DNA from: Natronomonas salsuginis
GTDB taxonomy: Archaea > Halobacteriota > Halobacteria > Halobacteriales > Haloarculaceae
DNA: 64,000 nt
NCBI RefSeq assembly: GCF_005239135.1
Contig: NZ_QKNX01000001.1
Coordinates: forward strand, 496,001 to 560,000
Reading direction: 5' to 3'
Shown: positions 1-64,000 of the stretch, one piece after another
Layout of the letters: each line of letters starts with the position of its first letter
Position numbering within the stretch: the stretch's first letter is position 1
The notes under the pieces: generated by a model
What the model was told of the DNA's origin: nothing
The model's input: the letters and a program-made list of their open reading frames with translations, nothing else
Database searches by the model: none
Made by a program: the position numbers and the translations under genes

Positions 1-53
1 GAGTCGGGCCGTGGGCGACGCCGTCGAAATCCGACCCGCAGAAGGACGGCTGA

Positions 54-284
54 TCAGGGTTTGTGCGTGAAGATGAACGCCTGCTCGTCTTCCACGCCGA
101 CGCAGAGATCGAGCTGTTTCGAGAGATTCAGACTCGTCGGGTTCTGTTTGCAGACGACGAGATCGTCGAACGGTTTCTCACACGCCGGGCAGGCGACCGA
201 AACCGTGTTCTGGTAGGTCTTGATCGCCGGGTTCTCCTCGCGCGGCGTCAACGACGCCAACAGTTCGTCAGTGTCGAGCTCCAT
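54..284 (-). CDS. Small haloarchaeal protein with CxxC pair
   Basis: This encodes 76 residues with an acidic N-terminus and four cysteines (about residues 32, 35, 45 and 61; the first two form a CPAC knuckle). The spacing would suit a small zinc ribbon, but the second ligand pair is not a clean CxxC, so metal binding is an inference. Similar short single-copy proteins are common in haloarchaea and have no known function. The ATG at 284 is preceded by a good TATA-like box about 40 to 50 bases upstream. It is transcribed away from the pilin-like gene that starts at 414. I do not recognise a characterised family. Confidence 0.75.
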   Translation of the reverse strand: MELDTDELLASLTPREENPAIKTYQNTVSVACPACEKPFDDLVVCKQNPTSLNLSKQLDLCVGVEDEQAFIFTHKP

Positions 285-323
285 ACACCGCTAGGTGGGG
301 GCCATCCCCTTCAATCTCGCGGG

Positions 324-336
324 CTTATAAATAAAG
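324..336 (-). promoter_or_regulatory. TATA-like promoter element of the 76-residue gene
   Basis: On the minus strand an AT-rich block (TTTATTTATAAG) stands out of a GC-rich gap, 40 to 52 bases upstream of the ATG at 284. This fits an archaeal TATA box with a leader of about 15 to 20 bases. The plus-strand gene at 414 has only a weak box (around 383-390). Confidence 0.5.
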
Positions 337-413
337 ACAAACCGAGAGGCGGCCGATTTCGATCCGTGAACCGGTGCCGACATTGATAATACGATCGGGC
401 GTAGCGGTTCCGA

Positions 414-1811
414 ATGAACGATCGCGCCGTCTCTAGTACCATCGGTGTCGTTCTCCTCTTGGGGATGACGATCGCCGCCGTGAGCGCGCTGATGGTGGTC
501 GGTGGAACGGTGATCGACGAGACGCGCGCCGACGCCGAGCGATCGCAGATGGAGAACGCCATGTCGAGTTTCAGTTCAAAGGCGAGCCTCGTCGGGCTGG
601 GCGAGTCCGGTAACCAGCGGTTCTCGCTGGGGCGAGTCTCCGAAGGCGACGTGGAGGTGCGACCGGACGGGGGGCGCGTGACGCTGTACCTCCAGAAGGA
701 CGGTGGATCTAGGGAGGAACTCAATAGTACCGCGCTCGGAGCGGTCGTCTACCGCGACGGCGACACGGAAATCGCGTATCAGGGCGGCGGCGTCTGGCAA
801 CGGCGTGGCGAATCGAATTGGATGCTCTCGCCGCCGGAGTACCACTACCGACTGGAGACACTCACGTTTCCGATCATGACCGTCGACGGAGATGGCGGGT
901 CGAGCGGCAGCGTGCGCGGTACGGTGCGTTCGACCCATGAGTCCAGCGATTGGTATCCCATACAAGGTAGCGAAACTCGGTCGAATCCGCTGGAGAACGG
1001 GACGATTCTCGTCGAGGTCGAGAGCCGCTACTGTGCGGGCTGGGAGGCGTTTTTCACCGAGCGATCCGAGGGCTCGATCACCGAATCGTGTGGAGCGGAC
1101 GACACGCTCGTGGTCGATCTAACCGTGCCGTTCACCATCAGTGGTGAGGATGCAGTGATAGCCAAGACGATCAATCCAACGGGAGGTGGTGGACCGGGAG
1201 GAGGCAAAAAGATCCCCGATGGATGGACCGAAGGCACGATCGCACCCTCGATCAGTCCCGAAGTCGAAGCCGAGCTCGAATCGTGCGCCACAGACGGATG
1301 TGCCGACGTATCGGCGTCCGAACTCAGCTCAGGCGCGTACGACGCCTCCGGGACGACCGCGCTCTATGGAAAGACGTTCAACACGACCGACGGTGACATC
1401 ACGGTGGTCACCGACGGGGACGTCGAGCTCAACGACATCACGATCACAGGGAGCGGCAACGTCACGCTGTACGTCCGAGGGGAACTCACGGTCGATTCGA
1501 TGGTGAACGACGGGGGGAGCGCGACACAACTCGTTACGCTCGTTCACTCCGACGGATCTGTCAGATTCGACGGGGATTCCGATTACACCGGCATCATCTA
1601 CGCGCCGAAGTCGGACATGCGGTTCAACGGTGCGCCGGCCATCTCGTACACGGGGGCGCTCGTCGCCGAAGATATGGACATCAAGGGGAGCATCAACAAG
1701 TTCGATTTCCAACCAGACCCGGAACTCGAAGAATACCAGATCGGCGGCGGCGACCGTCCGCTCACCTACCTCCACGTTACCGAGAATACCGTCGAGATCG
1801 AGTTCGACTGA
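414..1811 (+). CDS. Pilin-like membrane protein with C-terminal beta-solenoid domain
   Basis: This encodes 465 residues. Residues 1-35 are a short charged start followed by one hydrophobic helix (RAVSSTIGVVLLLG...), the class III signal/pilin-like N-terminus of the haloarchaeal DUF7289-type proteins. The middle (about 40-260) is a beta-rich region similar in layout to the minor pilin-like protein at 1834-2589. A Gly/Pro linker (about 258-270) leads to a C-terminal region (about 310-440) of short repeated beta strands like bactofilin or polymer-forming cytoskeletal domains (DUF7305-like). It converges with the last gene of the minus-strand pilus operon, 22 bases away. I infer a pilus-associated or tip surface protein; the DUF names are from memory of the families. 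Confidence 0.7.
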   Translation: MNDRAVSSTIGVVLLLGMTIAAVSALMVVGGTVIDETRADAERSQMENAMSSFSSKASLVGLGESGNQRFSLGRVSEGDVEVRPDGGRVTLYLQKDGGSREELNSTALGAVVYRDGDTEIAYQGGGVWQRRGESNWMLSPPEYHYRLETLTFPIMTVDGDGGSSGSVRGTVRSTHESSDWYPIQGSETRSNPLENGTILVEVESRYCAGWEAFFTERSEGSITESCGADDTLVVDLTVPFTISGEDAVIAKTINPTGGGGPGGGKKIPDGWTEGTIAPSISPEVEAELESCATDGCADVSASELSSGAYDASGTTALYGKTFNTTDGDITVVTDGDVELNDITITGSGNVTLYVRGELTVDSMVNDGGSATQLVTLVHSDGSVRFDGDSDYTGIIYAPKSDMRFNGAPAISYTGALVAEDMDIKGSINKFDFQPDPELEEYQIGGGDRPLTYLHVTENTVEIEFD

Positions 1812-1833
1812 CCGCCGACCGACGTGTCTCACC

Positions 1834-2589
1834 TCACTGCGAGAAACGCAGTCGAACCGGAAATCGCGGCGCGACGATCCCGGCCGTGGTGACCTCGGCG
1901 ACGACGCGGTCGGAGTCGTGGACGCGGACGTTCGTGTTCGGCTGAGCATCGAAGTACCGTTCCCAGGCATCGCTACGCGAGGATTCGACCGTAACGTTGT
2001 ACGCTCCCGAACTTCCGAACGACGAGGGGACGGTCGTGTTGACACCTCGGGCCGCACTCGAGACGCGGATGGGCCCGTCCGAAGAGACGGTCGTCGCTCC
2101 CGAGGACACGTACGTATCGACGATCGGAAACGAGGCTGTGGTTGTGTCCGTCCGGAACGGCGGATCCCGAAGCATCACCGACGAATCCCCCTCCGATCGG
2201 AGCAACGCTCCAGAACTGTAGACGATTTCGGTGTCGCCGTCGCGGTAGACGAGCGGATTCGACGAGACGGTGACGTTGTCGCCGTTCGAGGCCTCGATCG
2301 TGATGACGACCGGATCGCCGAGGCCGAGCGAGCCGCCGGCCAACCGCATCTCCGTCGCCCGGCTCGGTGCGCCGTCCCGGTAGACGTTCTCCATGTTGGC
2401 GGCGAACACGTCGAAGGCCCGTTCGACGTTGTTGACCCGCTCTGCGGCCTGTCGGTCGTCGATCGCCCCGAAGCCGACGACCGTGACGACGCCGACCGAG
2501 GCGGTGATGAGCGAGAAGACGAGGACGTAGCTGACGACGTCGCTGACGCCGCGGTGATCGATTTCGAGGCCGCCGGGACGCGCGCTCAC
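1834..2589 (-). CDS. Pilin-like protein, last gene of pilus operon
   Basis: This encodes 251 residues. A short N-terminal tail ending in HRGVSDVVSYV leads into one hydrophobic helix (about residues 17-42), the organisation of archaeal minor pilin-like proteins; the rest is Ser/Thr/Val-rich and beta-prone. It resembles DUF7289-type haloarchaeal proteins and shares with the 414-1811 protein a motif with YRDGDTEI followed by a Gly-rich turn. Its start overlaps the stop of the upstream gene by four bases (ATGA), so translation is coupled. It is probably a minor subunit of the pilus made by the ATPase and TadC upstream. Function is inferred from context. Confidence 0.7.
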   Translation of the reverse strand: MSARPGGLEIDHRGVSDVVSYVLVFSLITASVGVVTVVGFGAIDDRQAAERVNNVERAFDVFAANMENVYRDGAPSRATEMRLAGGSLGLGDPVVITIEASNGDNVTVSSNPLVYRDGDTEIVYSSGALLRSEGDSSVMLRDPPFRTDTTTASFPIVDTYVSSGATTVSSDGPIRVSSAARGVNTTVPSSFGSSGAYNVTVESSRSDAWERYFDAQPNTNVRVHDSDRVVAEVTTAGIVAPRFPVRLRFSQ

Positions 2590-3044
2590 GTCGAGGTCAC
2601 CTCCATTGATCCGCCCGCGTACTCGATCCGGACGGGCCCGCCGTCGACAGTCACCTCGTTGACGCCCGTCTCGCTTCGAAACGGGATCTTCACCGAGACC
2701 GCCGGGCTCGTGGTCCGAAGCTCGATCGTTCCCTCGGGACCGGTGTGTTCGATCTCGATGGCGTAGCCCCCCGACGCCGTTCGCGGTGGGAGATCGACGC
2801 GAATCGAAAGCGTCGACGGCGTCGATTTGCCCGCACGGGCGAGGCGATCCGCGTTGGAGAGCTCCTCGGCGAGCATTTGGCCCGTCACCGCCAGTTCGTC
2901 CCGAGTCACCTGCTGGGTTTGTCCCTCGATGAGCCCGCCACCGGCGACGAGCAGCCCGGAGATCAACAGCGCGGCCACGGAGAGGTTCAACACGTAGCCG
3001 ACGGTTATCGAGACGGCCCGCTCGTCGTCATACATCGGGTTCAC
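2586..3044 (-). CDS. Pilin-like protein (DUF7266-like)
   Basis: This encodes 152 residues: an N-terminal tail (ERAVSITVGYVLNLS) and one hydrophobic helix (about residues 14-36), then a polar beta-rich domain ending in Thr/Ser. It matches the small DUF7266-type proteins usually found with haloarchaeal TadA/TadC clusters (recalled, not searched). It overlaps the gene before it by 17 bases and the gene after it by four. I infer a minor pilin or assembly component. No classical prepilin peptidase site of the SP(I/V) type is visible, which is usual for this group. Confidence 0.68.
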   Translation of the reverse strand: MNPMYDDERAVSITVGYVLNLSVAALLISGLLVAGGGLIEGQTQQVTRDELAVTGQMLAEELSNADRLARAGKSTPSTLSIRVDLPPRTASGGYAIEIEHTGPEGTIELRTTSPAVSVKIPFRSETGVNEVTVDGGPVRIEYAGGSMEVTST

Positions 3045-3897
3045 CCGGTGCGATTCGCACCGTCGTTTCGTACCGCAGTTTCGCCGTGTCCATTCGTAGA
3101 GCGACCTCGACGCTGTAGAGCGCCTCTTTCACGTCCATTCCGACCGGGAACTCCCCAGTCGAATCGGCCGAATCGATCGTCAGTTCGTAGGAGCCAGCGC
3201 CGTTCGCCGCGTTCGTCAATCCGACCTCGCTGTCGCTATCGAGCGTCGGCCAACCGAACTTGCAGGGCTCGCCACCGAGTCGCTCGCGCGTCACGTCGAG
3301 TCGAACCATGCCGTTGGCATCGGGTGGGACCTCACATCCGACGTTCTCGGTCCCGCCGGTTACGGTTATATTGCCGTCTCCGCTTACCGCCACGTCGATG
3401 GTGGTTCCGTTCATATCGATCACGAACGGGGAACCGGCAGCCATCTCCGTCGTGTCAAGTTCGATCGCGAAACTTCTGACCGAACTCGCGTTTGCGCTCC
3501 AACTGGTGAATCCGGGGGTCTCAGTCTCCTGGATCAGGAGTCCGTCGTTGACGCTTCCCGGAACGACCGACGCGTTCGTCGTTGCGCCCCGTCTGAGGTG
3601 ATACTGACGGAGGGTGTCGTCGATCGCCTCGGTCCCGTTCGTGACGTTCGAGGTGATGATTCCGAGATCCGTCTGTGCGGCGTTTTCGGCGTCGATCAAC
3701 CCACCGACCGAATCGACGACGCTGGCCCGATATTCGAGTGGTTCCGCGGCGGAATCACCGCCGCGGGTCGCGAGATTGTCGGTGTATATCGCGGCGTTGA
3801 CGAGCAGCGCAAGCGCGACGAAGAGAAGCGCGAGCACGATCCCCGCGACGAGGATCATCTGTCCGCGCTCGCGTCGTGCGCCGTTCACTTTCGCCAC
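3028..3897 (-). CDS. Pilin-like protein (DUF7261-like)
   Basis: This encodes 289 residues starting MAKVNGARRERGQMILVAG, with one hydrophobic helix at about residues 14-35 directly after a basic tail and the RGQ motif typical of Tad-type pseudopilins. The extracellular part has several N-x-S/T sequons, so N-glycosylation is possible. It overlaps the upstream gene by 13 bases and the downstream gene by 17. In haloarchaea such proteins (DUF7261/7262 group, from memory) sit with a PilB/TadC pair. The role as a minor pilin or pilus base protein is inferred. Confidence 0.68.
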   Translation of the reverse strand: MAKVNGARRERGQMILVAGIVLALLFVALALLVNAAIYTDNLATRGGDSAAEPLEYRASVVDSVGGLIDAENAAQTDLGIITSNVTNGTEAIDDTLRQYHLRRGATTNASVVPGSVNDGLLIQETETPGFTSWSANASSVRSFAIELDTTEMAAGSPFVIDMNGTTIDVAVSGDGNITVTGGTENVGCEVPPDANGMVRLDVTRERLGGEPCKFGWPTLDSDSEVGLTNAANGAGSYELTIDSADSTGEFPVGMDVKEALYSVEVALRMDTAKLRYETTVRIAPGEPDV

Positions 3898-4481
3898 GCG
3901 ACCACCTCCACTTCCACGACGGTGTATAGCCGGCTCGTAGTGTCCGTTTCGGGGGCGTAGAACTCGGCGTCGGGGTCGGACTGGACGGCTTCGAGCGACC
4001 GATCGTCGTCCGGTGCCGACAGGTTCGAGCCGTCGTAGAGGCCGACCGATCGGGTCGCAGCCACCGCGTTCGCGCTCGGTTCGCCCATCCGAACCATCTC
4101 CTCGACATCGGTTTCATCTTCGGCGTTCGGCGCCGGATATCGAACGTTGACGTTGAACGCGATCCGGCGATCCAAGAGCAGATCGTTCAGCGCCTCACCG
4201 AACGCGTTCGGCGGCCCCTCTGCGTAGGTGCCGCGATCTGGCGTCCCGGCGAACGTCTCGTTTTGGGCGTCCCAATACAACACCGCCTCCGAGAGGGTCC
4301 CGTTGGCCGCCGTCGCGGAAAGCAATCCTTCGATGGACGCCTGCTGTTGGTTCTCGATGTGCTGATTGGACGTGCTCGCCGAGAGCGGCGTCACGGCCGT
4401 CGCCTGCGTGGCGAAGAGCAGTCCGCCGATGATCAACACCGCGGCGGTGAACGCCTCGAGCGTATGCGCCTGTCCGCGCAT
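3885..4481 (-). CDS. Pilin-like protein (DUF7288-like)
   Basis: This encodes 198 residues beginning MRGQAHTLEAFTAAVLIIGG. The RGQAHTLE start followed by a hydrophobic helix (about 9-30) closely resembles the RGQTTLDFA start of the next protein upstream, as expected for Tad-type pseudopilins, where the Glu/Asp near position 5 of the helix matters for assembly. It starts one base after the end of the upstream gene (stop at 4483) and overlaps the downstream gene by 13 bases. It is probably a DUF7288-type minor pilin; function is inferred from the operon. Confidence 0.68.
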   Translation of the reverse strand: MRGQAHTLEAFTAAVLIIGGLLFATQATAVTPLSASTSNQHIENQQQASIEGLLSATAANGTLSEAVLYWDAQNETFAGTPDRGTYAEGPPNAFGEALNDLLLDRRIAFNVNVRYPAPNAEDETDVEEMVRMGEPSANAVAATRSVGLYDGSNLSAPDDDRSLEAVQSDPDAEFYAPETDTTSRLYTVVEVEVVAWRK

Positions 4482-4482
4482 G

Positions 4483-4983
4483 CTACCACACCCGAACCGT
4501 GAGTCGATACCGGTGGCTGTCGATCGAGATAGTCCGCGCCGCGACGGCAGCGTCGGTCGGCGTCGAATCGTCAGTCTCCCGCTGGAGGTCGCCGGTCGCC
4601 CAGCCGGGCGATGCCGGCGTCGAGATCGGGTTCCCGAGTTCGTGGATCGTCACCTCGGCGTGCCGCCCGTCGAGCGAGAGGAGCCCATCGAGATCGTCGA
4701 AGTCGGCGGTCGCAGAACAGGTCGCCCCGTCGACGGACTCATCGAAGAGTTCGGCGACACAACCGAGCGCGAGCGTTCCGGGGGCCGCTGTCGAGGTGGC
4801 GAGCACGTCGCCCGAGAGCGTCGTCGCCGCTCGATCGGCGACGATGAGCTTCGTCCCCGTCCCACTCGTGAAGGGGTCGAACATCGTGGGCGCGTAGGTG
4901 ACGACGAAGAGCACGGCGAGGAGGAACACGCCGGTTCCGACAGCGAAATCGAGCGTCGTCTGTCCGCGCGCTCGTCCTCTCAT
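4483..4983 (-). CDS. Pilin-like protein (DUF7287-like)
   Basis: This encodes 166 residues from the ATG at 4983 (MRGRARGQTTLDFAVGTG). This start overlaps the TadC stop as ATGA, so it is preferred to any earlier in-frame codon, which would run deep into tadC. One hydrophobic helix (about residues 13-33) is followed by a domain with two cysteines (GCVAELF and ATCSAT) that may form a disulfide outside the cell. The N-terminus is the clearest pseudopilin signature in the cluster. I infer a major or minor pilus subunit made directly after the platform protein. Confidence 0.72.
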   Translation of the reverse strand: MRGRARGQTTLDFAVGTGVFLLAVLFVVTYAPTMFDPFTSGTGTKLIVADRAATTLSGDVLATSTAAPGTLALGCVAELFDESVDGATCSATADFDDLDGLLSLDGRHAEVTIHELGNPISTPASPGWATGDLQRETDDSTPTDAAVAARTISIDSHRYRLTVRVW

Positions 4984-6995
4984 ATGAACATGAACACCAC
5001 CAGCGCGAGCGTCGGCAACACGACGACGAACTTCAGGCTGGCCAGGATGCTCACCTCGCGGATGTAGCCCGCGATGACGCCTGAGATGATCCCCTGTATC
5101 GTGACGGCGTGGAAAAACAGCATCGTTAGCTCGTCGATGTCGAGGCCGCCGCCGAATCCGCCGCCGACCCCCGGCGCGCCGCCGCCTCCACCACCGGTGC
5201 TGTCGACCAGCGCGGCCATCGTATCGAGGAACTCCACTTTGAGAAGCGCCATCACGCCGAGCAGCGTGACGTACGTCATGATGATGATGACCATCTGCAT
5301 CCGCGTTCTGGACTTCCGATCGCGTTCGATATCGTCCTGGTTCTCGGAGGCCTGCGCCGCCGTCGAGAGGACCTGGGTGATCTGACTGGAGGCCTCTTGG
5401 GCCTTCGAAATGAGTTTGACGGTCCGGGCAAGTCGCGGGATGTGGTATCGGTTGTTGAACTCCCGGAGCGCCGTCCGGAGGCTCGTTCCGTAGTTCACCT
5501 TCGCGTACATCATCCGGAACTCGTTCGAGAGTCGTCCTGACGAGGTGTCCGCGACGATCTTCAGCGATTCGAGGATCGTCATCCCGGTGTCGTTGGCGCT
5601 CGAGAGCTTCCGGAGGTTGTCCGAGAGGTTGTTGGTGACCCTCCGGCGCGACCGGACGTTCCACTCGTGGAACGCCACGAGCGGGATGAGATTGAGATAC
5701 AGCGGGAGGTAGACCCACAGAAACGTTCCAAGGATCGGCTCGTCGATCATCCCCTGTACCGAGGTCGGGGCCGCCCCAGCGGTGACCGACACGGTGACGA
5801 GCACGAGCGAGGGTGGGAGCGTAATCGCGAGCACCGCCAGGGGGTGATCCCGGAAGAACAGGTGCGGCTGTTTGAGGATCTTGCCCGTGACGTACGTGCC
5901 CTCCCGGGACTTGATCCGATCGAAGACCGAGTACCGACCGGCGTACGCCTCGACGAGGCCGAGCGAGAACATGCCGCCGGACCCCTCGGCGGGAGCATCG
6001 TCGTCCCCACGGAGGTAGCCATCGCCGACCTCGTCGGCGACGACCGTCGAGACGAGTACCAGAAAGCCGGCTCCGATGAGCGGGATGAGTCCGTAAACCG
6101 TACCGTATAGCAGCGTATCCTGTGCCTCACCGAGCATCGACATGATGACGAGGATGATGATGAGAAGCAGCGGGAACAGCGACAGCGTCATGTACATCTC
6201 CCCGAAAAGTTCTAGTGTCTCGAGGACGACCTCCTGCTCCTGTTTCGAGGTCCGCATGTGCTTTTCTTTTTGATCCTCCAGGAATCGCTCCATGTCGCCG
6301 CCGGAGTTGATGATCGAAAGCATGTCCGTGAGGAACTGGCTCAGCTCATCCGAGGGCGTCTGCATCGCCTGATTCCGGACCGCAGTCCGGTAGTCGGTGT
6401 CGAAATACTCGGTCTCGAGGACTATCGACTGGAACTCCTTTGCCACCTCGCCGTAGGTGTCGTCGGCGCGCGCCATCGACTGAAGAATCTCGAGTTGGTT
6501 GAGCCCGCCCACCGACAGCGCGTACATGAACGAGACCGAGTCCGAGAGCAGGACGTTGATCTCGCGCTTTCGGGCGTCGGCGTCGAGGTACGGTTTGGCG
6601 ATCATCCCACCGAACCCCGCTCCGAACCCGATCGAGCCGAAGACGAGCCCGGAGAACACGATCAACAGCGGTAGTTTTAACGAATTGACAATCGAGAGGT
6701 ACGGCTCCGGAAACGGCAATCCAAGGAGGACGGGCGGCTCGGTGATGACAAGCGTGACGAGTAGCCACCCGAGAAGCGTCCCGAGGAGCCACAGAACGCC
6801 GCCCGCGATGAGCCCGATCGCGAGCGATTTCGAGAGATACAACTCGACGGTCTGAGCGATCCGTGCCTCCGCGAGCTTCCGTTCGAGGTTGCCGACGAAG
6901 TCGCTCCCGTCGTCGAAGAGTCGCCGGGTGAGCGGGTAACACACGTCGGCGAGGACGTCCATCCACCTCGATCGCGGTGCGGATTCGACGCTCAT
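4980..6995 (-). CDS. tadC: TadC/PilC-type pilus platform protein (type II secretion F family)
   Basis: This encodes 671 residues with two copies of the type II secretion F domain. Each copy has a polar cytoplasmic four-helix part (about residues 145-260 and 455-560) followed by transmembrane helices; further membrane helices lie at about 57-85, 100-135, 270-320, 390-435 and at the C-terminus. A Gly-rich loop lies near 600. In archaea this protein is the inner-membrane platform on which the PilB/GspE ATPase acts to extrude pilins. It overlaps the ATPase gene by four bases (ATGA) and the next pilin-like gene by four. Its duplicated length fits the haloarchaeal PilC family. Confidence 0.88.
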   Translation of the reverse strand: MSVESAPRSRWMDVLADVCYPLTRRLFDDGSDFVGNLERKLAEARIAQTVELYLSKSLAIGLIAGGVLWLLGTLLGWLLVTLVITEPPVLLGLPFPEPYLSIVNSLKLPLLIVFSGLVFGSIGFGAGFGGMIAKPYLDADARKREINVLLSDSVSFMYALSVGGLNQLEILQSMARADDTYGEVAKEFQSIVLETEYFDTDYRTAVRNQAMQTPSDELSQFLTDMLSIINSGGDMERFLEDQKEKHMRTSKQEQEVVLETLELFGEMYMTLSLFPLLLIIILVIMSMLGEAQDTLLYGTVYGLIPLIGAGFLVLVSTVVADEVGDGYLRGDDDAPAEGSGGMFSLGLVEAYAGRYSVFDRIKSREGTYVTGKILKQPHLFFRDHPLAVLAITLPPSLVLVTVSVTAGAAPTSVQGMIDEPILGTFLWVYLPLYLNLIPLVAFHEWNVRSRRRVTNNLSDNLRKLSSANDTGMTILESLKIVADTSSGRLSNEFRMMYAKVNYGTSLRTALREFNNRYHIPRLARTVKLISKAQEASSQITQVLSTAAQASENQDDIERDRKSRTRMQMVIIIMTYVTLLGVMALLKVEFLDTMAALVDSTGGGGGGAPGVGGGFGGGLDIDELTMLFFHAVTIQGIISGVIAGYIREVSILASLKFVVVLPTLALVVFMFI

Positions 6996-9721
6996 GGGTC
7001 GGTGTCGTCGTCCCCACCAGAGCGGAGATCATCGAGGTTAGGGATGTCCGATCCGTCGGCGGACTCCGATCCAGCGCCGAACGGTGAACCCGGATTGGAG
7101 GTAGTGTCCGACCCCGCGTCGACGTCCGACTCGGCGCCGAATCCCGAATCGAGATCGAACTCCGTCCGCAGATCCGATTCCGCGCCGGACTCGAAGCCGT
7201 CGTCGGCCGATTCCGATCTGTCGTCGCCGAACCCGCCCACCTCGATGTCGTCAACAGCGTCGATGTCGAGTGCATCGACGATGTCGACCCCGGGCTCGGG
7301 GCCGCGATACTCCTCGAGGACCGGATCGGCTCTTTCGAGGATCCTCTTCGTTTCCTCGAGCATCTCCTCGCTCGCGTCCGGTCGCGGGACCATCGCCTCC
7401 TTGTCAGGGTCGATGTCGATCTCGACGGACTCCATCTCGCGGAGGTCCTCGAGGGAGCGCTCCAGGTCGTCGGTTGCGATGAGCGTCAGGATTGTCTCGG
7501 GGTCGTTGAGGAACGCCTGCAGGGTCGCCGCGACCTGCGTGTACGTGTTTAGTCCCTCGTGAATGAGGTACGCGAGGACGATCTCGCGGACGAGCAGTTC
7601 GCTCTCGAGTCGATCGTAGCGCCACCCGCGATCGAAGGCGATCCCGTCGAGGGTGTTTGATTGGCCCATCTTGAGGTACTCGTCCGTCTCCGCCTGCCAC
7701 TGGTAGACATCCTGGACGTTGATCTCGTCGTTTTCGGGATCGTAGTGGTTGATCTCGGTGAGCGATTTGTTCCGCCTGACCTTATTGTCCTGCACGCGGG
7801 TTTGCGTCTGGATCGACACGAGATCCAGCGCGGTGAACATCGTCTTCGAGACGTTGATCGGCTCGGTGGTGAACCGCTTTATCACTTCGCCGACGGAGTC
7901 AGCGTGGAACGTCGTCAGCGTGGTGTGGCCGGTGGACATGACCTGAAACAGCGTTCGACCCTCATCGCCCCGGATCTCGCCCATGACGATGTACTCGGGG
8001 CGCTGTCGGAGCGCGGCTTCGAGGAGGTCGAACTCGTCGACGTCGCCCTTGTCGTCGTCGCTGAACGACGGGCGGGTGACGCTCGCGATCCAGTTTCGCT
8101 GCGGGAGTTCGACCTCGCGGGTGTCCTCGATCGAGACGATCTTCGCCTTGCTCGGGATGAAAAGCGACACCGCGTTCAGCGAGGTGGTCTTCCCGGACGC
8201 CGTCCCGCCGGCGAAGACGACCGACTTCTGGTTTTCGATGCAGAGCCAGAGGAAGGCCATCTCGTCGAGCGAGAAGGTGTTCCAGTTGATCAGGTCGATC
8301 GGCGTGAACGGGACGTCCTTGAACTGCCGGATCGTGTAGTTGGTTCCGTGGTCTGAGACCTCGCGGCCGAGCGTGAGCTGGGCCCGCGAGCCGTCCGGCA
8401 GCGTCGCGTCGACCTGCGGGCTCCGCTTCGAGATCCCTTTTCCGGACCGCTGAGCGAGTTTGACGACGAACTCGTCGAGTTCATCTTCGCCGTGATAGAC
8501 GTTCGAGATGATCTGTTCGTACTCGGAGTGGTAGACGAACACCGGGGAGTTGTATCCGTCACAGGAGATGTCCTCGACGTTGATGTCGTGTTTGATGCCG
8601 TCGATCCGCTCGAAGCCGACGAAATCACGTTTGAGATAGTAAGAGAGCTTCTCGATCTGGTGCTCCGTGAGCGTTGGGGAATCCTCCTCCATGAGCGCGG
8701 GCTCGGGACGGACCGAAATACCCTGTAGCTCCTGTGGCCCGTCCTCGGCGTCCTCCTCCTCGCAGCCGAATCCGACGAGGTCGCGGGCCGAATCGAGCAG
8801 GCCGCCGGAGTCCGGACGAGCTTCCTCGGCGTACAGTCCATACCGTTCGAGGAGCGTGTGCGTCTCGGTCTCGATCACCTCGGCTCTAGCGTCAGAATCG
8901 CCCTGAACGACGACGTCGTCGTCGGAGTACTTAATCGCGGTCTTGAGCTTCCCGACGAGGAACTCCCGCAGCTCGGACTCGATGTCGGTGAGATACGGGT
9001 CGACGAGGTAGTACTTCTTCTCGTTCTCCTTTTCGGAGTGAAAGATGACCACGAACGCGTACGGCTTGTGAACCCAGTACCGGTCGACCTCGCGGAAGTG
9101 TCCCTTTTTTTCGCTCGGGACGGCTTTCTCCAGATCGTACCGGGTGACGACGGTGGTGGTCCCGTCGGCGTTCGAAAAAAACTCGTCCTCGTCGAGATCG
9201 GGGTCGACACGGACGGTGCGTTCGTCTTCGATCTCTGCGAGCAGTTCGGACGCAGTTGCGCCGCTCCCGAGTCGTGGTTCCGTCTCGGCCGGGTCGAACC
9301 CGAGATACGGTTCGGGGTCGAAGGGTACCACCTCGGATGGCTTTCCCTCCTCGGGCGGATTCCCCTCCTCGTCGTAGTAGTACTCGCGCTTGAACGCCTC
9401 CCAGCCGTAGCGGCCGACGGTGACAGGTGGCAGGAGATCGTCCTCGTCTTCGGTATCCGTGTCGTCCTCGGCGTCGTCTTCGGTGTCGGAGTCAGAGTGG
9501 GACTGTATATCGGTATCGGGGTCGATCGCAGCGGAATCGGCGTCGGTGTTTTCGTCAGTATCTTCGTCAACGTCTTGGTCGATGCCCGCAGCGGCGTCCG
9601 CGTCGGGGTCGTCGGAGACAGTCGAAGACGTCCCCTCCTCGGTCGATTCGGACGCCGGTCCCTCGCCGGTTTCGGGGAGCGAGTTCCCGTCGGCTCCCTC
9701 GTCCGAATCGTTAGTCGCCAT
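6992..9721 (-). CDS. Type IV pilus assembly ATPase (GspE/PilB family)
   Basis: This encodes 909 residues. The N-terminal 90 or so and the last 100 are Asp/Glu/Ser-rich low-complexity tails. The core has a Walker A motif GGTASGKTTS (about residues 502-511), an Asp-box region after SIEDTREVELP, a Walker B-like EYIVMGEIRGDE (about 577) and a His box with TGHTTLTTFHADS. This is the hexameric cytoplasmic ATPase that powers pilin assembly with the TadC-like protein. It is the first gene of a seven-gene overlapping operon, so it probably carries the promoter. An internal CEEE near residue 325 is a lone cysteine. Orthology to a particular haloarchaeal PilB paralogue cannot be settled here. Confidence 0.92.
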   Translation of the reverse strand: MATNDSDEGADGNSLPETGEGPASESTEEGTSSTVSDDPDADAAAGIDQDVDEDTDENTDADSAAIDPDTDIQSHSDSDTEDDAEDDTDTEDEDDLLPPVTVGRYGWEAFKREYYYDEEGNPPEEGKPSEVVPFDPEPYLGFDPAETEPRLGSGATASELLAEIEDERTVRVDPDLDEDEFFSNADGTTTVVTRYDLEKAVPSEKKGHFREVDRYWVHKPYAFVVIFHSEKENEKKYYLVDPYLTDIESELREFLVGKLKTAIKYSDDDVVVQGDSDARAEVIETETHTLLERYGLYAEEARPDSGGLLDSARDLVGFGCEEEDAEDGPQELQGISVRPEPALMEEDSPTLTEHQIEKLSYYLKRDFVGFERIDGIKHDINVEDISCDGYNSPVFVYHSEYEQIISNVYHGEDELDEFVVKLAQRSGKGISKRSPQVDATLPDGSRAQLTLGREVSDHGTNYTIRQFKDVPFTPIDLINWNTFSLDEMAFLWLCIENQKSVVFAGGTASGKTTSLNAVSLFIPSKAKIVSIEDTREVELPQRNWIASVTRPSFSDDDKGDVDEFDLLEAALRQRPEYIVMGEIRGDEGRTLFQVMSTGHTTLTTFHADSVGEVIKRFTTEPINVSKTMFTALDLVSIQTQTRVQDNKVRRNKSLTEINHYDPENDEINVQDVYQWQAETDEYLKMGQSNTLDGIAFDRGWRYDRLESELLVREIVLAYLIHEGLNTYTQVAATLQAFLNDPETILTLIATDDLERSLEDLREMESVEIDIDPDKEAMVPRPDASEEMLEETKRILERADPVLEEYRGPEPGVDIVDALDIDAVDDIEVGGFGDDRSESADDGFESGAESDLRTEFDLDSGFGAESDVDAGSDTTSNPGSPFGAGSESADGSDIPNLDDLRSGGDDDTDP

Positions 9722-9813
9722 TATGCTCGTTGTTCACCGTCTCGTTGAAAAAGGGTTGACTCGGAATCGATACGTGAGTCGTTCAAAAGGCGGTGTTTTA
9801 CTCGACTTCGACG

Positions 9814-10956
9814 CTACGAAACGAAGCGTTCGAGGCGATCCATCGCCTCTTTGAGATCACTGAGGCCGGTCGCATAGGAGGCCCGGAGGTGACCATCAGC
9901 GCCGACGCCGAAGGCGTTACCGGGCACCATCGCGACGGACTCGGCTTCGAGGAGATCCTCGGCGAACTGCTCGGCGTCGTCGCCCGGGCACTCCGGGAAG
10001 ACGTAGAACGCGCCGGTCGCCTCGAAGCAGTCGATCCCCATCTCCGAAAAGCGCGAGAGCACGAACCGGCGACGGCGGTCGTACTGGGTCCGCATATCGA
10101 CGACGTCCTCCCGACAGTTGCGAAGCGCCTCGATGCCGGCGTGTTGGGCCGTCGTCGGGGCCGAGAGCATCGTGTACTGATGGACCCGGTTCATCGCGGC
10201 GATGGCGTGCTCGGGCCCCAGCGCATAGCCGAGTCGGAGCCCGGTCATCGCGTGGGACTTCGAAAAGCCGTTGAACACGACCGTTCGCTCGCGCATCCCG
10301 TCGAACTCGGCGATCGAGACGTGGTCGCCCTCGTAGGTGAGGTCCGCGTAGATCTCGTCGGCGAGGACCGCGACGTCGTGTTCGAGACAGAAGTCGGCGA
10401 CTGCGGCGAGTTCCTCGCGGTTCATCGTCGCCCCCGTCGGATTGTTCGGATAGCAGTAGACGAGCAGGTCGGCCACCTCCGCGCCGGCCGCCGAGAGAAC
10501 CTCCGGGGTGAGTTTGAACTCGTCCTCGACGCGTGTGGGGACGTCGAGCACCTCGCCGCCCGAGAACGTGACACCGGGGACGTACGAGACGTACGACGGC
10601 TGCGCGACGGCGACGGTGTCGCCGGGATCGACCAGCGCGCGGAACGCGAGGTCGATCGCCTCGCTCGCACCGGCGGTGACCAGGATCTCGGTGTCCGGGT
10701 CGTACTCGAGGTTCCACCGTCGCACGTCCGACGCGATCTCCTCGCGGAGTTCGCGCTTGCCTCGATTGGCGGTGTAGGACGTTTGCCCGCGTTCGAGCGA
10801 GGTGATCGCGGCCTCGCGAGCGGACCACGGCGTGGAGAAGTCCGGCTCGCCGACCCCCAACGAGATGACGTCGTCCATCTCCTCTGCGAGTTCGAAAAAG
10901 CGGCGGATCCCCGACGGCGGCACGTCCACGACCCGCTCGGACGGCGTCAGGCTCAT
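9814..10956 (-). CDS. Class I PLP aminotransferase (aspartate/aromatic type)
   Basis: This encodes 380 residues of the fold type I aminotransferase family. The PLP-binding lysine is in FNGFSKSHAMTGLRLGY (about residue 232). The upstream YCYPNNPTGA motif carries the Asn that contacts PLP, and a late Arg in HLRASYATG would bind the substrate carboxylate. It probably moves amino groups between glutamate/aspartate or aromatic amino acids and 2-oxo acids. Its ATG overlaps the stop of the Lrp/AsnC-like gene (ATGA), so regulator and enzyme are cotranscribed. Exact substrate is not readable from sequence. Confidence 0.9.
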   Translation of the reverse strand: MSLTPSERVVDVPPSGIRRFFELAEEMDDVISLGVGEPDFSTPWSAREAAITSLERGQTSYTANRGKRELREEIASDVRRWNLEYDPDTEILVTAGASEAIDLAFRALVDPGDTVAVAQPSYVSYVPGVTFSGGEVLDVPTRVEDEFKLTPEVLSAAGAEVADLLVYCYPNNPTGATMNREELAAVADFCLEHDVAVLADEIYADLTYEGDHVSIAEFDGMRERTVVFNGFSKSHAMTGLRLGYALGPEHAIAAMNRVHQYTMLSAPTTAQHAGIEALRNCREDVVDMRTQYDRRRRFVLSRFSEMGIDCFEATGAFYVFPECPGDDAEQFAEDLLEAESVAMVPGNAFGVGADGHLRASYATGLSDLKEAMDRLERFVS

Positions 10957-11441
10957 GGCGTGACCGAGAGACGATCGTCGTCGTCCCCGTCGTCGAAACG
11001 ATGACCGCTCTGTTTGTACGTCTCCATGATGTAGTGGGTGACCGTCTGGGTGATCTCCGGCAGCGGGGCGACCTTGTCGCTGATGAACCGGGACACCTCG
11101 CGCATGTTCTCACCCTCGACTTCGAGGGCGAAATCGTAGTCGCCGGAGACGAGCCGGAGCCCCTGCACTTCGCGGAACCCGGCGACGCGTTCGGCGACAT
11201 CGCGGTAGCTGGTCTCGCGATCCAACGTGACGTTGAGTTCGACGTGCGCCTGCACGCGGTCGTCGCTGACCGCGTCCCAATCGACGACTGCCGTGTACCC
11301 CTGGATGATACCGTCTGCTTCGAGCTCCGCGATCGTCTCCTCGACTGTTGCCTCCGAGAGATCGGTGAGTCGAGCGAGATCTGACGTCTCGTATCGGGCG
11401 TTCTCACACAGAAGCTCCAACAGTTCGTCGGCGTGCTCCAT
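10953..11441 (-). CDS. Lrp/AsnC family transcriptional regulator
   Basis: This encodes 162 residues from the ATG at 11441 (MEHADELLELL). The longer in-frame start at 11483 would add an odd hydrophobic stretch and run across the promoter, so I reject it. An N-terminal winged helix (residues 1-60, with LARLTDLSEATVEETIAELE) is followed by an RAM/AsnC effector domain (about 65-145). Lrp-type proteins sense amino acids and regulate their metabolism. The gene overlaps the aminotransferase that follows it, which supports control of, or response to, an amino acid. A TATA-like box about 27 bases upstream suggests a leaderless transcript. Confidence 0.9.
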   Translation of the reverse strand: MEHADELLELLCENARYETSDLARLTDLSEATVEETIAELEADGIIQGYTAVVDWDAVSDDRVQAHVELNVTLDRETSYRDVAERVAGFREVQGLRLVSGDYDFALEVEGENMREVSRFISDKVAPLPEITQTVTHYIMETYKQSGHRFDDGDDDDRLSVTP

Positions 11442-11463
11442 ACAGAATACGAACGCAGCGCCA

Positions 11464-11472
11464 ACTAAAACG
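11464..11472 (-). promoter_or_regulatory. TATA-like box of the Lrp-aminotransferase operon
   Basis: On the minus strand GTTTTAGTT is centred about 27 bases upstream of the ATG at 11441. That is the distance expected when transcription starts at or next to the start codon. It supports the short Lrp start. Confidence 0.5.
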
Positions 11473-11615
11473 TTGCGAGCCACCGTGGGGTAGTCGAGGC
11501 CCGAACACGCGGCAGTATTAATATAATGATCTATAATACAGTTTGAAATATAATGTCATTGGTTGATATATTATCTCTCGATACTATTATAATCTCCACG
11601 ATCGTCAGTGTGGAT

Positions 11616-11798
11616 ATGAAACAGCACGCGTTGCAGACCGCGATGGCACTGTACGAAGGCGAGACACTGGATCTGCAGACGGCGGCCAGCCAAGCTGGCG
11701 TCACCCCCGATCGTCTTCGCCGTGCCGTCCGTCGCGCCGGGGGCACGGTCGTGCCCACCAGAACATCCGTCGAACGGGTGTCCGTTACTGCCCACTAG
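11616..11798 (+). CDS. Small helix-turn-helix-like haloarchaeal protein
   Basis: This encodes 60 residues from the ATG at 11616 (MKQHALQTAMALYEGETLDL). An earlier in-frame ATG at 11553 would add 21 residues from AT-rich sequence that looks like promoter, so it is unlikely. The pattern LDLQTAASQAGVTPDRLRRAVRRAG fits one helix-turn-helix, as in short resolvase-like or DUF7317-type proteins of haloarchaea (family name from memory). It stands alone between the divergent Lrp operon and the MFS gene. A DNA-binding role is inferred; no target is evident. Confidence 0.6.
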   Translation: MKQHALQTAMALYEGETLDLQTAASQAGVTPDRLRRAVRRAGGTVVPTRTSVERVSVTAH

Positions 11799-11864
11799 AT
11801 CGGATCGACCTGGCCCCGACACGGAGATCCGAAGCGATTTGTCCGGCCGTTTCGAACGACCGTC

Positions 11865-13094
11865 GTGACACGCCGACCGGTCCAGTTCGTCATCGGGCTC
11901 GTCGCCGGCTCTCACGTCGTTAACCACGCGTACATGCTGCTTTTCGCGCCGGCCTTTCCCCTCCTGCGCGCCGAGTTCGGCGTCTCGCTCGCCGCGGTGG
12001 GCCTCTCACTCGGGGTGGTGAACATGGCTGTCACGGCCGGCCAGCTCCCGCTCGGGTACGTCTCCGATACGTACAGCCACACGGCCGTTCTCGTCGGCTC
12101 GCTCGTTGTCGGTACCGTCGGCTGCGTCCTCGCTGCGATCGCGCCGACCTACGAGTGGCTCATCGCCTCGGCCGTCGTCATCGGTCTCGGCGTCTCGGGT
12201 CACCACCCAGCGCACTACCCGCTCATCGCGGCGGCGACCACCGACGAATACCGATCGCGCGCGTACAGTATTCACGGATTCGCCGGTGCGCTCGGACTGG
12301 CGCTCCCGTTTGCCGTCGTGTCGGCGGCGGTCGCCATCGGACTCGGGTGGCGAGCGGCGGTCGCGGCGGTCGCGGCGCTGGGCCTCGTATACACTCTCCT
12401 GACGGTACTCGCGGTTCGACGAATCCCGCGCTCGATCTCCCACGCGGGGGCGGACGCGCGAGCGGCCGACGAGACCGGATCGTCGGACGAAGAGACGCTC
12501 AGCGGTCGGCTCGGAAGCTACGGCCGAACGCTCGTCTCGTCGCCGCTCGTCCTGCTTCTCACCGCGCTGTGGTTCGTCAATAGCGTCTCGATCTGGGGAA
12601 TCCGAACCTACGCCGCGACGCTGTTGGATCTCGGATACGGCCTCTCGGCCGGCGCTGCCAACACCGTCGTGACCGCGATGCTCGTCATCGGGGCGGTCGT
12701 GCTGCTTGGCGGCGGGTACCTCGCCGATCGAGTCGGGCCGATGGCGATGCTGTTCGTCGGGTATAGTGCGCTCGTCGCGCTCACGACGGTGGTCGGGATC
12801 GGACGGCTACCCATGTTGGCCGCGGTCGCTGCCGTCTCGCTTCTGGCGGCGACGGTCGATCTCTCCCGCCCAGCACGGGCGACCCTGACCGACATGGCAT
12901 CGCAGCGGACGGATGTCGGAAAGAACTTCGCGCTCATCACGCTCGGGATCTCGGCCGGTGGCGTGGTCGCCCCGCCGGTGTTCGGCTACGTCATCGAAAC
13001 GGTCGGCGTCGGTGCCGCGTTCGTCGCGATCGCCGCAGTCGCCGCATCCGCCCTCGGTCTCTCCGTTCCGATCGCGCGGCTCCGCTCGGCGTAA
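11865..13094 (+). CDS. MFS transporter
   Basis: This encodes 409 residues with about twelve hydrophobic helices in two halves, starting with GTG at 11865 (MTRRPVQFVIGLVAGSHVVNHAYML). The GYVSDTYSH loop after helix 2 is the MFS motif A region, and GYLADRVGPMAM repeats it in the second half. A central acidic loop (about residues 190-215) separates the halves. The substrate is not evident. The next gene starts 45 bases downstream on the same strand, so the two may be cotranscribed. Confidence 0.88.
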   Translation: MTRRPVQFVIGLVAGSHVVNHAYMLLFAPAFPLLRAEFGVSLAAVGLSLGVVNMAVTAGQLPLGYVSDTYSHTAVLVGSLVVGTVGCVLAAIAPTYEWLIASAVVIGLGVSGHHPAHYPLIAAATTDEYRSRAYSIHGFAGALGLALPFAVVSAAVAIGLGWRAAVAAVAALGLVYTLLTVLAVRRIPRSISHAGADARAADETGSSDEETLSGRLGSYGRTLVSSPLVLLLTALWFVNSVSIWGIRTYAATLLDLGYGLSAGAANTVVTAMLVIGAVVLLGGGYLADRVGPMAMLFVGYSALVALTTVVGIGRLPMLAAVAAVSLLAATVDLSRPARATLTDMASQRTDVGKNFALITLGISAGGVVAPPVFGYVIETVGVGAAFVAIAAVAASALGLSVPIARLRSA

Positions 13095-13138
13095 CCGTCA
13101 GTGGAAACACAAAAGCGGACTGGCTCGATACCCATCGT

Positions 13139-13726
13139 ATGCCCACCGTTCGAAACATCGCGCGCGGCGTCCACTCGTTCACCAGCAACGCCTTTCTCGT
13201 CGAGGGCGACAGGACCGTCCTCGTCGACGCCGGGAGCAACTTCGACGCCGTCGATCGGATCGGCGACGCGGTCGACGCGCTCGATGCGATCGTCCTCACG
13301 CACACACATCCGGATCACATCGGCAACGTCGAATCGGTCGTCGACGCGTTCGAGGTGGCCGTCTGGGGGTTCGACCCAGACCGCGACCTCGTCGATCACG
13401 CGATCGCCGACGGGGACGCCGTGGCGATCGGCGACGACCGCTACGACGTACTCCACACGCCCGGCCACAAGAACGACCACGTCTGTTTGCACTCGCCGGC
13501 CGCTGGCACGCTCTTCGCGGGCGATCTGGTGTTCGCCAACGGCGGCTTCGGTCGGACGGATCTGCCGGAGGGCGACCACACCAAACTGATCGAAAGCATC
13601 GAGTACCTGCTGTCGGCGGTCGACGGCTCGCTCTCGACGATGTATGTCGGGCACGGTCCCACTGTCGACGCCGACCCGATTCACCACGTCGAACTCGCGC
13701 TGCAAGCGGCTCGAATGAGCAACTAA
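13139..13726 (+). CDS. MBL-fold metallohydrolase
   Basis: This encodes 195 residues, a compact metallo-beta-lactamase-fold hydrolase. The zinc motif THTHPDHIGN (about residues 55-64) gives HxHxDH, and further ligands are expected in HTPGHKNDH, FAGDLVF and the late YVGHGPT. It belongs to the large glyoxalase II-like group; a thioester hydrolase or related role is possible but the substrate is unknown. It follows the MFS gene on the same strand after 44 bases. A short hairpin (GGCAC-AA-GTGCC) begins two bases after the stop. Confidence 0.88.
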   Translation: MPTVRNIARGVHSFTSNAFLVEGDRTVLVDAGSNFDAVDRIGDAVDALDAIVLTHTHPDHIGNVESVVDAFEVAVWGFDPDRDLVDHAIADGDAVAIGDDRYDVLHTPGHKNDHVCLHSPAAGTLFAGDLVFANGGFGRTDLPEGDHTKLIESIEYLLSAVDGSLSTMYVGHGPTVDADPIHHVELALQAARMSN

Positions 13727-13727
13727 A

Positions 13728-13739
13728 GGCACAAGTGCC
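13728..13739 (+). terminator. Short hairpin after the MBL gene
   Basis: GGCAC at 13728-13732 pairs with GTGCC at 13735-13739 around a two-base loop, directly after the TAA stop. There is no clear T-tract, so a terminator role is uncertain. Confidence 0.25.
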
Positions 13740-14086
13740 CACACTGCGTTTCTGGGATTGTCGTTGCGGTGGTTCTTCATCGTGATTGACTGTCCGCAAA
13801 CTGGCAGTTGACTTGGTCTTTGCCTCATCAAAAAGTAAGCCTTCGGACAACCAGACCGACGTTAAACAATCAGGTACCTCCGAGTCCCTACGGAATAGGA
13901 GTAACGGGGGCGTGGCACTCCCATCGGCACGTCGGGTCGTAAACGTACGTTCCCAAACCAGCGCATTGCGGTGCGGGCGTGGGAAGCCCCGCCGTCTCCC
14001 GCGGGGCGAACGGTGGTCGCCGAGACGCACGCGACGAAGCGGCGGCGCAGCGGAAGATGATACATCCACCCGGATCCACGGGCGTC
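13740..14086. other. Non-coding stretch, possible remnant of an IS200/IS605-family tnpB end
   Basis: No convincing gene is seen in this stretch between two convergent genes. The plus-strand translation around 13880-14010 (for example VALPSARRVV and GVGSPAVSRG in different frames) and a GC-rich hairpin around GGAAGCCCCGCC...GCGGGGC recall the 3' ends of haloarchaeal TnpB genes of IS1341 type. The match is from memory and in broken frames. If correct, only a decayed tail remains. Confidence 0.3.
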
Positions 14087-15094
14087 TCAGGGCGCGAGCG
14101 CGTCGAGCGTCCGCCGTCGCTCGTCTTCGTCCATTCCGTCGAAGAACCCGATCTGCACCGCGTCGACTGCGTCGATCGCCTCGAAGCGCTCGATCAGTTC
14201 GTTCGCGCGCTCGGGCGTTCCGGCGGCGGCTACCTGATCCAACAGTTCGTCGGGGACCGCGGCGATCGCCTCGGCTTTGTCGCCGTCGAGCCACGTTTCG
14301 CGGACGGTCTCCGCCACGTCCTCCCACCCGGCGTCGGCGATCGCCTGCCGGTAGAAGGGTCCGTACAGCGCGATCATGAACGCGACCTGCGACCGGGCGT
14401 AGTCACGCGCCGTCTCGCCGTCGTCGAGCGCACAGCATCGGATCGTGTAGGCGACTCGGATGTCGTCGACGCTTCTGTCTCCGAGTTCCGCCCCGCGCTC
14501 GAGGTCGTCGAGTCGGTCGATGAAGCCGTCGTAGGGGATGAGTTGGGGGACCCACCCGTCGGCGAATCGCCCCGCCATCTCGGTCGATTTCGGGCCGAGG
14601 GCAGCGACGTCGACGGGGGCCGGCTCATCGGGGGGCTCACAGCTCAGCGCCAGCCCGTCGGGCGTGTAGATATCGCCGTCGTACTCGAGGCGCTCGCCGG
14701 ATTGGACCTGCCGCACGATCTCGACCGCCTCGCGGATCCGACGGAGCGGCCGGTCGAACTCGAGCCCATGCCACTGCTCGGCCAGCGCCGGCGAGGATGC
14801 GCCGATCCGAAGTCTGTATCGGCCGCCGCTCAGTTCCTGCATCGTCACGGCGGTCTGGCCGATGAGCGACGGCGACCGCGAATACGGCGATATCACGTCG
14901 TTCGTGATGCCGATCTCGTCGGTTTCGCGGGCGATGGCTCCAAGGATCATCGGGACGTTCCAGCCGGTCGTCTCCCCGGTCGTCACGAAGCCGTAGTCGA
15001 GGTCCTCGGCGTACTGGGCGAGTTCGACGGGACCCGACACGTCGTCGTACTGGCCGAACGGTAACACCACGTCGCGGCTCGTCTGTGATGACAT
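14087..15094 (-). CDS. F420-dependent LLM-class oxidoreductase (NP1902A type)
   Basis: This encodes 335 residues of the luciferase-like monooxygenase/TIM-barrel family, in the group often annotated as methylenetetrahydromethanopterin reductase-like in haloarchaea (TIGR04024, NP1902A-type, from memory). Visible family features are the N-terminal LPFGQYDD strand, GETTGWN, GRYRLRIGASSPALAEQWHG and the late AAGTPERANELIERF helix. It probably uses coenzyme F420, consistent with cofH and cofG at the end of the window. The substrate is unknown; true methanopterin metabolism is not expected in a halophile. It is transcribed alone, divergent from the HisC-like gene. Confidence 0.82.
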   Translation of the reverse strand: MSSQTSRDVVLPFGQYDDVSGPVELAQYAEDLDYGFVTTGETTGWNVPMILGAIARETDEIGITNDVISPYSRSPSLIGQTAVTMQELSGGRYRLRIGASSPALAEQWHGLEFDRPLRRIREAVEIVRQVQSGERLEYDGDIYTPDGLALSCEPPDEPAPVDVAALGPKSTEMAGRFADGWVPQLIPYDGFIDRLDDLERGAELGDRSVDDIRVAYTIRCCALDDGETARDYARSQVAFMIALYGPFYRQAIADAGWEDVAETVRETWLDGDKAEAIAAVPDELLDQVAAAGTPERANELIERFEAIDAVDAVQIGFFDGMDEDERRRTLDALAP

Positions 15095-15196
15095 AGCTCG
15101 GCATTCAGCGGCTCGCTACATCAAACCAGCCATCCGAATCGCCGCGCCGGTCGCCCCGGAGTTCGGGACTAGCTACTTGCTACCAGCCACCAATGT

Positions 15197-16210
15197 ATGC
15201 GTATGGACGACCCATCGACGATCGAGAAGGGGGGTGGAACGTTCCAGGGGATCAAACTGCTGCTCTGTGAGAACCCGTTACCGCCGATCGAGGCCGCTAT
15301 CGACGCCGCTGTCGACGAAGTGCCGAGGAGCAACTACTACACGGAACCGCACTCGAAGCCGCTTCGGACGCTCCTCGCCGAGAAGCTCGACGTCCCCGAG
15401 GAGAACCTCCACGTCAACGCCGGTTCGGAGTTGATCTTGCGACAGCTGTTCGATCGCTTCGGAAAACACGTCCACTTACTCACCCCGACGTACCCGCTGT
15501 TTCCGGAGATCGCCGAACGCTACACCGAAACCCGACTCCGGCCCGAAGACGACTTTCGGTACGATCTCGGTCGACTCGAAGTGCCGGACGGGACCACGCT
15601 GGCAGTCATCGTCAATCCGAACAATCCGAACGGCGGGACGTTCGACATGGCGCGGCTCCCGGCACTGCTCGAGGGCCACCCCGACACCCGCTTTCTCGTC
15701 GACGAGGCGTTCATCGACGTGGCGGGCGAATCCGTCGTCGATCTGGTCCCTCGCCACCGGAACCTGCTGGTCACGCGAACGCTCTCGAAAGCGCACAGCC
15801 TGGCGGGCTTTCGGGTCGGGTACGGCGTCTTTCCGAAATCGGTCGCCGCGGAGTTCGATCGACGTAACGACGCCTACCCGCTCACCCGTCCGAGTCAAGC
15901 GGCCGCGGTCGCGACGCTACGGCACGAGGAGACGATTCGCGATCGGATCGACCGGTTGCGCGCGTGGCGAGAGGAGTTCGCAACGGAGATCGAGGCGTTG
16001 GGCGTTCGGACGTTCCCGTCCGAGACGTATTTTTTCCTCGCGGATTTCGCCCCTCACGACGCGAGCGAGATCGCCTCGAAGATCCGCGAGCGAGATATCT
16101 ACGTCAAGCCGCTCGACGACGCGCGTCTCGGGTCGGGGTTCATGCGACTTACGACGGCCAGACCTGCGGAGAATCGGCAGGTGCTGTCCGCGCTCGAAGA
16201 GTTGCTGTGA
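15197..16210 (+). CDS. HisC-like aminotransferase (class I/II)
   Basis: This encodes 337 residues of the histidinol-phosphate aminotransferase family. The PLP lysine is in TRTLSKAHSLAGFRVGYG (about residue 198), with NPNNPNGGTF and FLVDEAFID upstream as expected. The start MRMDD has a second ATG two codons later (15203), which is equally possible. It lacks about 15-20 N-terminal residues compared with longer HisC proteins but is otherwise complete. It could serve histidine synthesis or be a threonine-phosphate decarboxylase/aromatic aminotransferase relative. No histidine gene is adjacent, so I leave the symbol empty. Confidence 0.82.
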   Translation: MRMDDPSTIEKGGGTFQGIKLLLCENPLPPIEAAIDAAVDEVPRSNYYTEPHSKPLRTLLAEKLDVPEENLHVNAGSELILRQLFDRFGKHVHLLTPTYPLFPEIAERYTETRLRPEDDFRYDLGRLEVPDGTTLAVIVNPNNPNGGTFDMARLPALLEGHPDTRFLVDEAFIDVAGESVVDLVPRHRNLLVTRTLSKAHSLAGFRVGYGVFPKSVAAEFDRRNDAYPLTRPSQAAAVATLRHEETIRDRIDRLRAWREEFATEIEALGVRTFPSETYFFLADFAPHDASEIASKIRERDIYVKPLDDARLGSGFMRLTTARPAENRQVLSALEELL

Positions 16211-16234
16211 ACGACCGTCGAAACGCCCGCCCCG

Positions 16235-16993
16235 TCACCCGATCGCACCGCGAAGCAGCCGCACGCCGAGCATGAGCGCGATACCGACGAGGAAGACGAG
16301 AAAGTACAGCGTCGATCGGATCACGTTCGCCTCCGATTTGATCTCGGGGATCAGATCGGAGCTCGCGATATAGATGAAGTTCCCCGCCGCGAACGGGAGG
16401 AGGACCACCGGCAGCCCGGTGAGCACGTCGTTGAGCCAGAAGCCGACGATCCCGCCAAGGATGACTGTCGACTGCGTCGCGTAGTTGAGAACGAGCGCCC
16501 GACGCCGCTCGAACCCGCCGTAGACGAGGACGCCAAAGTCACCGATCTCCTGTGGGATCTCGTGTAACGCGATGGCCAGCGTCGTGACGACCCCCAGCGG
16601 CGTCCCGACAAGGAACGCGCCGGCGATGACGAGGCCGTCGATGAAGTTGTGCAACGTATCGGAGACCAACACGAGATACGAAACCGGCTTGCGTTCGTGC
16701 GAAGCCGAGTGGTGGTGCTGCCAGTGGAGAAACTGTTCGAGCACGTAAAATAGACAGAAGCCACCGAGGAGGTACAGAAACAGCGGTAGCGTATCGGCGG
16801 TCCCGGCTTCGGCGATCGCCCGGGGGAGGAGGTGAATGAACGCCCCGCCGAGGAGGCTGCCGGCGGCCAGCGCGACCAGTCCCAACAGGACCTTGTCGAG
16901 CAACTCCTCGCGGAAGAACAGCGTCAAAACGCCGACCCACGCGGTAAGGCTGATCCCGATCGTCGACCCGATGATCCATTCCAGCGGCCCCAT
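16235..16993 (-). CDS. ZIP family metal transporter
   Basis: This encodes 252 residues with about eight membrane helices. The metal-binding helices are clear: SDTLHNFIDGLVIAG (helix 4) and ALHEIPQEIGDFGVL (helix 5). Between helices 3 and 4 lies a loop with HWQHHHSASHER, a His-rich metal-binding loop. It should import divalent metal such as zinc or iron into the cytoplasm. It converges with the HisC-like gene (25-base gap) and is followed upstream by a 118-base gap to the end of aroC. Confidence 0.9.
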   Translation of the reverse strand: MGPLEWIIGSTIGISLTAWVGVLTLFFREELLDKVLLGLVALAAGSLLGGAFIHLLPRAIAEAGTADTLPLFLYLLGGFCLFYVLEQFLHWQHHHSASHERKPVSYLVLVSDTLHNFIDGLVIAGAFLVGTPLGVVTTLAIALHEIPQEIGDFGVLVYGGFERRRALVLNYATQSTVILGGIVGFWLNDVLTGLPVVLLPFAAGNFIYIASSDLIPEIKSEANVIRSTLYFLVFLVGIALMLGVRLLRGAIG

Positions 16994-17111
16994 CCGACGA
17001 CTGGTTCGCAGTAAGCGGTATAAACGGTGTAGGCGAGTTATCCATCAGCGAGAACGAGACTGTGCGGTACCGTGACCGACCGCTCACGCGGCCGTGCCGT
17101 TCGCGGTCGGT

Positions 17112-18299
17112 CTACTCGTTTCGCGGGCTCGATGGGTGGTAGTCGGTGTCGTACTCGCCCGGACGATCGTCGATCCGATCGGGATTGATCCGGCCGCCCA
17201 ACAGCATGAAGTCGAGCACGGTCAGGTACAGCATCGCCTCGACGACCGGGACGCCGCGCGGTGGCAACACGGGGTCGTGGCGGCCGATGACCTGCGCGTC
17301 GTCGACGATCTCGCCGGTCTCCCAGTCGGCGGTCTGTTGGGCTTTGGGAATCGAAGTCGGCGCGTGCCACGTCGCCTCGCCCCAGATCGGCTGGCCGGTC
17401 GTGATGCCGCCCTGCAGGCCGCCGTGGTCGTTGCCGACGGGCACGGGGTCGCCCGCCTCGCTGACCGTGTCGGGGTGGTCGCCCTCGTCGAACGTCCAGT
17501 CGTCGTTTCTGTCGGAGCCGGCGACCGTCCGGGCGTCTGCGCCTAAGCCGAACTCGACGTGCGTCGTGGCGGGGACGGAGAACAGCGCCTGCCCGAGCCG
17601 CGACGGGAACGAGTCGAACCGCGGCGCGCCGAGGCCGCGGGGGACGCCGCGGACCTCGAAGGCGATCGAGCCGCCGATCGAATCGCCCGCTTTCTGATAC
17701 TCGTCGATCAGCTCGCGCATGCGCTCGGCCGTCTCGGGGTGGGCGCACCGAACGTCGTTCTCCTCGGTGTGTTCAAGCATCTCCTCGAAGCTCACGTCGG
17801 GCGCTTCGATATCGCCGATCTGGTTGACGTGAGCTTTGATCTGTACGTCGTGGTCGGACTGGTCGAGCACCTGCTGGGCGACCGCGCCCGCGGCGACCCA
17901 GTTGACCGTTTCGCGCGCAGAGGAGCGACCACCGCCGCCCCAGTTCCGGGTTCCGAACTTCGCGGAGTAGGTAAAATCGCCGTGGCTCGGCCTCGGCGCC
18001 GTGATGAACGGCTCATACTTGCCCGAGCGGGCGTCCTTGTTCTGGATGACCATCCCGATCGGCGTCCCGGTCGTGTAGCCGTCCTGCGTGCCGGAGTTGA
18101 CCGTCACCTCGTCGGGTTCGCCGCGGCTCGTCGTGATCTTCGATTGGCCGGGCTTTCGCCGGTCGAGTTCGTGCTGAATCGAGTCCTCGCCGAGTTCGAC
18201 GCCGGCCGGACAGCCCGAGACCGTGACGCCCATCGCCTCGCCGTGGCTCTCGCCGTAGGTCGTCACCTGAAAGAGCTGACCGAATCGATTTCCGTTCAT
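17112..18299 (-). CDS. aroC: Chorismate synthase
   Basis: This encodes 395 residues, full length for AroC. It catalyses the anti-1,4-elimination of phosphate from EPSP to give chorismate, with reduced flavin as catalyst. The signatures are present: an early TYGESHGEAMG (residues 14-24), GCPAG, the RPSHGDFTYSAKFG region, and GGGGRSSARETV (about residues 119-130). EPSP synthase (aroA) lies 2.4 kb away on the same strand but in a separate unit. A weak AT-rich patch about 30-35 bases upstream of the ATG may be its promoter. Confidence 0.95.
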   Translation of the reverse strand: MNGNRFGQLFQVTTYGESHGEAMGVTVSGCPAGVELGEDSIQHELDRRKPGQSKITTSRGEPDEVTVNSGTQDGYTTGTPIGMVIQNKDARSGKYEPFITAPRPSHGDFTYSAKFGTRNWGGGGRSSARETVNWVAAGAVAQQVLDQSDHDVQIKAHVNQIGDIEAPDVSFEEMLEHTEENDVRCAHPETAERMRELIDEYQKAGDSIGGSIAFEVRGVPRGLGAPRFDSFPSRLGQALFSVPATTHVEFGLGADARTVAGSDRNDDWTFDEGDHPDTVSEAGDPVPVGNDHGGLQGGITTGQPIWGEATWHAPTSIPKAQQTADWETGEIVDDAQVIGRHDPVLPPRGVPVVEAMLYLTVLDFMLLGGRINPDRIDDRPGEYDTDYHPSSPRNE

Positions 18300-18365
18300 T
18301 ACCGGACCGTACGGACGGGGACGGTTTAGGTTTTCTACTCGTGAGATCCGACGAGCGCCGGACGC

Positions 18366-18827
18366 TCACTCGCCGGTCGCCATCATCCCGCGTCGAACGG
18401 TCATGATGAGGCCGCTGGCGAGCATGATGACGGCGATGGCAACCATCCCCGCGTCGGCACCCATCATCGCCATCTCGCTGGCGGGAGCCATCCCGTCCAT
18501 TCGCATGCTCGATGAACCCATTCCATCCATCCCACCGCCGCCCATCCCCGCGACCGTCCAACTCATCGAGAGCCGAAGCTGATTGAGGAGCATGAGTCCC
18601 GCGTAGCCGAGCATGAGCGGACCGCTCGCAGCGCCGAGCCGGGTCGCGGTGGGAGTCAGCAGAACAATCCCGTGGGCGATGACCACGAGACCGAGCGCGA
18701 GCATGAACCACGCGCCCGTGCTCATCTGCGCTCCGGAAACCGAGAAATACGCCGAGTAGAGTCCCGAAACGATCGCGATCGTCGCACCGTACAGTTGCAT
18801 CGTCGAGAGCGAGGCCGAGTCGTTCAT
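18366..18827 (-). CDS. Met/Gly-rich small membrane protein
   Basis: This encodes 153 residues from the ATG at 18827 (MNDSASLSTMQLYG). An in-frame upstream ATG would overlap the divergent gene's promoter region and is less likely. There are four hydrophobic segments (about residues 9-28, 33-55, 63-80 and 123-145). Between the third and fourth is a loop very rich in Met and Gly (VAGMGGGGMDGMGSSSM...), which could bind soft metals such as copper; that is only an inference. It lies upstream of aroC on the same strand with a 66-base gap. No characterised family is recognised. Confidence 0.7.
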   Translation of the reverse strand: MNDSASLSTMQLYGATIAIVSGLYSAYFSVSGAQMSTGAWFMLALGLVVIAHGIVLLTPTATRLGAASGPLMLGYAGLMLLNQLRLSMSWTVAGMGGGGMDGMGSSSMRMDGMAPASEMAMMGADAGMVAIAVIMLASGLIMTVRRGMMATGE

Positions 18828-18949
18828 CGCTGGCGAATCGGTCAGCGGAGTCAAAATCGTTGTGCAGTCGTGTGCCGCGAGAGCGAACACGCCACGTGAC
18901 GACCGACGCGCTTATCACAGTGGAACCGATACCTTGTGAGGGTTTGCAC

Positions 18950-19984
18950 ATGTCATACGAAACGGGGCTCTCCTACGACGACGTGCTGGCGGTTCCACAG
19001 CGCTCGCCCGTCGGGAGCCGCGACGACGTCGATCTGACGACCGAACTGGCGAACGACCTCGAACTTTCGGTTCCCGTCGTGACCGCCGCGATGGACACCG
19101 TCACCGAGGCCGAGATGGCGCGCGTAATCGGTGAATCCGGCGGTTTGGGCGTCATCCACCGGTTCCTCCCGATCGACGAACAGGCGCGGATGGTCAGGGA
19201 GGTCGTCGAAGACGACGTTCCGGCGACCGGCGCGATCGGGATCGCCGAGGACCACCTCGACCGCGCGGCGGCGCTCGTCGACGCCGGGGCCGCGCTGCTC
19301 GTCCTCGACGTCGCTCACGGACACATGGAGCGCACGATCGAGGCGACGGCCGAACTGGCGGCCGCGTTCCCCGACACGTCGATCTGTGCCGGCAACGTGG
19401 CCACCGAAGCGGGCGTGAAGGATCTGGCCGACGCCGGGGCCGACTGCGTGAAGGTCGGCGTCGGCCCCGGGTCGCACTGTACGACCAGGGAGGTCACCGG
19501 GTTCGGCGTCCCGCAGTTCACCGCGGTCGAGCGGTGTGCCGCCGCGGCCCGGGAGTGCGGCGTCACGATGATCGCCGACGGCGGGATCCGGACCTCCGGG
19601 GACGCCGTGAAGGCGCTCCTCGTCGGCGCGGACGCGGTGATGATGGGTGGCTACTTCGCCGGCTGCGCGGAGTCGCCCGGAGAGATCATCGAGAACGATG
19701 GCCAGCGGTACAAGCGCTCGCGGGGGATGTCGACCGCCGCCGCCGCCGAGGACCGCGAGGATAAAGACAGCACGGTCGAAGCCTCCGAAGGCGTCGAGGC
19801 CGTCACCGAGTACGTCGGTCCCGCCGGTCCCCGACTCAGGGAGTTCGCGGCGGGGATCAGGTCCGGGCTCTCCTACGGCGGTGCCCGAGACCTCGAGACC
19901 GCCAGAGGGAACGCCGAGTTCATGAAAGTGCGTGAAACCACGGCGGGTCGAAACGGGGCGCACGGCTTCGCCCGGACGAGATAA
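18950..19984 (+). CDS. IMP dehydrogenase / GMP reductase family protein without CBS domains
   Basis: This encodes 344 residues from the ATG at 18950 ([20 protein letters not shown]). It is a TIM-barrel enzyme with the catalytic cysteine in [17 protein letters not shown] (about residue 177), [10 protein letters not shown] and [13 protein letters not shown] for phosphate binding, and a flap with [10 protein letters not shown]. The tandem CBS domains of full IMPDH are absent, as in GMP reductase and in short haloarchaeal proteins, so the sequence does not say whether it makes XMP or reduces GMP. The C-terminal 20 residues (after GNAEFMKV) end right before an IS605-type hairpin and may be altered. 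Confidence 0.85.
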
Positions 19985-19990
19985 CCACGT

Positions 19991-20032
19991 CGGATTCCTC
20001 CCACGGCTAAAGCCGTGGGCTTCCTCCTTGCA
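19991..20032. mobile_element. Solo IS200/IS605-type terminal hairpin
   Basis: CCCACGGC (20000-20007) and GCCGTGGG (20012-20019) form a perfect eight-base stem around a TAAA loop, flanked by TTCCTC and CTTCCTCC. This exact style of palindrome is familiar next to tnpB/IS1341-type elements in haloarchaea, where it forms the end recognised by the transposase or part of the guide RNA scaffold. No tnpA or tnpB is nearby, so it is a solo end or a miniature remnant. It starts six bases after the IMPDH-like stop and could also act as a terminator. Confidence 0.55.
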
Positions 20033-20058
20033 CCTTTGTGACCGACCGGGGAGAGCGA

Positions 20059-20670
20059 TCAGTTCTCCGCGACGGCGTCCTCGGTCCGGTCTCGAAACGC
20101 TTCGCCGGGGCGCTGTTCGCCGGCACCCTGACCGAACAGCCGATCGCGGAGGGATCGCTTTGAGAGACGCTCGGCGAGGAGCACGGAGCAATCGGCCTAC
20201 TTGACGACGTCGAAGTGCAGCGAGTCGTACACCAACCGCGAGAGCAGTCCCTGCTCGGTCACGCCGAGCAACAGCATCCTACAATCCGACGTACGCCGTT
20301 TTATCGCCCGGTCGATGTTCCCGGAATCGCCGACAGTTATTGTCGGGTCGTCCAGTTCGTAATCGGTGGCCTACTCTGTGAGGAACCGCTCGCCCGCCAG
20401 GCGATCGGTCGTTGCCTCGACGACGTGGAGGAGTTCGACCTCGGGGGTCGCGTCGTCGAACACGCCGCCGTACCCCAGCGCAAGCGCACCGAGACCGTCC
20501 CCAACGAAGTTGCCCGCCAGCACGATCAGCCAGTGGCGGAGCAGGGTCGGGATCGGCGCCAGCCGCTGTAAGGTCAGCGCGACCGGCGGGAGCGCGTTCT
20601 CGGTGTACAGCTGATAGCCGCCGATGATGGTGCAGACGAACCCGAGCGGGTACAGGAGCGCGCCGGCCGA
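20059..20670 (-). pseudogene. Composite pseudogene: formate/nitrite transporter fragment joined to universal stress domain
   Basis: One minus-strand frame runs from about 20670 to the TGA at 20059 and is broken only by TAG at 20371-20373 and TAG at 20197-20199. The first part (LLYPLGFVCTIIGGYQLY, TENALPPVAL, HWLIVLAGNFVGDGLGAL) aligns well with the intact formate/nitrite transporter at 42704-43672. It stops after GGVFDD, where the intact protein continues for about 150 residues. It then passes straight into a Usp-like domain (EVELLHVVEATTDR, MLLLGVTEQGLLSRLV, ADCSVLLAERLSKRSLRDRL). The transporter start is also missing, cut at the aroA stop. I read this as a deletion-fused, inactive remnant. 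Confidence 0.8.
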
Positions 20671-20677
20671 GTCGGGG

Positions 20678-21991
20678 CTACGCCTCGGTACACTCGACGC
20701 CGAGCGCCGCGAACACGTCGAAGAAGTTCGGGAACGACACGTCCACGTCCTCGGCACCCTCGATCGTCGTTTCGCCGTCGGCGACGAGCGCCGCGACCGC
20801 GAGCGACATGATGATCCGGTGGTCCTCGTGACCGCGAACCGTGGCACCCGTCAGACCGCCGCCGTGAACGACGAGTTCGTCCTCGTACTCCTCCGTCTCG
20901 ACACCCATCCGTTCGAGTTCGGTCGCCATGGCGGCCACCCGATCCGTCTCCTTCAGTCGAACGTGCGCGCAATCGGTGATCCGCGTGGTCCCCTCGGCTG
21001 CAGCGCCGAGCGCGGCGATCGTCGGCAAGAGATCTGGCGTGTCGGCGACCTCGACCTCGATGCCTTCGAGGGACGATCGACCGACCGCGATCGCTCCGGC
21101 CGTCCGATCCCACTCGATAGCCGCGCCCATCGATTCGAGGATCGAGACGATCTTCGAATCACCCTGTGCGCTCGGATACGCGCCCTCGACGGTGAGTTCG
21201 TCGTCGCCCGCGATCGCCCCCGCGGCGAGCAGGTACGACATCGACGAGAAGTCGCCCGGCACGTCGTAGCTGCCGCCGTCGGGCGCGTAGGATTGTCCGC
21301 CCTCGATCTCGAAGCCGTCCGCACCCGAGGCGCGGATCTCCGAGTCGTCGCCGCCGACGACCGTCGCTTCGACGCCGAACGCGTCGAGCACGTCGAGCGT
21401 GATGTCGACGTACGGCGCGGATTTGAGCTCCGTCGTCAGATCGATAGCGACCCCGTCCTCGGTGACAGCGCCGGCCATCAGCAAGCCGGTGATGTACTGC
21501 GAGGAGACGTCGCCCCGGATGGACACGTCGCCGCCCGAGGTGCCGCCCCCAACGACGAGCGGTGCCTGTCCGTTCTCACGGGTCGAATCCGCCCGGACGC
21601 AGAGTTGATCCAGCGCGTCGAGGAGCGGCCCCTGCGGGCGCGACCGTAGCGACCCGTCGCCGGTCAGAACGGTGAGCCCGTCGACGAGCCCGCCGGTCGC
21701 GGTCGTGAGCCGCATCGTGGTGCCGCTGTTGGCACAATCGATGATGTCCGCCGGCGTTTCAGGAGCGCCGTCGAAGCCGGTTATCTCCCAGTCGCCGTCG
21801 CGGCGTTCGGCCGACCCACCGTACGCCTCGACCGCGCGAGCGGTGGCCTTCGTGTCGGCGCTGAAAAGCGGATTAGTGACGAGCGCGCCATCGGCGTAGC
21901 CGGCCGCGAGGACGGCCCGATGCGTGTAGCTCTTCGATGGCGGGGCGCGTGCGGTGCCGCGAACGCGCGAGGGTGAGATCCGAAGGTCCAT
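20678..21991 (-). CDS. aroA: 3-phosphoshikimate 1-carboxyvinyltransferase (EPSP synthase)
   Basis: This encodes 437 residues from the ATG at 21991 ([20 protein letters not shown]); the earlier in-frame ATG would add residues that do not fit the family. It transfers enolpyruvyl from PEP to shikimate-3-phosphate. Family features are [20 protein letters not shown], the [18 protein letters not shown] region, the [18 protein letters not shown] helix and [14 protein letters not shown]. With aroC it covers the last two steps to chorismate. It is divergent from the M24 peptidase gene (78 bases between starts), and its stop abuts the pseudogene. Confidence 0.95.
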
Positions 21992-22069
21992 ACTCGCCGC
22001 GTTGCGTGCGGCCGGCAAATGCCTGCCGACTCGGGCAAGCGCTTTGTGTTCGCCGGGCGGGGTACCCGT

Positions 22070-23248
22070 ATGGATCCCGATCTATCGAAACTCGACGGCT
22101 TCCTCAACGAGGTCGACGTCGACGGCTACCTGATTGAGGCCGACGGCGACGCCGCTGATCAGCGGTACCTCTCCGGTTTCACCGCGCCCGATCCGTTCGT
22201 CACGCTCTATACGGGGGAGACGCATCTCCTCGTCTCCGCGCTGGAGTACGGTCGCGCCAAGCGCACCGCCCGAGCCGAAACCGTCGAGCGACACGCCGAC
22301 TACGACCACCGATCGAACGTCGCCGAGTACGGCTCTCACGAGGGAAAGTATCGCACCCTCGCGGCGTTTTTCGACGCTCACGGCGCCGGCTCGGTCGCAG
22401 TGCCGGCCGACTTCCCGATCGGTACCGCCGACGGTCTCCGACGCTGCGACGTGGCCGTACAGGCGGACATCGACGGCGTACTCGGGGAGATCCGGGCGAG
22501 AAAGCACGCTGAGGAGGTCGAACACATCCGAGCGGCTCAGCGGGCCAACGAATCGGCCATGGCTCGCGCGGAGAAACTGCTCGCCGCAGCCGAGACCGTC
22601 GACGGAACGCTATCTCTCGACGACGAACCGCTGACCGCAGAGCGCGTCAAGCGAGAGATCGAGATCGAACTCCTTCGAAACGACTGCGCGCTCGACGAGA
22701 CGATCGTCGCCTGCGGTGCGGACGCCGCCGACCCGCATGATCGAGGCTCCGGTCCGCTTCGACCCGACGAGGCGATCATCGTCGATATCTTCCCCTGCTC
22801 GAAGGAGACGGGCTACTACGCCGACATGACGCGGACGTTCTGCGTCGGCGAGCCCTCCGACACCATCGAGCGGTGGTACGATCTCACCCTCGAAGCGCAG
22901 ACTGCGGCGCTCGACGCCATCGAGGCAGGCGTCTCGGCGAGCGACGTACACGACGCCGTCTGCGACGTGTACGAAGCGGCCGGCCTCCCGACGCTTCGAG
23001 CCGACGAGACGACCGAAACCGGGTTCATCCACACGACGGGACACGGCGTCGGGCTCGACATCCACGAGTATCCGCGGATCTCCGAGGAACCGATCGAACT
23101 CGAGGCCGGAAACGTCGTGACGGTCGAGCCGGGGCTGTACGATCCAGCGGTCGGGGGCGTCCGGATCGAAGATCTGGTCGTCGTCACCGAGGACGGCCAC
23201 GAGAACCTGACCGAGTATCCGAAAGCGCTCGCAGTCGAGAGTCGGTAA
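22070..23248 (+). CDS. M24 family metallopeptidase (Xaa-Pro aminopeptidase-like)
   Basis: This encodes 392 residues from the ATG at 22070 ([20 protein letters not shown]). The N-terminal creatinase-like domain (about 1-140) is followed by the pita-bread catalytic domain. The five metal ligands can be picked out: Asp in IIVDIFP, Asp in YADMTRTF, His in [13 protein letters not shown], Glu in VTVEPGLYD and Glu in VRIEDLVVV. It probably removes N-terminal residues before proline from peptides in the cytoplasm, with manganese or cobalt. An alternative start 17 codons upstream is possible but overlaps the aroA promoter. Confidence 0.9.
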
Positions 23249-23422
23249 GCTACAAACCCCGCCGTCGCGTACCGACACGCGGCGGCTGTGATGACGCGTT
23301 TACCCCCGCTCCGAGCCCCGTGTGACGACGCCCACCTCTGAGCCGCCATTCCGATACCGAGCGTGGATACCCTGGGGTAACAAGACGAACTCCTTTTGAA
23401 CGACCGGGAGTAACCGAGGTGC

Positions 23423-24154
23423 ATGCAACTGTTGGTCGTCGGGGCCGGGGAGATGGGCCGATGGTTCGCCCGCCACAGCGGCCCCACCGCGGTCGCGTTC
23501 GCCGATCGCGAGCCCGAGACGGCGCGGGCCGCGGCGACGACGATCGAGAGCGCACGCGCCGTGCCGTTGGACACCGACGAAGCGTTCGACGTCGTCTGTG
23601 TCGCCGTCCCGATGTCCGCCGTTCCGGGGGCGATCGCCGAGCACGCCCACAGAGCGACCGAAGCCGTCGTCGACGTCTCCGGCGAGATGCGAGATTCCGT
23701 GGCCGCGCTGCGATCACACGCCGAGGGGCGCGAGCGAGCGAGCTTTCACCCGCTGTTCTCGGCCTCGAACGCGCCAGGAAACGTCCCTGTCGTCGTGGAT
23801 CGAGGGGGGCAGACGATCGATCGGATCCGCGAATCCCTCGCGGGGGCCGGCAACGACGTGTTCGAAACGACGCCGTCGGCGCACGACCGAGCGATGGAGA
23901 CCGTCCAAGCGAAAGCGCACACAGCCGTGTTGGCGTACGCGCTGGCCGCTGACGACGTCGATCCACGATTTCACACGTCGCTTTCGGGGCCGCTCTCGGA
24001 ACTCGTCGACGGCGTCGTGGGGAACACGCCGGAGGTGTACGCCGAGATCCAAGCGCGGTTCGACGGCGGTACCTCGGTCGCCGAGGCCGCGGCGCGAATC
24101 GCCGAGGCCGATCGGGAGACGTTCATCAAACTGTACGAGGAGGCCGGACAGTGA
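23423..24154 (+). CDS. tyrA: Prephenate/arogenate dehydrogenase
   Basis: This encodes 243 residues, a short TyrA-like protein. An N-terminal Rossmann fold ([16 protein letters not shown], residues 3-18) binds NAD(P). The following [12 protein letters not shown] and SFHPLFS carry the family's catalytic-region His, and a helical C-terminal domain completes it. It should oxidatively decarboxylate prephenate on the way to tyrosine, which fits aroA and aroC nearby. A GAGGTG sequence lies just before the ATG, and a TATA-like patch about 30 bases upstream. Its stop overlaps the GTG start of the Rsm22-like gene by four bases, so the two are coupled. Confidence 0.85.
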
Positions 24155-25566
24155 CGACCGACGAGTCGATCGTCGACACGGCGAAGTACCTCCGCAACGT
24201 CCGCCCGATCGATCCCGACGAAATCTTCGAGTACGTCGAGAGGACGCCACACCCGGCGGTCGTCAGACAGACGCTGCGCGAGCACGCCTTCGAATTGGGC
24301 ATCCGCGAACGCGACGACGGCACCTTCGTCCCGATAGAGGACGGCACGATCCGACCGACCTTCCGCGGCGTCACGGCGTTTCCGGAGGCGTACGCGCGGC
24401 GGTTCGAGGAGCTACTCGTCGAGCGGTACGGGCCGGGGTGGCCGAGCAGCGAGTCGGGCGATCGACTCCGCGAACTGATCGATCAGCTGAAAGTCTCGTA
24501 CTTCGCCGACGAGTCCGTCACGTACGACGAGGAGACCGCGCTCGCGTACGCGCTGTATCATCTCCCCGACTACTACGCTGCGATTCAGTACGCGCTCGAC
24601 GAACTCGGCCGCGCCGGACGTCTGTCCTGCCACCTTCGTGTGTTGGAGATCGGCGCTGGCACGGGCGGACCGGCGCTCGGGATACACGACTACCTCCCCG
24701 ACGACACGCTCGTCGAGTACCACGCCGTCGAACCGAGCGCGGCTGCCGACGTGTTCGAGGCGATGCTCGATGGGACTCGAAGCGGCTTCGCGACGACCGT
24801 TCACCGCGAAACCGCCGAGGCGTTCGACCCCGAGGGGGAGTACGACCTGATCGTCTTCGGAAACGTACTCTCGGAGCTGTCGTCGCCAGTCGAGGTCGTC
24901 GGGCGGTATCTCCGTTCGCTGGCCCCGGACGGGACCGTCCTCGCCATCGCGCCGGCTGAGGAGCGGACCGCGACGCGGCTTCGGCGGATCGAGCGGGACG
25001 TCGTCGATCGCAATGCCGACCTGACCGTCTACGCCCCGACGATCCGGCTGTGGGACGGATACGAACCGACAGACTGCGGCTGGACGTTCACCCGCAAACC
25101 AAAAGTCGACGTGCCGGCGTTCCAGCGTCGCCTCGACGAGGATCGGTCGGTCGACGGAGACTCGACGCCGGGAGACGGAACCTACACGAAATCGGTCGTT
25201 CAGTTCGCGTACTTGCTGCTCCGGAAGGACGGACAGCGGGCGATCGAGTACGAACCCGACCCCGATCGGGTGGCGAAGATGGCGGAGATGGAACGACACG
25301 TCACCGAACGGATCGACCTCGCCGCGCTGAAACTGTCGCCCGACCTCGCCGAGGACGGGCACCCGCTGTTCAAGATCAGCGACGGTTCCGAAGCGGTCGA
25401 CCACTACGCCGTGTTGACGGACCGCTCCGCGCTCAACGAGACGCTCGCGGACGCGCCCTACGGCTCGCTGCTCCTGTTCGAGAACGTCCTCGTGCTCTGG
25501 AACGACGACGAGGGCGCGTACAACCTCGTCGTCGACGGTGAGAGCGCCGTCGACAGATTGGCCTGA
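24151..25566 (+). CDS. Rsm22-like small ribosomal subunit methyltransferase family protein
   Basis: This encodes 471 residues starting with GTG at 24151 inside the tyrA stop. Residues 1-130 are a mixed helical region. Residues about 165-285 form a class I SAM-dependent methyltransferase with LEIGAGTGGPALG (motif I) and the FGNVLSELSSP loop after motif IV, characteristic of Rsm22/METTL17-type proteins of ribosome small-subunit assembly. The C-terminal third (about 310-471) is OB-like and less familiar; the cysteine cluster of mitochondrial Rsm22 is not obvious. The function is inferred from family resemblance. Confidence 0.8.
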   Translation: MTTDESIVDTAKYLRNVRPIDPDEIFEYVERTPHPAVVRQTLREHAFELGIRERDDGTFVPIEDGTIRPTFRGVTAFPEAYARRFEELLVERYGPGWPSSESGDRLRELIDQLKVSYFADESVTYDEETALAYALYHLPDYYAAIQYALDELGRAGRLSCHLRVLEIGAGTGGPALGIHDYLPDDTLVEYHAVEPSAAADVFEAMLDGTRSGFATTVHRETAEAFDPEGEYDLIVFGNVLSELSSPVEVVGRYLRSLAPDGTVLAIAPAEERTATRLRRIERDVVDRNADLTVYAPTIRLWDGYEPTDCGWTFTRKPKVDVPAFQRRLDEDRSVDGDSTPGDGTYTKSVVQFAYLLLRKDGQRAIEYEPDPDRVAKMAEMERHVTERIDLAALKLSPDLAEDGHPLFKISDGSEAVDHYAVLTDRSALNETLADAPYGSLLLFENVLVLWNDDEGAYNLVVDGESAVDRLA

Positions 25567-25617
25567 ACCGAACTGCGCGGACGGTACCCCTATATTCGCG
25601 ACGGCCGAACCGTCGCC

Positions 25618-26028
25618 GTGGTCCACATCACGCGAGCGCTCCTGACGGCGCTTCTCGAACTCGCCGAGGATCGCGATCCGGCCTCCGTGACCGTCTCGCT
25701 CGCGGTGACGCCGGCGAGCGAACTCGACGCCGCGCTGCCGTCGGATCGGGTCGTGTTCACCGACATGTACCTCCCCGAAACGGGTGGATCCGTGACCGCG
25801 GTCTTCGGGATGGATCTGTCGACGCCCGGAGCGGCCGGTCGGTTCATCACGCATCCGGACGGCACGCTCGCGGTGACGAAAGCCGACGACCTCCACGAGG
25901 TCGTGTTCGTCGCGGTCCCGCCCTACGGGATCGACGACGTGCGAGCGTTCGATCGATCGGGGGCCGGGCGATCGATGGTGATCGTCGACGCCGAACCGCC
26001 GTCCGACGGGATCGACCTTTCGGAGTGA
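25618..26028 (+). CDS. Conserved haloarchaeal protein, possibly degenerate JAMM-like
   Basis: This encodes 136 residues from GTG at 25618. The N-terminus (MVHITRALLTALLELAEDRD) and the later GRFITHPDG recall the JAB1/MPN fold, but the HxH and downstream Asp metal ligands of JAMM peptidases are not present, so no catalysis is predicted. The middle (RVVFTDMYLPETGGSVTAVFGMDL) and VVFVAVPPYG are regular beta strands. It follows the Rsm22-like gene after 51 bases on the same strand. I do not know its function; the JAMM comparison is a weak pattern match. Confidence 0.65.
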   Translation: MVHITRALLTALLELAEDRDPASVTVSLAVTPASELDAALPSDRVVFTDMYLPETGGSVTAVFGMDLSTPGAAGRFITHPDGTLAVTKADDLHEVVFVAVPPYGIDDVRAFDRSGAGRSMVIVDAEPPSDGIDLSE

Positions 26029-26029
26029 G

Positions 26030-26239
26030 CTATTCGAGGTAGCCGAGATCGCGCAACTGCTCGGTTATTTCGTCGAACTCCGCCTCCGTGAGCGATCCCT
26101 GTTTTTCGTGTTGAATGACGATGCTCCGGAGCAGAAACCGGACGAGATCGCTGGTCGACGAAAAGCTCGTGCCCTCGATCGTCTCCTCGACGCGTTCGGA
26201 GAGCGCCTTCGGGATCGAAACCGTGGTGTAGTCGGTCAT
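26030..26239 (-). CDS. Ribbon-helix-helix (CopG-like) DNA-binding protein
   Basis: This encodes 69 residues from the ATG at 26239 (MTDYTTVSIPKALSERVEET); the longer in-frame start runs into the divergent gene. YTTVSIPKALSERVEETI is a typical ribbon-helix-helix strand and first helix, and SFSSTSDLVRFLLRSIVI the second helix. Such proteins dimerise and bind operators, often their own. No toxin is adjacent: the divergent neighbour is a DUF5789-type protein. It converges with the gene at 25618 with one base between stops. Confidence 0.82.
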   Translation of the reverse strand: MTDYTTVSIPKALSERVEETIEGTSFSSTSDLVRFLLRSIVIQHEKQGSLTEAEFDEITEQLRDLGYLE

Positions 26240-26328
26240 ACTCGTCCAGTCGTGATCGAGGCGAATATGTCTGTCTACCGCCGTCGAGACGGGGGTCTTT
26301 AGGTGGCTGTGGTCTCTACGGGACGACA

Positions 26329-26667
26329 ATGGGAGTCCGGCCACCACCACAGCGCGATGACGGCGGTCCCGAGATCGTTGCGTTCGGCATCGCGGCGCTC
26401 GATGAACACCTCGAACGGGCCGATGTTACCTTCCCGATGGCCAGCGATGAACTACTCGAAACGTTGGGCGATCCGAGCGTTCCCTACGACGCGGCGGGGA
26501 GCGAAATGCGGCTGTCAGAGGCGCTCGACGCGACGCCGCACTCGACGTTCGAGACGCGACAGGAATGCATGAACGCGCTTCATCCGGTCTTCGAGGAGCG
26601 GCGCGAACGCGCGAACAACAGCCTCGTCGGACAACTTCGGTCGCTCCTGCCTTTCGGATCAGGGTAG
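26329..26667 (+). CDS. DUF5789-like small haloarchaeal protein
   Basis: This encodes 112 residues. The pattern of an early FGIAALDEHLERADVTFPM, then YDAAGSEMRLSEALDATPHSTFETRQECMNAL, resembles the DUF5789 family of small halophile proteins (from memory), where a beta-rich middle is followed by a conserved F.(S/T)RQ helix. Function is unknown. It is divergent from the ribbon-helix-helix gene with 89 bases between starts, so the pair may share a regulated promoter region. Confidence 0.7.
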   Translation: MGVRPPPQRDDGGPEIVAFGIAALDEHLERADVTFPMASDELLETLGDPSVPYDAAGSEMRLSEALDATPHSTFETRQECMNALHPVFEERRERANNSLVGQLRSLLPFGSG

Positions 26668-26743
26668 CCGCGGCGGGGCGATCGATCCCTGCGGCTACCA
26701 AAGCGTTCGCCGTGCGTGAGCCAGTAGTATTATCTCGTCGAGG

Positions 26744-26999
26744 GACCACGTACACGGCGAAGCCCTCCAACCGCGCATCGGCCGGTCGCGGAGAGACTCA
26801 CGCATCTCGACGTCGAGACGATCATTTTGCGCGGGGCTATCGAGACGACCCAACGAGTGTGCGGGCGTTCATTTCGACTGGCGTCGACCACACGTGGCGG
26901 TACGACCCGGATCTGCCGGTGGATTTCGACTGTGAACGGGAGGATATCGGACTCACGCTACATCCGGACGAGACGACCGAACCGTGGTACACGTGTTAA
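26744..26999 (+). pseudogene. Possible frameshifted small gene remnant
   Basis: In the 399-base gap between the DUF5789-like gene and aglJ, one frame reads PVAERLTHLDVETIILRGA up to about 26850. A different frame then reads VRAFISTGVDHTWRYDPDLP to GLTLHPDETTEPWYTC and a TAA at 26999. Both halves look protein-like for a halophile, but they are in different frames and no clear start exists. It may be a decayed gene or chance. The rest of the gap (26668-26743 and 27000-27066) shows nothing I can name. Confidence 0.25.
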
Positions 27000-27066
27000 A
27001 TCGCTGCGGACAGCGGGGCGGGGTCGACGCTTCACACGTCGTTGCCCAACGATAGCGCTCGCGCAG

Positions 27067-28002
27067 TTACTTCTCGAGGTCCCGTAGTTTGTCCGCGACT
27101 TCCTCCAGACGGCGCGTCTGCTCTCTGTTCACCGAGACGATAATGTCCGAGAGGACGCCCAGCATGAGCAGTTGCACCGAAAGCAGGATCAAAAACGCCG
27201 CGAGCAACGCGAGCACCTCGTGGGAGATCCCGACGACGAAGTACCGATACGCGACGAACGCCGCCACGACGAATCCGGAGAGCGTCCCGATAGCGGCGAC
27301 GCTTCCGAAGTAGAAGATCGGGTTGTTCGTCTTCGTGAGCGTGTACAGCGTCAGGATGATCCGTCCGCCGTCGGCGATCGGGTTGAGGTTCGTCTCCGAT
27401 CCCCCGGGACGCGCCTCGTATCGGATCGGGACCACTTCGGTCGAGACGCCCTGTCTGACGCATTCGACGGCCAACTCTGTCTCGATACCGAAGCCGTCGG
27501 CGTCGAGGTTGAACCGCTCGAACGACGACCGGGTAAACGCCCGATACCCCGAGAGGATGTCGCGGAGGTCCCGGCCGTGCACGGCCGCGAACAGCCGGTT
27601 TATCAGTGAGTTCCCGACCGCGTTGAGTCGCGTCATCGCGCCCGCCTCCATGTCGGCGAACCGATCGCCGATGACGTGGTCGGCCCGCCCATCGAACAGC
27701 GGTTCGAGCATCGCGTCGGCGTCCTCGGGCCGGTAGGTACCATCGCCGTCGGCCATCAACACGTACGGTCGATCGACCGCTCGAACGCCCTCGCGAACCG
27801 CCTGCCCTTTCCCCTTCCCCGACTGCACGCGAACGCGAGCGCCGTGTTCTGCCGCAACGTCTCGCGTCCCGTCGCTGGAGTTACCATCGATGACGAGAAC
27901 GTGTTCGAAGCCCGCGTCGTGAAAACCATCGACAACGGAGCCGATAGTTTCGGCCTCGTTGAGCGTCGGGAGGAGAACACAGACGTCCGTGCGGTTAGGC
28001 AT
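27067..28002 (-). CDS. aglJ: S-layer N-glycosylation glycosyltransferase (AglJ type)
   Basis: This encodes 311 residues from the ATG at 28002 (MPNRTDVCVLLPTLNEAETI); an earlier in-frame start would overlap coaD. It is a family 2 glycosyltransferase: CVLLPTLNEAETIGSVV, the D of LVIDGNSSDGT, the DxD-like LMADGDGTYRPEDAD and the later ILSGYRAFTR are typical. Two C-terminal membrane helices (about 230-290) are followed by a short coiled tail. AglJ adds the first hexose to dolichol phosphate in archaeal N-glycosylation. The gene directly follows coaD on the same strand (50 bases between them). Confidence 0.85.
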   Translation of the reverse strand: MPNRTDVCVLLPTLNEAETIGSVVDGFHDAGFEHVLVIDGNSSDGTRDVAAEHGARVRVQSGKGKGQAVREGVRAVDRPYVLMADGDGTYRPEDADAMLEPLFDGRADHVIGDRFADMEAGAMTRLNAVGNSLINRLFAAVHGRDLRDILSGYRAFTRSSFERFNLDADGFGIETELAVECVRQGVSTEVVPIRYEARPGGSETNLNPIADGGRIILTLYTLTKTNNPIFYFGSVAAIGTLSGFVVAAFVAYRYFVVGISHEVLALLAAFLILLSVQLLMLGVLSDIIVSVNREQTRRLEEVADKLRDLEK

Positions 28003-28052
28003 CGTCAGGTCGTGCGACACCGGAGGTGAAAAAACAGCGGGTTCGGTCGGCA

Positions 28053-28553
28053 TCACCGACGTTGATCTCGGACCGGCGATCTGCCGTCGGCGTCGGGCGT
28101 GAGGTTTCCGTGTTCGTCGATCTCACCGGCGACGATGCGCGTCGAGGAGATGACGTCGCCGTCGTCGGCGTATCGGTGGTCGACGACCTCGATGTCGAGC
28201 GGCGGGAGCCCCTTTTCCATCCGCTCGTCGTTGACCAACTCCCCGCCGGCTCTCGTCTCGGGCGAGACGATAAGGACGTCGAATCCCGGTTCCGTCGCGA
28301 TCCCGGTCGGTTCGTTCAGCTCTCGGATCTCGAACTCGCGGTCGTACTCGTCAGCAAGCGTCCGAAGTTCCGCTTCGAGGTCGGCGCGCCGCTCGTCGAA
28401 CGGACGGACGAACCGATCGATGCTCCGCGTTTTGGGGGCGAGTTCGTCGCTCGTCAGACCGACAGTTACGTTCCCGAGTTCGAACGCGCGTTCGAACAGC
28501 GCCCGGTGGCCGTCGTGCACCGGATCGAACGTCCCGCCCAATACGACATCCAT
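28053..28553 (-). CDS. coaD: Phosphopantetheine adenylyltransferase (archaeal type)
   Basis: This encodes 166 residues. The nucleotidyltransferase signature GGTFDPVHDGHRALFERA (about residues 6-23) contains HxGH. ISSTRIVAGEID near residue 135 gives the second nucleotide-binding motif. It transfers AMP to 4'-phosphopantetheine to give dephospho-CoA, the next-to-last step of coenzyme A synthesis. The archaeal form differs from bacterial CoaD in the middle, as here. It is probably cotranscribed with aglJ. Confidence 0.92.
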   Translation of the reverse strand: MDVVLGGTFDPVHDGHRALFERAFELGNVTVGLTSDELAPKTRSIDRFVRPFDERRADLEAELRTLADEYDREFEIRELNEPTGIATEPGFDVLIVSPETRAGGELVNDERMEKGLPPLDIEVVDHRYADDGDVISSTRIVAGEIDEHGNLTPDADGRSPVRDQRR

Positions 28554-28618
28554 ATGATCGGAGTCGATCGGCCGCGGTTTAGTGGCTTCGGTGGCGATCG
28601 GCCCGGACCGCGCGTGTG

Positions 28619-29116
28619 TCAGGAATCGCGCTCGTCGTCCTCGACCGTTATCTGGACCGGATCATCGTTCTCGTCAGTTCGGACACCGAGGTGACAGTCG
28701 AGGTTGAACACGGTGTTTAGACCCTCCTGAATCTCGCCGACGACGCTGCCGACCAGCTCGCTCGGCGCCATCGCGGTGTACTCGTAGGGGTTGTTACCGG
28801 CCCCATCGGACTCCCGCTTTCGACGGTCGAGTGTCCCCTCTTCAGTGAGCGCCGCGAGCGCCTCCCGGACCGTGCTCGGATACAGCCCGGTTCCGTCCGC
28901 GATCTCCTCGCTCGTGCTCCCCGGATTCTGACGGAGGTAGACGTAGATACGCGCTCTCGTCTCTGTGTCGAGCACCCACGAGAGGATGTCGACGATCCCG
29001 TCGTCGAACCCCTCCACGGCCCGGTCGGCCTCCTGTTCCAGTCTGTCCCGTACCCCCTCTCTGTCTTCCTCAGCGGCCGTCTCGTGGCCGTCCCCGGAAG
29101 GATCATCCGTAGACAT
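28619..29116 (-). CDS. Winged-helix transcriptional regulator next to RND cluster
   Basis: This encodes 165 residues. The first 45 residues are acidic. Residues about 46-110 form a winged helix: DILSWVLDTETRARIYVYL, TSEEIADGTGLYPSTVREAL and EEGTLDRRKRE. The C-terminal part (from SELVGSVVGEIQEGLNTVF) has one cysteine and may dimerise. It lies 69 bases downstream of the RND gene on the same strand, so it could be the last gene of that operon and its regulator. It resembles the TrmB/ArsR-like HTH proteins of haloarchaea; the target is inferred from position only. Confidence 0.82.
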   Translation of the reverse strand: MSTDDPSGDGHETAAEEDREGVRDRLEQEADRAVEGFDDGIVDILSWVLDTETRARIYVYLRQNPGSTSEEIADGTGLYPSTVREALAALTEEGTLDRRKRESDGAGNNPYEYTAMAPSELVGSVVGEIQEGLNTVFNLDCHLGVRTDENDDPVQITVEDDERDS

Positions 29117-29185
29117 GCGTTGTATTCAGCCGGAGACAAGGTGTTGCCGGATATAAACTCTGTGACGGTCGGCCCGTGGGGGCGG

Positions 29186-31642
29186 CTACTCAGTCGCGAG
29201 TTGGCCCCACACGAGCAGCGTCGCCGGCAGGACGAGGATCGAAGTGAGATACGAGTAGAAGACGCTCACCGCCATTAACAGCCCGAAGTTACCCAGTACC
29301 GGCGTGATCGCCAACACCAATGCACCGGTCCCAATCGACGTGGTAAGCATGCTGCCGGTCAGCGCGCCGCCGGTACCGCTGAGCGTGATCAAGAGGGAGC
29401 GATACGTGTCTCCGGTCTCGTTGTACTCGTCGATGAATCGGTGGGTGACGTGGACCGAATAGGCGACGCCGACCCCGATGGTAATCGAGAGAAGGGTCGC
29501 CGTCAGAGCGTTCAACGGGAGCCCGATGGCCCGCATCGTCGCGAGAAGCAACGCGACCGTGACGAGGATGGGAAACAGATTGACGAGACCGAGCAGCGGC
29601 CGACGCTCGAGCGCGCCGTAAACGATGATCAAGAAGATCGTCGTGAGCAGGACCGCGATCACGAGGCTCTCGATGGCCGACGAGAAGATCGTGTCGGAGA
29701 TTGCGCTGAACACGATGACGCCGCCGGTCGGTGTCGCGCTGAACCGGAACTCCTCGCTGAACTCGCGGGCGTCGGACGCGATCTCCGCTTGGTCGGCGTC
29801 GCTCTCGATGGTGTACTCGATCTTCGCCGCGCGCCGGTCTTCGGTGAGGAACTCCCCGGCCCGGCCGCCGTCCGCTGCGAACAGTTCGTCGTAGATCAAC
29901 TTGAGGTTTCGATCGGGAATGCCGTTTCCGGAGCGATCGTTGCGCGCGACGAGCGCGGCGAACTCGGGATCTCGTTCGGCACGCGATTGAATCACCGTGA
30001 TGATGCTCTGTGAGTCGGCTCGCCGCTCGGTCGCGACGAAGGAGTCGGGCGGATCCTGATTGGTCCTGTAGATGGACTCCAGCGCGTGATCTTCCTCGAA
30101 CGGCCCGACGACGTAGAGGATCGCGGTGTCCTGTTGGCTCGCGCCGAAGCGCTCTTCGAGCAGATTGAGGTTTCCGGTGACGGTGTACTCGCCGGGGGCG
30201 AACGGCTCCGGCAGCGCGGCGATGTACGACGGAAGCTCCTCGGGCGGGAGGAAATCGTCGGTGCTGAACGATCGATCGACGTCTTGCCCGTACGCCGCCG
30301 CCCCCCCGCCGATCACGAGCGTGAGGACGACGAAAAACGCTGGAGCGACCCGAGACACCGTCGCGCCCGCGGACAGCACCCGACCGAACGTGGAATCCTC
30401 CGAGGAGATCGGATTCGTCCCGAACGTCGGAACGGACAGCCGAATCCGAACGCGATCGGTGACGACCTTCAGCGCCGGCAGGAAGACGCCGAAGATGAAG
30501 AAGGTGTAGGAGATCCCGATCGCCGCGACCAGCCCGAAGTTGCTGATCGGACCGAGATCGCTGATGACGTTCGCGCCGAACCCGAACACCGTCGTGACCG
30601 TGACGATGAGGAACGCGACGATCAGCTGCCGGTTCGCTTCGGTCATCGCCGGCAGAGCGGCGATCCCTTTGACGCGCTCCTCGCGATACCGGTTGATGAT
30701 GTGAATCCCGAAGTCGATCCCCACGGCGAGCAGCAACACGGGCACGGCGATCATGTTCTGATCGAACGGGATGCCGACGTAGCCGACCGTCCCGAACGTC
30801 CACGCGAGCGTCATCAAGAGCGCGACCAACCCGAGGACGAGATCGATCGGGTCCCGGTAGGCGACGACGAGAAACGCCAGTATCAACAGGAGGACGACCG
30901 GGACGACGATGGTCAGCGAATCGCCGATGATGTTCCCGAACTCCTCGCTGATGATCCCCGAGCCGAAGACGCGAATGTCGCCGCCGACGCCGTCGGTGAT
31001 CGACTGCATCGACACCTGAATCTCTTGTATCTGGCCGCCACCACCGCCGTTCGGTCCCTGGGAACCGCCCGCCGGCACGTCGTGGTTCACGACCGTGATC
31101 GACGCCGACGCCGAGGCAGCGGTCGGGTTGAAGTCCTCGGACAGAAGCGACCGGAACCGCGGTTCGTCGGCCAGCCCCCGGACGGCGGTCCGAACCTCGC
31201 TCTCGGAGGAACGTTCGAGGACGCGGCGTTGCTCGGCCGGCGTCGTGGCGGTCGGATCGATAGCCTGCGCGACGAGCACGGCCGGACCGGCGGCCCCCTC
31301 GTATCGGAGCGACGCGCGTTGATCGGTCCGCTCGAGAACCGTCAGACTCCGGATCAGTTCGTGCTTGGCGAGGACGTTATCGCCGACGTGAATGAGCTGC
31401 GTCGAAGCGCCGTCCTCCTCGAACCGGTCGCCGAACTCGGTGTTGATCGCGTCGAGCGCCTCCTGTTCGGGGAGCCCCTCGGTGAACGCCTCGGTGGCCT
31501 CCTCATCGACGACGATGAGCGGCAACCCGCCGAACATCACCGCGGTCAGGAGGGCGAACACAGCCAAGACTGCGACCGGCCGCTGGAGGGCCGTCTCGTT
31601 CACTCGGTCGACGAGCGCGTCGAAGGACGAACCGGGTGCCAT
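29186..31642 (-). CDS. RND superfamily (MMPL-type) transporter
   Basis: This encodes 818 residues in the two-fold repeat layout of RND/MMPL proteins. Each half has one membrane helix, a large external loop, then five helices. The first external loop has a GGGGG-rich segment (GPNGGGGGQ). The RND helix-4 motif is seen in AVGIDFGIHIINRYREE and again in SITIGVGVAYSVHVTHRFID. Such pumps move lipids, hydrophobic compounds or assist protein/lipid export, driven by an ion gradient. The COG1361 protein gene ends six bases upstream, so both are one operon, a pairing common in archaea. The substrate is unknown. Confidence 0.88.
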   Translation of the reverse strand: MAPGSSFDALVDRVNETALQRPVAVLAVFALLTAVMFGGLPLIVVDEEATEAFTEGLPEQEALDAINTEFGDRFEEDGASTQLIHVGDNVLAKHELIRSLTVLERTDQRASLRYEGAAGPAVLVAQAIDPTATTPAEQRRVLERSSESEVRTAVRGLADEPRFRSLLSEDFNPTAASASASITVVNHDVPAGGSQGPNGGGGGQIQEIQVSMQSITDGVGGDIRVFGSGIISEEFGNIIGDSLTIVVPVVLLLILAFLVVAYRDPIDLVLGLVALLMTLAWTFGTVGYVGIPFDQNMIAVPVLLLAVGIDFGIHIINRYREERVKGIAALPAMTEANRQLIVAFLIVTVTTVFGFGANVISDLGPISNFGLVAAIGISYTFFIFGVFLPALKVVTDRVRIRLSVPTFGTNPISSEDSTFGRVLSAGATVSRVAPAFFVVLTLVIGGGAAAYGQDVDRSFSTDDFLPPEELPSYIAALPEPFAPGEYTVTGNLNLLEERFGASQQDTAILYVVGPFEEDHALESIYRTNQDPPDSFVATERRADSQSIITVIQSRAERDPEFAALVARNDRSGNGIPDRNLKLIYDELFAADGGRAGEFLTEDRRAAKIEYTIESDADQAEIASDAREFSEEFRFSATPTGGVIVFSAISDTIFSSAIESLVIAVLLTTIFLIIVYGALERRPLLGLVNLFPILVTVALLLATMRAIGLPLNALTATLLSITIGVGVAYSVHVTHRFIDEYNETGDTYRSLLITLSGTGGALTGSMLTTSIGTGALVLAITPVLGNFGLLMAVSVFYSYLTSILVLPATLLVWGQLATE

Positions 31643-31648
31643 TGGGGA

Positions 31649-33256
31649 TTAGTCCCGCCGTCGCCAGTAGAGTGCGCCGCCCACGACGACGACGAGGACG
31701 ACCGCGCCGACGATGAGCAACCACGGGATCCCGCCTTCCTCAGCGTCGGTGACGATGACCGCGGTCCGGTACGTGTCCGAGATCTTGCTCGTGCCGCTCT
31801 CGTCGTCGTAGCGGAAGTCCAACTGCAACGGATAGGTGCGCGGCGTCGCGCCCGACGCGGCGCTCACGCTGAACGAGACGGTCGTCGTCTCGCCGGGCGC
31901 GAGCGACTCGGTGTACCCCTCGTCGTCGTCGCTCGCGATCGGATCGTCAGTGAACAGTTTCGATTCGAGGTTCCGAACCGGCTCATCGAGGTTGTTCGTC
32001 ACGTTCACCTCGACGATCGTCGACGACCCGGCGGCGATCTCTCGGTCTTCGACCTCCAGAAGGAATTCGTCGCGGTTCGGTTCGACGCTCGCCGACGCGT
32101 CGATGTCCTCGAACAGTCGGCGTTCGTTCTCCTCGTTTCGGTACGCGACAGCCATATCGAAGTTCTGCGGGATCGGTTCGGCCTCCTCGGTCAGTTCGAT
32201 CGGCAGTCGGAACTCGGCTGTCTCGCCCGCGGCGAGCGACCCGACCGCGACCGACGACTCGATCGGGACGACGTTCGGCGACTGGTCGGCGAACTGGACG
32301 ACGACGCTCCGGGCCGGGGCCGGGCCGTCGTTCCTGACCGTGCCGCGAAGTTCGCCCTCCTCGCCGACCCGAAGCGTCGACTCGACGGTTTCGAAACTGA
32401 AACGCTGCTCGGGTGCCGGTTCGATGCCCGTAGAGAGCCCCTCGTCGACTCCGGGGACCCCATCGGGATCGGAGTACCGAGCCGTTCCGTCGAGGGCGAA
32501 CTCTCGAACGGAGGCCCTCGGGTCGACCACGACATCGAACCTGACGGTCGCGTTCTCGCCGGGGGCGAGCGATCCGGCGCGGACGGAGCCGGTCGAACCG
32601 CTCCCGAAGGCGAACAGCGGACTCGTCGATTCCAGCGAGAGCCGGACGTCTGTCGCGGGCTGGCTGCCGACGTTTTCGATCGTGGTTTCCATGACGCCGC
32701 TGTCGCCGATCCGCGTGTCGGTCGACGTCGAGTTGAGTTCGAACCGTGGCGCGTCGTCGACCTCGACGTCGACGGTCCGCGTGACGGTTCGACGCCGTTC
32801 GTTCGTGATCCCGGTCCGCTGATACAGCTGTGAGGTGTGACGGTATTGGAGTTCGACTTCGAGTTCGTACGTGCCGGGGTCGGCGTCGTCGGGGACGGTA
32901 ACCGCGATGGGGGCGCTTCGTGGTTGGTTCTCGGTGACCGTTCCGACCGACTGTTGGCCGGTCTCGACCTCAAGTGGCCCCTCGATATCGGCCTCGACGC
33001 GGACGTTTCGCGCCAACGTGACGATCTCACGGTTGGCCGGCGAACCGCGGATGATCCGGCCGTCGTTGGAGATCTGAAGGCCGAGTTCGGAGACCGATCC
33101 TGGTGTCACCGTCGCGTCGGGAACGTCGACGGTCAGATCGGGTTCGCCCTGGACGAACAGCGGGTCGTTCGTCTGTGCGAACGCGACGGTGGGGCCGACG
33201 ATCGAAACGGCGAGCAGTGCAACGAGAGCGACGGAGAGCGCTCTGGTTCTGTGCAT
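31649..33256 (-). CDS. COG1361-type secreted/membrane protein paired with RND transporter
   Basis: This encodes 535 residues. An N-terminal signal peptide (about 1-28, cleavage near TVAFAQ) leads to four or more beta-sandwich repeats of the CARDB/NEW3-like sort, with recurring PGE/AGE-T turns (SLAPGENATVRF, SLAAGETAEFRL, SLAPGETTTVSF). A C-terminal membrane helix (GGIPWLLIVGAVVLV) with an RRR anchor ends it. COG1361 proteins accompany archaeal RND or ABC exporters and probably form the outer face of the complex. Its gene is first in the operon. The leader region has AT-rich blocks about 85 bases upstream. Confidence 0.85.
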   Translation of the reverse strand: MHRTRALSVALVALLAVSIVGPTVAFAQTNDPLFVQGEPDLTVDVPDATVTPGSVSELGLQISNDGRIIRGSPANREIVTLARNVRVEADIEGPLEVETGQQSVGTVTENQPRSAPIAVTVPDDADPGTYELEVELQYRHTSQLYQRTGITNERRRTVTRTVDVEVDDAPRFELNSTSTDTRIGDSGVMETTIENVGSQPATDVRLSLESTSPLFAFGSGSTGSVRAGSLAPGENATVRFDVVVDPRASVREFALDGTARYSDPDGVPGVDEGLSTGIEPAPEQRFSFETVESTLRVGEEGELRGTVRNDGPAPARSVVVQFADQSPNVVPIESSVAVGSLAAGETAEFRLPIELTEEAEPIPQNFDMAVAYRNEENERRLFEDIDASASVEPNRDEFLLEVEDREIAAGSSTIVEVNVTNNLDEPVRNLESKLFTDDPIASDDDEGYTESLAPGETTTVSFSVSAASGATPRTYPLQLDFRYDDESGTSKISDTYRTAVIVTDAEEGGIPWLLIVGAVVLVVVVGGALYWRRRD

Positions 33257-33440
33257 CAGTTATCCCGCCAACTGTGGTCCGTTCTGTAGGAGCATGGAGG
33301 TGCCGGGGACCAACCGGATACCGATCTGCGTTCGTACATGTGATAATAAATCTACCGGCCGCATCGGTGATAATCTTTTATTTCTCGGACCAATGAGCCG
33401 TGATAACAGCAGGTAGCGAGAGAGACGACTCGCGACCGGA
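33257..33440. promoter_or_regulatory. Intergenic region with three TGATAA boxes
   Basis: Upstream of the RND operon, TGATAA occurs at 33341-33346, 33368-33373 and 33401-33406. It is set in AT-rich sequence (including CTTTTATTTC) within an otherwise GC-rich gap. One of these on the minus strand (TTTATTATCA) could be the operon's TATA region, although it lies about 85 bases from the ATG. The triplet could be regulator sites; this is only a visual pattern. Confidence 0.3.
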
Positions 33441-34517
33441 TCAACCGATCAGCAGCGATTCACAGAGGGTATCCATCCCGTCCACGTCCCGGAGGTGACG
33501 CTGCTGTTCCGCACCGCTCCCCTCGTCGTAGATTCCACCGATCCCCGACACGCCGAGCCGGCTTCGCTCTCGATCGACGAGCTCGCCCAACGGGATCGAT
33601 TTGGAGAAGTCCCTCGAGAGCAGTTCGGCGTCATGACCATGTCGCAGCGCGCGCCACTTGTTCTCGTCGAGGAACTCCCGTCGGTGATCGTGTCCCGATT
33701 CGCCGTCGTCGTACCGCGCGCCGAGGTCTTCGACCAGCGCCTCGGTGTACTCGACGAAGGCCAAGACGCGCTCCGGGTCGGCCTGTCCGTCCGGCGTCCG
33801 GACCTCGACAGTGCCGTGGGATGAGTGCGGTCGAACGTCGTACCACAGCTCCCCCCGATCGTTTATCGAACCGGTCTCGACCATCGTTCGCTCGAACCGC
33901 TGGAACGTCTCGAAATCCTCGAAGGCGGTCGGTACGCCGGTGTTCGGCAACCCCTCGAAGATCTTCGCCCGCGCCGACTGCAACCCGGTGTCGAAGCCGT
34001 TCCAGTACGGGGAGTTCGCCGACAGCGCCAGCATGATCGGCAGATACCACCGGAGCTCGTTGGCGATCCACACCGCCTTGTCGGCGTCGTCCACTCCGAC
34101 GTGAACGTGCAGTCCGGCGGTCGTGTTCCGGTGCTGTGGGTACTGTATCCGGTCGAGTTGGGCTCGATACCTGGGCTTTTCGGCGTGATCGAGTTCTCGC
34201 CACTTCGCGGCCGGGTGCAAGCCGGCGGCGGCGATCGAAAAGCCGTGGCGGCTCGCGTGGTCGACGAGCGCGGAGCGAACCGCCGTCAGCGCCTCGCGCG
34301 CCTCGTCGAGCGAGTCGATCGTCGGCGTCTGGGTCTCGATGACGAATTTGAAGAGCTCGTGATCGAGCCGCCCGTCGAGTAGTTCGGGCGGCTCGCTCCC
34401 GTAGACGAGTTCGTCGGTCCCGGAGGTCGGGCGTCCGTCGGCGTCGACGATGAAGAACTCCTCCTCGATGCCGAGCGTCCCCATCCGGTCGAAGGCGTCG
34501 CGCGAACCCAGATCCAT
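33441..34517 (-). CDS. gshA: Glutamate-cysteine ligase (gamma-glutamylcysteine synthetase)
   Basis: This encodes 358 residues of the GCS2 (YbdK-like) family. Features include [17 protein letters not shown] at the start, the [14 protein letters not shown] region, [23 protein letters not shown] and [19 protein letters not shown]. It joins glutamate to cysteine with ATP. Haloarchaea use gamma-glutamylcysteine itself as the main thiol, and no glutathione synthetase is needed. Glutaredoxin and two sulfurtransferases within 9 kb fit a thiol role. It is transcribed alone. Confidence 0.92.
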
Positions 34518-34576
34518 CGTCGAGCACTTCAGCGTGCGCCGTTAAATACCATGTGACAGCGGCCGAAACCGACGAC

Positions 34577-35203
34577 TCACCGTGGCGTGGCGACGATCCC
34601 GAAGTGATCGCCGTGAAACGGCTCGAGCGATCGGGTTTCGAGTATCTCGTAGCACGCTTCCAGCGTCTCGACGACCTCGGCGCGAACCTCGGACGGGTCC
34701 TGAACTACGTCCTCGCTTCGGGGCTTGACGGCCAACAACAGACGTCCGTCGTCTTCGAGAAAGCGACGGTTCGCGAGCGCGACCTTCGCCTGGCCACGAG
34801 TCGCGACATCTTGAACGATCGCGTCGACCGGCTCGACAACGTGGGCGTACGTTTCCGGCTTCCGTGCGTCTTTCAACAGCGGAAAGAGGTTCCCGCGAGG
34901 CGCCGCGGCGTCGAGCAGCTCTCGCGCGGGGCGGGCGGCGAACTCGACGGCATAGGTCGGCCCAGCGAAATCCGCGACGTGGCTGACTGTCGTTCCGGCG
35001 GCGGCCCCGAGGTACAGCACGGTCTCGTCACCGTCGAGTCCGGTATCTATCCCCAGCTCGAACATCGCGCCGAGTTTGGACCGCCGCGGATCCCACCGCC
35101 GCCACGAGCCGTCGGTCGGCTCCCCGTAGACCGGTTCACCCTCCGTGGCGAGCCATTCGTTCCCGCCGAACGAGCGCCGTTCGACACCTTCCGGGAGGCT
35201 CAT
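34577..35203 (-). CDS. flpA: Fibrillarin-like rRNA/tRNA 2'-O-methyltransferase
   Basis: This encodes 208 residues. The SAM-binding LYLGAAAGTTVSHVADFAG (about residues 64-82) and the following DAIVQDVATRGQAKVALAN are the fibrillarin core, with ready recognition of LLAVKPRSEDV. It is the catalytic subunit of the box C/D guide-RNA complex, where it methylates ribose 2'-OH in rRNA and tRNA. Its start overlaps the stop of the NOP5 gene by four bases, the standard archaeal pairing. Confidence 0.95.
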   Translation of the reverse strand: MSLPEGVERRSFGGNEWLATEGEPVYGEPTDGSWRRWDPRRSKLGAMFELGIDTGLDGDETVLYLGAAAGTTVSHVADFAGPTYAVEFAARPARELLDAAAPRGNLFPLLKDARKPETYAHVVEPVDAIVQDVATRGQAKVALANRRFLEDDGRLLLAVKPRSEDVVQDPSEVRAEVVETLEACYEILETRSLEPFHGDHFGIVATPR

Positions 35204-36033
35204 TCGGTGTCACGCCCCTGTATCGTCTCGATCCGGCCGTGCAACTCGGCTTCGAGTTCGGGGCGCAGATCGCCCGCGTAGTGATCGATACGCGCCGCAA
35301 TCGCGAGTTTTCCGGCGAGCGCCCGCGCGGCCGAGCCGCGGTGTTGGGAGTGGGTTCCGCTCACGGCCTCGTGGGTGAAGATGATGCCGTGTTTCGGCGA
35401 GGGGGCCCGACCGCGGAGGTGCGCGAAGAGCGCTTCCTCCGCGCCGAGCACCTGTACCGTCCCCGCGGGCTTTCGAGCCAGTTGCTCCAGCCCACCCGCG
35501 AGGGCGATGAGGCGTGCAGCGAGCACCGGGCCCGCGAGCGCGGCGAGGTTCGGCGCGACCTCGGGGGCGGTCCGTTCGACGTGGGATCTAAGCGCGTCGG
35601 TCTCGTCGGCGAGATCCCGAACCCGACGGGCGAGCGAGACGAGCGGATCGTCGGAAGCGTCGTCCTGCGCGAGCCGTCTCGCGTACTCGATCCCCGTTCC
35701 GGCATCCTCGCGGCGGCTTCCCGCCCACTCGGCGACGCGTTCGGCCAGCTCGTTCGCGACGCGCTCGCAGTCGTCCATCGCTCTGACGGCGTGGATGAGC
35801 TGTTTGTCATCGGCGATTTCGGCCTCTCTGACGGCCTCGCGGGTCGCGTACACGGTCGCCTCGTGGAGGCGTTCGTAGTACTCGTCCTCGTCGGCGGCGA
35901 ATCCGGATTCGACCGCGAGCGCCGGCCACGCCCGCGGTTCGTCGGCGGAGCCGCCCTCAATCGCCTCGCGGGCACCGTCGAGGTCGTCCGGATCGACGCC
36001 GCTGAACCACCCCGCGTGGGTGTTCTCGCTCAT
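35200..36033 (-). CDS. NOP5/NOP56 family box C/D RNP protein
   Basis: This encodes 277 residues from the ATG at 36033. The N-terminal fibrillarin-binding part is followed by a coiled-coil region and the NOP domain. The NOP domain has the GPVLAARLIALAGGLEQLAR and TVQVLGAEEALFAHL motifs and ends with GKLAIAARIDHYAG. It scaffolds fibrillarin, L7Ae and guide RNA. It is shorter than many archaeal NOP5 proteins, as usual in haloarchaea, and is the first gene of the operon with flpA. Confidence 0.93.
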   Translation of the reverse strand: MSENTHAGWFSGVDPDDLDGAREAIEGGSADEPRAWPALAVESGFAADEDEYYERLHEATVYATREAVREAEIADDKQLIHAVRAMDDCERVANELAERVAEWAGSRREDAGTGIEYARRLAQDDASDDPLVSLARRVRDLADETDALRSHVERTAPEVAPNLAALAGPVLAARLIALAGGLEQLARKPAGTVQVLGAEEALFAHLRGRAPSPKHGIIFTHEAVSGTHSQHRGSAARALAGKLAIAARIDHYAGDLRPELEAELHGRIETIQGRDTE

Positions 36034-36095
36034 GGTCACCCCTCACTCTCGGCACGTATAGGCGTTCCTCGATGCGGTTCGGTGTCGCCTCCGAC

Positions 36096-36857
36096 TCAGC
36101 CCCGCTCGACGTGCGCTTCGAGCGCTTCGACCGTCGGGTCGAGCAGCGCCGGCAGGCGGCGTGTCAGCGCCTCCGTCGGCACCTGTTCGCCCGGGACGGC
36201 GTACCCGTCGATCCCGTGGATGGTGGCGGTATCGACACCCCGATACCGACAGACGGCCCAGATAGCCGATGTCTCCATATCCAGCGAGACGAATCCCTCC
36301 CGTCGGTAGTGCTCGAGCTGTGGGATCGTCTCGCGGAACAGCGCGCTCGTTGTCCACGTCGGACCGCGGTGGGTCTCGACCCCGTGCTCCGAGAACGTCT
36401 CCCCGAGTCCGTTCAGCAGTTCCGGAGTCGGACACAGCGTCTTATCGGGCGGAAGATAGTGATACGACGCCCCCTCGTCTCTGACGGCTCGCGTCGGTAA
36501 CAGGGCTGCATCAGGTGAGAAGTCGGGCTGTAGCGCCGCACTTCCGCCCAGCATGACGACGCACTCGGCACCGGCGGCGATCACCTTCTCCGTTGCGATC
36601 GCAGCGACAGGGGCACCCACTCCGATCTGCTGAACGGGGACGAATCCAACGGAATCGGACAGCGCGTGGTACTCGAACGGGCGCTGTGTGACGGGGTCGA
36701 TCGGCGTCCCGATATCTTGGGCCGCCTCGTGGAGGATTTCCTGAACGCCAAGGATGACCGCAGGCGGGAGTTCCGGAACGCCCTCCGTCGACGAAACCGA
36801 TTCCATCGGCGAAAAGAGCGCCTCCGAGTCGTACGTTGGGCCGTAATCGGGGATCAT
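36096..36857 (-). CDS. Nucleoside phosphorylase (PNP/UDP family)
   Basis: This encodes 253 residues. The family core includes GVGAPVAAIATEKVIAAGAE, LGGSAALQPDF, then the active-site strand VSLDMETSAIWAVCRYRGV with the MET-Glu that binds ribose. It should split nucleosides with phosphate (uridine phosphorylase-like), acting in salvage. The substrate base is not clear from sequence. It lies alone between NOP5 and the oxidoreductase gene, with a 28-base gap on the latter side. Confidence 0.85.
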   Translation of the reverse strand: MIPDYGPTYDSEALFSPMESVSSTEGVPELPPAVILGVQEILHEAAQDIGTPIDPVTQRPFEYHALSDSVGFVPVQQIGVGAPVAAIATEKVIAAGAECVVMLGGSAALQPDFSPDAALLPTRAVRDEGASYHYLPPDKTLCPTPELLNGLGETFSEHGVETHRGPTWTTSALFRETIPQLEHYRREGFVSLDMETSAIWAVCRYRGVDTATIHGIDGYAVPGEQVPTEALTRRLPALLDPTVEALEAHVERG

Positions 36858-36885
36858 GGCGTGTGTGGTACTCGATCGTTCGGGC

Positions 36886-37851
36886 TTAGGGTTCGACGAC
36901 GAGTTTGCCGAAGAAGCTGTCCTCCATCACGTCGCGCTGCGCGTCGTCGGCCTCGCCGAGGTCGTACGTGCGGGCGACCTCGATTTCGAGCGCACCGGCG
37001 TCCATCAGGTGTGCGACCCCCCGGAGCGGCACTCGCAGGTCGGGCGTGTTGAACATGCTCATCATCTTGTAGCCGACGTCCTTCGCGCGGGCACCGGCCA
37101 CGGCCGAGAACCCGGGGGCGGGATCGTTCTCCCCGATCCCGACGACGGTCGCGTCCGTCGCCGCGACGTCGGCGTCGAACTGGAGGTAGTCGTCGAGCCG
37201 GTGGTCCAAGATCACGTCGACGCCGCCGTCGGACGCCTCGAGAACCGCATCGGCGAGATCTTCACGCCCGTAGTCCAGTACCGTCTCCGCGCCGAACGCA
37301 GCCAACTCGCCGTGATAGTCCGGGCTGGCGGTAGTGATACAGCGCGCGTGGACGGCCGCCGCGATCTGGACCGCGACGTGGCCGACGCCCCCGGACCCAC
37401 CGTGAACGAGACAGTGTTCGGCGGGACCGAGATCGGCGTGGTCGACCAACGCCCGCCAGGCCGTGCAGGCGACGACGCCCGCCGCGCCGGCCTGTACCAT
37501 ATCCACGCCATCGGGGAGTTCGACGACGCGATCGTCCGGGACAGTCGCATACTCCGTATAGGATCCCTGATGATCACCGTTCCCGATCCCGGTTCCGTAC
37601 ACGCGGTCGCCGATCTCGAACCCGTCGACGTACTCGCCGACGCCGGCGACCGTGCCGGCGAAGTCAACTCCTGGCGTGAACGGCAATCCGACGGGCACGT
37701 AGGATCCGTCGCGGAAGTACGTGTCGACGGGGTTGACGCCGGCCGCCTCGACCTCGACGAGGAGTTCGTGTCCGCCCGGCTCGGGTCGATCGGGCTCTTC
37801 GACGCGCAGTACCTCGGGGCCGCCGTGATCGGCGATTCGAACGGCTCGCAT
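36886..37851 (-). CDS. Zinc-free MDR oxidoreductase (quinone reductase-like)
   Basis: This encodes 321 residues from the ATG at 37851 (MRAVRIADHGGPEVLRVEE). The GroES-like N-terminal domain has GVNPVDTYFRDG and PFTPGVDFAG. The Rossmann domain has CLVHGGSGGVGHVAVQIA (about 140-157). The catalytic and structural zinc cysteines of alcohol dehydrogenase are absent, so it belongs with NADPH:quinone reductases. The true electron acceptor is unknown. It lies upstream of the nucleoside phosphorylase gene on the same strand, 28 bases apart. Confidence 0.87.
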   Translation of the reverse strand: MRAVRIADHGGPEVLRVEEPDRPEPGGHELLVEVEAAGVNPVDTYFRDGSYVPVGLPFTPGVDFAGTVAGVGEYVDGFEIGDRVYGTGIGNGDHQGSYTEYATVPDDRVVELPDGVDMVQAGAAGVVACTAWRALVDHADLGPAEHCLVHGGSGGVGHVAVQIAAAVHARCITTASPDYHGELAAFGAETVLDYGREDLADAVLEASDGGVDVILDHRLDDYLQFDADVAATDATVVGIGENDPAPGFSAVAGARAKDVGYKMMSMFNTPDLRVPLRGVAHLMDAGALEIEVARTYDLGEADDAQRDVMEDSFFGKLVVEP

Positions 37852-37926
37852 GGTCAATTCTCTCGGCGCGAGACCATAAACGTGGATGCAGAACGCGTCC
37901 GTCCGCGTCGCGAGGCGTGGCCCCGC

Positions 37927-38553
37927 TCAACAGACCGGCTTCGGATTGACGCCCATCGATTCGAGCGATTCGGTGTACTCGCCGTACGCCGCCTCGATCG
38001 CGCCGGTCGCGGCCGCGATCGCGCGCTTCCAACACGACTCGTCGTCGCCGCACTCGGCGGCGAGCAGTTCCCCGGCCCGTTCGAGCTGGGCGTCGAGATC
38101 GTCGCCCATCCCCCGGAACAGCGACGCAGTCTTCGGATCGGCGTTGCCGACGAAAAAGCCGGTGAGCTGCGTTTTCGACTGCTCGGCGGCGAGCGTCCGA
38201 CCGACGAACCCGCCGAGTCGCTCGACGGTGTCGTCGAGATCACGGAGATACGCCTGAATCGCGGGTACGTCGCCCGGTTCGTGCGAATCGAGTCTGCCAA
38301 CGACGGTCTCGTAGTGGTCTCGCTCCTCGCCCGTGGTTTCGGCGAACGCGTCGGCGACCGCGCCCGTCTCGGCGTCGGCCCACGCGTCGTAGGTCTCCGC
38401 GGCGTGATGTTCGGCCGTTGCGGCGGCGGCGAGCACCGTCTCGGTCTCCATCTCCCCGTCCGTGTCGGCGTACAGGGACTTCGAGGAGCCGAGCCGGGAG
38501 AGCGCGGTCTGGTTCTCGTCACGGACGGCGTCGAGGAATTCGTCGGTGTTCAT
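37927..38553 (-). CDS. Ferritin-like (rubrerythrin-type) haloarchaeal protein
   Basis: This encodes 208 residues from the ATG at 38553 (MNTDEFLDAVRDENQTALSR); an upstream in-frame start would read through a promoter. It is nearly all helical. Helices with AEHHAAETYDAWADAE and EERDHYETVVGRLDSH carry Glu/His spacing like the diiron sites of ferritin-like proteins. Two cysteines (AECGDDESCW) and a C-terminal Cys may be redox active. Some relatives were annotated as transcription antitermination proteins in old genomes, without evidence here. Function is inferred only by fold. Confidence 0.7.
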   Translation of the reverse strand: MNTDEFLDAVRDENQTALSRLGSSKSLYADTDGEMETETVLAAAATAEHHAAETYDAWADAETGAVADAFAETTGEERDHYETVVGRLDSHEPGDVPAIQAYLRDLDDTVERLGGFVGRTLAAEQSKTQLTGFFVGNADPKTASLFRGMGDDLDAQLERAGELLAAECGDDESCWKRAIAAATGAIEAAYGEYTESLESMGVNPKPVC

Positions 38554-38652
38554 ATGCTCGCTACGGTCGTATCCGGTTTGTATGCAGCGGTCGTCGACTC
38601 GAATCGACGGCTGTTGATCGTAGTAGTCGTTCGTCGAAAAGGTCATTCATCG

Positions 38653-38698
38653 GCTCCGCTTCGAGGCTTCGTTCCGGCGTCACTCAGCCTCGCCCTTC
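38653..38698. repeat. 46-bp direct repeat, copy 1
   Basis: This 46-base block (GCTCCGCTTCGAGGC...) is repeated identically at 38720-38765, 67 bases further on. This copy is non-coding and lies downstream of the rhodanese gene. Confidence 0.9.
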
Positions 38699-38719
38699 CT
38701 ACGCGGCTCCTTCGTCACC

Positions 38720-38765
38720 GCTCCGCTTCGAGGCTTCGTTCCGGCGTCACTCAGCCTCGCCCTTC
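38720..38765. repeat. 46-bp direct repeat, copy 2 (contains the 3' end of the rhodanese gene)
   Basis: This copy holds the last codons and stop of the rhodanese gene (stop at 38747-38749) and 27 bases beyond. Copy 1 therefore carries a duplicate of the gene's 3' end. Confidence 0.9.
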
Positions 38766-39613
38766 TCTATCGGCGCGCCGACCAAATTACCCCACTCGGT
38801 CCACGAGCCGTCATAGTTGATCGTGTCGTCGTAGCCGAGCAGTTCGTGCAGCGCGAACCATGCGACCGACGACCGCTCGCCGATCCGGCAGTACGCGACC
38901 GTCGTCGAGTCGCCATCGATGCCGCGCTCGGCGTAGAGCTCACGGAGCTCGTCGGCGTCCTTGAACGTCCCGTCATCATTCGTGACCGCCGCCCACGAAA
39001 TGTTCTGTGCGCCGGGGATGTGGCCGCCGCGCTGGGCCGTCTCGTTGAGTCCCGGTGGGGCGAGCACCTCGCCGCTGAACTCCTCGGGCGAGCGAACGTC
39101 GACGAGCGGCAGGCCCCGCTCGATCGCGTTCTCGACATCCTCGCGGTAGGCGCGGATTGACTCGCGGGGACCGGCGGCTTCGTACTCGACCGTGGAGAAC
39201 TCGGGGGCCTCGTCGGTCGTCGGATAGTCGTGTTCGAGCCAGTACTCGCGGCCACCGTCCAGCAGCTTCACGTCTTCGTGGCCGTAGTACTTGAACTGCC
39301 AGTACGTGTAGGCGGCGAACCAGTTCGCGTTGTCGCCGTAGAGGACGACCGTCGAGTCCTCGGTGACGCCGTGTGAGCCGAGGAGTGCCTCGAAGTCTGC
39401 CTTGTCGAGGATGTCGCGCGTGGTCTGGTCTTGGAGGTCGGTTTCCCAGTTGAGGCCGATCGCTCCCGGCGCGTGTGACTCGTCGTAGGCTTCGGTGTCC
39501 ACGTCGACCTCGATCAGGCGATAGGCGGGATCGTCGCCCTCGAAGTCGTCGAGATTGTCCGCGACCCAGTCGGCGGAGACAAGTACGTCGTTGGCGTAAT
39601 CGGAATTACTCAT
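38747..39613 (-). CDS. tssA: Two-domain rhodanese sulfurtransferase
   Basis: This encodes 288 residues from the ATG at 39613 (MSNSDYANDVLVSADWVADN). The inactive N-terminal rhodanese domain (about 10-130, with YGDNANWFAAYTYWQFKYYG) and the active C-terminal domain (about 150-280) with the persulfide cysteine in VAYCRIGERSSVAWF are both complete. It should move sulfur from thiosulfate to an acceptor such as cyanide or a thiol. Its 3' end has been duplicated as a 46-bp repeat. The symbol follows haloarchaeal usage for thiosulfate sulfurtransferase. Confidence 0.9.
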   Translation of the reverse strand: MSNSDYANDVLVSADWVADNLDDFEGDDPAYRLIEVDVDTEAYDESHAPGAIGLNWETDLQDQTTRDILDKADFEALLGSHGVTEDSTVVLYGDNANWFAAYTYWQFKYYGHEDVKLLDGGREYWLEHDYPTTDEAPEFSTVEYEAAGPRESIRAYREDVENAIERGLPLVDVRSPEEFSGEVLAPPGLNETAQRGGHIPGAQNISWAAVTNDDGTFKDADELRELYAERGIDGDSTTVAYCRIGERSSVAWFALHELLGYDDTINYDGSWTEWGNLVGAPIEKGEAE

Positions 39614-39856
39614 TGCGTTCGCACGTACGACGGCCACACATATACGATCGTTCGTGACGGCACACTCCGCCGCACCTCACCGGTCACGGCAACGTACGCC
39701 CCTACTTAGGTGACGAGACGACTCGTACGTTCAGCCGTACGCAAGCAGTATGGCTCTAGGAGTGCGGGATACGGCCGTCGGAGACGGGCAATCCGTTCGC
39801 ATATTCCGGACATTGTTGCTTATTCTTCGGGCGGAGTGACGTGCAGTGTCTCGATC

Positions 39857-41065
39857 TCACTCGACGCTTCGTCGCCGCTGCCGCGCCGCTCGCACCGCGA
39901 ACGCGAAGGCCAACGCGACGACGGTCACCACGACGCCGAACCCGGGCGTCTCCGCCGGAGCCTCCGTCGGCGTCGGTTCGGACGTCCCCGTCTCGGCGTC
40001 GGGGTCGAACCCGGTCACGGTGATCGGCTCCGAGTCGACCTGTCCATCGGTGGCGTCGATCGTCCGCTCATCGACCGTCTCGATCTCGATGGTCATTTCG
40101 CCACGGTCGTCCGTCTCACCGACCCCTTCGCCATCGATCCGGACCCTCGCCCCCTGAACCGGCTCCCCGTAGGCGTTCGTTACCTCGATCCGCGTCGTCT
40201 CCCCGACGATCACCCGATCGTTCGACGTCGTGACCGTCAGTTCGTGAATCCGTTGCGCCGCCACGATCACCGACGCCGACGCCTCGCGGACGGTCTGTAC
40301 GTTCGGGGTGCTCTCGTACCCGTCCTTCGTCGCAACGATCCGGTACCGGGTGTTGGCCGGCACGTTCAGCGACGCGGTCCCGTCGCTCGTGCTCACGTTG
40401 GCGTCGAAGTTGTCCGCCCCGATACGGACGCGAACCTCGGTCAGCGTCCGCGGCGGCTCGAAGTGATCGTCGACAACCTCGATATCGAGCGTGACGCGGC
40501 CCCGTTGTAGAGCCACCGTCGCTTCGGTCTCGAGGCCGACGGTGAGATCGGTTTCGTTCCGGAAAAAGCCCGGTTTGACCGCCGACAACCGGTACTCGCC
40601 GCGTTCGATGGCGTCGGTTCGGAACGCCCTATTCCCGTCGGTTTCGCCCGAGGCGACCGTCTCGTCGTCCTGCCGGAGTCGGACGGTCGCGTCCGACAGC
40701 GGTTGCCCGTCGGAATCAGTGACGGTCACGGTCGCGGTCCCCTGCGGAACGACCGGCAGTTCGATCTCGCGCTCGTCGGCGTCCGAGATCGAGAGCCGGC
40801 GATTTCTGACGTAGCGGTCGTCGTCGACGTCGAGTTCCACGTCCGCGCCGTTCGGAACGTCGATGAACACCTTGCCGTTGCTCGCCGTCGTTCCGGTCGC
40901 CTCGCCGCCGTCCCACGTCGCGATCACGGTGGCGTCGCCGACACCGGCTCCGCTTTGATTAACGACGGAAACCGTGAGCGACACCTCGTCGTTAGCGGCC
41001 GCGCTCGCCGACCAGCCGACGCACAGGACGAGGGCGACGAGTATCACGACGACCCACGATCGCAT
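39857..41065 (-). CDS. Surface protein with Ig-like/carboxypeptidase-regulatory repeats and C-terminal anchor
   Basis: This encodes 402 residues. A signal peptide (about 1-24, cleavage near SASAAAND) is followed by at least four beta-sandwich repeats of the carboxypeptidase regulatory or Big-1 type (SGAGVGDATVIATWDGG, DGQPLSDATVRLRQDD, YGEPVQGARVRIDGEG). A Thr/Pro/Glu linker then leads to TPGFGVVVTVVALAFAFAV and an RRR tail. The last part is a PGF-CTERM signal, so an archaeosortase probably removes it and lipid-anchors the protein. It lies between the two rhodanese genes, divergent from the second. Confidence 0.82.
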   Translation of the reverse strand: MRSWVVVILVALVLCVGWSASAAANDEVSLTVSVVNQSGAGVGDATVIATWDGGEATGTTASNGKVFIDVPNGADVELDVDDDRYVRNRRLSISDADEREIELPVVPQGTATVTVTDSDGQPLSDATVRLRQDDETVASGETDGNRAFRTDAIERGEYRLSAVKPGFFRNETDLTVGLETEATVALQRGRVTLDIEVVDDHFEPPRTLTEVRVRIGADNFDANVSTSDGTASLNVPANTRYRIVATKDGYESTPNVQTVREASASVIVAAQRIHELTVTTSNDRVIVGETTRIEVTNAYGEPVQGARVRIDGEGVGETDDRGEMTIEIETVDERTIDATDGQVDSEPITVTGFDPDAETGTSEPTPTEAPAETPGFGVVVTVVALAFAFAVRAARQRRRSVE

Positions 41066-41186
41066 ACCAGACCCTGATTCAGCCGGCGAATAGTTATGCG
41101 GGGGATAATCCCCCGGCGTTCCCTCCGGCTGGAGATCGATGACGGACGAGAATCCCTATTAGCCCGCAGCCCCGAACGCTTCGCCA

Positions 41187-41984
41187 ATGAACGATCGAAT
41201 CGTCGGCGTCGAGTGGCTCGCGGAACGACTCGGGACTCCCGGAGTGGCCGTCGTCGACGTCCGCGACGCGTGGGAGTACGACGGGATCGGACACGTTCCG
41301 GGCGCGATCAGCGTCCCCTTCGATACGTTTCGGGCGGACGAGCACGGCGCGGCGGAGGCCGGGATGCTACCCGGTGCGGACGCGTTCGCCGAGCTGATGG
41401 GATCGGCGGGGGTCGCTCCCGACGACGATATCGTCGCCTACGACGATACCCACGGCGTGTTCGCCGCCCGACTCCTCGTGACGGCGGAACTGTACGGACA
41501 CGACCCCGACAGACTCCACCTCCTCGACGGAGATTACTCGGTCTGGAACCGCGCCGAACCGACGACGACCGAGACACCGAACCGGGAGCCGACCGAGTAT
41601 CCGGCCGAATTCCGCGTCGACGGCCCGCTGATCGAGCGCGAGACGGTCGAGAACGCCGTCGGCGACCCGGACGCAGTCATCGTCGACACCCGCGAGGGGT
41701 GGGAGTACGAGGAGGGGCACATTCCCGGCGCGGTTCGGCTCGACTGGCGCGAACTCGTCGACACCGATGCGCGAACGATTCGGCCCGAATCGGCGCTTCA
41801 GGAACTGCTGGCGGAGCGCGGAATCCACCCCGAGAAGCGGATCGTCCTGTACTGCAACACCGCCCGCCGGATCAGCCACACCTATACCGTGCTTCGGGCG
41901 CTCGACTACCCCGAGGTGTCGTTTTACGAGGGGAGCCTCACCGAGTGGGAGCGCGAGGGCGGCGCACTCGAAACCGACGAGTGA
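41187..41984 (+). CDS. Second two-domain rhodanese sulfurtransferase
   Basis: This encodes 265 residues. Domain 1 (about 1-115) has the VVDVRDAWEYDGIGHVPGA start but no cysteine in its loop. Domain 2 (about 140-260) has VIVDTREGWEYEEGHIPGA and the active cysteine in VLYCNTARRISHTYTVL. It is a paralogue of the 38747-39613 enzyme, with a different active-site loop (CNTARRIS versus CRIGERSS), so acceptor preference may differ. The glutaredoxin gene follows 67 bases downstream. Confidence 0.88.
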   Translation: MNDRIVGVEWLAERLGTPGVAVVDVRDAWEYDGIGHVPGAISVPFDTFRADEHGAAEAGMLPGADAFAELMGSAGVAPDDDIVAYDDTHGVFAARLLVTAELYGHDPDRLHLLDGDYSVWNRAEPTTTETPNREPTEYPAEFRVDGPLIERETVENAVGDPDAVIVDTREGWEYEEGHIPGAVRLDWRELVDTDARTIRPESALQELLAERGIHPEKRIVLYCNTARRISHTYTVLRALDYPEVSFYEGSLTEWEREGGALETDE

Positions 41985-42051
41985 GGTCGCGACTCGGCTC
42001 GAGTCGGTCGGCTGCACAACTGTTTTGCCGTTCGCGTCCCAACTCGCCTCC

Positions 42052-42444
42052 ATGACATTCGATCCCAGCGGCGGTGTCGACCCCCAGAACGTACAGGACC
42101 GCGTCGACGGACTCATCGAGGAGAGCGAGCTCGTTCTGTTCATGAAGGGGAACAAGCTGATGCCCCAGTGTGGGTACTCCCAGAAAGCCCTCGACATCCT
42201 CGGTCGCTACCACGACAGCGAACAGATCATCACAGAGGACGTGCTTCCGGCGCTGGACGCCTATCGAGCCGCCCTCGAAGAACACAGCGGCTGGGAGACG
42301 ATCCCACAGACGTATGTGGACGGCGAGTTCATCGGCGGCAGCGACATCCTCGAAGAGCTCCACCAGCGAGGCGAGTTGGCCGACGAACTCGGCGTCGACG
42401 CCGATCCGGACGCTGGCGACGACGGGCTCGAAGCGCCGTTTTAA
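42052..42444 (+). CDS. Monothiol glutaredoxin
   Basis: This encodes 130 residues from the ATG at 42052 (MTFDPSGGVDPQNVQDRVDG). VLFMKGNKLMPQCGYSQKAL holds the single active cysteine (CGYS, variant of the CGFS motif), and TIPQTYVDGEFIGGSDILEE is the glutathione-binding region. CGFS-type proteins carry iron-sulfur clusters to target proteins. In haloarchaea the thiol is probably gamma-glutamylcysteine, made by the gshA product at 33441. The C-terminal acidic tail is halophile-like. A hairpin with T-run begins at the stop. Confidence 0.88.
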   Translation: MTFDPSGGVDPQNVQDRVDGLIEESELVLFMKGNKLMPQCGYSQKALDILGRYHDSEQIITEDVLPALDAYRAALEEHSGWETIPQTYVDGEFIGGSDILEELHQRGELADELGVDADPDAGDDGLEAPF

Positions 42445-42461
42445 ATCGTCGGACGATTTTT
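42443..42461 (+). terminator. Hairpin with T-run after the glutaredoxin gene
   Basis: AAATCGT (42443-42449) pairs with ACGATTT (42453-42459) around CGG, followed by TT and a short A/T stretch, starting in the TAA stop codon. It is a plausible terminator between the convergent glutaredoxin and transporter genes. Confidence 0.45.
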
Positions 42462-42703
42462 ACGAGCGTGTGATCCTCTAGCGGTGTGCGATCAGCCTGA
42501 AACAACCGGTCGGTAGACGCGCCGTCGGCAATCGCGAGCTCGTTGTTTAGCCTCCACTCCGGGGACGAGAACATGGAATATATATACCGCTGGACGCGCC
42601 AGATACGCGCGTGTTCCCGATCGAACCGACGACTACGAACGAATCCGATTCTCACGGGTGATCCGGCGACCGAGCGTCAGCGTCGCCCCGGTGAGAATTC
42701 CTA
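42462..42703. other. Intergenic region with a TATA-like block, no gene seen
   Basis: The gap between two convergent genes has a strong AT block (ATATATATACC around 42579-42589) and no convincing protein. A promoter between convergent genes has no coding target here, so a small non-coding or antisense RNA is possible but not shown. Confidence 0.3.
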
Positions 42704-43672
42704 TCACTCGTCCTCGTCGTCGCGCCGCCGCGGTTTGTCGACCGGCACGTACGTCCGGCCGACGCTACCGCCGCCGAGCCACTCCCGCACGGAGAGTTGC
42801 CGTTCGATGCCGTCCTCGCGAGCCGATTCGAGGCGGCGTTCGGTGGTCTGGAAGTAGTTGACGATGGTCACGAGCAGGACGCCGCCGATGGTGTTCCCGA
42901 GGAAGACGGGGAGTACGAACCCGAAGAGGCCGGGGGCGAGCGCCGCCTCACCGACATAAAAGAGATACATGAGCTCGGTGAAGGAGACGACGACGTGAAA
43001 GAGATCCCCGAGCGGTATCATGAGGAACGCGATGTACACTAAGAAAAACCGCGAGATCGTATCGCGGGCGGCGAAATCGAGCCAGACGACGCCGGCGACG
43101 ATCAGCCCGGCGAAGCAGGCCTTAAAGAAGAGGTCTATCGGCGCAGTTTCGATCCCTTTCTGTGAGAGTCCGATCGCCGCGGTGGCGGCCTCGGGTGAGA
43201 AGACGCCGGTGTACGCGAGGACGAGCGCGCCGATCGCGCCGCCGGCGAAGTTCCCGATCGCGACGATAACCCACGTTCGCATCAGCGCCGGAAAGCTCGC
43301 CAGCCGCTCCAACACGAGCGCGACCGGCGGGAGCGTGTTCTCCGTGTAGAGCTGATAGCCGCCGAGGATGATGTATATGAACCCAATCGGATACAGCAGC
43401 GAGGCGATAACTGGACTGTCCGTCTTGGCGTTCATCGAGGAGTAGATCAAGAAGGTGAGCGTGATCGCGAACCCTCCCGCGAGCGCGCTGAAAAACAGTT
43501 CGCGCGTCCCGGTGTCTATCTCCTCGTCGGCCGCCGCGATGATCCGTTGAAACACCTCGTCGGTGTCGAAACGGTCGCGGACGACTTCGCCGACCGCCGG
43601 CGCACCGCTTCTGGATCGTTCGACCGCATCGCGGACGGATTCTTCCCCCGAAGAAACCTGTTCGTCGTCCAT
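42704..43672 (-). CDS. Formate/nitrite transporter (FNT) family protein
   Basis: This encodes 322 residues from the ATG at 43672 (MDDEQVSSGEESVRDAVERS). It has six or more membrane helices with the FNT layout: LLYPIGFIYIILGGYQLYTE (helix 2), RTWVIVAIGNFAGGAIGALVL (helix 3 with the channel constriction), and later LGNTIGGVLLVTIVNYFQ. FNT proteins form pentameric channels for formate, nitrite or other small monovalent anions. The gene is divergent from a universal stress gene, with near-identical TATA boxes. A decayed paralogue fragment lies at 20371-20670. Confidence 0.88.
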   Translation of the reverse strand: MDDEQVSSGEESVRDAVERSRSGAPAVGEVVRDRFDTDEVFQRIIAAADEEIDTGTRELFFSALAGGFAITLTFLIYSSMNAKTDSPVIASLLYPIGFIYIILGGYQLYTENTLPPVALVLERLASFPALMRTWVIVAIGNFAGGAIGALVLAYTGVFSPEAATAAIGLSQKGIETAPIDLFFKACFAGLIVAGVVWLDFAARDTISRFFLVYIAFLMIPLGDLFHVVVSFTELMYLFYVGEAALAPGLFGFVLPVFLGNTIGGVLLVTIVNYFQTTERRLESAREDGIERQLSVREWLGGGSVGRTYVPVDKPRRRDDEDE

Positions 43673-43699
43673 TGAGGTACTCTCCACTACACCGGCATG

Positions 43700-43747
43700 C
43701 CAGAAAATACCTCCTATCGGAGCCGCGGGACCGCGCGGTATTTTAGC
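43700..43747. promoter_or_regulatory. Divergent promoter of FNT and Usp genes
   Basis: GAGGTATTTTCTGG on the minus strand (43700-43713, about 35 bases before the FNT ATG) and CGGTATTTTAGCC on the plus strand (43735-43747, about 27 bases before the Usp ATG) are the same box in opposite orientation. The region is nearly palindromic, which suggests linked control of both genes. Confidence 0.5.
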
Positions 43748-43767
43748 CAGGAGTGTGTGCGTTTCGT

Positions 43768-44241
43768 ATGGCTCTGGAGACACTCGTCGTAGCGGTCGGA
43801 CCGAACGACAACACCCGGACTGACGAGTTGGCGGAAGCGGTCCTCGACGTGGCAGTTCCGGCCGACGCGAGCGTTGTCCTCCTCCACGCGTTCAGCGAAC
43901 GGGCGTACGATGAGGGGATCGAAGAGGCTGGGTTCGACCCGGAAGAATCGCCGTCACCCGACGAACTCGCCAAGCGACTCGAGGGGATCGACCTGCTCTC
44001 GGAAGCGCTCAGCGCCGCGGACATCAGCTACGACGTTCGAGGGGAGATCGGCGCGGAGGGAGAGACGATCCTGCAGACGACCAAGGCGGTCGACGGAGAT
44101 CTGTTGTTTATAAGCGGTCGAAAGCGGTCGCCGACCGGAAAGGCGGTGTTCGGGAGCACCTCCCACCGGATCATGATGAACTCGTCGTGCCCGGTGTTGT
44201 TCGTTCGAGAGGGTGTCTACGGAGACGGGGACGAGGAGTAA
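43768..44241 (+). CDS. Universal stress protein (UspA family)
   Basis: This encodes 157 residues from the ATG at 43768 (MALETLVVAVGPNDNTRTDE). The Usp fold is evident in the first strand, the long acidic insertion, and FISGRKRSPTGKAVFGSTSHRIMMNSSCPVLFV. That last region matches the G-2x-G-9x-G(S/T) nucleotide-binding pattern. ATP binding is likely. It is divergent from the FNT gene; in haloarchaea Usp domains often accompany or are fused to transporters, so it may tune FNT activity (inference). Confidence 0.9.
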   Translation: MALETLVVAVGPNDNTRTDELAEAVLDVAVPADASVVLLHAFSERAYDEGIEEAGFDPEESPSPDELAKRLEGIDLLSEALSAADISYDVRGEIGAEGETILQTTKAVDGDLLFISGRKRSPTGKAVFGSTSHRIMMNSSCPVLFVREGVYGDGDEE

Positions 44242-44266
44242 CCGAAACGGGGACGATCGGCCGGCG

Positions 44267-45475
44267 CTATCTCCCCAACTCTTCGTGCGCGCTCGCCAGG
44301 TGATTCGATGCGAGCGCACCCAGTAGCGAGAGTTCGCCAGCCAACGCCGCAGTCGTGATGATCTCCGCGAGCGCGTCGGCGTTCGAACCGGGCGGATCGC
44401 CGCCGCCGCGGACGCCGACGATGTCGAGCGCCTCCCGCTGGGTCGGCAGTTTCGTCCCGCCGCCGACGGTCCCGACTTCGAGCGAGGCGATCGTGAGACT
44501 GGCGTAGAGTCCGTCATCGCGGGTCTCGGCGGTCGTGATCGCGTTTGATCCCTCGACGACCTGTGCGATGTCCTGGCCGGTCGCAAGGAACGCGGCGGCG
44601 ACGGTGTTGGCCACGTGGGCGTTGAAACCGAGCGCGCCGGCTTTCGCCGAGCCAACCAGGTTCTTTCTCGTGTTCGCCTCGGCGATCGCCTCCGGCGTGG
44701 TGCCGAAGTAGCTCTCAACCACCTCGCGCGGGATCAACGCGTCGGCAGCAACCGTTCGCCCGCGGCCCTCGATGCTGTTTATCGCTGCCGGCTTCTTATC
44801 GCTGCAGAGGTTGCCCGAAAGCGCGACGAGTTCGGCTGGCGTCTCGGCCTCGATCGTCTCGCAGGCGGCCTCGGTGGCGATCGTCGCCATGTTCATCCCC
44901 ATCGCATCCTTCGTGTCGTAGGCGAACCGGAAGAAGACGCTGTCGCCGACCACGTACGGCGTCACGCCGCGCAGTTCGCCGTGGCTCGTCGTCGATTCGG
45001 CGACCTCTGCGAGCCGATCGACGTGCTCGCGGACCCACGCGGCGGTTTCGCTCGCCTCCGCCACGTCGCTGACCCGGAAGACTGGCGCGCGCGTCATTGC
45101 GTTTTTCAACACGCGGGCGGTCGCGCCCTCGGCCGCCCGGATCGCGGCGCAGCCGCGGTTGACCGAGGCGAGAAGCGCCCCCTCAGTCGTTGCGAGCGGG
45201 AGGTGCGCAGGTCCGTCGACCGCGCCACCGTCGACGGCGATGGGGCCGACGATCCCCATCGGCACCTGCGCCGCGCCGAACATGTTCTCGATGTTCGGTT
45301 CGGCGACGGCCGCATCGAAGGCGTACGCGCCGACGGTTTCGAGTTCTGCGCCGGTCTCTTCGGCGAGAAGTCGCCGTCTGGCCGCTGCTGCGTCGTCTGC
45401 GTCGGCGTGCTGTTCGAGTTCGTGTAACCGCACGTCGCCGTTCCTGACGGCGGCGACGAGCGCGTCGACATCCAT
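44267..45475 (-). CDS. hmgA: Hydroxymethylglutaryl-CoA reductase (class I)
   Basis: This encodes 402 residues from the ATG at 45475 (MDVDALVAAVRNGDVRLHEL). Family features are ENMFGAAQVPMGIVGPIAVDG, the Glu of ATTEGALLASVNRG, KDAMGMNMAT, the Lys/Asp region of SDKKPAAINSIEGRG, TVGGGTKLPTQ, and the late catalytic His in NHLASAHEELGR. It reduces HMG-CoA to mevalonate with NADPH, the committed step to archaeal isoprenoid lipids. It is the target of statins in halophiles. It is divergent from the amidohydrolase (102 bases between starts) and its stop lies 25 bases from the Usp stop. Confidence 0.95.
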   Translation of the reverse strand: MDVDALVAAVRNGDVRLHELEQHADADDAAAARRRLLAEETGAELETVGAYAFDAAVAEPNIENMFGAAQVPMGIVGPIAVDGGAVDGPAHLPLATTEGALLASVNRGCAAIRAAEGATARVLKNAMTRAPVFRVSDVAEASETAAWVREHVDRLAEVAESTTSHGELRGVTPYVVGDSVFFRFAYDTKDAMGMNMATIATEAACETIEAETPAELVALSGNLCSDKKPAAINSIEGRGRTVAADALIPREVVESYFGTTPEAIAEANTRKNLVGSAKAGALGFNAHVANTVAAAFLATGQDIAQVVEGSNAITTAETRDDGLYASLTIASLEVGTVGGGTKLPTQREALDIVGVRGGGDPPGSNADALAEIITTAALAGELSLLGALASNHLASAHEELGR

Positions 45476-45577
45476 ACCGGCGGGTCGGTGTCGGATGACA
45501 AAGGGGTTTCCGTCGGCCGTCGAAACCGGATCGGGTCGGACGGCTGGATTCAAGGCGCTGGCCGCCGCCGTTCCGGT

Positions 45578-47110
45578 ATGACACACGCGGCGGACAGCAT
45601 CTTCGAGAACGCCGACGGCCACACCCTCGGTCCGACGGACGAGTCGTTCGACGCCGTCGCTGTATACGAGGGGCGGATCGTTCGGATCGGCAGCGATCAC
45701 GAGGTTCGGTTCCTGGAGGGCGTCGAAACCGACGTGATCGATTGTGCGGGGCGGACGCTGCTACCCGGGTTCATCGATGCGCACACGCACATGGAGGTCG
45801 TCGGCCGGCGACTGCTTCATGCGGACCTCGGCGCGGCGACCGGTCGGGGGGAAGCACTGGACCTCCTCAGAGCAGAATCGAGCGGCGAGTGGGTTCTCGG
45901 CTACGGCTACGACGAATCGACGTGGGACGATCGGTGGTACCTAACCCGCAATGAACTCGATGCCGTCTCGACTGAACGGCCGGTGGTCGCGTTCAGAGAG
46001 GATCTACACACCGCGTCCGCCAACTCCGTCGTTCTCGACCGGTACGCCGACGAGCTACCTGAATCGGGCGTCGAACGCAAAAGGGGCGAACCGACGGGCG
46101 TGATCACCGATGACGCCGCGGAGTTCCTCAGAGCGGAAACAGCGCCCGATCGCGCGGAGACAAAACGGCTGGTCGAGGCCGCCCGCGACCACGCGCACGA
46201 ACGCGGCGTAACGGGCGTCCACGACATGGTTCGGCGCTCCCACGCGCCGGCCGCGTACCGCGAGTTGGCGCGCGACGGCGATCTCGATCTCAGAGTTCGC
46301 CTCTACTACTGGGCTGATCACCTCGACGCGATCGACGAACTCGGCCTCGTCACGAACGGTGGCAACGAGTACGTGGAGGTCGGCGGGGTCAAGACCTTCA
46401 CGGACGGATCCATCGGCGCGGGGACCGCGAAGCTCTCGACGCCCTACGCCGACCGCGACGGGACCGGCGAGTGGGTCGTCCCCCCGGAGGAGTTGGCCGG
46501 AATCGTCGAACGGGCGACCGCACTCGATCTTCAGCTGGCCGTCCACGCGATCGGCGACGAGGCGATCGCCGAGACGCTCGACGCGCTGCCGGCCGACACC
46601 GCGCTCCGACATCGGATCGAACACGCGGAGCTGCTCCCGGACGACCTCTCGGCGTTCGACGCGGTCGCCTCGATGCAGCCGAACTTCTTGCGGTGGGCCC
46701 GCGAGGGCGGCCTCTACGAGACCCGCCTCGGGGACGAACGGACGGCCGCCTCGAACCGGGTTTCGGACGTCCTCGACGCGGCCGTCCCACTCGCGTTCGG
46801 GAGCGACTGCATGCCGCTCGATCCGCTGTACGGAGTCCAACAAGTGGTTACTGCACCGCGAGAGAGCCAGCAGCTGTCGGTCACCGAGGCGCTTCGAGCT
46901 TACACGTCGGGCGCGGCCTACGCGGGCCACGACGAGGACCGGCTCGGGATGATCGCTCCAGGCATGTGCGCCGATTTCGTGATCCTCTCGGAGTCGCCGT
47001 GGGAAGTCGATCCGTCGACGATCGCCGGCGTCGAGGTCGAAATGACGGTCGTCGACGGCGAGGTCGTCCACTCGAGGGTGGACCGATCGCGAAGCGGAGT
47101 AGCGTTTTAA
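45578..47110 (+). CDS. Amidohydrolase family protein (YtcJ-like)
   Basis: This encodes 510 residues from the ATG at 45578 (MTHAADSIFENADGHTLGPT). It is a TIM-barrel amidohydrolase of the YtcJ/LAF3 type. The HxH metal pair is in FIDAHTHMEVVG; further ligands are in LAVHAIGDEA (His), RHRIEHAELLP (His) and FGSDCMP (Asp). The composite beta domain is formed by the two ends of the chain. The substrate is unknown; such enzymes remove N-substituents from amides or amines. Its last codons overlap the TATA-like box of the PspA-like gene. Confidence 0.87.
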   Translation: MTHAADSIFENADGHTLGPTDESFDAVAVYEGRIVRIGSDHEVRFLEGVETDVIDCAGRTLLPGFIDAHTHMEVVGRRLLHADLGAATGRGEALDLLRAESSGEWVLGYGYDESTWDDRWYLTRNELDAVSTERPVVAFREDLHTASANSVVLDRYADELPESGVERKRGEPTGVITDDAAEFLRAETAPDRAETKRLVEAARDHAHERGVTGVHDMVRRSHAPAAYRELARDGDLDLRVRLYYWADHLDAIDELGLVTNGGNEYVEVGGVKTFTDGSIGAGTAKLSTPYADRDGTGEWVVPPEELAGIVERATALDLQLAVHAIGDEAIAETLDALPADTALRHRIEHAELLPDDLSAFDAVASMQPNFLRWAREGGLYETRLGDERTAASNRVSDVLDAAVPLAFGSDCMPLDPLYGVQQVVTAPRESQQLSVTEALRAYTSGAAYAGHDEDRLGMIAPGMCADFVILSESPWEVDPSTIAGVEVEMTVVDGEVVHSRVDRSRSGVAF

Positions 47111-47112
47111 GG
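47105..47112 (+). promoter_or_regulatory. TATA-like box of the PspA-like gene
   Basis: TTTTAAGG lies over the stop of the amidohydrolase gene and is centred about 29 bases before the ATG at 47137, a spacing that suits leaderless transcription of the PspA-like gene. Confidence 0.5.
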
Positions 47113-47136
47113 GTTCCGGCCACAAACGTGAGGCAT

Positions 47137-47946
47137 ATGGGTATCCTCTCGCGGGCGTCGTACGTCATTCGATCGAAAGTCAACTCCGTCCTGAATCGGG
47201 CCGAAGACCCCCACGAAACGCTCGATTACTCCTACGAACAGCTCCGAGACGAGCTGCAGGACGTCAAAAAGGGCATCGCCGACCTGACGACGCAGAAAAA
47301 GCGACTCGAGATTCAAAAACGCCGACTCGAAGACAACGTCGAAAAGCACAATCAACAGGCCAGACAGGCCGTCGAGCAGGACCGCGACGACCTCGCGCGC
47401 CAGGCGCTCGAGAAGAAAAAACAGAAGATGAACCAGATCGAGGACTTGGAATCGCAGATCGCGGACCTGCAGGGAACCCAAGACAACCTCGTCGAGAAGA
47501 AAAACGAGCTGCAGAACCGGATTCAGGAGTTCCGCACAGAAAAAGAGAGCATGAAGGCCCGTTACGAGGCCGCCGAAGCCAGCGCCCGCGTCAGCGAGGC
47601 GATGACGGGTGCCGGCGACGAGATGGGCAACATCTCCCGGTCGATCGAGCGCGCCAGAGAACGAACCGAGGACATGGAGGCGCGCGCCGCGGCGATGGAC
47701 GAACTCGAGGAGAGCGGCGCGTTCGAGAACGCTCTCTCCGAGGGGGACGACCTCGACCGCGAACTGGAGGAGATGCGCCAAAGCGGCGAGGTCGAGGCCG
47801 AACTCGAGACGCTGAAGGCCGAGGCCGGAAAGGACGACGGGAACGGCGACGACGTCGCAGTCGATCTCGACGAGGAGACCGAAACCGAAGGGACCGACGC
47901 CGAGATCGAAGCCGAACTCGATGAACTCAAAAACGACGACGAGTAG
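47137..47946 (+). CDS. PspA/IM30 (ESCRT-III-like) membrane-maintenance protein
   Basis: This encodes 269 residues from the ATG at 47137 (MGILSRASYVIRSKVNSVLN); longer in-frame reading upstream is inside the amidohydrolase. The short amphipathic start is followed by two long coiled-coil helices (about residues 30-150) with the LDYSYEQLRDELQDVKKGIA signature of PspA/Vipp1. A very acidic tail (about 225-269) ends it. PspA-like proteins polymerise on membranes and guard against membrane stress. It converges with thrS (12-base gap). Confidence 0.9.
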   Translation: MGILSRASYVIRSKVNSVLNRAEDPHETLDYSYEQLRDELQDVKKGIADLTTQKKRLEIQKRRLEDNVEKHNQQARQAVEQDRDDLARQALEKKKQKMNQIEDLESQIADLQGTQDNLVEKKNELQNRIQEFRTEKESMKARYEAAEASARVSEAMTGAGDEMGNISRSIERARERTEDMEARAAAMDELEESGAFENALSEGDDLDRELEEMRQSGEVEAELETLKAEAGKDDGNGDDVAVDLDEETETEGTDAEIEAELDELKNDDE

Positions 47947-47958
47947 GAACTGATCGAT

Positions 47959-49884
<1,926 letters not shown>

Positions 49885-49999
49885 GGCTACTCAAAATTCG
49901 GGCACCCGGATAAGTCCAACCTTTCCGTGTCACCGCGGCGACCGGCGGACCTGGCCGGAGTGCAGCCGATTTATGTGTCTCTCGACCCTACCGATCGGT

Positions 50000-50743
50000 A
50001 TGCCACCGAACGATTCATTCGACGACGATTCCGGCTCGGTCGGGAGGGGGGCGGCCGACACCGGTGCAACGGACGCCGACAGCGAATCGGGCACCCCAGC
50101 CGACACGGAGGCGTCTCCCGAGCCCGCGGAGGTGGATGAGGCGACGGATGATCCGACCGACGTCGACGGGGACCACCCGGGGAACGACGAATCAGGCGAC
50201 GAGCCCGATACGGCCGACGAGGGAGACGGGGAAGACGAGGAGGAGTACGATCCGGCGTCGATCTCGAACATCGAGCGGATCGTGCTCGATCCGGACGAAC
50301 TCGTGCGGAGCTTCGCGTACAACGGACAGGAAGAGATCGGCCGGAAGGGGAAAGTGGTGTTCAGCCTCACCCCGCCATTCACCGAGACGATGGAACCGGC
50401 GCTTCGCCACCTCGAAGACGATTCGAGAGAGAGCAAGGAAGAAGGAGAGATTCACCTCCGGCCGTTCAGGCTCGTCTTCGATGGACGAAAGGTGATCGAC
50501 CAACGCCCGACGCGGCGGCTCGCGATCGAAGAGCTCGACGAAGAGGAGCCGGACGACGCCACGATCGAGGCGTGGCTCGACGAGGCGATGGCGACGTGGA
50601 CGGCGCACGTCCGCGACAACCTCGCCGAATCGGTCGACATCTTCTCGCCGCACGGGATGGCCATCGTCGACGTCGAGTTCGAAGAATCGTCGGAAGCGGT
50701 CGAGGAATCGTGGGGCTCAAGCGAGGAATCGACTGACGCGTGA
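50000..50743 (+). CDS. Acidic haloarchaeal protein of unknown function
   Basis: This encodes 247 residues from the ATG at 50000 (MPPNDSFDDDSGSVGRGAAD). The first 90 residues are a disordered Asp/Glu/Ala/Thr tail. The rest is a compact domain: ISNIERIVLDPDELVRSFAYN, VVFSLTPPFTETMEPAL, IHLRPFRLVF and ATWTAHVRDNLAESVDIFS. It resembles conserved haloarchaeal proteins without known role (DUF7108-type, from memory and unsure). It is divergent from thrS, with 115 bases between starts, and convergent with glmS. Confidence 0.72.
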   Translation: MPPNDSFDDDSGSVGRGAADTGATDADSESGTPADTEASPEPAEVDEATDDPTDVDGDHPGNDESGDEPDTADEGDGEDEEEYDPASISNIERIVLDPDELVRSFAYNGQEEIGRKGKVVFSLTPPFTETMEPALRHLEDDSRESKEEGEIHLRPFRLVFDGRKVIDQRPTRRLAIEELDEEEPDDATIEAWLDEAMATWTAHVRDNLAESVDIFSPHGMAIVDVEFEESSEAVEESWGSSEESTDA

Positions 50744-50789
50744 TCGACCGCGCGTCAGGGCATCTCCCATTCGTGACGCCCCGGCGGAT

Positions 50790-52583
50790 TCACTCTACAG
50801 TAACGCTTTTTGCCAGGTTTCGCGGCTTGTCGATCGATCGACCCAGCATCGCGGCGGTGTAGTAGGAGACGAGCTGGAGCTGCACGTTGGCCAGGATCGC
50901 CGCGACCCGTGGATGCGTCTGCGGCACATCGAGGACGTGGTCGGCGTATCGCCCGACGTTCGATCTGCCGTCGGTGACGGCGACGACCGGCGCGTCGCGG
51001 GCTTCGACCTCCTTGACGTTGCCGATCGTCTTCCTCGCGTACTCGCCGTCGCCCGTGACCGTCGCGAACACGGGCGTGTTCGCGGTGACCAACGCGAGCG
51101 GGCCGTGTTTGAGTTCGCCCGCGGCGAACCCTTCGGCGTGTTCGTAGCTGATCTCCTTCATCTTCAGCGCCCCCTCGAGCGAGACGGGGAAGTTCAGCCC
51201 GCGCCCGATGAAGAAGTACGAGTCGGCGTCGATGTACGCCTCGGCGACCGACTCGGCAGTGGATTCATCGAGGATCTCCTGGACGTTTCCCGGCAGGTCC
51301 CGAAGCGCCGACACCAGATCGCGATCACCAGCTCCGGGCGTGGCGGCCTCGGCCAGCAGATTGAGGGCGGTCTGTTGGCCCGCGAACGTCTTCGTGGCCG
51401 CGACGCCGATCTCCGGGCCGGATCGGATATAAAACGCCTTATCACACTCTCTGGCCATCGTCGAGCCGACTGTGTTGGTGAGCGCGAGCGTCTCGGCACC
51501 GAGCCGTCTGGCCTCCCGCGTCGCCGCGAGCGTATCGGCAGTTTCACCGCTCTGGGAGACGCCGACGACGGTCGCGTTCTCGATCGGGGGCGGCGAGATC
51601 GCGTACTCGTGTGCGTAGTGCGCCTGTGCGGAGATTCCGGCGTCGCACAGCAGCTGTGCGCCGTAGACGGCCGCGTGATAGCTCGTTCCGGCGGCGACCA
51701 GGTGGACACGTTCGAGTTCGATGTCCCCGAGTTCCGGAACGGTCACGTCGCCGTCGAGTTCGCTGACGCGACCGCGGAGACACTGGCGCAACGCACGCGG
51801 CTGCTCGTGAATCTCCTTGAGCATGAAGTGGTCGTACCCGCTCTTGCCGGTGTCTTCGGCGTCCCACTGGATGGTCTCGACCGACTTCTCGATCGGTTCG
51901 CCCGACGCATCGATGACGCGCCAGCCGTCGGGTCGCAGCTCGGCGAACTCGCCGTCGGCGAGGTAGACGACCTGATCGGTGAACGCCCGAAACGCGGGCA
52001 CGTCGCTTGCCAGGTAGGTCTCGTCGTCGCCGAGGCCCAGGACAAGCGGCGAGTCGTTTCGCGCGACGAACACCGAGTCGCTGTCGTCGAGCACGCAGGA
52101 GATCGCGAAACTGCCGTCGAGCCGGTCGATCGCGGCTCGGAACGCCTCTCCTGGAGCGGCACCCGCGGCGAGTTCGGCCTCGACGAGGTGCGGGACGACC
52201 TCGGTGTCGGTATCGCTTTCGAAGGTGTGGCCGGCCGCTTCGAGTTCGTCTTTGAGCGCCTGGTAGTTCTCGATGATCCCGTTGTGGACGACCGCGACGG
52301 TACCCGTACAGTCGGCGTGGGGGTGCGCGTTGTGATCGGTCGGTGGGCCGTGGGTGCTCCACCGGGTGTGTCCGATACCGATCGTCCCCGAGAGGCCGTC
52401 CTCACCGTCGATCGACTCGCGAAGGCGGTCGAGTTCGCCGGCCCGTTTACGGATGTGGAGCGCGCCGTTTCCCGCGAGCGCGATCCCTGCGGAGTCGTAG
52501 CCCCTGTACTCGAGCTTCGAAAGCCCGTGAATGAGCGTGTCGAGCGTGTCGTCGCGGCCGACGCAACCGATGATCCCGCACAT
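50790..52583 (-). CDS. glmS: Glutamine-fructose-6-phosphate aminotransferase
   Basis: This encodes 597 residues from the ATG at 52583 (MCGIIGCVGRDDTLDTLIHG). Cys2 is the N-terminal nucleophile of the glutaminase domain (about 1-230). Two SIS sugar-isomerase domains follow (about 280-410 and 450-580), with GVSQSGETADTLAATREARR and GRGLNFPVSLEGALKMKEIS. The enzyme makes glucosamine-6-phosphate from fructose-6-phosphate and glutamine. It ends in AKSVTVE, as usual. Its start overlaps the glmU-like stop by one base, so it is the second gene of that operon. Confidence 0.96.
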   Translation of the reverse strand: MCGIIGCVGRDDTLDTLIHGLSKLEYRGYDSAGIALAGNGALHIRKRAGELDRLRESIDGEDGLSGTIGIGHTRWSTHGPPTDHNAHPHADCTGTVAVVHNGIIENYQALKDELEAAGHTFESDTDTEVVPHLVEAELAAGAAPGEAFRAAIDRLDGSFAISCVLDDSDSVFVARNDSPLVLGLGDDETYLASDVPAFRAFTDQVVYLADGEFAELRPDGWRVIDASGEPIEKSVETIQWDAEDTGKSGYDHFMLKEIHEQPRALRQCLRGRVSELDGDVTVPELGDIELERVHLVAAGTSYHAAVYGAQLLCDAGISAQAHYAHEYAISPPPIENATVVGVSQSGETADTLAATREARRLGAETLALTNTVGSTMARECDKAFYIRSGPEIGVAATKTFAGQQTALNLLAEAATPGAGDRDLVSALRDLPGNVQEILDESTAESVAEAYIDADSYFFIGRGLNFPVSLEGALKMKEISYEHAEGFAAGELKHGPLALVTANTPVFATVTGDGEYARKTIGNVKEVEARDAPVVAVTDGRSNVGRYADHVLDVPQTHPRVAAILANVQLQLVSYYTAAMLGRSIDKPRNLAKSVTVE

Positions 52584-53767
52584 CAGCGGACAACCTCCGT
52601 CCCGTCGGCGATCGTTCCGGTGGCGTACACGCCGGGAGCGATGTCGACGCCCGCGCCGACGAGCGTTCCCGGGGAGAAGGTGACGCCGCCGCCGACGGAC
52701 ACTCTGTCGGCGAGCACCGCGCCGAGTCGTTGGTTCTCGAAGACCGTGTCCCCGACGCGAACGTCTCCGGGGCCGCCCGGAACCACCGTGCCAGCGCCCA
52801 CGGTCGCGGTTTCGCCGGCGACGCAGTCGAGCAGGGTCGCCCCCGCCTCGATTCGACAATCCCCGTCCAAGAGGACGTCCCGGAGCGTCGCGTTCGCGCC
52901 GACCGTGGCGTTTCTACCGACGGCGACGTTCGGCCCGAGCACCGCGCCGGCACCGATCTCCGAGTCGGGACCGACGACAACCGGTCCCTGAAGCGTCGCA
53001 TCGGGATGGACCCGAGCGCTCTCGGCGACCCAGACCTGTGCATCGACTTTCGGCTGGGATACCAGCCCCCTCGAGAGTAGTTCGCGCATGAGATAGAGGA
53101 GATCCCACGGGTACGTCGCGTCGACCCACAATCCGTCGGTCGTGACCGCGTGGACCGTCCCATCGTGCATCAGCGCTTCGATGACGTCCGGAAGCGTCAG
53201 TTCTCCCTCGTGGCGTGGAGTTCGATCGATGGCGTCGAAGACCGACGAATCGAACGCGTAGACGCCGGCGTTTATCAGCCTGAAATCGTCGGAGTTCGGT
53301 TTTTCGACGAACTCGGTCAGCCGCTCGCCCTCGATCCGTACCGCCCCGTACTCGGAGGGCGTCGAGTGTTCCAAGACTGCGAGCGTAGGGTCGCCATCGA
53401 ACCCGTCGAGGACGTCATCGACGATCCGCTCTTCGATCACACGGTCGCCGTTGAGAACGAGGACAGGGCCCTCGACAGCGTCGGCCGCGGTCCCGAGCGC
53501 GTGGGCGCTACCGAGCTGTTTTCGCTGGTGAACGTAGGTGATCGGCACGCCCCGGTAGCTGTGGCCGAAGTACTCCTGCACGCGCTCGCGACGGTAGCCG
53601 ACGACGAGACAGAGCCGTTCGATTCCGCACTCGACGAGGACGTCGAGAACGTGTTCGAGTATCGGCCGATCGGCGGCCGGAAGCATGGTCTTCGGCCGAT
53701 TCACCGTGAGCGGCCGAAGTCGAGTCCCCTCCCCCGCAGCGAGGACGATTCCTGTGGTGATCGCCAT
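52583..53767 (-). CDS. glmU: Archaeal bifunctional sugar-1-phosphate nucleotidyltransferase/acetyltransferase
   Basis: This encodes 394 residues from the ATG at 53767 (MAITTGIVLAAGEGTRLRPL). The nucleotidyltransferase domain (about 1-230) has LAAGEGTRLRPLTVNRPKTM. A left-handed beta-helix of hexapeptide repeats (about 245-394) with VGPDSEIGAGAVLGPNVAVG forms the acetyltransferase half. With GlmS it should supply UDP-GlcNAc for glycosylation and surface polymers. The length matches archaeal GlmU-like proteins. It is the first gene of the pair. Confidence 0.92.
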   Translation of the reverse strand: MAITTGIVLAAGEGTRLRPLTVNRPKTMLPAADRPILEHVLDVLVECGIERLCLVVGYRRERVQEYFGHSYRGVPITYVHQRKQLGSAHALGTAADAVEGPVLVLNGDRVIEERIVDDVLDGFDGDPTLAVLEHSTPSEYGAVRIEGERLTEFVEKPNSDDFRLINAGVYAFDSSVFDAIDRTPRHEGELTLPDVIEALMHDGTVHAVTTDGLWVDATYPWDLLYLMRELLSRGLVSQPKVDAQVWVAESARVHPDATLQGPVVVGPDSEIGAGAVLGPNVAVGRNATVGANATLRDVLLDGDCRIEAGATLLDCVAGETATVGAGTVVPGGPGDVRVGDTVFENQRLGAVLADRVSVGGGVTFSPGTLVGAGVDIAPGVYATGTIADGTEVVR

Positions 53768-53950
53768 ACGTAATCCACCGCCCGCCGGGGGATGAAAGTA
53801 TCGGCAGACGGGCGGCGAAAAGACGATTATCACGTTCGGAGCGACGTATCCGAACGTTTGTCGGGATCGTTGCCGGCGTCATCCTAGCCGGGACCACCAC
53901 GGTCGCCCGAGAACACAACACCGAAGGCCACACGGCGGCGAGCGTACCCA

Positions 53951-55222
53951 ATGAGTCTTATCGACGATACGCGCGCCCTGTTGGCGACCGGGCCGCTCTG
54001 TAATGCCTGTCTGGGTCGGCCCGTCGCCGATCGGAGTTTCGGCCTGACGAACGCCGATCGCGGGCGCGCGGTGCGGACGACGGTCGCGCTGGCCGACGAC
54101 GAACCGTACGTCGAACCGGACGAACCGTGTTGGGTGTGTGAGGAGCTCTGCGAGCGGCTCGACGAACTCGCGACGCGCGCGATCGACGCGCTCGGCGACA
54201 CCGAGCTGTACACCTACCAAGTGGGGAGTCGAATCCCGCCGCTGCTCGAGGAAAACGATCGACTGCTCCGGATCGACGCAGGATTCGAACCGGACGCGGG
54301 CGAGGATCTGGGAAGCGAACTCAATCGCGAGGTCGGCCGACGGATCGGTCGCCGTCTCGGTGTCGAGGTGGACTTTCACCGCCCGGATGTGCAGTTTCTC
54401 GTCGACGTGGAGTCCGACTCGATCGAGGTCCAACGCAACTCCGTCTCGATCTACGGCCGCTACCGGAAGCTCGAACGCGACATCCCACAGACCGAATGGG
54501 ACAAATTCGACGAGAGCGTCGAGGAACTCGTCGCGCCGCCGTTTTTGAGCGCGTTCCGCGGCACCGACGCGGTCTTTCACGGTGCCGGTCGGGAGGACGT
54601 CGACGCACTGATGTTGGGGTCCGGTCGGCCGTTCGTCCTCGAAATCAAGGAACCACGCCGTCGGATGGCTGATCTGGACGAACTGCAGGCGGCGGTGAAC
54701 GGCGGAACCAACGGAAAGGTCGAGATCGAGGCGTTGGCGTTCGCCACCCATGAGATGATCGAGCGCGTCAAAGAACACGACGCCTCGAAGACCTATCGGG
54801 CCACGGTCGAGTTCTTCGAACCAGTCGACGAATCGGCGTTCGAGGCCGCGGTCGACGCGCTCGAAGGCGCGACGATCCAGCAGCGGACCCCGAACCGCGT
54901 CGATCACCGACGGGCGGATCTCGTCAGGGAGCGGACCGTCATCGGGATCGATGGATCGCTGACCGACGAGTACACCGCGACGGTGGAGGTCCACGGCGAG
55001 GGGGGGCTGTATATAAAGGAACTCGTCAGCGGTGACGAGGGGCGAACGGAGCCGAGCCTCGCTGGGCTTCTCGGCGTCGAAGCGACGGTTTCGGCACTCG
55101 ACGTGGTCGACGTCGAGGGCGTCGACGAGCCGTTCTTGCTGCCCGAATTCCGACTCGACCCGAACGGTGAGCCGGCGAGTGCTCCCGATGCGGCATCGCC
55201 CGACGAAACGGCGGCCGAATGA
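53951..55222 (+). CDS. pus10: tRNA pseudouridine synthase Pus10
   Basis: This encodes 423 residues. The N-terminal THUMP-like domain begins with CNACLG and CWVCEELC, two CxxC pairs that bind zinc. The catalytic domain has the Asp in FHGAGREDVDALMLGSGRPF (about residues 210-227) and FVLEIKEPRRR. Pus10 makes pseudouridine at tRNA positions 54 and 55 in archaea, replacing bacterial TruB. The C-terminal tail is acidic. It is divergent from the glmU-glmS operon, with 184 bases between starts. Confidence 0.93.
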   Translation: MSLIDDTRALLATGPLCNACLGRPVADRSFGLTNADRGRAVRTTVALADDEPYVEPDEPCWVCEELCERLDELATRAIDALGDTELYTYQVGSRIPPLLEENDRLLRIDAGFEPDAGEDLGSELNREVGRRIGRRLGVEVDFHRPDVQFLVDVESDSIEVQRNSVSIYGRYRKLERDIPQTEWDKFDESVEELVAPPFLSAFRGTDAVFHGAGREDVDALMLGSGRPFVLEIKEPRRRMADLDELQAAVNGGTNGKVEIEALAFATHEMIERVKEHDASKTYRATVEFFEPVDESAFEAAVDALEGATIQQRTPNRVDHRRADLVRERTVIGIDGSLTDEYTATVEVHGEGGLYIKELVSGDEGRTEPSLAGLLGVEATVSALDVVDVEGVDEPFLLPEFRLDPNGEPASAPDAASPDETAAE

Positions 55223-55268
55223 TACGACTGATGCGGTGATAATTACGTCCACACGGCTGAGAAAACAA

Positions 55269-55280
55269 CCTTTTTAAAGA
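55269..55280 (+). promoter_or_regulatory. TATA-like box upstream of the 86-residue gene
   Basis: CCTTTTTAAAGA is centred about 36 bases before the ATG at 55310, a plausible archaeal promoter element in a short gap. Confidence 0.45.
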
Positions 55281-55309
55281 GACGCGTTCGCATCCAACAG
55301 TACGTACAG

Positions 55310-55570
55310 ATGAGTTCCGAAGATGAAGATGGAGACGAAGACGAGATTGTCGATTGGACGGTCCTGAAATCTATTCAGGCGGCCAACGGTGCGTCGATGC
55401 GAGCGATGGAAGAGTACCTCCTCGTCGCGACGCACCCCGACGTAGTCGGCGATTCCGAGCGGATCCGTTCGTTTCTCGAGCGATCGATCGAACACCACGA
55501 ACAGGTCATAGAACAGTTGGAATTGGCCGCAGCGGAGATCGAGTCGAACGCGTTCGTGGACGATCGGTGA
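55310..55570 (+). CDS. Small acidic helical protein
   Basis: This encodes 86 residues. It opens with SSEDEDGDEDE and continues with two long helices (IVDWTVLKSIQAANGASMRA and SERIRSFLERSIEHHEQVIEQLELAAAEIE) that look like a coiled-coil hairpin. No domain is recognised. It has its own TATA-like box and is followed 59 bases later by a winged-helix gene that also has its own box, so they are neighbours rather than one operon. Function is unknown. Confidence 0.65.
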   Translation: MSSEDEDGDEDEIVDWTVLKSIQAANGASMRAMEEYLLVATHPDVVGDSERIRSFLERSIEHHEQVIEQLELAAAEIESNAFVDDR

Positions 55571-55584
55571 TCACAAGACGGCCG

Positions 55585-55595
55585 ATAATATAAAA
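55585..55595 (+). promoter_or_regulatory. TATA-like box upstream of the winged-helix gene
   Basis: ATAATATAAAA lies about 35 bases before the ATG at 55629, a strong AT block in a GC-rich setting. Confidence 0.5.
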
Positions 55596-55628
55596 GCCGG
55601 GACGCCCGAACAGACATCACCCCCGACG

Positions 55629-55916
55629 ATGAAATTGGCATCCCCCACCGACTTCGACGTATTAGAGGCGCTCTCCGATGGAAAGCGGAACACGGCGGCG
55701 AACATCGCGATCGAGATCGATCGCGACCGCGCATACATCAACACCCGCTTGCCGATCCTCGCCGATCAAGGACTGCTCGAACGCATCGGTCCGGCCCCGA
55801 ACAGCGGGCTCTACGAGATCACCGAAAAAGGGAAGCTCGCGAACCGACACCGAGAGGCGTACCACGACGAACAGACGGACTTCGAGGCGCTCTTGGAATC
55901 GAAACTCGAGAACTGA
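55629..55916 (+). CDS. Winged-helix regulator (PhiH1 repressor-like)
   Basis: This encodes 95 residues. FDVLEALSDGKRNTAANIAI, DRDRAYINTRLPILADQGLLE and SGLYEITEKGKLANRHRE make up one winged helix like the MarR/PadR-type repressors and the PhiH1-type repressors seen in haloarchaea. The C-terminal tail is acidic. It lies 361 bases upstream of the surface-protein pair on the same strand, with an AT-rich gap between them, so it could regulate them; this is inference from position. Confidence 0.8.
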   Translation: MKLASPTDFDVLEALSDGKRNTAANIAIEIDRDRAYINTRLPILADQGLLERIGPAPNSGLYEITEKGKLANRHREAYHDEQTDFEALLESKLEN

Positions 55917-56277
55917 GTCGGATCGACGCACCGCCGACCGGCACCCCCCGAACGACTGTGGGTGAAGACAGCGACCTGACGACGCCTCGTGGCCTCTGTA
56001 CCGATCATTCGGGGAACGATGACACCAATTCACGTCTCGTTTCGAGAATATATACTAACAGTAGGTATTATAAGTATATACTATTACATTCGATGATGCC
56101 AGACTCGCTGCGTGAACGCTCGAAGGCTCGAGTGAGACGTGACTCAACCGCGAAAAAACGACGCCATGCCCGCGTTCGACTCCGGACCAAAAGACCCGTC
56201 GCTCCGGCCGAACCGACGTCGAATCCGAGTCCGATCGTGAAATCGGATCGCGACGATCGACGATTGGGCGGCGGTCG
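55917..56277 (+). promoter_or_regulatory. AT-rich upstream region of the surface-protein pair, no gene accepted
   Basis: The stretch 56042-56096 is markedly AT-rich and contains TATATACTA twice (near 56048 and 56083) with GGTATTATAAG between, likely promoter sequence for the surface genes. Downstream of it a very basic reading frame (Arg-rich) runs to 56281, but such composition is unlike proteins of this organism, so I do not call it. The distance from this AT block to the ATG at 56278 is about 190 bases, giving a long leader if it is the promoter. Confidence 0.4.
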
Positions 56278-59070
56278 ATGAGTCCCCCCCATCCGGGCGT
56301 TCGGATCTGCGTCCTGTTTCTCTGTTTCAGCGTGCTCGCCGTGGCCGTCCCGGTCTCTGTGCCCGCCGCCACAGCGGCAGCGGCGAACGTCGAGACGGCC
56401 GACTACGAATACGACGCCAGCGACCTCTTGATCGACGACTCCGCAACGCGGAGCGCCCGATTGACGCTCACGCCGAACGGGAACGCCGAAGAGGGCGACA
56501 CGCTCCGGATCGAACTCGACGGGGATCATCCGGGGTTCGACGTGTCGGGCGTCACCGACGCGACCGGCGACGACATCGGGATTTCGCCCGCGGCGACGAC
56601 CGACGCGATCGAGATCGAGCTCACCGATCTGCGCGGGAAAGACGCGCTCTCAGACACAAACGTTTCGGTCGACGTCGAACTCACCGCCACGGACGCCGTC
56701 GCCGGTCGTGCCGCGACGTACGATGCGACCCCGATCGCGTCGGTGACGGCCGACGAGACGAGCGGCGATCTCGTCGGCGACGCCGTCATGCGCGTCACCG
56801 TCGACGGGCGGGCCGAGATCGAATTCGACGCGGACACTATTGATCAAGATTTGATTGGGGAAAATCTGCAAACACTTGACAGCGATCAGTTTGTTTTAAC
56901 ATTTTCTGAGGATTCGGTGTTGGTGGACGACGGAGACACGATCAATCTCTCAGTCAACCCGAAAATTATTAGCGAAGGTGATGAGGATGGTCTTAGAATT
57001 GTAAATGCTGCTGAAAGATCTACTTTAGATCAAAACATAAGCAGCATCGACGTCGCCACCTCCGGCGATGCCAACGTGCTCGACGGACACGACGACCAGA
57101 TCACGATCACGGTCAACACCGTCGACGGCGAGCCGAAGCTGGTGTCGGGCGAAGCGGTCGCCGTCGGCGTCCAACTGGCCGTCGAGACCGAATCGATGAA
57201 GCGAGCTGCGGATCGCTACCGCGATGCCGACTTTCTCACCGTCGACGTCGAGGGGGAGGACAACGCCGCGTTGACGAAAAATAGCGACGTACGGACCGAA
57301 TCACCGGTCGTCTTGAACATCTATCCCGGCGAAGCGGGATCGGACGGATTCGAACTCGACGGGATCGAGTCGGGCGACGAGTTCGGCATCGGGGAGGGCC
57401 GGAGACTCTCGATCGACGGGGTCGACGACCGCTTCGGGAACGAGATTCCACGCGCGAAGGTGAATATCACGCTGAGTGGTCACGAGACGTACACGTACGA
57501 CGGGGTCTGGACGGCGACCGATGGAACGAACGGGATAGTCGTCGGTGAGGACGGAGCGCTCGACGCTCCGGTCGGTGCGTTCGATCTGTCCGTCGAGGTG
57601 ATCGACGTACCGGGGCCGGCCACGCAGTCGCGAAACACCGGCTCGGACGTCACCGAGCGCGCGTCAGGGGTCGGCGTGTATCCCGACAACGTGACGCTCG
57701 AGACGACGACGCAGTATCGCGATTTCGACGTTGACGGTGACGCCACGATCGAGGTCGAAGTCGATCTCGGCGTCTCGGACGAACGCATCGATCGGCTCGA
57801 TCTCGAACTGCGCCGCGAGGGCGGCAACGGGACCGTGCGCTTCGAGCGCGACGGCGGCGCGCCGACGGCGACCGATCCGTGGGAAGAGACCGGTTACGGG
57901 GGCGACGGACACCTCGGACAGGAGAACGCTTGGATGATCGAGCGCGATCTCACGGCGGCGGATTTCGACGGCGGCACCCGGCGGTACGTCCTCGACGCCG
58001 ACGTGGCGGACCGATACGAAATCGGCGTCGCGGTGATGCCGTCCGAGGGTCGCCTCGTGCCCGACGCATCGAAGGTGGCAACCTCGCTCTCCACCGACCC
58101 CGGCGGGGCGAATCGGGATCGGACGGAGATCGTGGCCACCGGATCGATCGACGCCGTCTCGAACGTCTCGGTGCGATCCGGTCACGAGTTCGTCGGCGTC
58201 GACGCGGACGAGGGAGCTGGCGTCCGAGTCGAGTTCGAGGGGTTCGAGGACGCGAACGGGAACGCGATAACCAACACCGACGAGGCGGTACCGGTGGGGC
58301 TTGGAAACACTGACATCGGCGATGTCAGTCCGGTCGCGGGTGAATCGTCGACCACGGTGCAGGTCGATCCGACGACGATCGACGGCGGTGCGGTCGAGAT
58401 CGGGACCGACGCCGAGGTGACAGTCGAGGTCGCCGACGGAACGCAGCGAAATCGGACGAATCTCACGCTGGTCCACCGGGCGATAGAGCGTTCCGGAGGC
58501 GCGTGGCGGACCGGATCGATCAGCCAACCCGCGACGCTGTACGTCGATGCGGAAGGGTCGCGCGATCTCGCCCAGTGGAACCCCGAAACGGGGACCTACG
58601 TCGGGATCTCGGCGAACGGCTCCTCGGATACGCTCGAATCCCACCGGATCGGACACGAACAGTTGCATCGGGGGATGTACGCGTACGCCGAATCCGGTTC
58701 GCTTCGAATCGGCTTCGAGTACGTCACAACCGCAGACGAGGCGATCGGCACCGATTCGATAGAACTCGAACCGGGATGGCACTTCGGGAGCTCGAACTAC
58801 GGTGTTTCGACGCATGCGACGCGAAGACTTGAACGCGACGCGAACTGGGTCGACGACACGTTCGGCAACGCGGACGACGCGTTCGTCATCTGGGACGAGG
58901 ACCGAACCGATCGGCTTCATGACACCACGTCGGGGATCGAAATCGACGGCGCCGACGAACCGATCGGACACGACGACGCCTACTGGATCGAGGTGGAGGA
59001 AACCGACGATCCCCTGGTCCGACGGATCGTCTCCCCGACGTACTCGAGGAGCGAGGGGGGAGACGAGTGA
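56278..59070 (+). CDS. Large secreted surface glycoprotein-like protein
   Basis: This encodes 930 residues. The signal peptide (about 1-38, cleavage near ATAAAANVETADY) leads into repeated beta domains like those of haloarchaeal BGTF-type surface proteins: D-rich strands with RIELDGDHPGF, VNITLSGHETYTYDG and DGDATIEVEVDLGVS. Many N-x-S/T sequons occur. Residues about 187-257 come from a low-G+C DNA segment and use different codons. No anchor is evident at the C-terminus, which ends in an Asp/Glu tail overlapping the next gene by four bases, so the second protein may anchor it. Function is inferred. Confidence 0.75.
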   Translation: MSPPHPGVRICVLFLCFSVLAVAVPVSVPAATAAAANVETADYEYDASDLLIDDSATRSARLTLTPNGNAEEGDTLRIELDGDHPGFDVSGVTDATGDDIGISPAATTDAIEIELTDLRGKDALSDTNVSVDVELTATDAVAGRAATYDATPIASVTADETSGDLVGDAVMRVTVDGRAEIEFDADTIDQDLIGENLQTLDSDQFVLTFSEDSVLVDDGDTINLSVNPKIISEGDEDGLRIVNAAERSTLDQNISSIDVATSGDANVLDGHDDQITITVNTVDGEPKLVSGEAVAVGVQLAVETESMKRAADRYRDADFLTVDVEGEDNAALTKNSDVRTESPVVLNIYPGEAGSDGFELDGIESGDEFGIGEGRRLSIDGVDDRFGNEIPRAKVNITLSGHETYTYDGVWTATDGTNGIVVGEDGALDAPVGAFDLSVEVIDVPGPATQSRNTGSDVTERASGVGVYPDNVTLETTTQYRDFDVDGDATIEVEVDLGVSDERIDRLDLELRREGGNGTVRFERDGGAPTATDPWEETGYGGDGHLGQENAWMIERDLTAADFDGGTRRYVLDADVADRYEIGVAVMPSEGRLVPDASKVATSLSTDPGGANRDRTEIVATGSIDAVSNVSVRSGHEFVGVDADEGAGVRVEFEGFEDANGNAITNTDEAVPVGLGNTDIGDVSPVAGESSTTVQVDPTTIDGGAVEIGTDAEVTVEVADGTQRNRTNLTLVHRAIERSGGAWRTGSISQPATLYVDAEGSRDLAQWNPETGTYVGISANGSSDTLESHRIGHEQLHRGMYAYAESGSLRIGFEYVTTADEAIGTDSIELEPGWHFGSSNYGVSTHATRRLERDANWVDDTFGNADDAFVIWDEDRTDRLHDTTSGIEIDGADEPIGHDDAYWIEVEETDDPLVRRIVSPTYSRSEGGDE
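56837..57045 (+). other. Low-G+C in-frame segment inside the surface protein gene
   Basis: By eye this stretch is about 40% G+C, against roughly 65% on both sides. It is in frame and uses codons rare elsewhere here (TTA, AGA, ATT, AAA, GAT). Encoded residues include FVLTFSEDSVLVDD and INLSVNPKIISEG. The edges are abrupt, as in a recombined or imported patch. Confidence 0.8.
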
Positions 59071-60806
59071 ATTGGACGAGCGAGTCGCGTCTGCGTCGGA
59101 AAGCCGCCGTGTTCCGGTGTCTTTTCGTGTGTCTCGTGATCGTCGCTGCGCTCGGTATCGGTGTCGCCCCCGAGGTCGTGGGAGCCAGCGGTGAGGCACC
59201 GGGAGAGCCGGCATCGTTCTTCGGCACGGCGGTCGACGAGAACGGAGACGCGCTGCCCGCCGGAAGCACAATCGTCGCCGTGGTAAACGGCGAATCGGAG
59301 GGAACGATCACCGTCGAGCCAGCCGGCGAGTACGGCGGTGAGAGAGCCTTCGACGACAAGCTGCGAATCGACAGCGCGGCCGGCGACAGAGTGACCTTCC
59401 GATTTGCCGATTCGGACGGCCCGAGCGCCGGATCGGTCGAACTGCACCCCGGCGTCTTCGAGAGGAACTTGACCTTTCCCGCGGCTACCGTCGAGTACGT
59501 CGATCCGCATGCGGTCGCGAACGCCGAACCGACGGCGGTCGCCCCGGGTGAGGAGATCGCGCTCGATGGGTCCAATTCGACGGCCTACGGAGGGGCGGGA
59601 ATCGAAACGTACCGATGGTCGATCGAGCGGGACGGCGAGGACGTCGCAACGCTCAGTGGAGAGGTGGTGTCTGGACGGTTCGACGAAAGCGGTACGTACG
59701 ACGTGAAACTTCGGGTTACTGACGGAGACGAGCGAACGAACGGGACACACACGACGTTCGACGTCGATCCGACGCTCGAAACGACAGCAGCCACCGGCGA
59801 CGGTTCGAATTCCGAGCTGGGGGGTGGTTCCGGAATCGAAGGCGACAGCGGCGGGACGACGGAGACGCAGGTGACCCCGACGCCCGAAGCGCCGAGTGCG
59901 TCGAGCGAATCGGCCTCGGCTGGTGACGGGATGACCGGCGGTGGTTCAACCGGCGGTGAAACGACTGGTGGGGAGTCGGCAGCGCGATCGAGCGGCGGGT
60001 CGACCGGAGGATCGAGCGGCGGGTCGAGCAGCGGATCCGTATCCGACGGTGGCGATCAAGAGCCGGACTCGGAGTCGATCCCAGCGCGCTCTCCCGGGGA
60101 CGAAACGAGCGGTGGATTCGAGATTCCCGACGACCCGATCACCCACGAAAGGTTCGATATCGACGACGACGCACCGAATGCGTCTGGGACCACCGTCGCC
60201 TTTGACGAGCCACCGCTCCACGAGATCGTGCTGCAAAACGGCTCGGCGAGCGGCGAGCTGTCGGTGTGGGAGTTCGACTCGCTCGCCGACGGGTCGCCGC
60301 CGCTCCCGAACGACCTTCGGATCGCTTCGGTGTCGCTGATCACCGTTCCACCGGTCCACCGGGACGATCCGGCGATCGTTCGGGCGACCGTCGATCGTGA
60401 ATGGCTGGCGGCAAACGGCCTCCGAGCGGGCGAACTGACCGTCTATCGGCTCCCCAAAAGGACGGCCGAGTGGCAACCTCTGCCGACGGAAACCACTGAG
60501 GTCGACGACGGTATCCTCGTCGAGGCCCAGACGCCGGGGTTTTCGCAGTTCGTCATCGCCGGATCGGTCGCCCCCGCACGAACCGCGACATCGGGCAAGT
60601 CGACTGAGACCTCACCCCACAAAAACACCGGTGGAGCCGATGGGAACGCGACGAGACAAGCGAACGAGAGTACACGGGAGTCAGCCGACGACAGCGCGGT
60701 TTCGATCGTTCGATCGATACCCGATCGGCCGACGGCGGCGCTCCTCGCGTTGCTCGCCGTCACCGGGCTTGTCGGCTGGATATTCGTTCCGCGCCGCCAG
60801 AGGTGA
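59067..60806 (+). CDS. Surface protein with PKD-like domain, Ser/Gly linker and membrane anchor
   Basis: This encodes 579 residues from GTG at 59067 inside the preceding stop. A signal peptide (about 1-40) is followed by a beta domain, a PKD-like domain (VAPGEEIALDGSNSTAYGGA, then the DES-GTYDVKLRVTDGD strand, about 148-230), and a Ser/Gly/Thr linker (about 245-340). Next comes a PGF-pre-PGF-like domain (about 350-500; ITVPPVHRDDPAIVRATVDR, EAQTPGFSQFVIAG), another spacer, and a C-terminal helix with RRQR. It is coupled to the large surface protein upstream, and probably both form one cell-surface complex. Confidence 0.8.
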   Translation: MNWTSESRLRRKAAVFRCLFVCLVIVAALGIGVAPEVVGASGEAPGEPASFFGTAVDENGDALPAGSTIVAVVNGESEGTITVEPAGEYGGERAFDDKLRIDSAAGDRVTFRFADSDGPSAGSVELHPGVFERNLTFPAATVEYVDPHAVANAEPTAVAPGEEIALDGSNSTAYGGAGIETYRWSIERDGEDVATLSGEVVSGRFDESGTYDVKLRVTDGDERTNGTHTTFDVDPTLETTAATGDGSNSELGGGSGIEGDSGGTTETQVTPTPEAPSASSESASAGDGMTGGGSTGGETTGGESAARSSGGSTGGSSGGSSSGSVSDGGDQEPDSESIPARSPGDETSGGFEIPDDPITHERFDIDDDAPNASGTTVAFDEPPLHEIVLQNGSASGELSVWEFDSLADGSPPLPNDLRIASVSLITVPPVHRDDPAIVRATVDREWLAANGLRAGELTVYRLPKRTAEWQPLPTETTEVDDGILVEAQTPGFSQFVIAGSVAPARTATSGKSTETSPHKNTGGADGNATRQANESTRESADDSAVSIVRSIPDRPTAALLALLAVTGLVGWIFVPRRQR

Positions 60807-60827
60807 CCGATCACGACGAGCGACCCG

Positions 60828-60847
60828 AAACCGTTGAACAACGGTTT
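60828..60847 (+). terminator. Perfect hairpin after the surface genes
   Basis: AAACCGTTG (60828-60836) pairs exactly with CAACGGTTT (60839-60847) around AA, followed by TAG. It probably ends the surface operon. Its T-rich end also overlaps a TATA-like GGTTTTAG about 25 bases before rnhB. Confidence 0.55.
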
Positions 60848-60872
60848 TAGTGCCGTTGTGTGAACTGCAGCC

Positions 60873-61505
60873 ATGGAGTTCGGCGTCGACGAAGCCGGCA
60901 AGGGGCCAGTGTTGGGATCGATGTTTGCGGCGGCGATACGGGCATCGAGAGCGGAGCTGCCCGACGGGATCGGCGACTCGAAGCGGCTGACGATGCAACG
61001 GCGTGAAGACCTCGCCGCTCGTCTGCGCGAGAATCCGAACGTCGAAATCGGCGTCGCGGAGATCACGCCCGAACAGATCGACGCCGGCAACATGAACGAA
61101 CTTGTCGTCTCGGCGCACGCGAAGGCGGCCGACGCAGTCGTTCAAGCCGGCGACGCGGGGCTCTGCGACGCAGGGGACGTCGATGCCGATCGGTTCGGGT
61201 CGCGGGTCGAAGCACGGATATCGACGTCCGTCGCGGTCGACGCGGTTCACCGTGCGGACGAGTCGGACGCGCTCGTCGGAGCGGCGAGCATTATCGCCAA
61301 GAGCGAACGCGAAGCGCACGTCGATTCGCTTCGGGATCGGTTCGGTGAGATCGGCAGCGGCTATCCGAGCGATCAAACGACGCGAGCGTTTCTGTCCCGA
61401 TACTTCGGAGAACACGGCGAGTTCCCGTCGCCGACCCGTCGGTCGTGGGCGACGTGCGATTCGATCCGAGCGTCGGCGGAGCAGACCGACTTTGGGGATT
61501 TTTGA
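60873..61505 (+). CDS. rnhB: Ribonuclease HII
   Basis: This encodes 210 residues. The catalytic acid cluster is recognisable in FGVDEAGKGPVLG (Asp6, Glu7), the later NELVVSAHAKAAD and the conserved HRADESDALVGAASIIAKSE (with the catalytic Asp). It degrades RNA in RNA-DNA hybrids and removes misincorporated ribonucleotides. TTTTAG about 25 bases before the ATG suggests a leaderless start. CofH begins 68 bases downstream on the same strand. Confidence 0.94.
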   Translation: MEFGVDEAGKGPVLGSMFAAAIRASRAELPDGIGDSKRLTMQRREDLAARLRENPNVEIGVAEITPEQIDAGNMNELVVSAHAKAADAVVQAGDAGLCDAGDVDADRFGSRVEARISTSVAVDAVHRADESDALVGAASIIAKSEREAHVDSLRDRFGEIGSGYPSDQTTRAFLSRYFGEHGEFPSPTRRSWATCDSIRASAEQTDFGDF

Positions 61506-61573
61506 CCGACTCGACCCCGGAAGAAACCTGTGCGGACGATAATCTCTATTACCTTTCAGTTGGGAGGGGTGGT

Positions 61574-62920
61574 ATGGATGCGTTCGAGGCGTCGACCAAT
61601 GTCCCGCGAGCTGGATTCGAGTTCGACCACCGGCCCGAGACCGACCAGCCGTTCGAGAACGCTCTGGAGAAGGCGCGATCAGGGATTCGGCTCGACGTCG
61701 AGGACGCAATCGAACTGCTGACGACGGGGACCGACACAGCTGGGATCGATCTCGTGCGGAAAGAGCAGGTGCTCGAAGCGGCCGACCGCCGCCGCGCCGA
61801 GGTCGTCGGCGAAGAGGTCACCTTCGTCACGAACATCAACAACAACGTGACCACCGCCTGCAACGTCGGCTGTCTGTTCTGTAACTTCAAGGATGCGGCA
61901 CAGCGGTTCGAATCGAGCCACGACGGCGAGAACGAGGGGTTCACCAAGACCCCCGGTCAGTCCCGTGAGATCGTCCGCGACGCGGTCGAACGCGGCGTCT
62001 ACGAGGTCACGTCGGTATCGGGGCTCCACCCAGCGCTGGCGCTCGACGACGAACACCACGAGATCCTCTCTGGGCTCGACGGCGAACACAACTACAAGCC
62101 GCCGGCGGCCTACGAGGTCGATCCGGGCACGTATCTCGAACAAATCGACGCGATGAGCGTCGACGGGGTTCACGTCCACTCGATGACGCCCGAAGAGGCC
62201 TATCACGCCCGCCGCGGAACCGGCTGGAGCTACGAGGACGTGTTCGAGCGGTTGCGCGACGCGGGGCTGGACTCGGTCCCCGGCACCGCGGCCGAGATCC
62301 TCGTCGAGGAGGTCAGAGAGGTCATCTGCCCCGGGAAAATCGGGACTGACGAGTGGCTCGAAGCGATGGAAGCGGCCGCGTCGGTGGGCCTCGGGACGAC
62401 GGCGACGATCATGTACGGCCACGTCGAGAACGAGGCCCACCGGGCGCTGCATCTCGATCGAATCCGCGAGCTACAGGACAGAACTGACGCAATCACCGAG
62501 TTCGTACCGTTGTCGTTCATCCATCACGAGACGCCGCTCAAAGAACAGGGGATGGTCGAAGACGGGGCGTCAATCCACGAGGACGAGCTGATGATCGCCG
62601 TCTCGCGGCTGTATCTCGACAACATCGACCACATCCAGTCGTCGTGGGTTAAATACGGCGACGCGCAGGGGCTGAAGATGCTCACCTGCGGCGCGGACGA
62701 CTTCATGGGGACGATCCTCTCCGAGGAGATCACGAAACGCGCCGGCGGCGAATTCGGCGAGTTCCGCTCCGTCCGCGAGTACGTAGACATGATCACCTCC
62801 ATCGGGCGCGTGCCGGTCGAGCGATCGACCGATTATGAGATGCGTCGCCGGATCGATCCGAAGGCGGGGCCGTTCGGGCCGACGCTCGGGCCGAAAGCCG
62901 ACGGCACGCCGCTTTTATAA
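61574..62920 (+). CDS. cofH: 7,8-didemethyl-8-hydroxy-5-deazariboflavin synthase subunit CofH
   Basis: This encodes 448 residues from the ATG at 61574 (MDAFEASTNVPRAGFEFDHR), which has GGGAGGGG just upstream. The radical-SAM cluster motif is CNVGCLFC (about residue 96) in the early barrel; HSMTPEEAYHARRG and ATIMYGHVENEAHR are family motifs. CofH joins tyrosine-derived and ribitylaminouracil parts, with CofG completing the deazaflavin ring of coenzyme F420. It is convergent with cofG across a 400-base gap. The N-terminal 60 residues are an extension common in haloarchaeal CofH. Confidence 0.94.
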   Translation: MDAFEASTNVPRAGFEFDHRPETDQPFENALEKARSGIRLDVEDAIELLTTGTDTAGIDLVRKEQVLEAADRRRAEVVGEEVTFVTNINNNVTTACNVGCLFCNFKDAAQRFESSHDGENEGFTKTPGQSREIVRDAVERGVYEVTSVSGLHPALALDDEHHEILSGLDGEHNYKPPAAYEVDPGTYLEQIDAMSVDGVHVHSMTPEEAYHARRGTGWSYEDVFERLRDAGLDSVPGTAAEILVEEVREVICPGKIGTDEWLEAMEAAASVGLGTTATIMYGHVENEAHRALHLDRIRELQDRTDAITEFVPLSFIHHETPLKEQGMVEDGASIHEDELMIAVSRLYLDNIDHIQSSWVKYGDAQGLKMLTCGADDFMGTILSEEITKRAGGEFGEFRSVREYVDMITSIGRVPVERSTDYEMRRRIDPKAGPFGPTLGPKADGTPLL

Positions 62921-63046
62921 CTCCTTCGACGGTGCGGACCCCTTCGATCGACGCGTGAACTGCCGCAAGCGTGTTCGGACCTGTTGAGATCCGTAGCCGT
63001 CGACGACGTTTCGGGTTGAATCGGCCAGCATATCTGCTGAGGGAGT

Positions 63047-63199
63047 GTGTCTTGTGCAACAGAAATCATCGGACATACGTTCTTTGAACCGATACCGACG
63101 TGGGAGGGGAAGCTATTCTTCTATTACGAAGTCCTCGGTGTCGTCAGTGGATTCTTCTCGGTGGTGGTGTTCGGTATCGTGCTGCCGCTCACCGAATGA
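63047..63199 (+). CDS. Possible 50-residue membrane protein
   Basis: A frame opened by a TGA at 63038-63040 starts with GTG at 63047 and ends with TGA at 63197-63199. It reads MSCATEIIGHTFFEPIPTW, then KLFFYYEVLG and a strongly hydrophobic helix (VVSGFFSVVVFGIVLPL, about residues 32-48). The non-random pattern and high hydrophobicity suggest a real small membrane protein. Support is limited: a GTG start, and only a short GGAG before it. It lies in the 400-base gap between convergent cofH and cofG; the rest of that gap (62921-63046 and 63200-63320) shows nothing I can name. Confidence 0.45.
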   Translation: MSCATEIIGHTFFEPIPTWEGKLFFYYEVLGVVSGFFSVVVFGIVLPLTE

Positions 63200-63320
63200 C
63201 GAAGCCGGTCGACGAAAGCTGATTCTACCACTCGATTTGAATGGGCGAGTCCGAAAAGGTCACTCAACGGAATCGTGTATTCCGATGTTCTCGGAGGCTG
63301 GTCCGCGGCGACGGCGCGAT

Positions 63321-64000
63321 TTAGTCGGCGCGATCCAACAGCGCGCGATAGCGCCGGCCGGCCGGTCCGTCGGCCTCGATCGCCGCCTCGATTCGCGGCG
63401 AGAGCCACGCTTCGGAGACGTATCGCTCGTGGACGGGCAAGCGCTCGGAGAGCGGAACGCCGGCCGTCTCGGCGATATCCTCGAGTTCCCGAAGCGCCGG
63501 CCAGGCGTACTCGGGGTTGATATGGTCGTCAGTGACCGGCGACACGCCGCCGAAGTCGTCGACGCCGCAGTCGAGAAGGTCTTCGACCGGCGCGAGGTTC
63601 GGCGGCGACTGGATGCTGATCTCCGGGGGCAGCGCGACCCGAGCCATGGCCGTCACGCGACGAATCGTTTCGAGGTCGGGCGAGTCCTCGCGCCACCGCT
63701 CGTTCTGGACGACCGGCTGGACGATGATCTCCTGGACGTGCCCGTAGCGTTCGTGCAGTTCCCGAATCGCGAGCAGGCTTTCCGCGCGGTCGCGCATCGT
63801 CTCGCCGATCCCGACGAGGATCCCCGTCGTGAAGGGCATCCCCAACTCGCCGGCCGTCGCGATCGTTGCGAGCCGCTGTCCCGGATCCTTCGCGCGCGGG
63901 CCGCCGTGGGCTTGCACCTCGGCGGTTGTTTCGAGCATGACGCCCATCGAGGCGTTCACGTCGGCGACGAGTTCCATCTGCCAGCGGGTCTGATCGCCGG
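63321..64000 (-). CDS. cofG: 7,8-didemethyl-8-hydroxy-5-deazariboflavin synthase subunit CofG (3' part)
   Basis: This is the C-terminal part of CofG, which runs off the right edge of the window, so the radical-SAM CxxxCxxC motif is outside. Visible family stretches are ASMGVMLETTAEVQAHGG, PFTTGILVGIGETMRDRAES, VQEIIVQPVVQNERW and CGVDDFGGVSPVTDDHINPE (the last close to the C-terminal domain). It works with CofH on the F420 deazaflavin. It is transcribed towards cofH. Confidence 0.92.
   Translation of the reverse strand, partial: GDQTRWQMELVADVNASMGVMLETTAEVQAHGGPRAKDPGQRLATIATAGELGMPFTTGILVGIGETMRDRAESLLAIRELHERYGHVQEIIVQPVVQNERWREDSPDLETIRRVTAMARVALPPEISIQSPPNLAPVEDLLDCGVDDFGGVSPVTDDHINPEYAWPALRELEDIAETAGVPLSERLPVHERYVSEAWLSPRIEAAIEADGPAGRRYRALLDRAD

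Follow-up and report, generated by a model that had tools for sequence, protein, structure and literature searches.

An almost certainly dead remnant of an FNT-Usp-Usp fusion gene between aroA and a guaB-like gene in Natronomonas salsuginis

The stretch of Natronomonas salsuginis DNA analysed here (64,000 nucleotides, hereafter the window) carries at 20059–20679, on the minus strand and in one frame, a fragment of an FNT channel, a junction and a partial Usp domain. We consider this region almost certainly a dead gene, the decayed remains of a haloarchaeal FNT-Usp-Usp fusion. On one side it is directly abutted by the stop codon of an intact aroA (EPSP synthase; 20678–22018, minus strand; PF00275, E 9.8e-102). 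On the other side lies a 53-bp hairpin repeat element (19989–20041, minus strand), followed by the stop of an intact, convergent guaB-like gene of the IMPDH/GMP reductase family (18860–19984, plus strand; PF00478, E 4.5e-104). Translation of 20059–20670 on the minus strand gives exactly two internal TAG codons and a final TGA, and no frameshift was seen in the frame.

The FNT part (20445–20679, minus strand) is the middle of a formate/nitrite transporter domain whose N-terminal part and C-terminal half are gone. It matches PF01226 over profile positions 57–143 of 240 (E 1.4e-15; 57.8 bits against a Pfam cut-off of 34.6), and the core that it keeps is up to 83% identical to intact fusions. The Usp part (20059–20440, minus strand) is what is left of a second Usp domain with its C-terminal tail and TGA end, as judged by its identity of about 42–61% to the second Usp domain (Usp2) of intact fusions. 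In Pfam it gives a weak PF00582 match below the cut-off (E 0.082), and it is nevertheless assigned to Usp because the intact relatives confirm it. Alignment with the intact fusions places an approximate, in-frame deletion junction at 20436–20450 (minus strand), where about 336 residues are gone (range 330–343, measured against 121 intact fusions), namely the rest of FNT, the whole of the first Usp domain (Usp1) and the start of Usp2. A preliminary description of this DNA had put the loss at about 150 residues, which is too low and corresponds to the FNT share only. It was right that FNT and Usp share one frame, but the Usp domain that it took for nearly whole lacks its N-terminal part and is the second of two. 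The region thus keeps the order of the fusion, FNT then Usp in one frame and on one strand, and lacks both the full-length FNT with two Usp domains and an uninterrupted reading frame. With its domains incomplete, it is a remnant rather than a working member of the FNT-Usp-Usp fusions.

Intact counterparts are widespread. When 60 relatives were searched, FNT and Usp matches turned up near each other in many genomes. Of 127 loci retrieved on the strength of an FNT or Usp match, a set that some genomes entered twice via two routes, 121 hold an intact fusion in one open frame. A locus counts as ‘intact’ here if one open frame includes FNT and runs for 430 residues or more between the point where the FNT match begins and the stop codon. 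The fusion is not in one closed open frame at the six other loci (L040, L123, L190, L200, L224 and L226), the last four of which have FNT and Usp on the same strand, 1–2 kb apart. The intact proteins, aligned through FNT, a first Usp part and a second Usp part, measure about 600 residues and consist of an FNT channel followed by two Usp domains at the C-terminal end; both intact fusions that were tested in Pfam gave FNT and Usp above the cut-off. A scan of named genomes likewise found FNT and Usp on one strand, 1–2 kb apart, at all 80 loci, these being the best 80 of 178 and not a random sample. Plasmid matches in haloarchaea are annotated ‘formate/nitrite transporter family protein’. The FNT-Usp order is therefore real, and the earlier claim of a composite FNT-Usp pseudogene with its stops in frame and no frameshift withstands the search for homologues of that order.

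Both stop codons lie at the places that the preliminary description had named, 20371 and 20197. The first TAG (20371–20373, minus strand) falls in a column that is Trp in all 121 intact homologues, and the second (20197–20199, minus strand) in one where 108 of them have Asp or Glu (Asp in 63, Glu in 45, other residues in 13). Of the 67 columns with at least 95% conservation, the remnant has lost 10, including the Trp of the first TAG, and in its FNT part it has lost 6 of the 44 conserved positions. Intact proteins have lost a median of 0 conserved positions per part and at most 4 (FNT) or 3 (Usp), with a slight bias in their favour, as these same proteins define the conserved columns. Third-position GC in the remnant is 0.92 and 0.79, compared with 0.78–0.89 in five intact genes of the window. 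Since this is still coding-like, the decay is probably fairly recent and not ancient, in keeping with what had been proposed from the sequence alone. The assembly details given in PMC7232251 for N. salsuginis F20-122 (13 contigs; the genome analysed here has 12) include a coverage of 531x, which makes sequencing error at both stops unlikely.

The gap between aroA and the guaB-like gene measures 693 bp in this genome, versus 16–251 bp in nine of the ten congeners in which it was measured. The underlying aroA search covered 20 genomes of the genus, this one included; 10 of the 19 others gave a measurable gap, eight had no guaB-like match within the locus, and in one (L108) the gap could not be measured. 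Neither aroA nor a guaB-like gene stands beside the fusion in the flanks of 23 loci (L037–L059) or in the named-genome loci (again the best 80 of 178). Given the short gap in congeners and the different neighbours of the fusion elsewhere, the gene probably arrived in or moved into the aroA–guaB gap in this lineage, and then died there. In the tenth measured congener (L101) the gap is 811 bp and seems, by eye, to hold a different open frame that is membrane-protein-like; judging by this case, insertions may have entered the gap on more than one occasion. Separately, six congeners (L092, L100, L104, L105, L106 and L107) have between the two genes a conserved palindrome-like stretch followed by GTGGTCCA, which may act as a terminator or encode a small RNA; this arrangement was not seen in the aroA–guaB gap of the window.

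The hairpin element beside the remnant has five near-identical copies in the genome (96–100%) with unrelated flanks, the further ones being at C1:495662, C2:296323, C4:10040 and C1:687732; other genomes in the genus contain partial copies. As an RNA it has a strong fold (z −3.7), and an Rfam search of the window found nothing. A TnpB-like open frame (PF07282 match at C1:494442–494642) lies just downstream of one copy, and there is no PF07282 match near the remaining four. It is conceivable, though we think it unlikely, that the hairpin element is the solo mobile end of a TnpB-type element and that movement of the hairpin element brought the fusion in or triggered the deletions.

No intact FNT-Usp fusion was found elsewhere in this genome. 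It does have, as had been pointed out, an intact FNT gene and an intact Usp gene back to back at 42704–44241. They are divergent, both pass their Pfam cut-offs, and they form a stand-alone FNT paralogue (42704–43783, minus strand; PF01226, E 3.6e-48) and a stand-alone Usp gene (43753–44241, plus strand; PF00582, E 1e-17). The pair lies near hmgA in Natronomonas, a layout shared by G007 and L061. Duplication of the genome's own FNT gene was considered as an origin of the remnant and rejected, as the remnant carries a fused Usp part and its FNT sequence is closer to fusions of other genera (up to 83%) than to the resident FNT (65%).

Within the genus, FNT and Usp matches lie side by side in only three of 19 congeners (G002, G003 and G019), several of the others being incomplete genomes. 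Among the matches listed in other genomes, from a search of 392 genomes of the order, each covered the FNT part or the Usp part and none both. In the FastTree tree, the remnant falls with fusions that come mostly from Haloferacaceae (0.963 for the grouping). A quick IQ-TREE run with a mixture model also gave Haloferacaceae as nearest by path, with no starred set holding the remnant, and an AU test did not reject grouping with three Natronomonas fusions (p-AU 0.557). At the DNA level, identity to the FNT part of the remnant reaches up to 84%, versus 73–79% in congeners. The FastTree grouping and the DNA identity suggest that the gene may have come horizontally from Haloferacaceae, or it may have descended vertically.

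Both internal stops being TAG in an otherwise open frame, the preliminary description had asked that read-through, for example as pyrrolysine, be excluded by a check for the pyl gene set, and had itself pointed to the missing FNT start as an argument against it. The best PylS (TIGR02367) score in the genome was 25.2 bits against a cut-off of 178.15, with no match above it (one of 14 control genomes exceeded the cut-off), and a tRNA scan of the window found none. TAG also ends the neighbouring aroA (20678–20680), 6 of the 41 coding-like ORFs of at least 150 aa in the window and 40 of the 121 intact fusion genes. It is thus an ordinary stop here, and the two internal TAGs are plain mutations without recoding. 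The remnant indeed lacks the FNT start, half of the FNT domain and Usp1, and has lost conserved residues. With no PylS above the cut-off, a truncated FNT, a Trp in all intact homologues at the first TAG and missense decay at conserved sites, pyrrolysine read-through is rejected, and the production of a short FNT-Usp protein through this or another suppressor is extremely improbable. A different survival of function, in which the truncated frame up to the first TAG (ORF 20371–20847, GTG start, 158 aa) still yields a small FNT fragment with some role, is just as hard to credit: about the first 55 codons of that ORF lie inside aroA in another frame, and the product would hold under half an FNT domain with its share of conserved positions lost.

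The remnant could also have arisen by chance, if two separate insertions had placed a piece of FNT beside the terminal part of an APC-Usp permease. A related Usp domain does occur within or at the end of two other genes in this genome, at 45% and 40% identity to the remnant, and one of these genes is by eye an APC-type permease with Usp. The Usp piece nevertheless resembles the Usp2 domains in FNT fusions (up to 61% identity) more closely than it does either gene, and the remnant shares order, strand and frame with 121 intact fusions, which makes such a coincidence very improbable. Some tension with a dead gene comes from the absence of a frameshift and from a deletion that is in frame, both of which could also result from selection acting on a gene that had become shorter. 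We still prefer decay of a once intact FNT-Usp-Usp fusion.

Under this preferred reading, a full-length fusion would have ended up in the aroA–guaB gap of the N. salsuginis lineage. Its 5′ part would then have been lost up to the aroA stop, about 1 kb would have been deleted internally with the frame retained by chance, and the remainder would have acquired two nonsense mutations, along with several missense changes where the sequence is conserved. Arrival presumably preceded decay, an order that we infer, as no sister genome was found to carry an intact fusion at this site. Loss of the fusion may have been tolerated because the stand-alone FNT and divergent Usp genes remain. One Natronomonas lineage would thus have dropped a fused transporter that is widespread and kept FNT and Usp as separate genes, and the case warns against taking a pair of amber codons in an old frame as evidence of recoding.

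Several known arrangements resemble the remnant to different degrees. The pair near hmgA places the same two families side by side, but as intact separate genes, its FNT being 65% identical to the remnant over 68 residues. APC-family amino acid permeases with C-terminal Usp domains, which PMC3102087 describes, are likewise transporters fused to Usp (the Usp domains in this genome being 40–45% identical to that of the remnant), and differ in the transporter family. The closest likeness is to the haloarchaeal FNT transporters that Anderson et al. (2011, PMC3102087) report as fused or adjacent to UspA domains, with Hmuk_1674, HQ1451A, NP6264A, Hlac_2299 and Htur_2705 as examples; the authors propose that these proteins transport formate and that the Usp part acts in regulation or the stress response. 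The remnant shares its FNT-then-Usp order with the fused ones among them and comes from the same group of organisms. Unlike those fusions, it is truncated at its 5′ end, has lost an internal block of about 336 residues and contains two nonsense codons. Since haloarchaeal FNT-UspA fusions have been in print since 2011, the remnant is best described as a decayed copy of a known fusion.

Follow-up and report, generated by a model that had tools for sequence, protein, structure and literature searches.

Surface-protein variation is already known from haloarchaea and is usually described in terms of swapped genes or islands. In Haloquadratum, a piece of ~250 bp has been recombined inside an S-layer gene (PMC4535781), and intragenic recombination has likewise been described for the S-layer genes of Haloferax (PMC5867893). 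In Halorubrum lacusprofundi, the S-layer stands out as the chief site of variation on a primary replicon and has low metagenome coverage, which was linked to virus pressure (PMC6011602). Quite generally, exposed structures are replaced between borders that remain conserved (PMC4033161).

Here we describe a surface-protein gene with a patch of low GC content in a stretch of 64,000 nucleotides (the window) from Natronomonas salsuginis, a haloarchaeal genome of 2.9 Mb. The locus resembles the S-layer recombination of Haloquadratum walsbyi and Haloferax in that a short piece of a haloarchaeal surface-glycoprotein gene is concerned and the frame is kept; unlike in those cases, the piece corresponds to one predicted domain, carries a strong low-GC mark and is low in GC at the same site in several species (PMC4535781, PMC5867893). 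With replacement flexible genomic islands it has in common that a variable exposed structure appears to be swapped between conserved borders, but the islands replace whole gene clusters, whereas here only part of one gene is affected (PMC4033161). As for the strain-variable S-layer gene of Halorubrum lacusprofundi, the variable part of the surface gene would be expected to break metagenomic coverage or assembly, although in that organism the whole gene varies, with 54% identity between strains, and here a single domain (PMC6011602). A divergent middle between conserved N- and C-terminal parts is also seen in the halomucin of Haloquadratum, which diverged in place via repeats, while the present gene has no repeats and shows a compositional switch (PMC3119063). 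What sets this case apart is the unit, one domain, together with a low-GC mark that persists and returns at the same codons in several species.

Results

The surface-protein gene and its low-GC patch

56278..59070, + strand: surface-protein gene of 930 codons, an uninterrupted open frame
56836..57045, + strand: low-GC patch, residues 187-256, the first part of a predicted domain, placed by composition, likelihood fit and codon usage

The hydrophobic N-terminus of the encoded protein is read as a signal peptide, suggesting secretion, and the sequence contains ten N-glycosylation sequons. No family in Pfam or NCBIfam matched it, no solved structure is related to it by sequence, and it has neither a hydrophobic C-terminus nor a match to the PGF-CTERM anchor family. 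Traits of S-layer proteins are thus present, namely secretion, sequons and a beta-rich domain (as judged from the N-terminus, the ten sequons and the beta-sandwich model below). We do not class the protein as an S-layer glycoprotein because its own C-terminal anchor, a PGF-CTERM motif with a membrane segment, is absent.

In agreement with the initial annotation, which had reported an in-frame patch of about 70 codons with sharp edges as the strongest compositional anomaly in the coding DNA, the sliding-window GC content drops to ~0.42 over positions 56850-57049, between values of 0.68 and 0.66 on either side. Residues 187-256 are encoded with a GC content of 0.395 and a GC3 of 0.357, compared with 0.694 and 0.867 in the 60 codons upstream and 0.656 and 0.85 downstream, and the frame remains open throughout. 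A two-boundary likelihood fit placed the limits of the patch at residues 187-254 (log-likelihood gain 25.6), with edge intervals of 180-188 on the left and 253-259 on the right. Only 25 of the 70 patch codons end in G or C, while 57.6 would be expected for the same amino acids under the codon usage of this gene (z = -10.6); the low GC content is therefore not an amino-acid effect. In the low-GC block, A and T are enriched to a similar degree at every codon position, with no strand-specific C-to-T signature.

The compositional background was taken from 464 kb of the host genome and 400 kb of the genome of a related species, G123. Among 378 coding-like frames in the host sample, the patch has the lowest GC content over 210 bases (0.395), followed by 0.510 for the runner-up; the minima per frame average 0.616 with a standard deviation of 0.036 (n = 378). 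The patch is hence confirmed as real and lies far beyond chance.

Orthologues carry a longer low-GC block that matches a predicted domain

56815..57186, + strand: predicted beta-sandwich domain, residues 180-303, from the block model, corresponding to the low-GC block of the orthologues
57046..57186, + strand: residues 257-303, forming the second part of the domain; GC content high in the window (GC3 0.92) and low in L002, L003 and L004
56944..56952, + strand: sequon NLS at residue 223, NLS or NIS in all four orthologues
57034..57042, + strand: sequon NIS at residue 253, at the right patch edge, NIS or NIT in all four

Twenty genomes of the genus were examined, one per species; six of them, the host and five others, have the surface gene. 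The block comparison was restricted to L002 (genome G123), L003 (G134) and L004 (G118), the orthologues from other species in which the region is assembled; they lie at the syntenic locus and are ~50-57% identical. In the corresponding stretch their GC contents are 0.407, 0.429 and 0.354, respectively, and their left-edge intervals (residues 176-187, 178-188 and 171-187) overlap that of the window. The right end of the block lies at residues 302-309 in all three, compared with 254 in the window, giving a full low-GC block of ~120 codons. In G123 the block is likewise the sole outlier, with 0.400 against 0.510 for the next value in the 400 kb sampled.

A structure model of the block alone gave a beta-sandwich with strands between residues 180 and 303 (pLDDT 65.6, pTM 0.63), while a model of the N-terminal half, at a pLDDT of 47, was usable for strand positions alone. 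The limits of the block in the orthologues coincide with the strand extent of the model, and we therefore assign their block to one predicted domain, of which the window patch is the first part. A fold search with the domain model against the PDB and viral models returned nothing below E = 0.001. Across the orthologues, identity regions, block edges and synteny place a divergent core at the same position between conserved flanks. Nucleotide identity reaches its minimum in the block, and identity in the block region is 42-54%. When the sisters L002 and L003 are compared, identity is lowest in the patch, at 50%, against 62-77% elsewhere.

These data modify the initial proposal that one surface domain had been replaced by DNA from a low-GC source. 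A discrete domain of a secreted protein is retained, but the patch covers only the first part of its ~120 codons. The foreign-looking composition holds, as do signs of exchange (the patch is nearest to L004), whereas an import unique to this strain, as a one-off event, is contradicted by the three orthologues of other species, which have the block at 35-43% GC and with the same left edge. Orthologues with the same low-GC block had been named as evidence against replacement if found in unrelated high-GC strains; they were found in other high-GC species of the genus, which counts against it in part, as these organisms are related.

The window copy resembles a mosaic

Residues 257-303 of the window protein are 60-62% identical to L002 and L003 and much alike in sequence; as this part is nevertheless GC-rich in the window, it does not need the low GC content. 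The low-GC patch itself is 53% identical to L004, 41% to L002 and 36% to L003, while all other regions of the window protein are nearest to L002 and L003. At discriminating sites the ratio is 13:6 in the patch and 70:145 outside it (Fisher p = 0.0045), and when 70-column windows are scanned over the protein, the strongest signal coincides with the patch (scan-corrected permutation p = 0.07). As the set consists of four taxa with L002 and L003 as fixed sisters, a topology conflict is impossible in it, and the change of the nearest relative is therefore taken as support for exchange rather than as proof.

In two draft genomes, three contig ends lie at the block edges. One contig of G136 stops at ...GCTGAGGATATTGA, the left edge, and another starts at SAAARYH, just past the right edge; a contig of G130 starts at residue 303. 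Given the contig numbers, the chance of a contig end within ~430 bases is ~0.03 for G136 and 0.16 for G130. Mixed alleles in the sampled populations would give such breaks, but composition-dependent coverage could do so too.

Search for a donor, a template or a signal

A silent cassette or second copy of the block was not found in the genome at either the DNA or the protein level. Cassette-based antigenic variation was rejected as silent donor copies are missing elsewhere in the genome, and a diversity-generating retroelement target is unlikely because no second copy resembling the variable region was found in the genome. The block had no match in viral contigs, phage records or plasmid collections, which leaves a phage origin of the patch without backing from the viral contigs and phage records. 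Among 394 genomes of the order and 394 of the phylum, no convincing low-GC donor with a homologous block was detected outside the genus; at the order level (394 genomes) the matches outside the genus were weak (E 0.002-0.008). The dinucleotide signature of the block is much closer to the low-GC haloarchaeon G156 (distance 0.068) than to the host (0.213). We rejected it as donor evidence, since a similar distance (0.083) is obtained when AT-rich synonymous codons are chosen at random. Searches for repeats at the block edges and for a bacterial-type promoter gave nothing of note, and the block had no match in Rfam.

Genomic neighbourhood

55629..55916, + strand: small winged-helix protein upstream of the surface gene, also upstream in L062 and L056, from weak, below-cutoff Pfam matches
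59067..60806, + strand: partner gene of 579 codons with PKD and PGF-pre-PGF domains and a hydrophobic C-terminal segment, from family matches

In the clade the gene order is pus10-like, (HTH), surface gene, PKD/PGF-pre-PGF gene, rnhB and cofH-like, and it is kept as far as the contigs reach; from their sequences we take the neighbours to be pus10, rnhB and cofH. The partner gene also adjoins the surface gene in other haloarchaeal families, where the C-terminal part of the surface gene has distant homologues that are likewise neighbours of the PKD gene. The interval between pus10 and rnhB is without the surface pair in nine further genomes of the genus, so that the locus seems to vary in whole-gene content too. 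Most of these nine (L107-L115) have a conserved response-regulator-like gene of 185 codons between pus10-like and rnhB.

Several further observations were made around the locus and elsewhere. Within positions 56050-56281 of the window there is an AT-rich, promoter-like stretch (~56050-56085), similar to one that immediately precedes the start codon in L062 and L058. The ~190 bases between it and the annotated start of the surface gene contain a basic open frame of 62 codons (MMPDSLRERSKARV...), whose end overlaps the surface gene in an ATGA. The surface homologues L054, L055 and L056 from other haloarchaeal families are low in GC throughout (0.51, 0.55 and 0.50, compared with surroundings of 0.65, 0.70 and 0.65). 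A pilin-like gene (MNLKKLFDTNDDRAVSPVIGVILMVAI...; G000:C1 4751-5140, L063) has a GC content of ~0.47 in the first 40 codons and of 0.45, with a GC3 of 0.32, in the rest; it may be common here for variable surface genes to be low in GC. The largest low-GC island in the 400 kb sampled spans 4.4 kb at a GC content of 0.46 (G000:C1 375211-379641, L081).

Discussion

We consider it most probable, with a probability of roughly 0.6, that the patch is part of a fast-diverging surface-glycoprotein domain (~residues 180-305) that is exchanged by recombination, with alleles from a low-GC pool. Homologous recombination would probably be anchored in the conserved, GC-rich parts of the gene that flank the domain, and the domain between them would be swapped repeatedly, the alleles coming from a low-GC pool circulating among related archaea. 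The window copy would then be a mosaic, in which residues 187-255 belong to a low-GC allele akin to the one in L004 and are followed, within the domain, by a GC-rich second part closest to L002 and L003. The exchange would likely serve to diversify the N-glycosylated surface that the cell exposes, for instance to counter the adsorption of viruses; virus-driven selection on the domain would be an extension from the literature on other haloarchaea.

For exchange speaks that the left edge is common to four species and the right edge to three, both at borders of the predicted domain. Furthermore, in the window the second part is GC-rich with its protein sequence retained and the right edge lies inside the domain, and this arrangement is therefore not the product of point mutation. 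Against exchange it has to be noted that no low-GC donor was found in the genomes or in the viral, phage and plasmid sets, that the switch of the nearest relative reaches p = 0.07 after scan correction, and that the contig breaks may reflect a low-GC coverage bias.

The low GC content may stem from repeated import from a low-GC pool or from AT drift in place. In the second case, which we regard as rather unlikely but worth serious attention, a fast-diverging domain that rarely takes part in homologous exchange would escape the GC-raising forces acting on the flanks, i.e. GC-biased conversion and codon selection, and only the second part in the window would have been recombined in, from a GC-rich allele. 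Such drift would be consistent with low GC persisting in all readable orthologues even though synonymous sites should be saturated, with the missing donor, and with the balanced rise of A and T, as in ordinary AT drift. It does not readily account for edges that are sharp to a few codons, and the second part in the window shows that a high GC content is compatible with the same domain sequence; moreover, the GC bias of conversion in haloarchaea is not settled (PMC8223754). The sharp edges and the switch inside the domain thus favour exchange.

It is improbable that low GC is itself selected, for instance to slow translation, to leave the mRNA unstructured or to provide a DNA signal within the gene. 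Such selection would explain why the position is common to several species and why it is unique in the 400 kb samples of two genomes, but the block has the lowest nucleotide identity and hence preserves no DNA motif, Rfam and the edges provided neither a match nor repeats, and low GC is dispensable in the GC-rich second part of the window. Very improbable, too, is a single ancient import into the ancestor of the clade, followed by vertical descent with a composition not yet adjusted to the host: the block is indeed present in every orthologue with the region assembled, yet a block-region identity of 42-54% points to a divergence long enough for the codon usage to have adapted, and vertical descent explains neither the GC-rich second part nor the switch of the nearest relative. 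A retroelement or a cytosine deaminase could, through targeted hypermutation, make both variation and AT richness in a domain unlike its flanks, but this is hardly credible with A and T raised together, no strand-specific C-to-T signature and a genome without a template copy elsewhere. Assembly error or contamination, which sharp edges and nothing further would suggest, is very unlikely given the kept frame and the recurrence of the domain with this composition in three genomes that were assembled separately, one of which consists of a single contig.

A candidate surface-recognition domain in Natronomonas has been located, and as the low-GC mark of this one domain persists in several species, its gene offers a clean test of whether the low GC content of variable surface genes results from repeated import or from an escape from GC-raising forces. 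More speculatively, and on balance doubtful, a single domain may be a dedicated site of exchange or diversification that is kept low in GC in high-GC haloarchaea, the dip marking a recombination-driven or locally mutated recognition domain. If this were true, such recognition domains would be findable genome-wide by composition alone.
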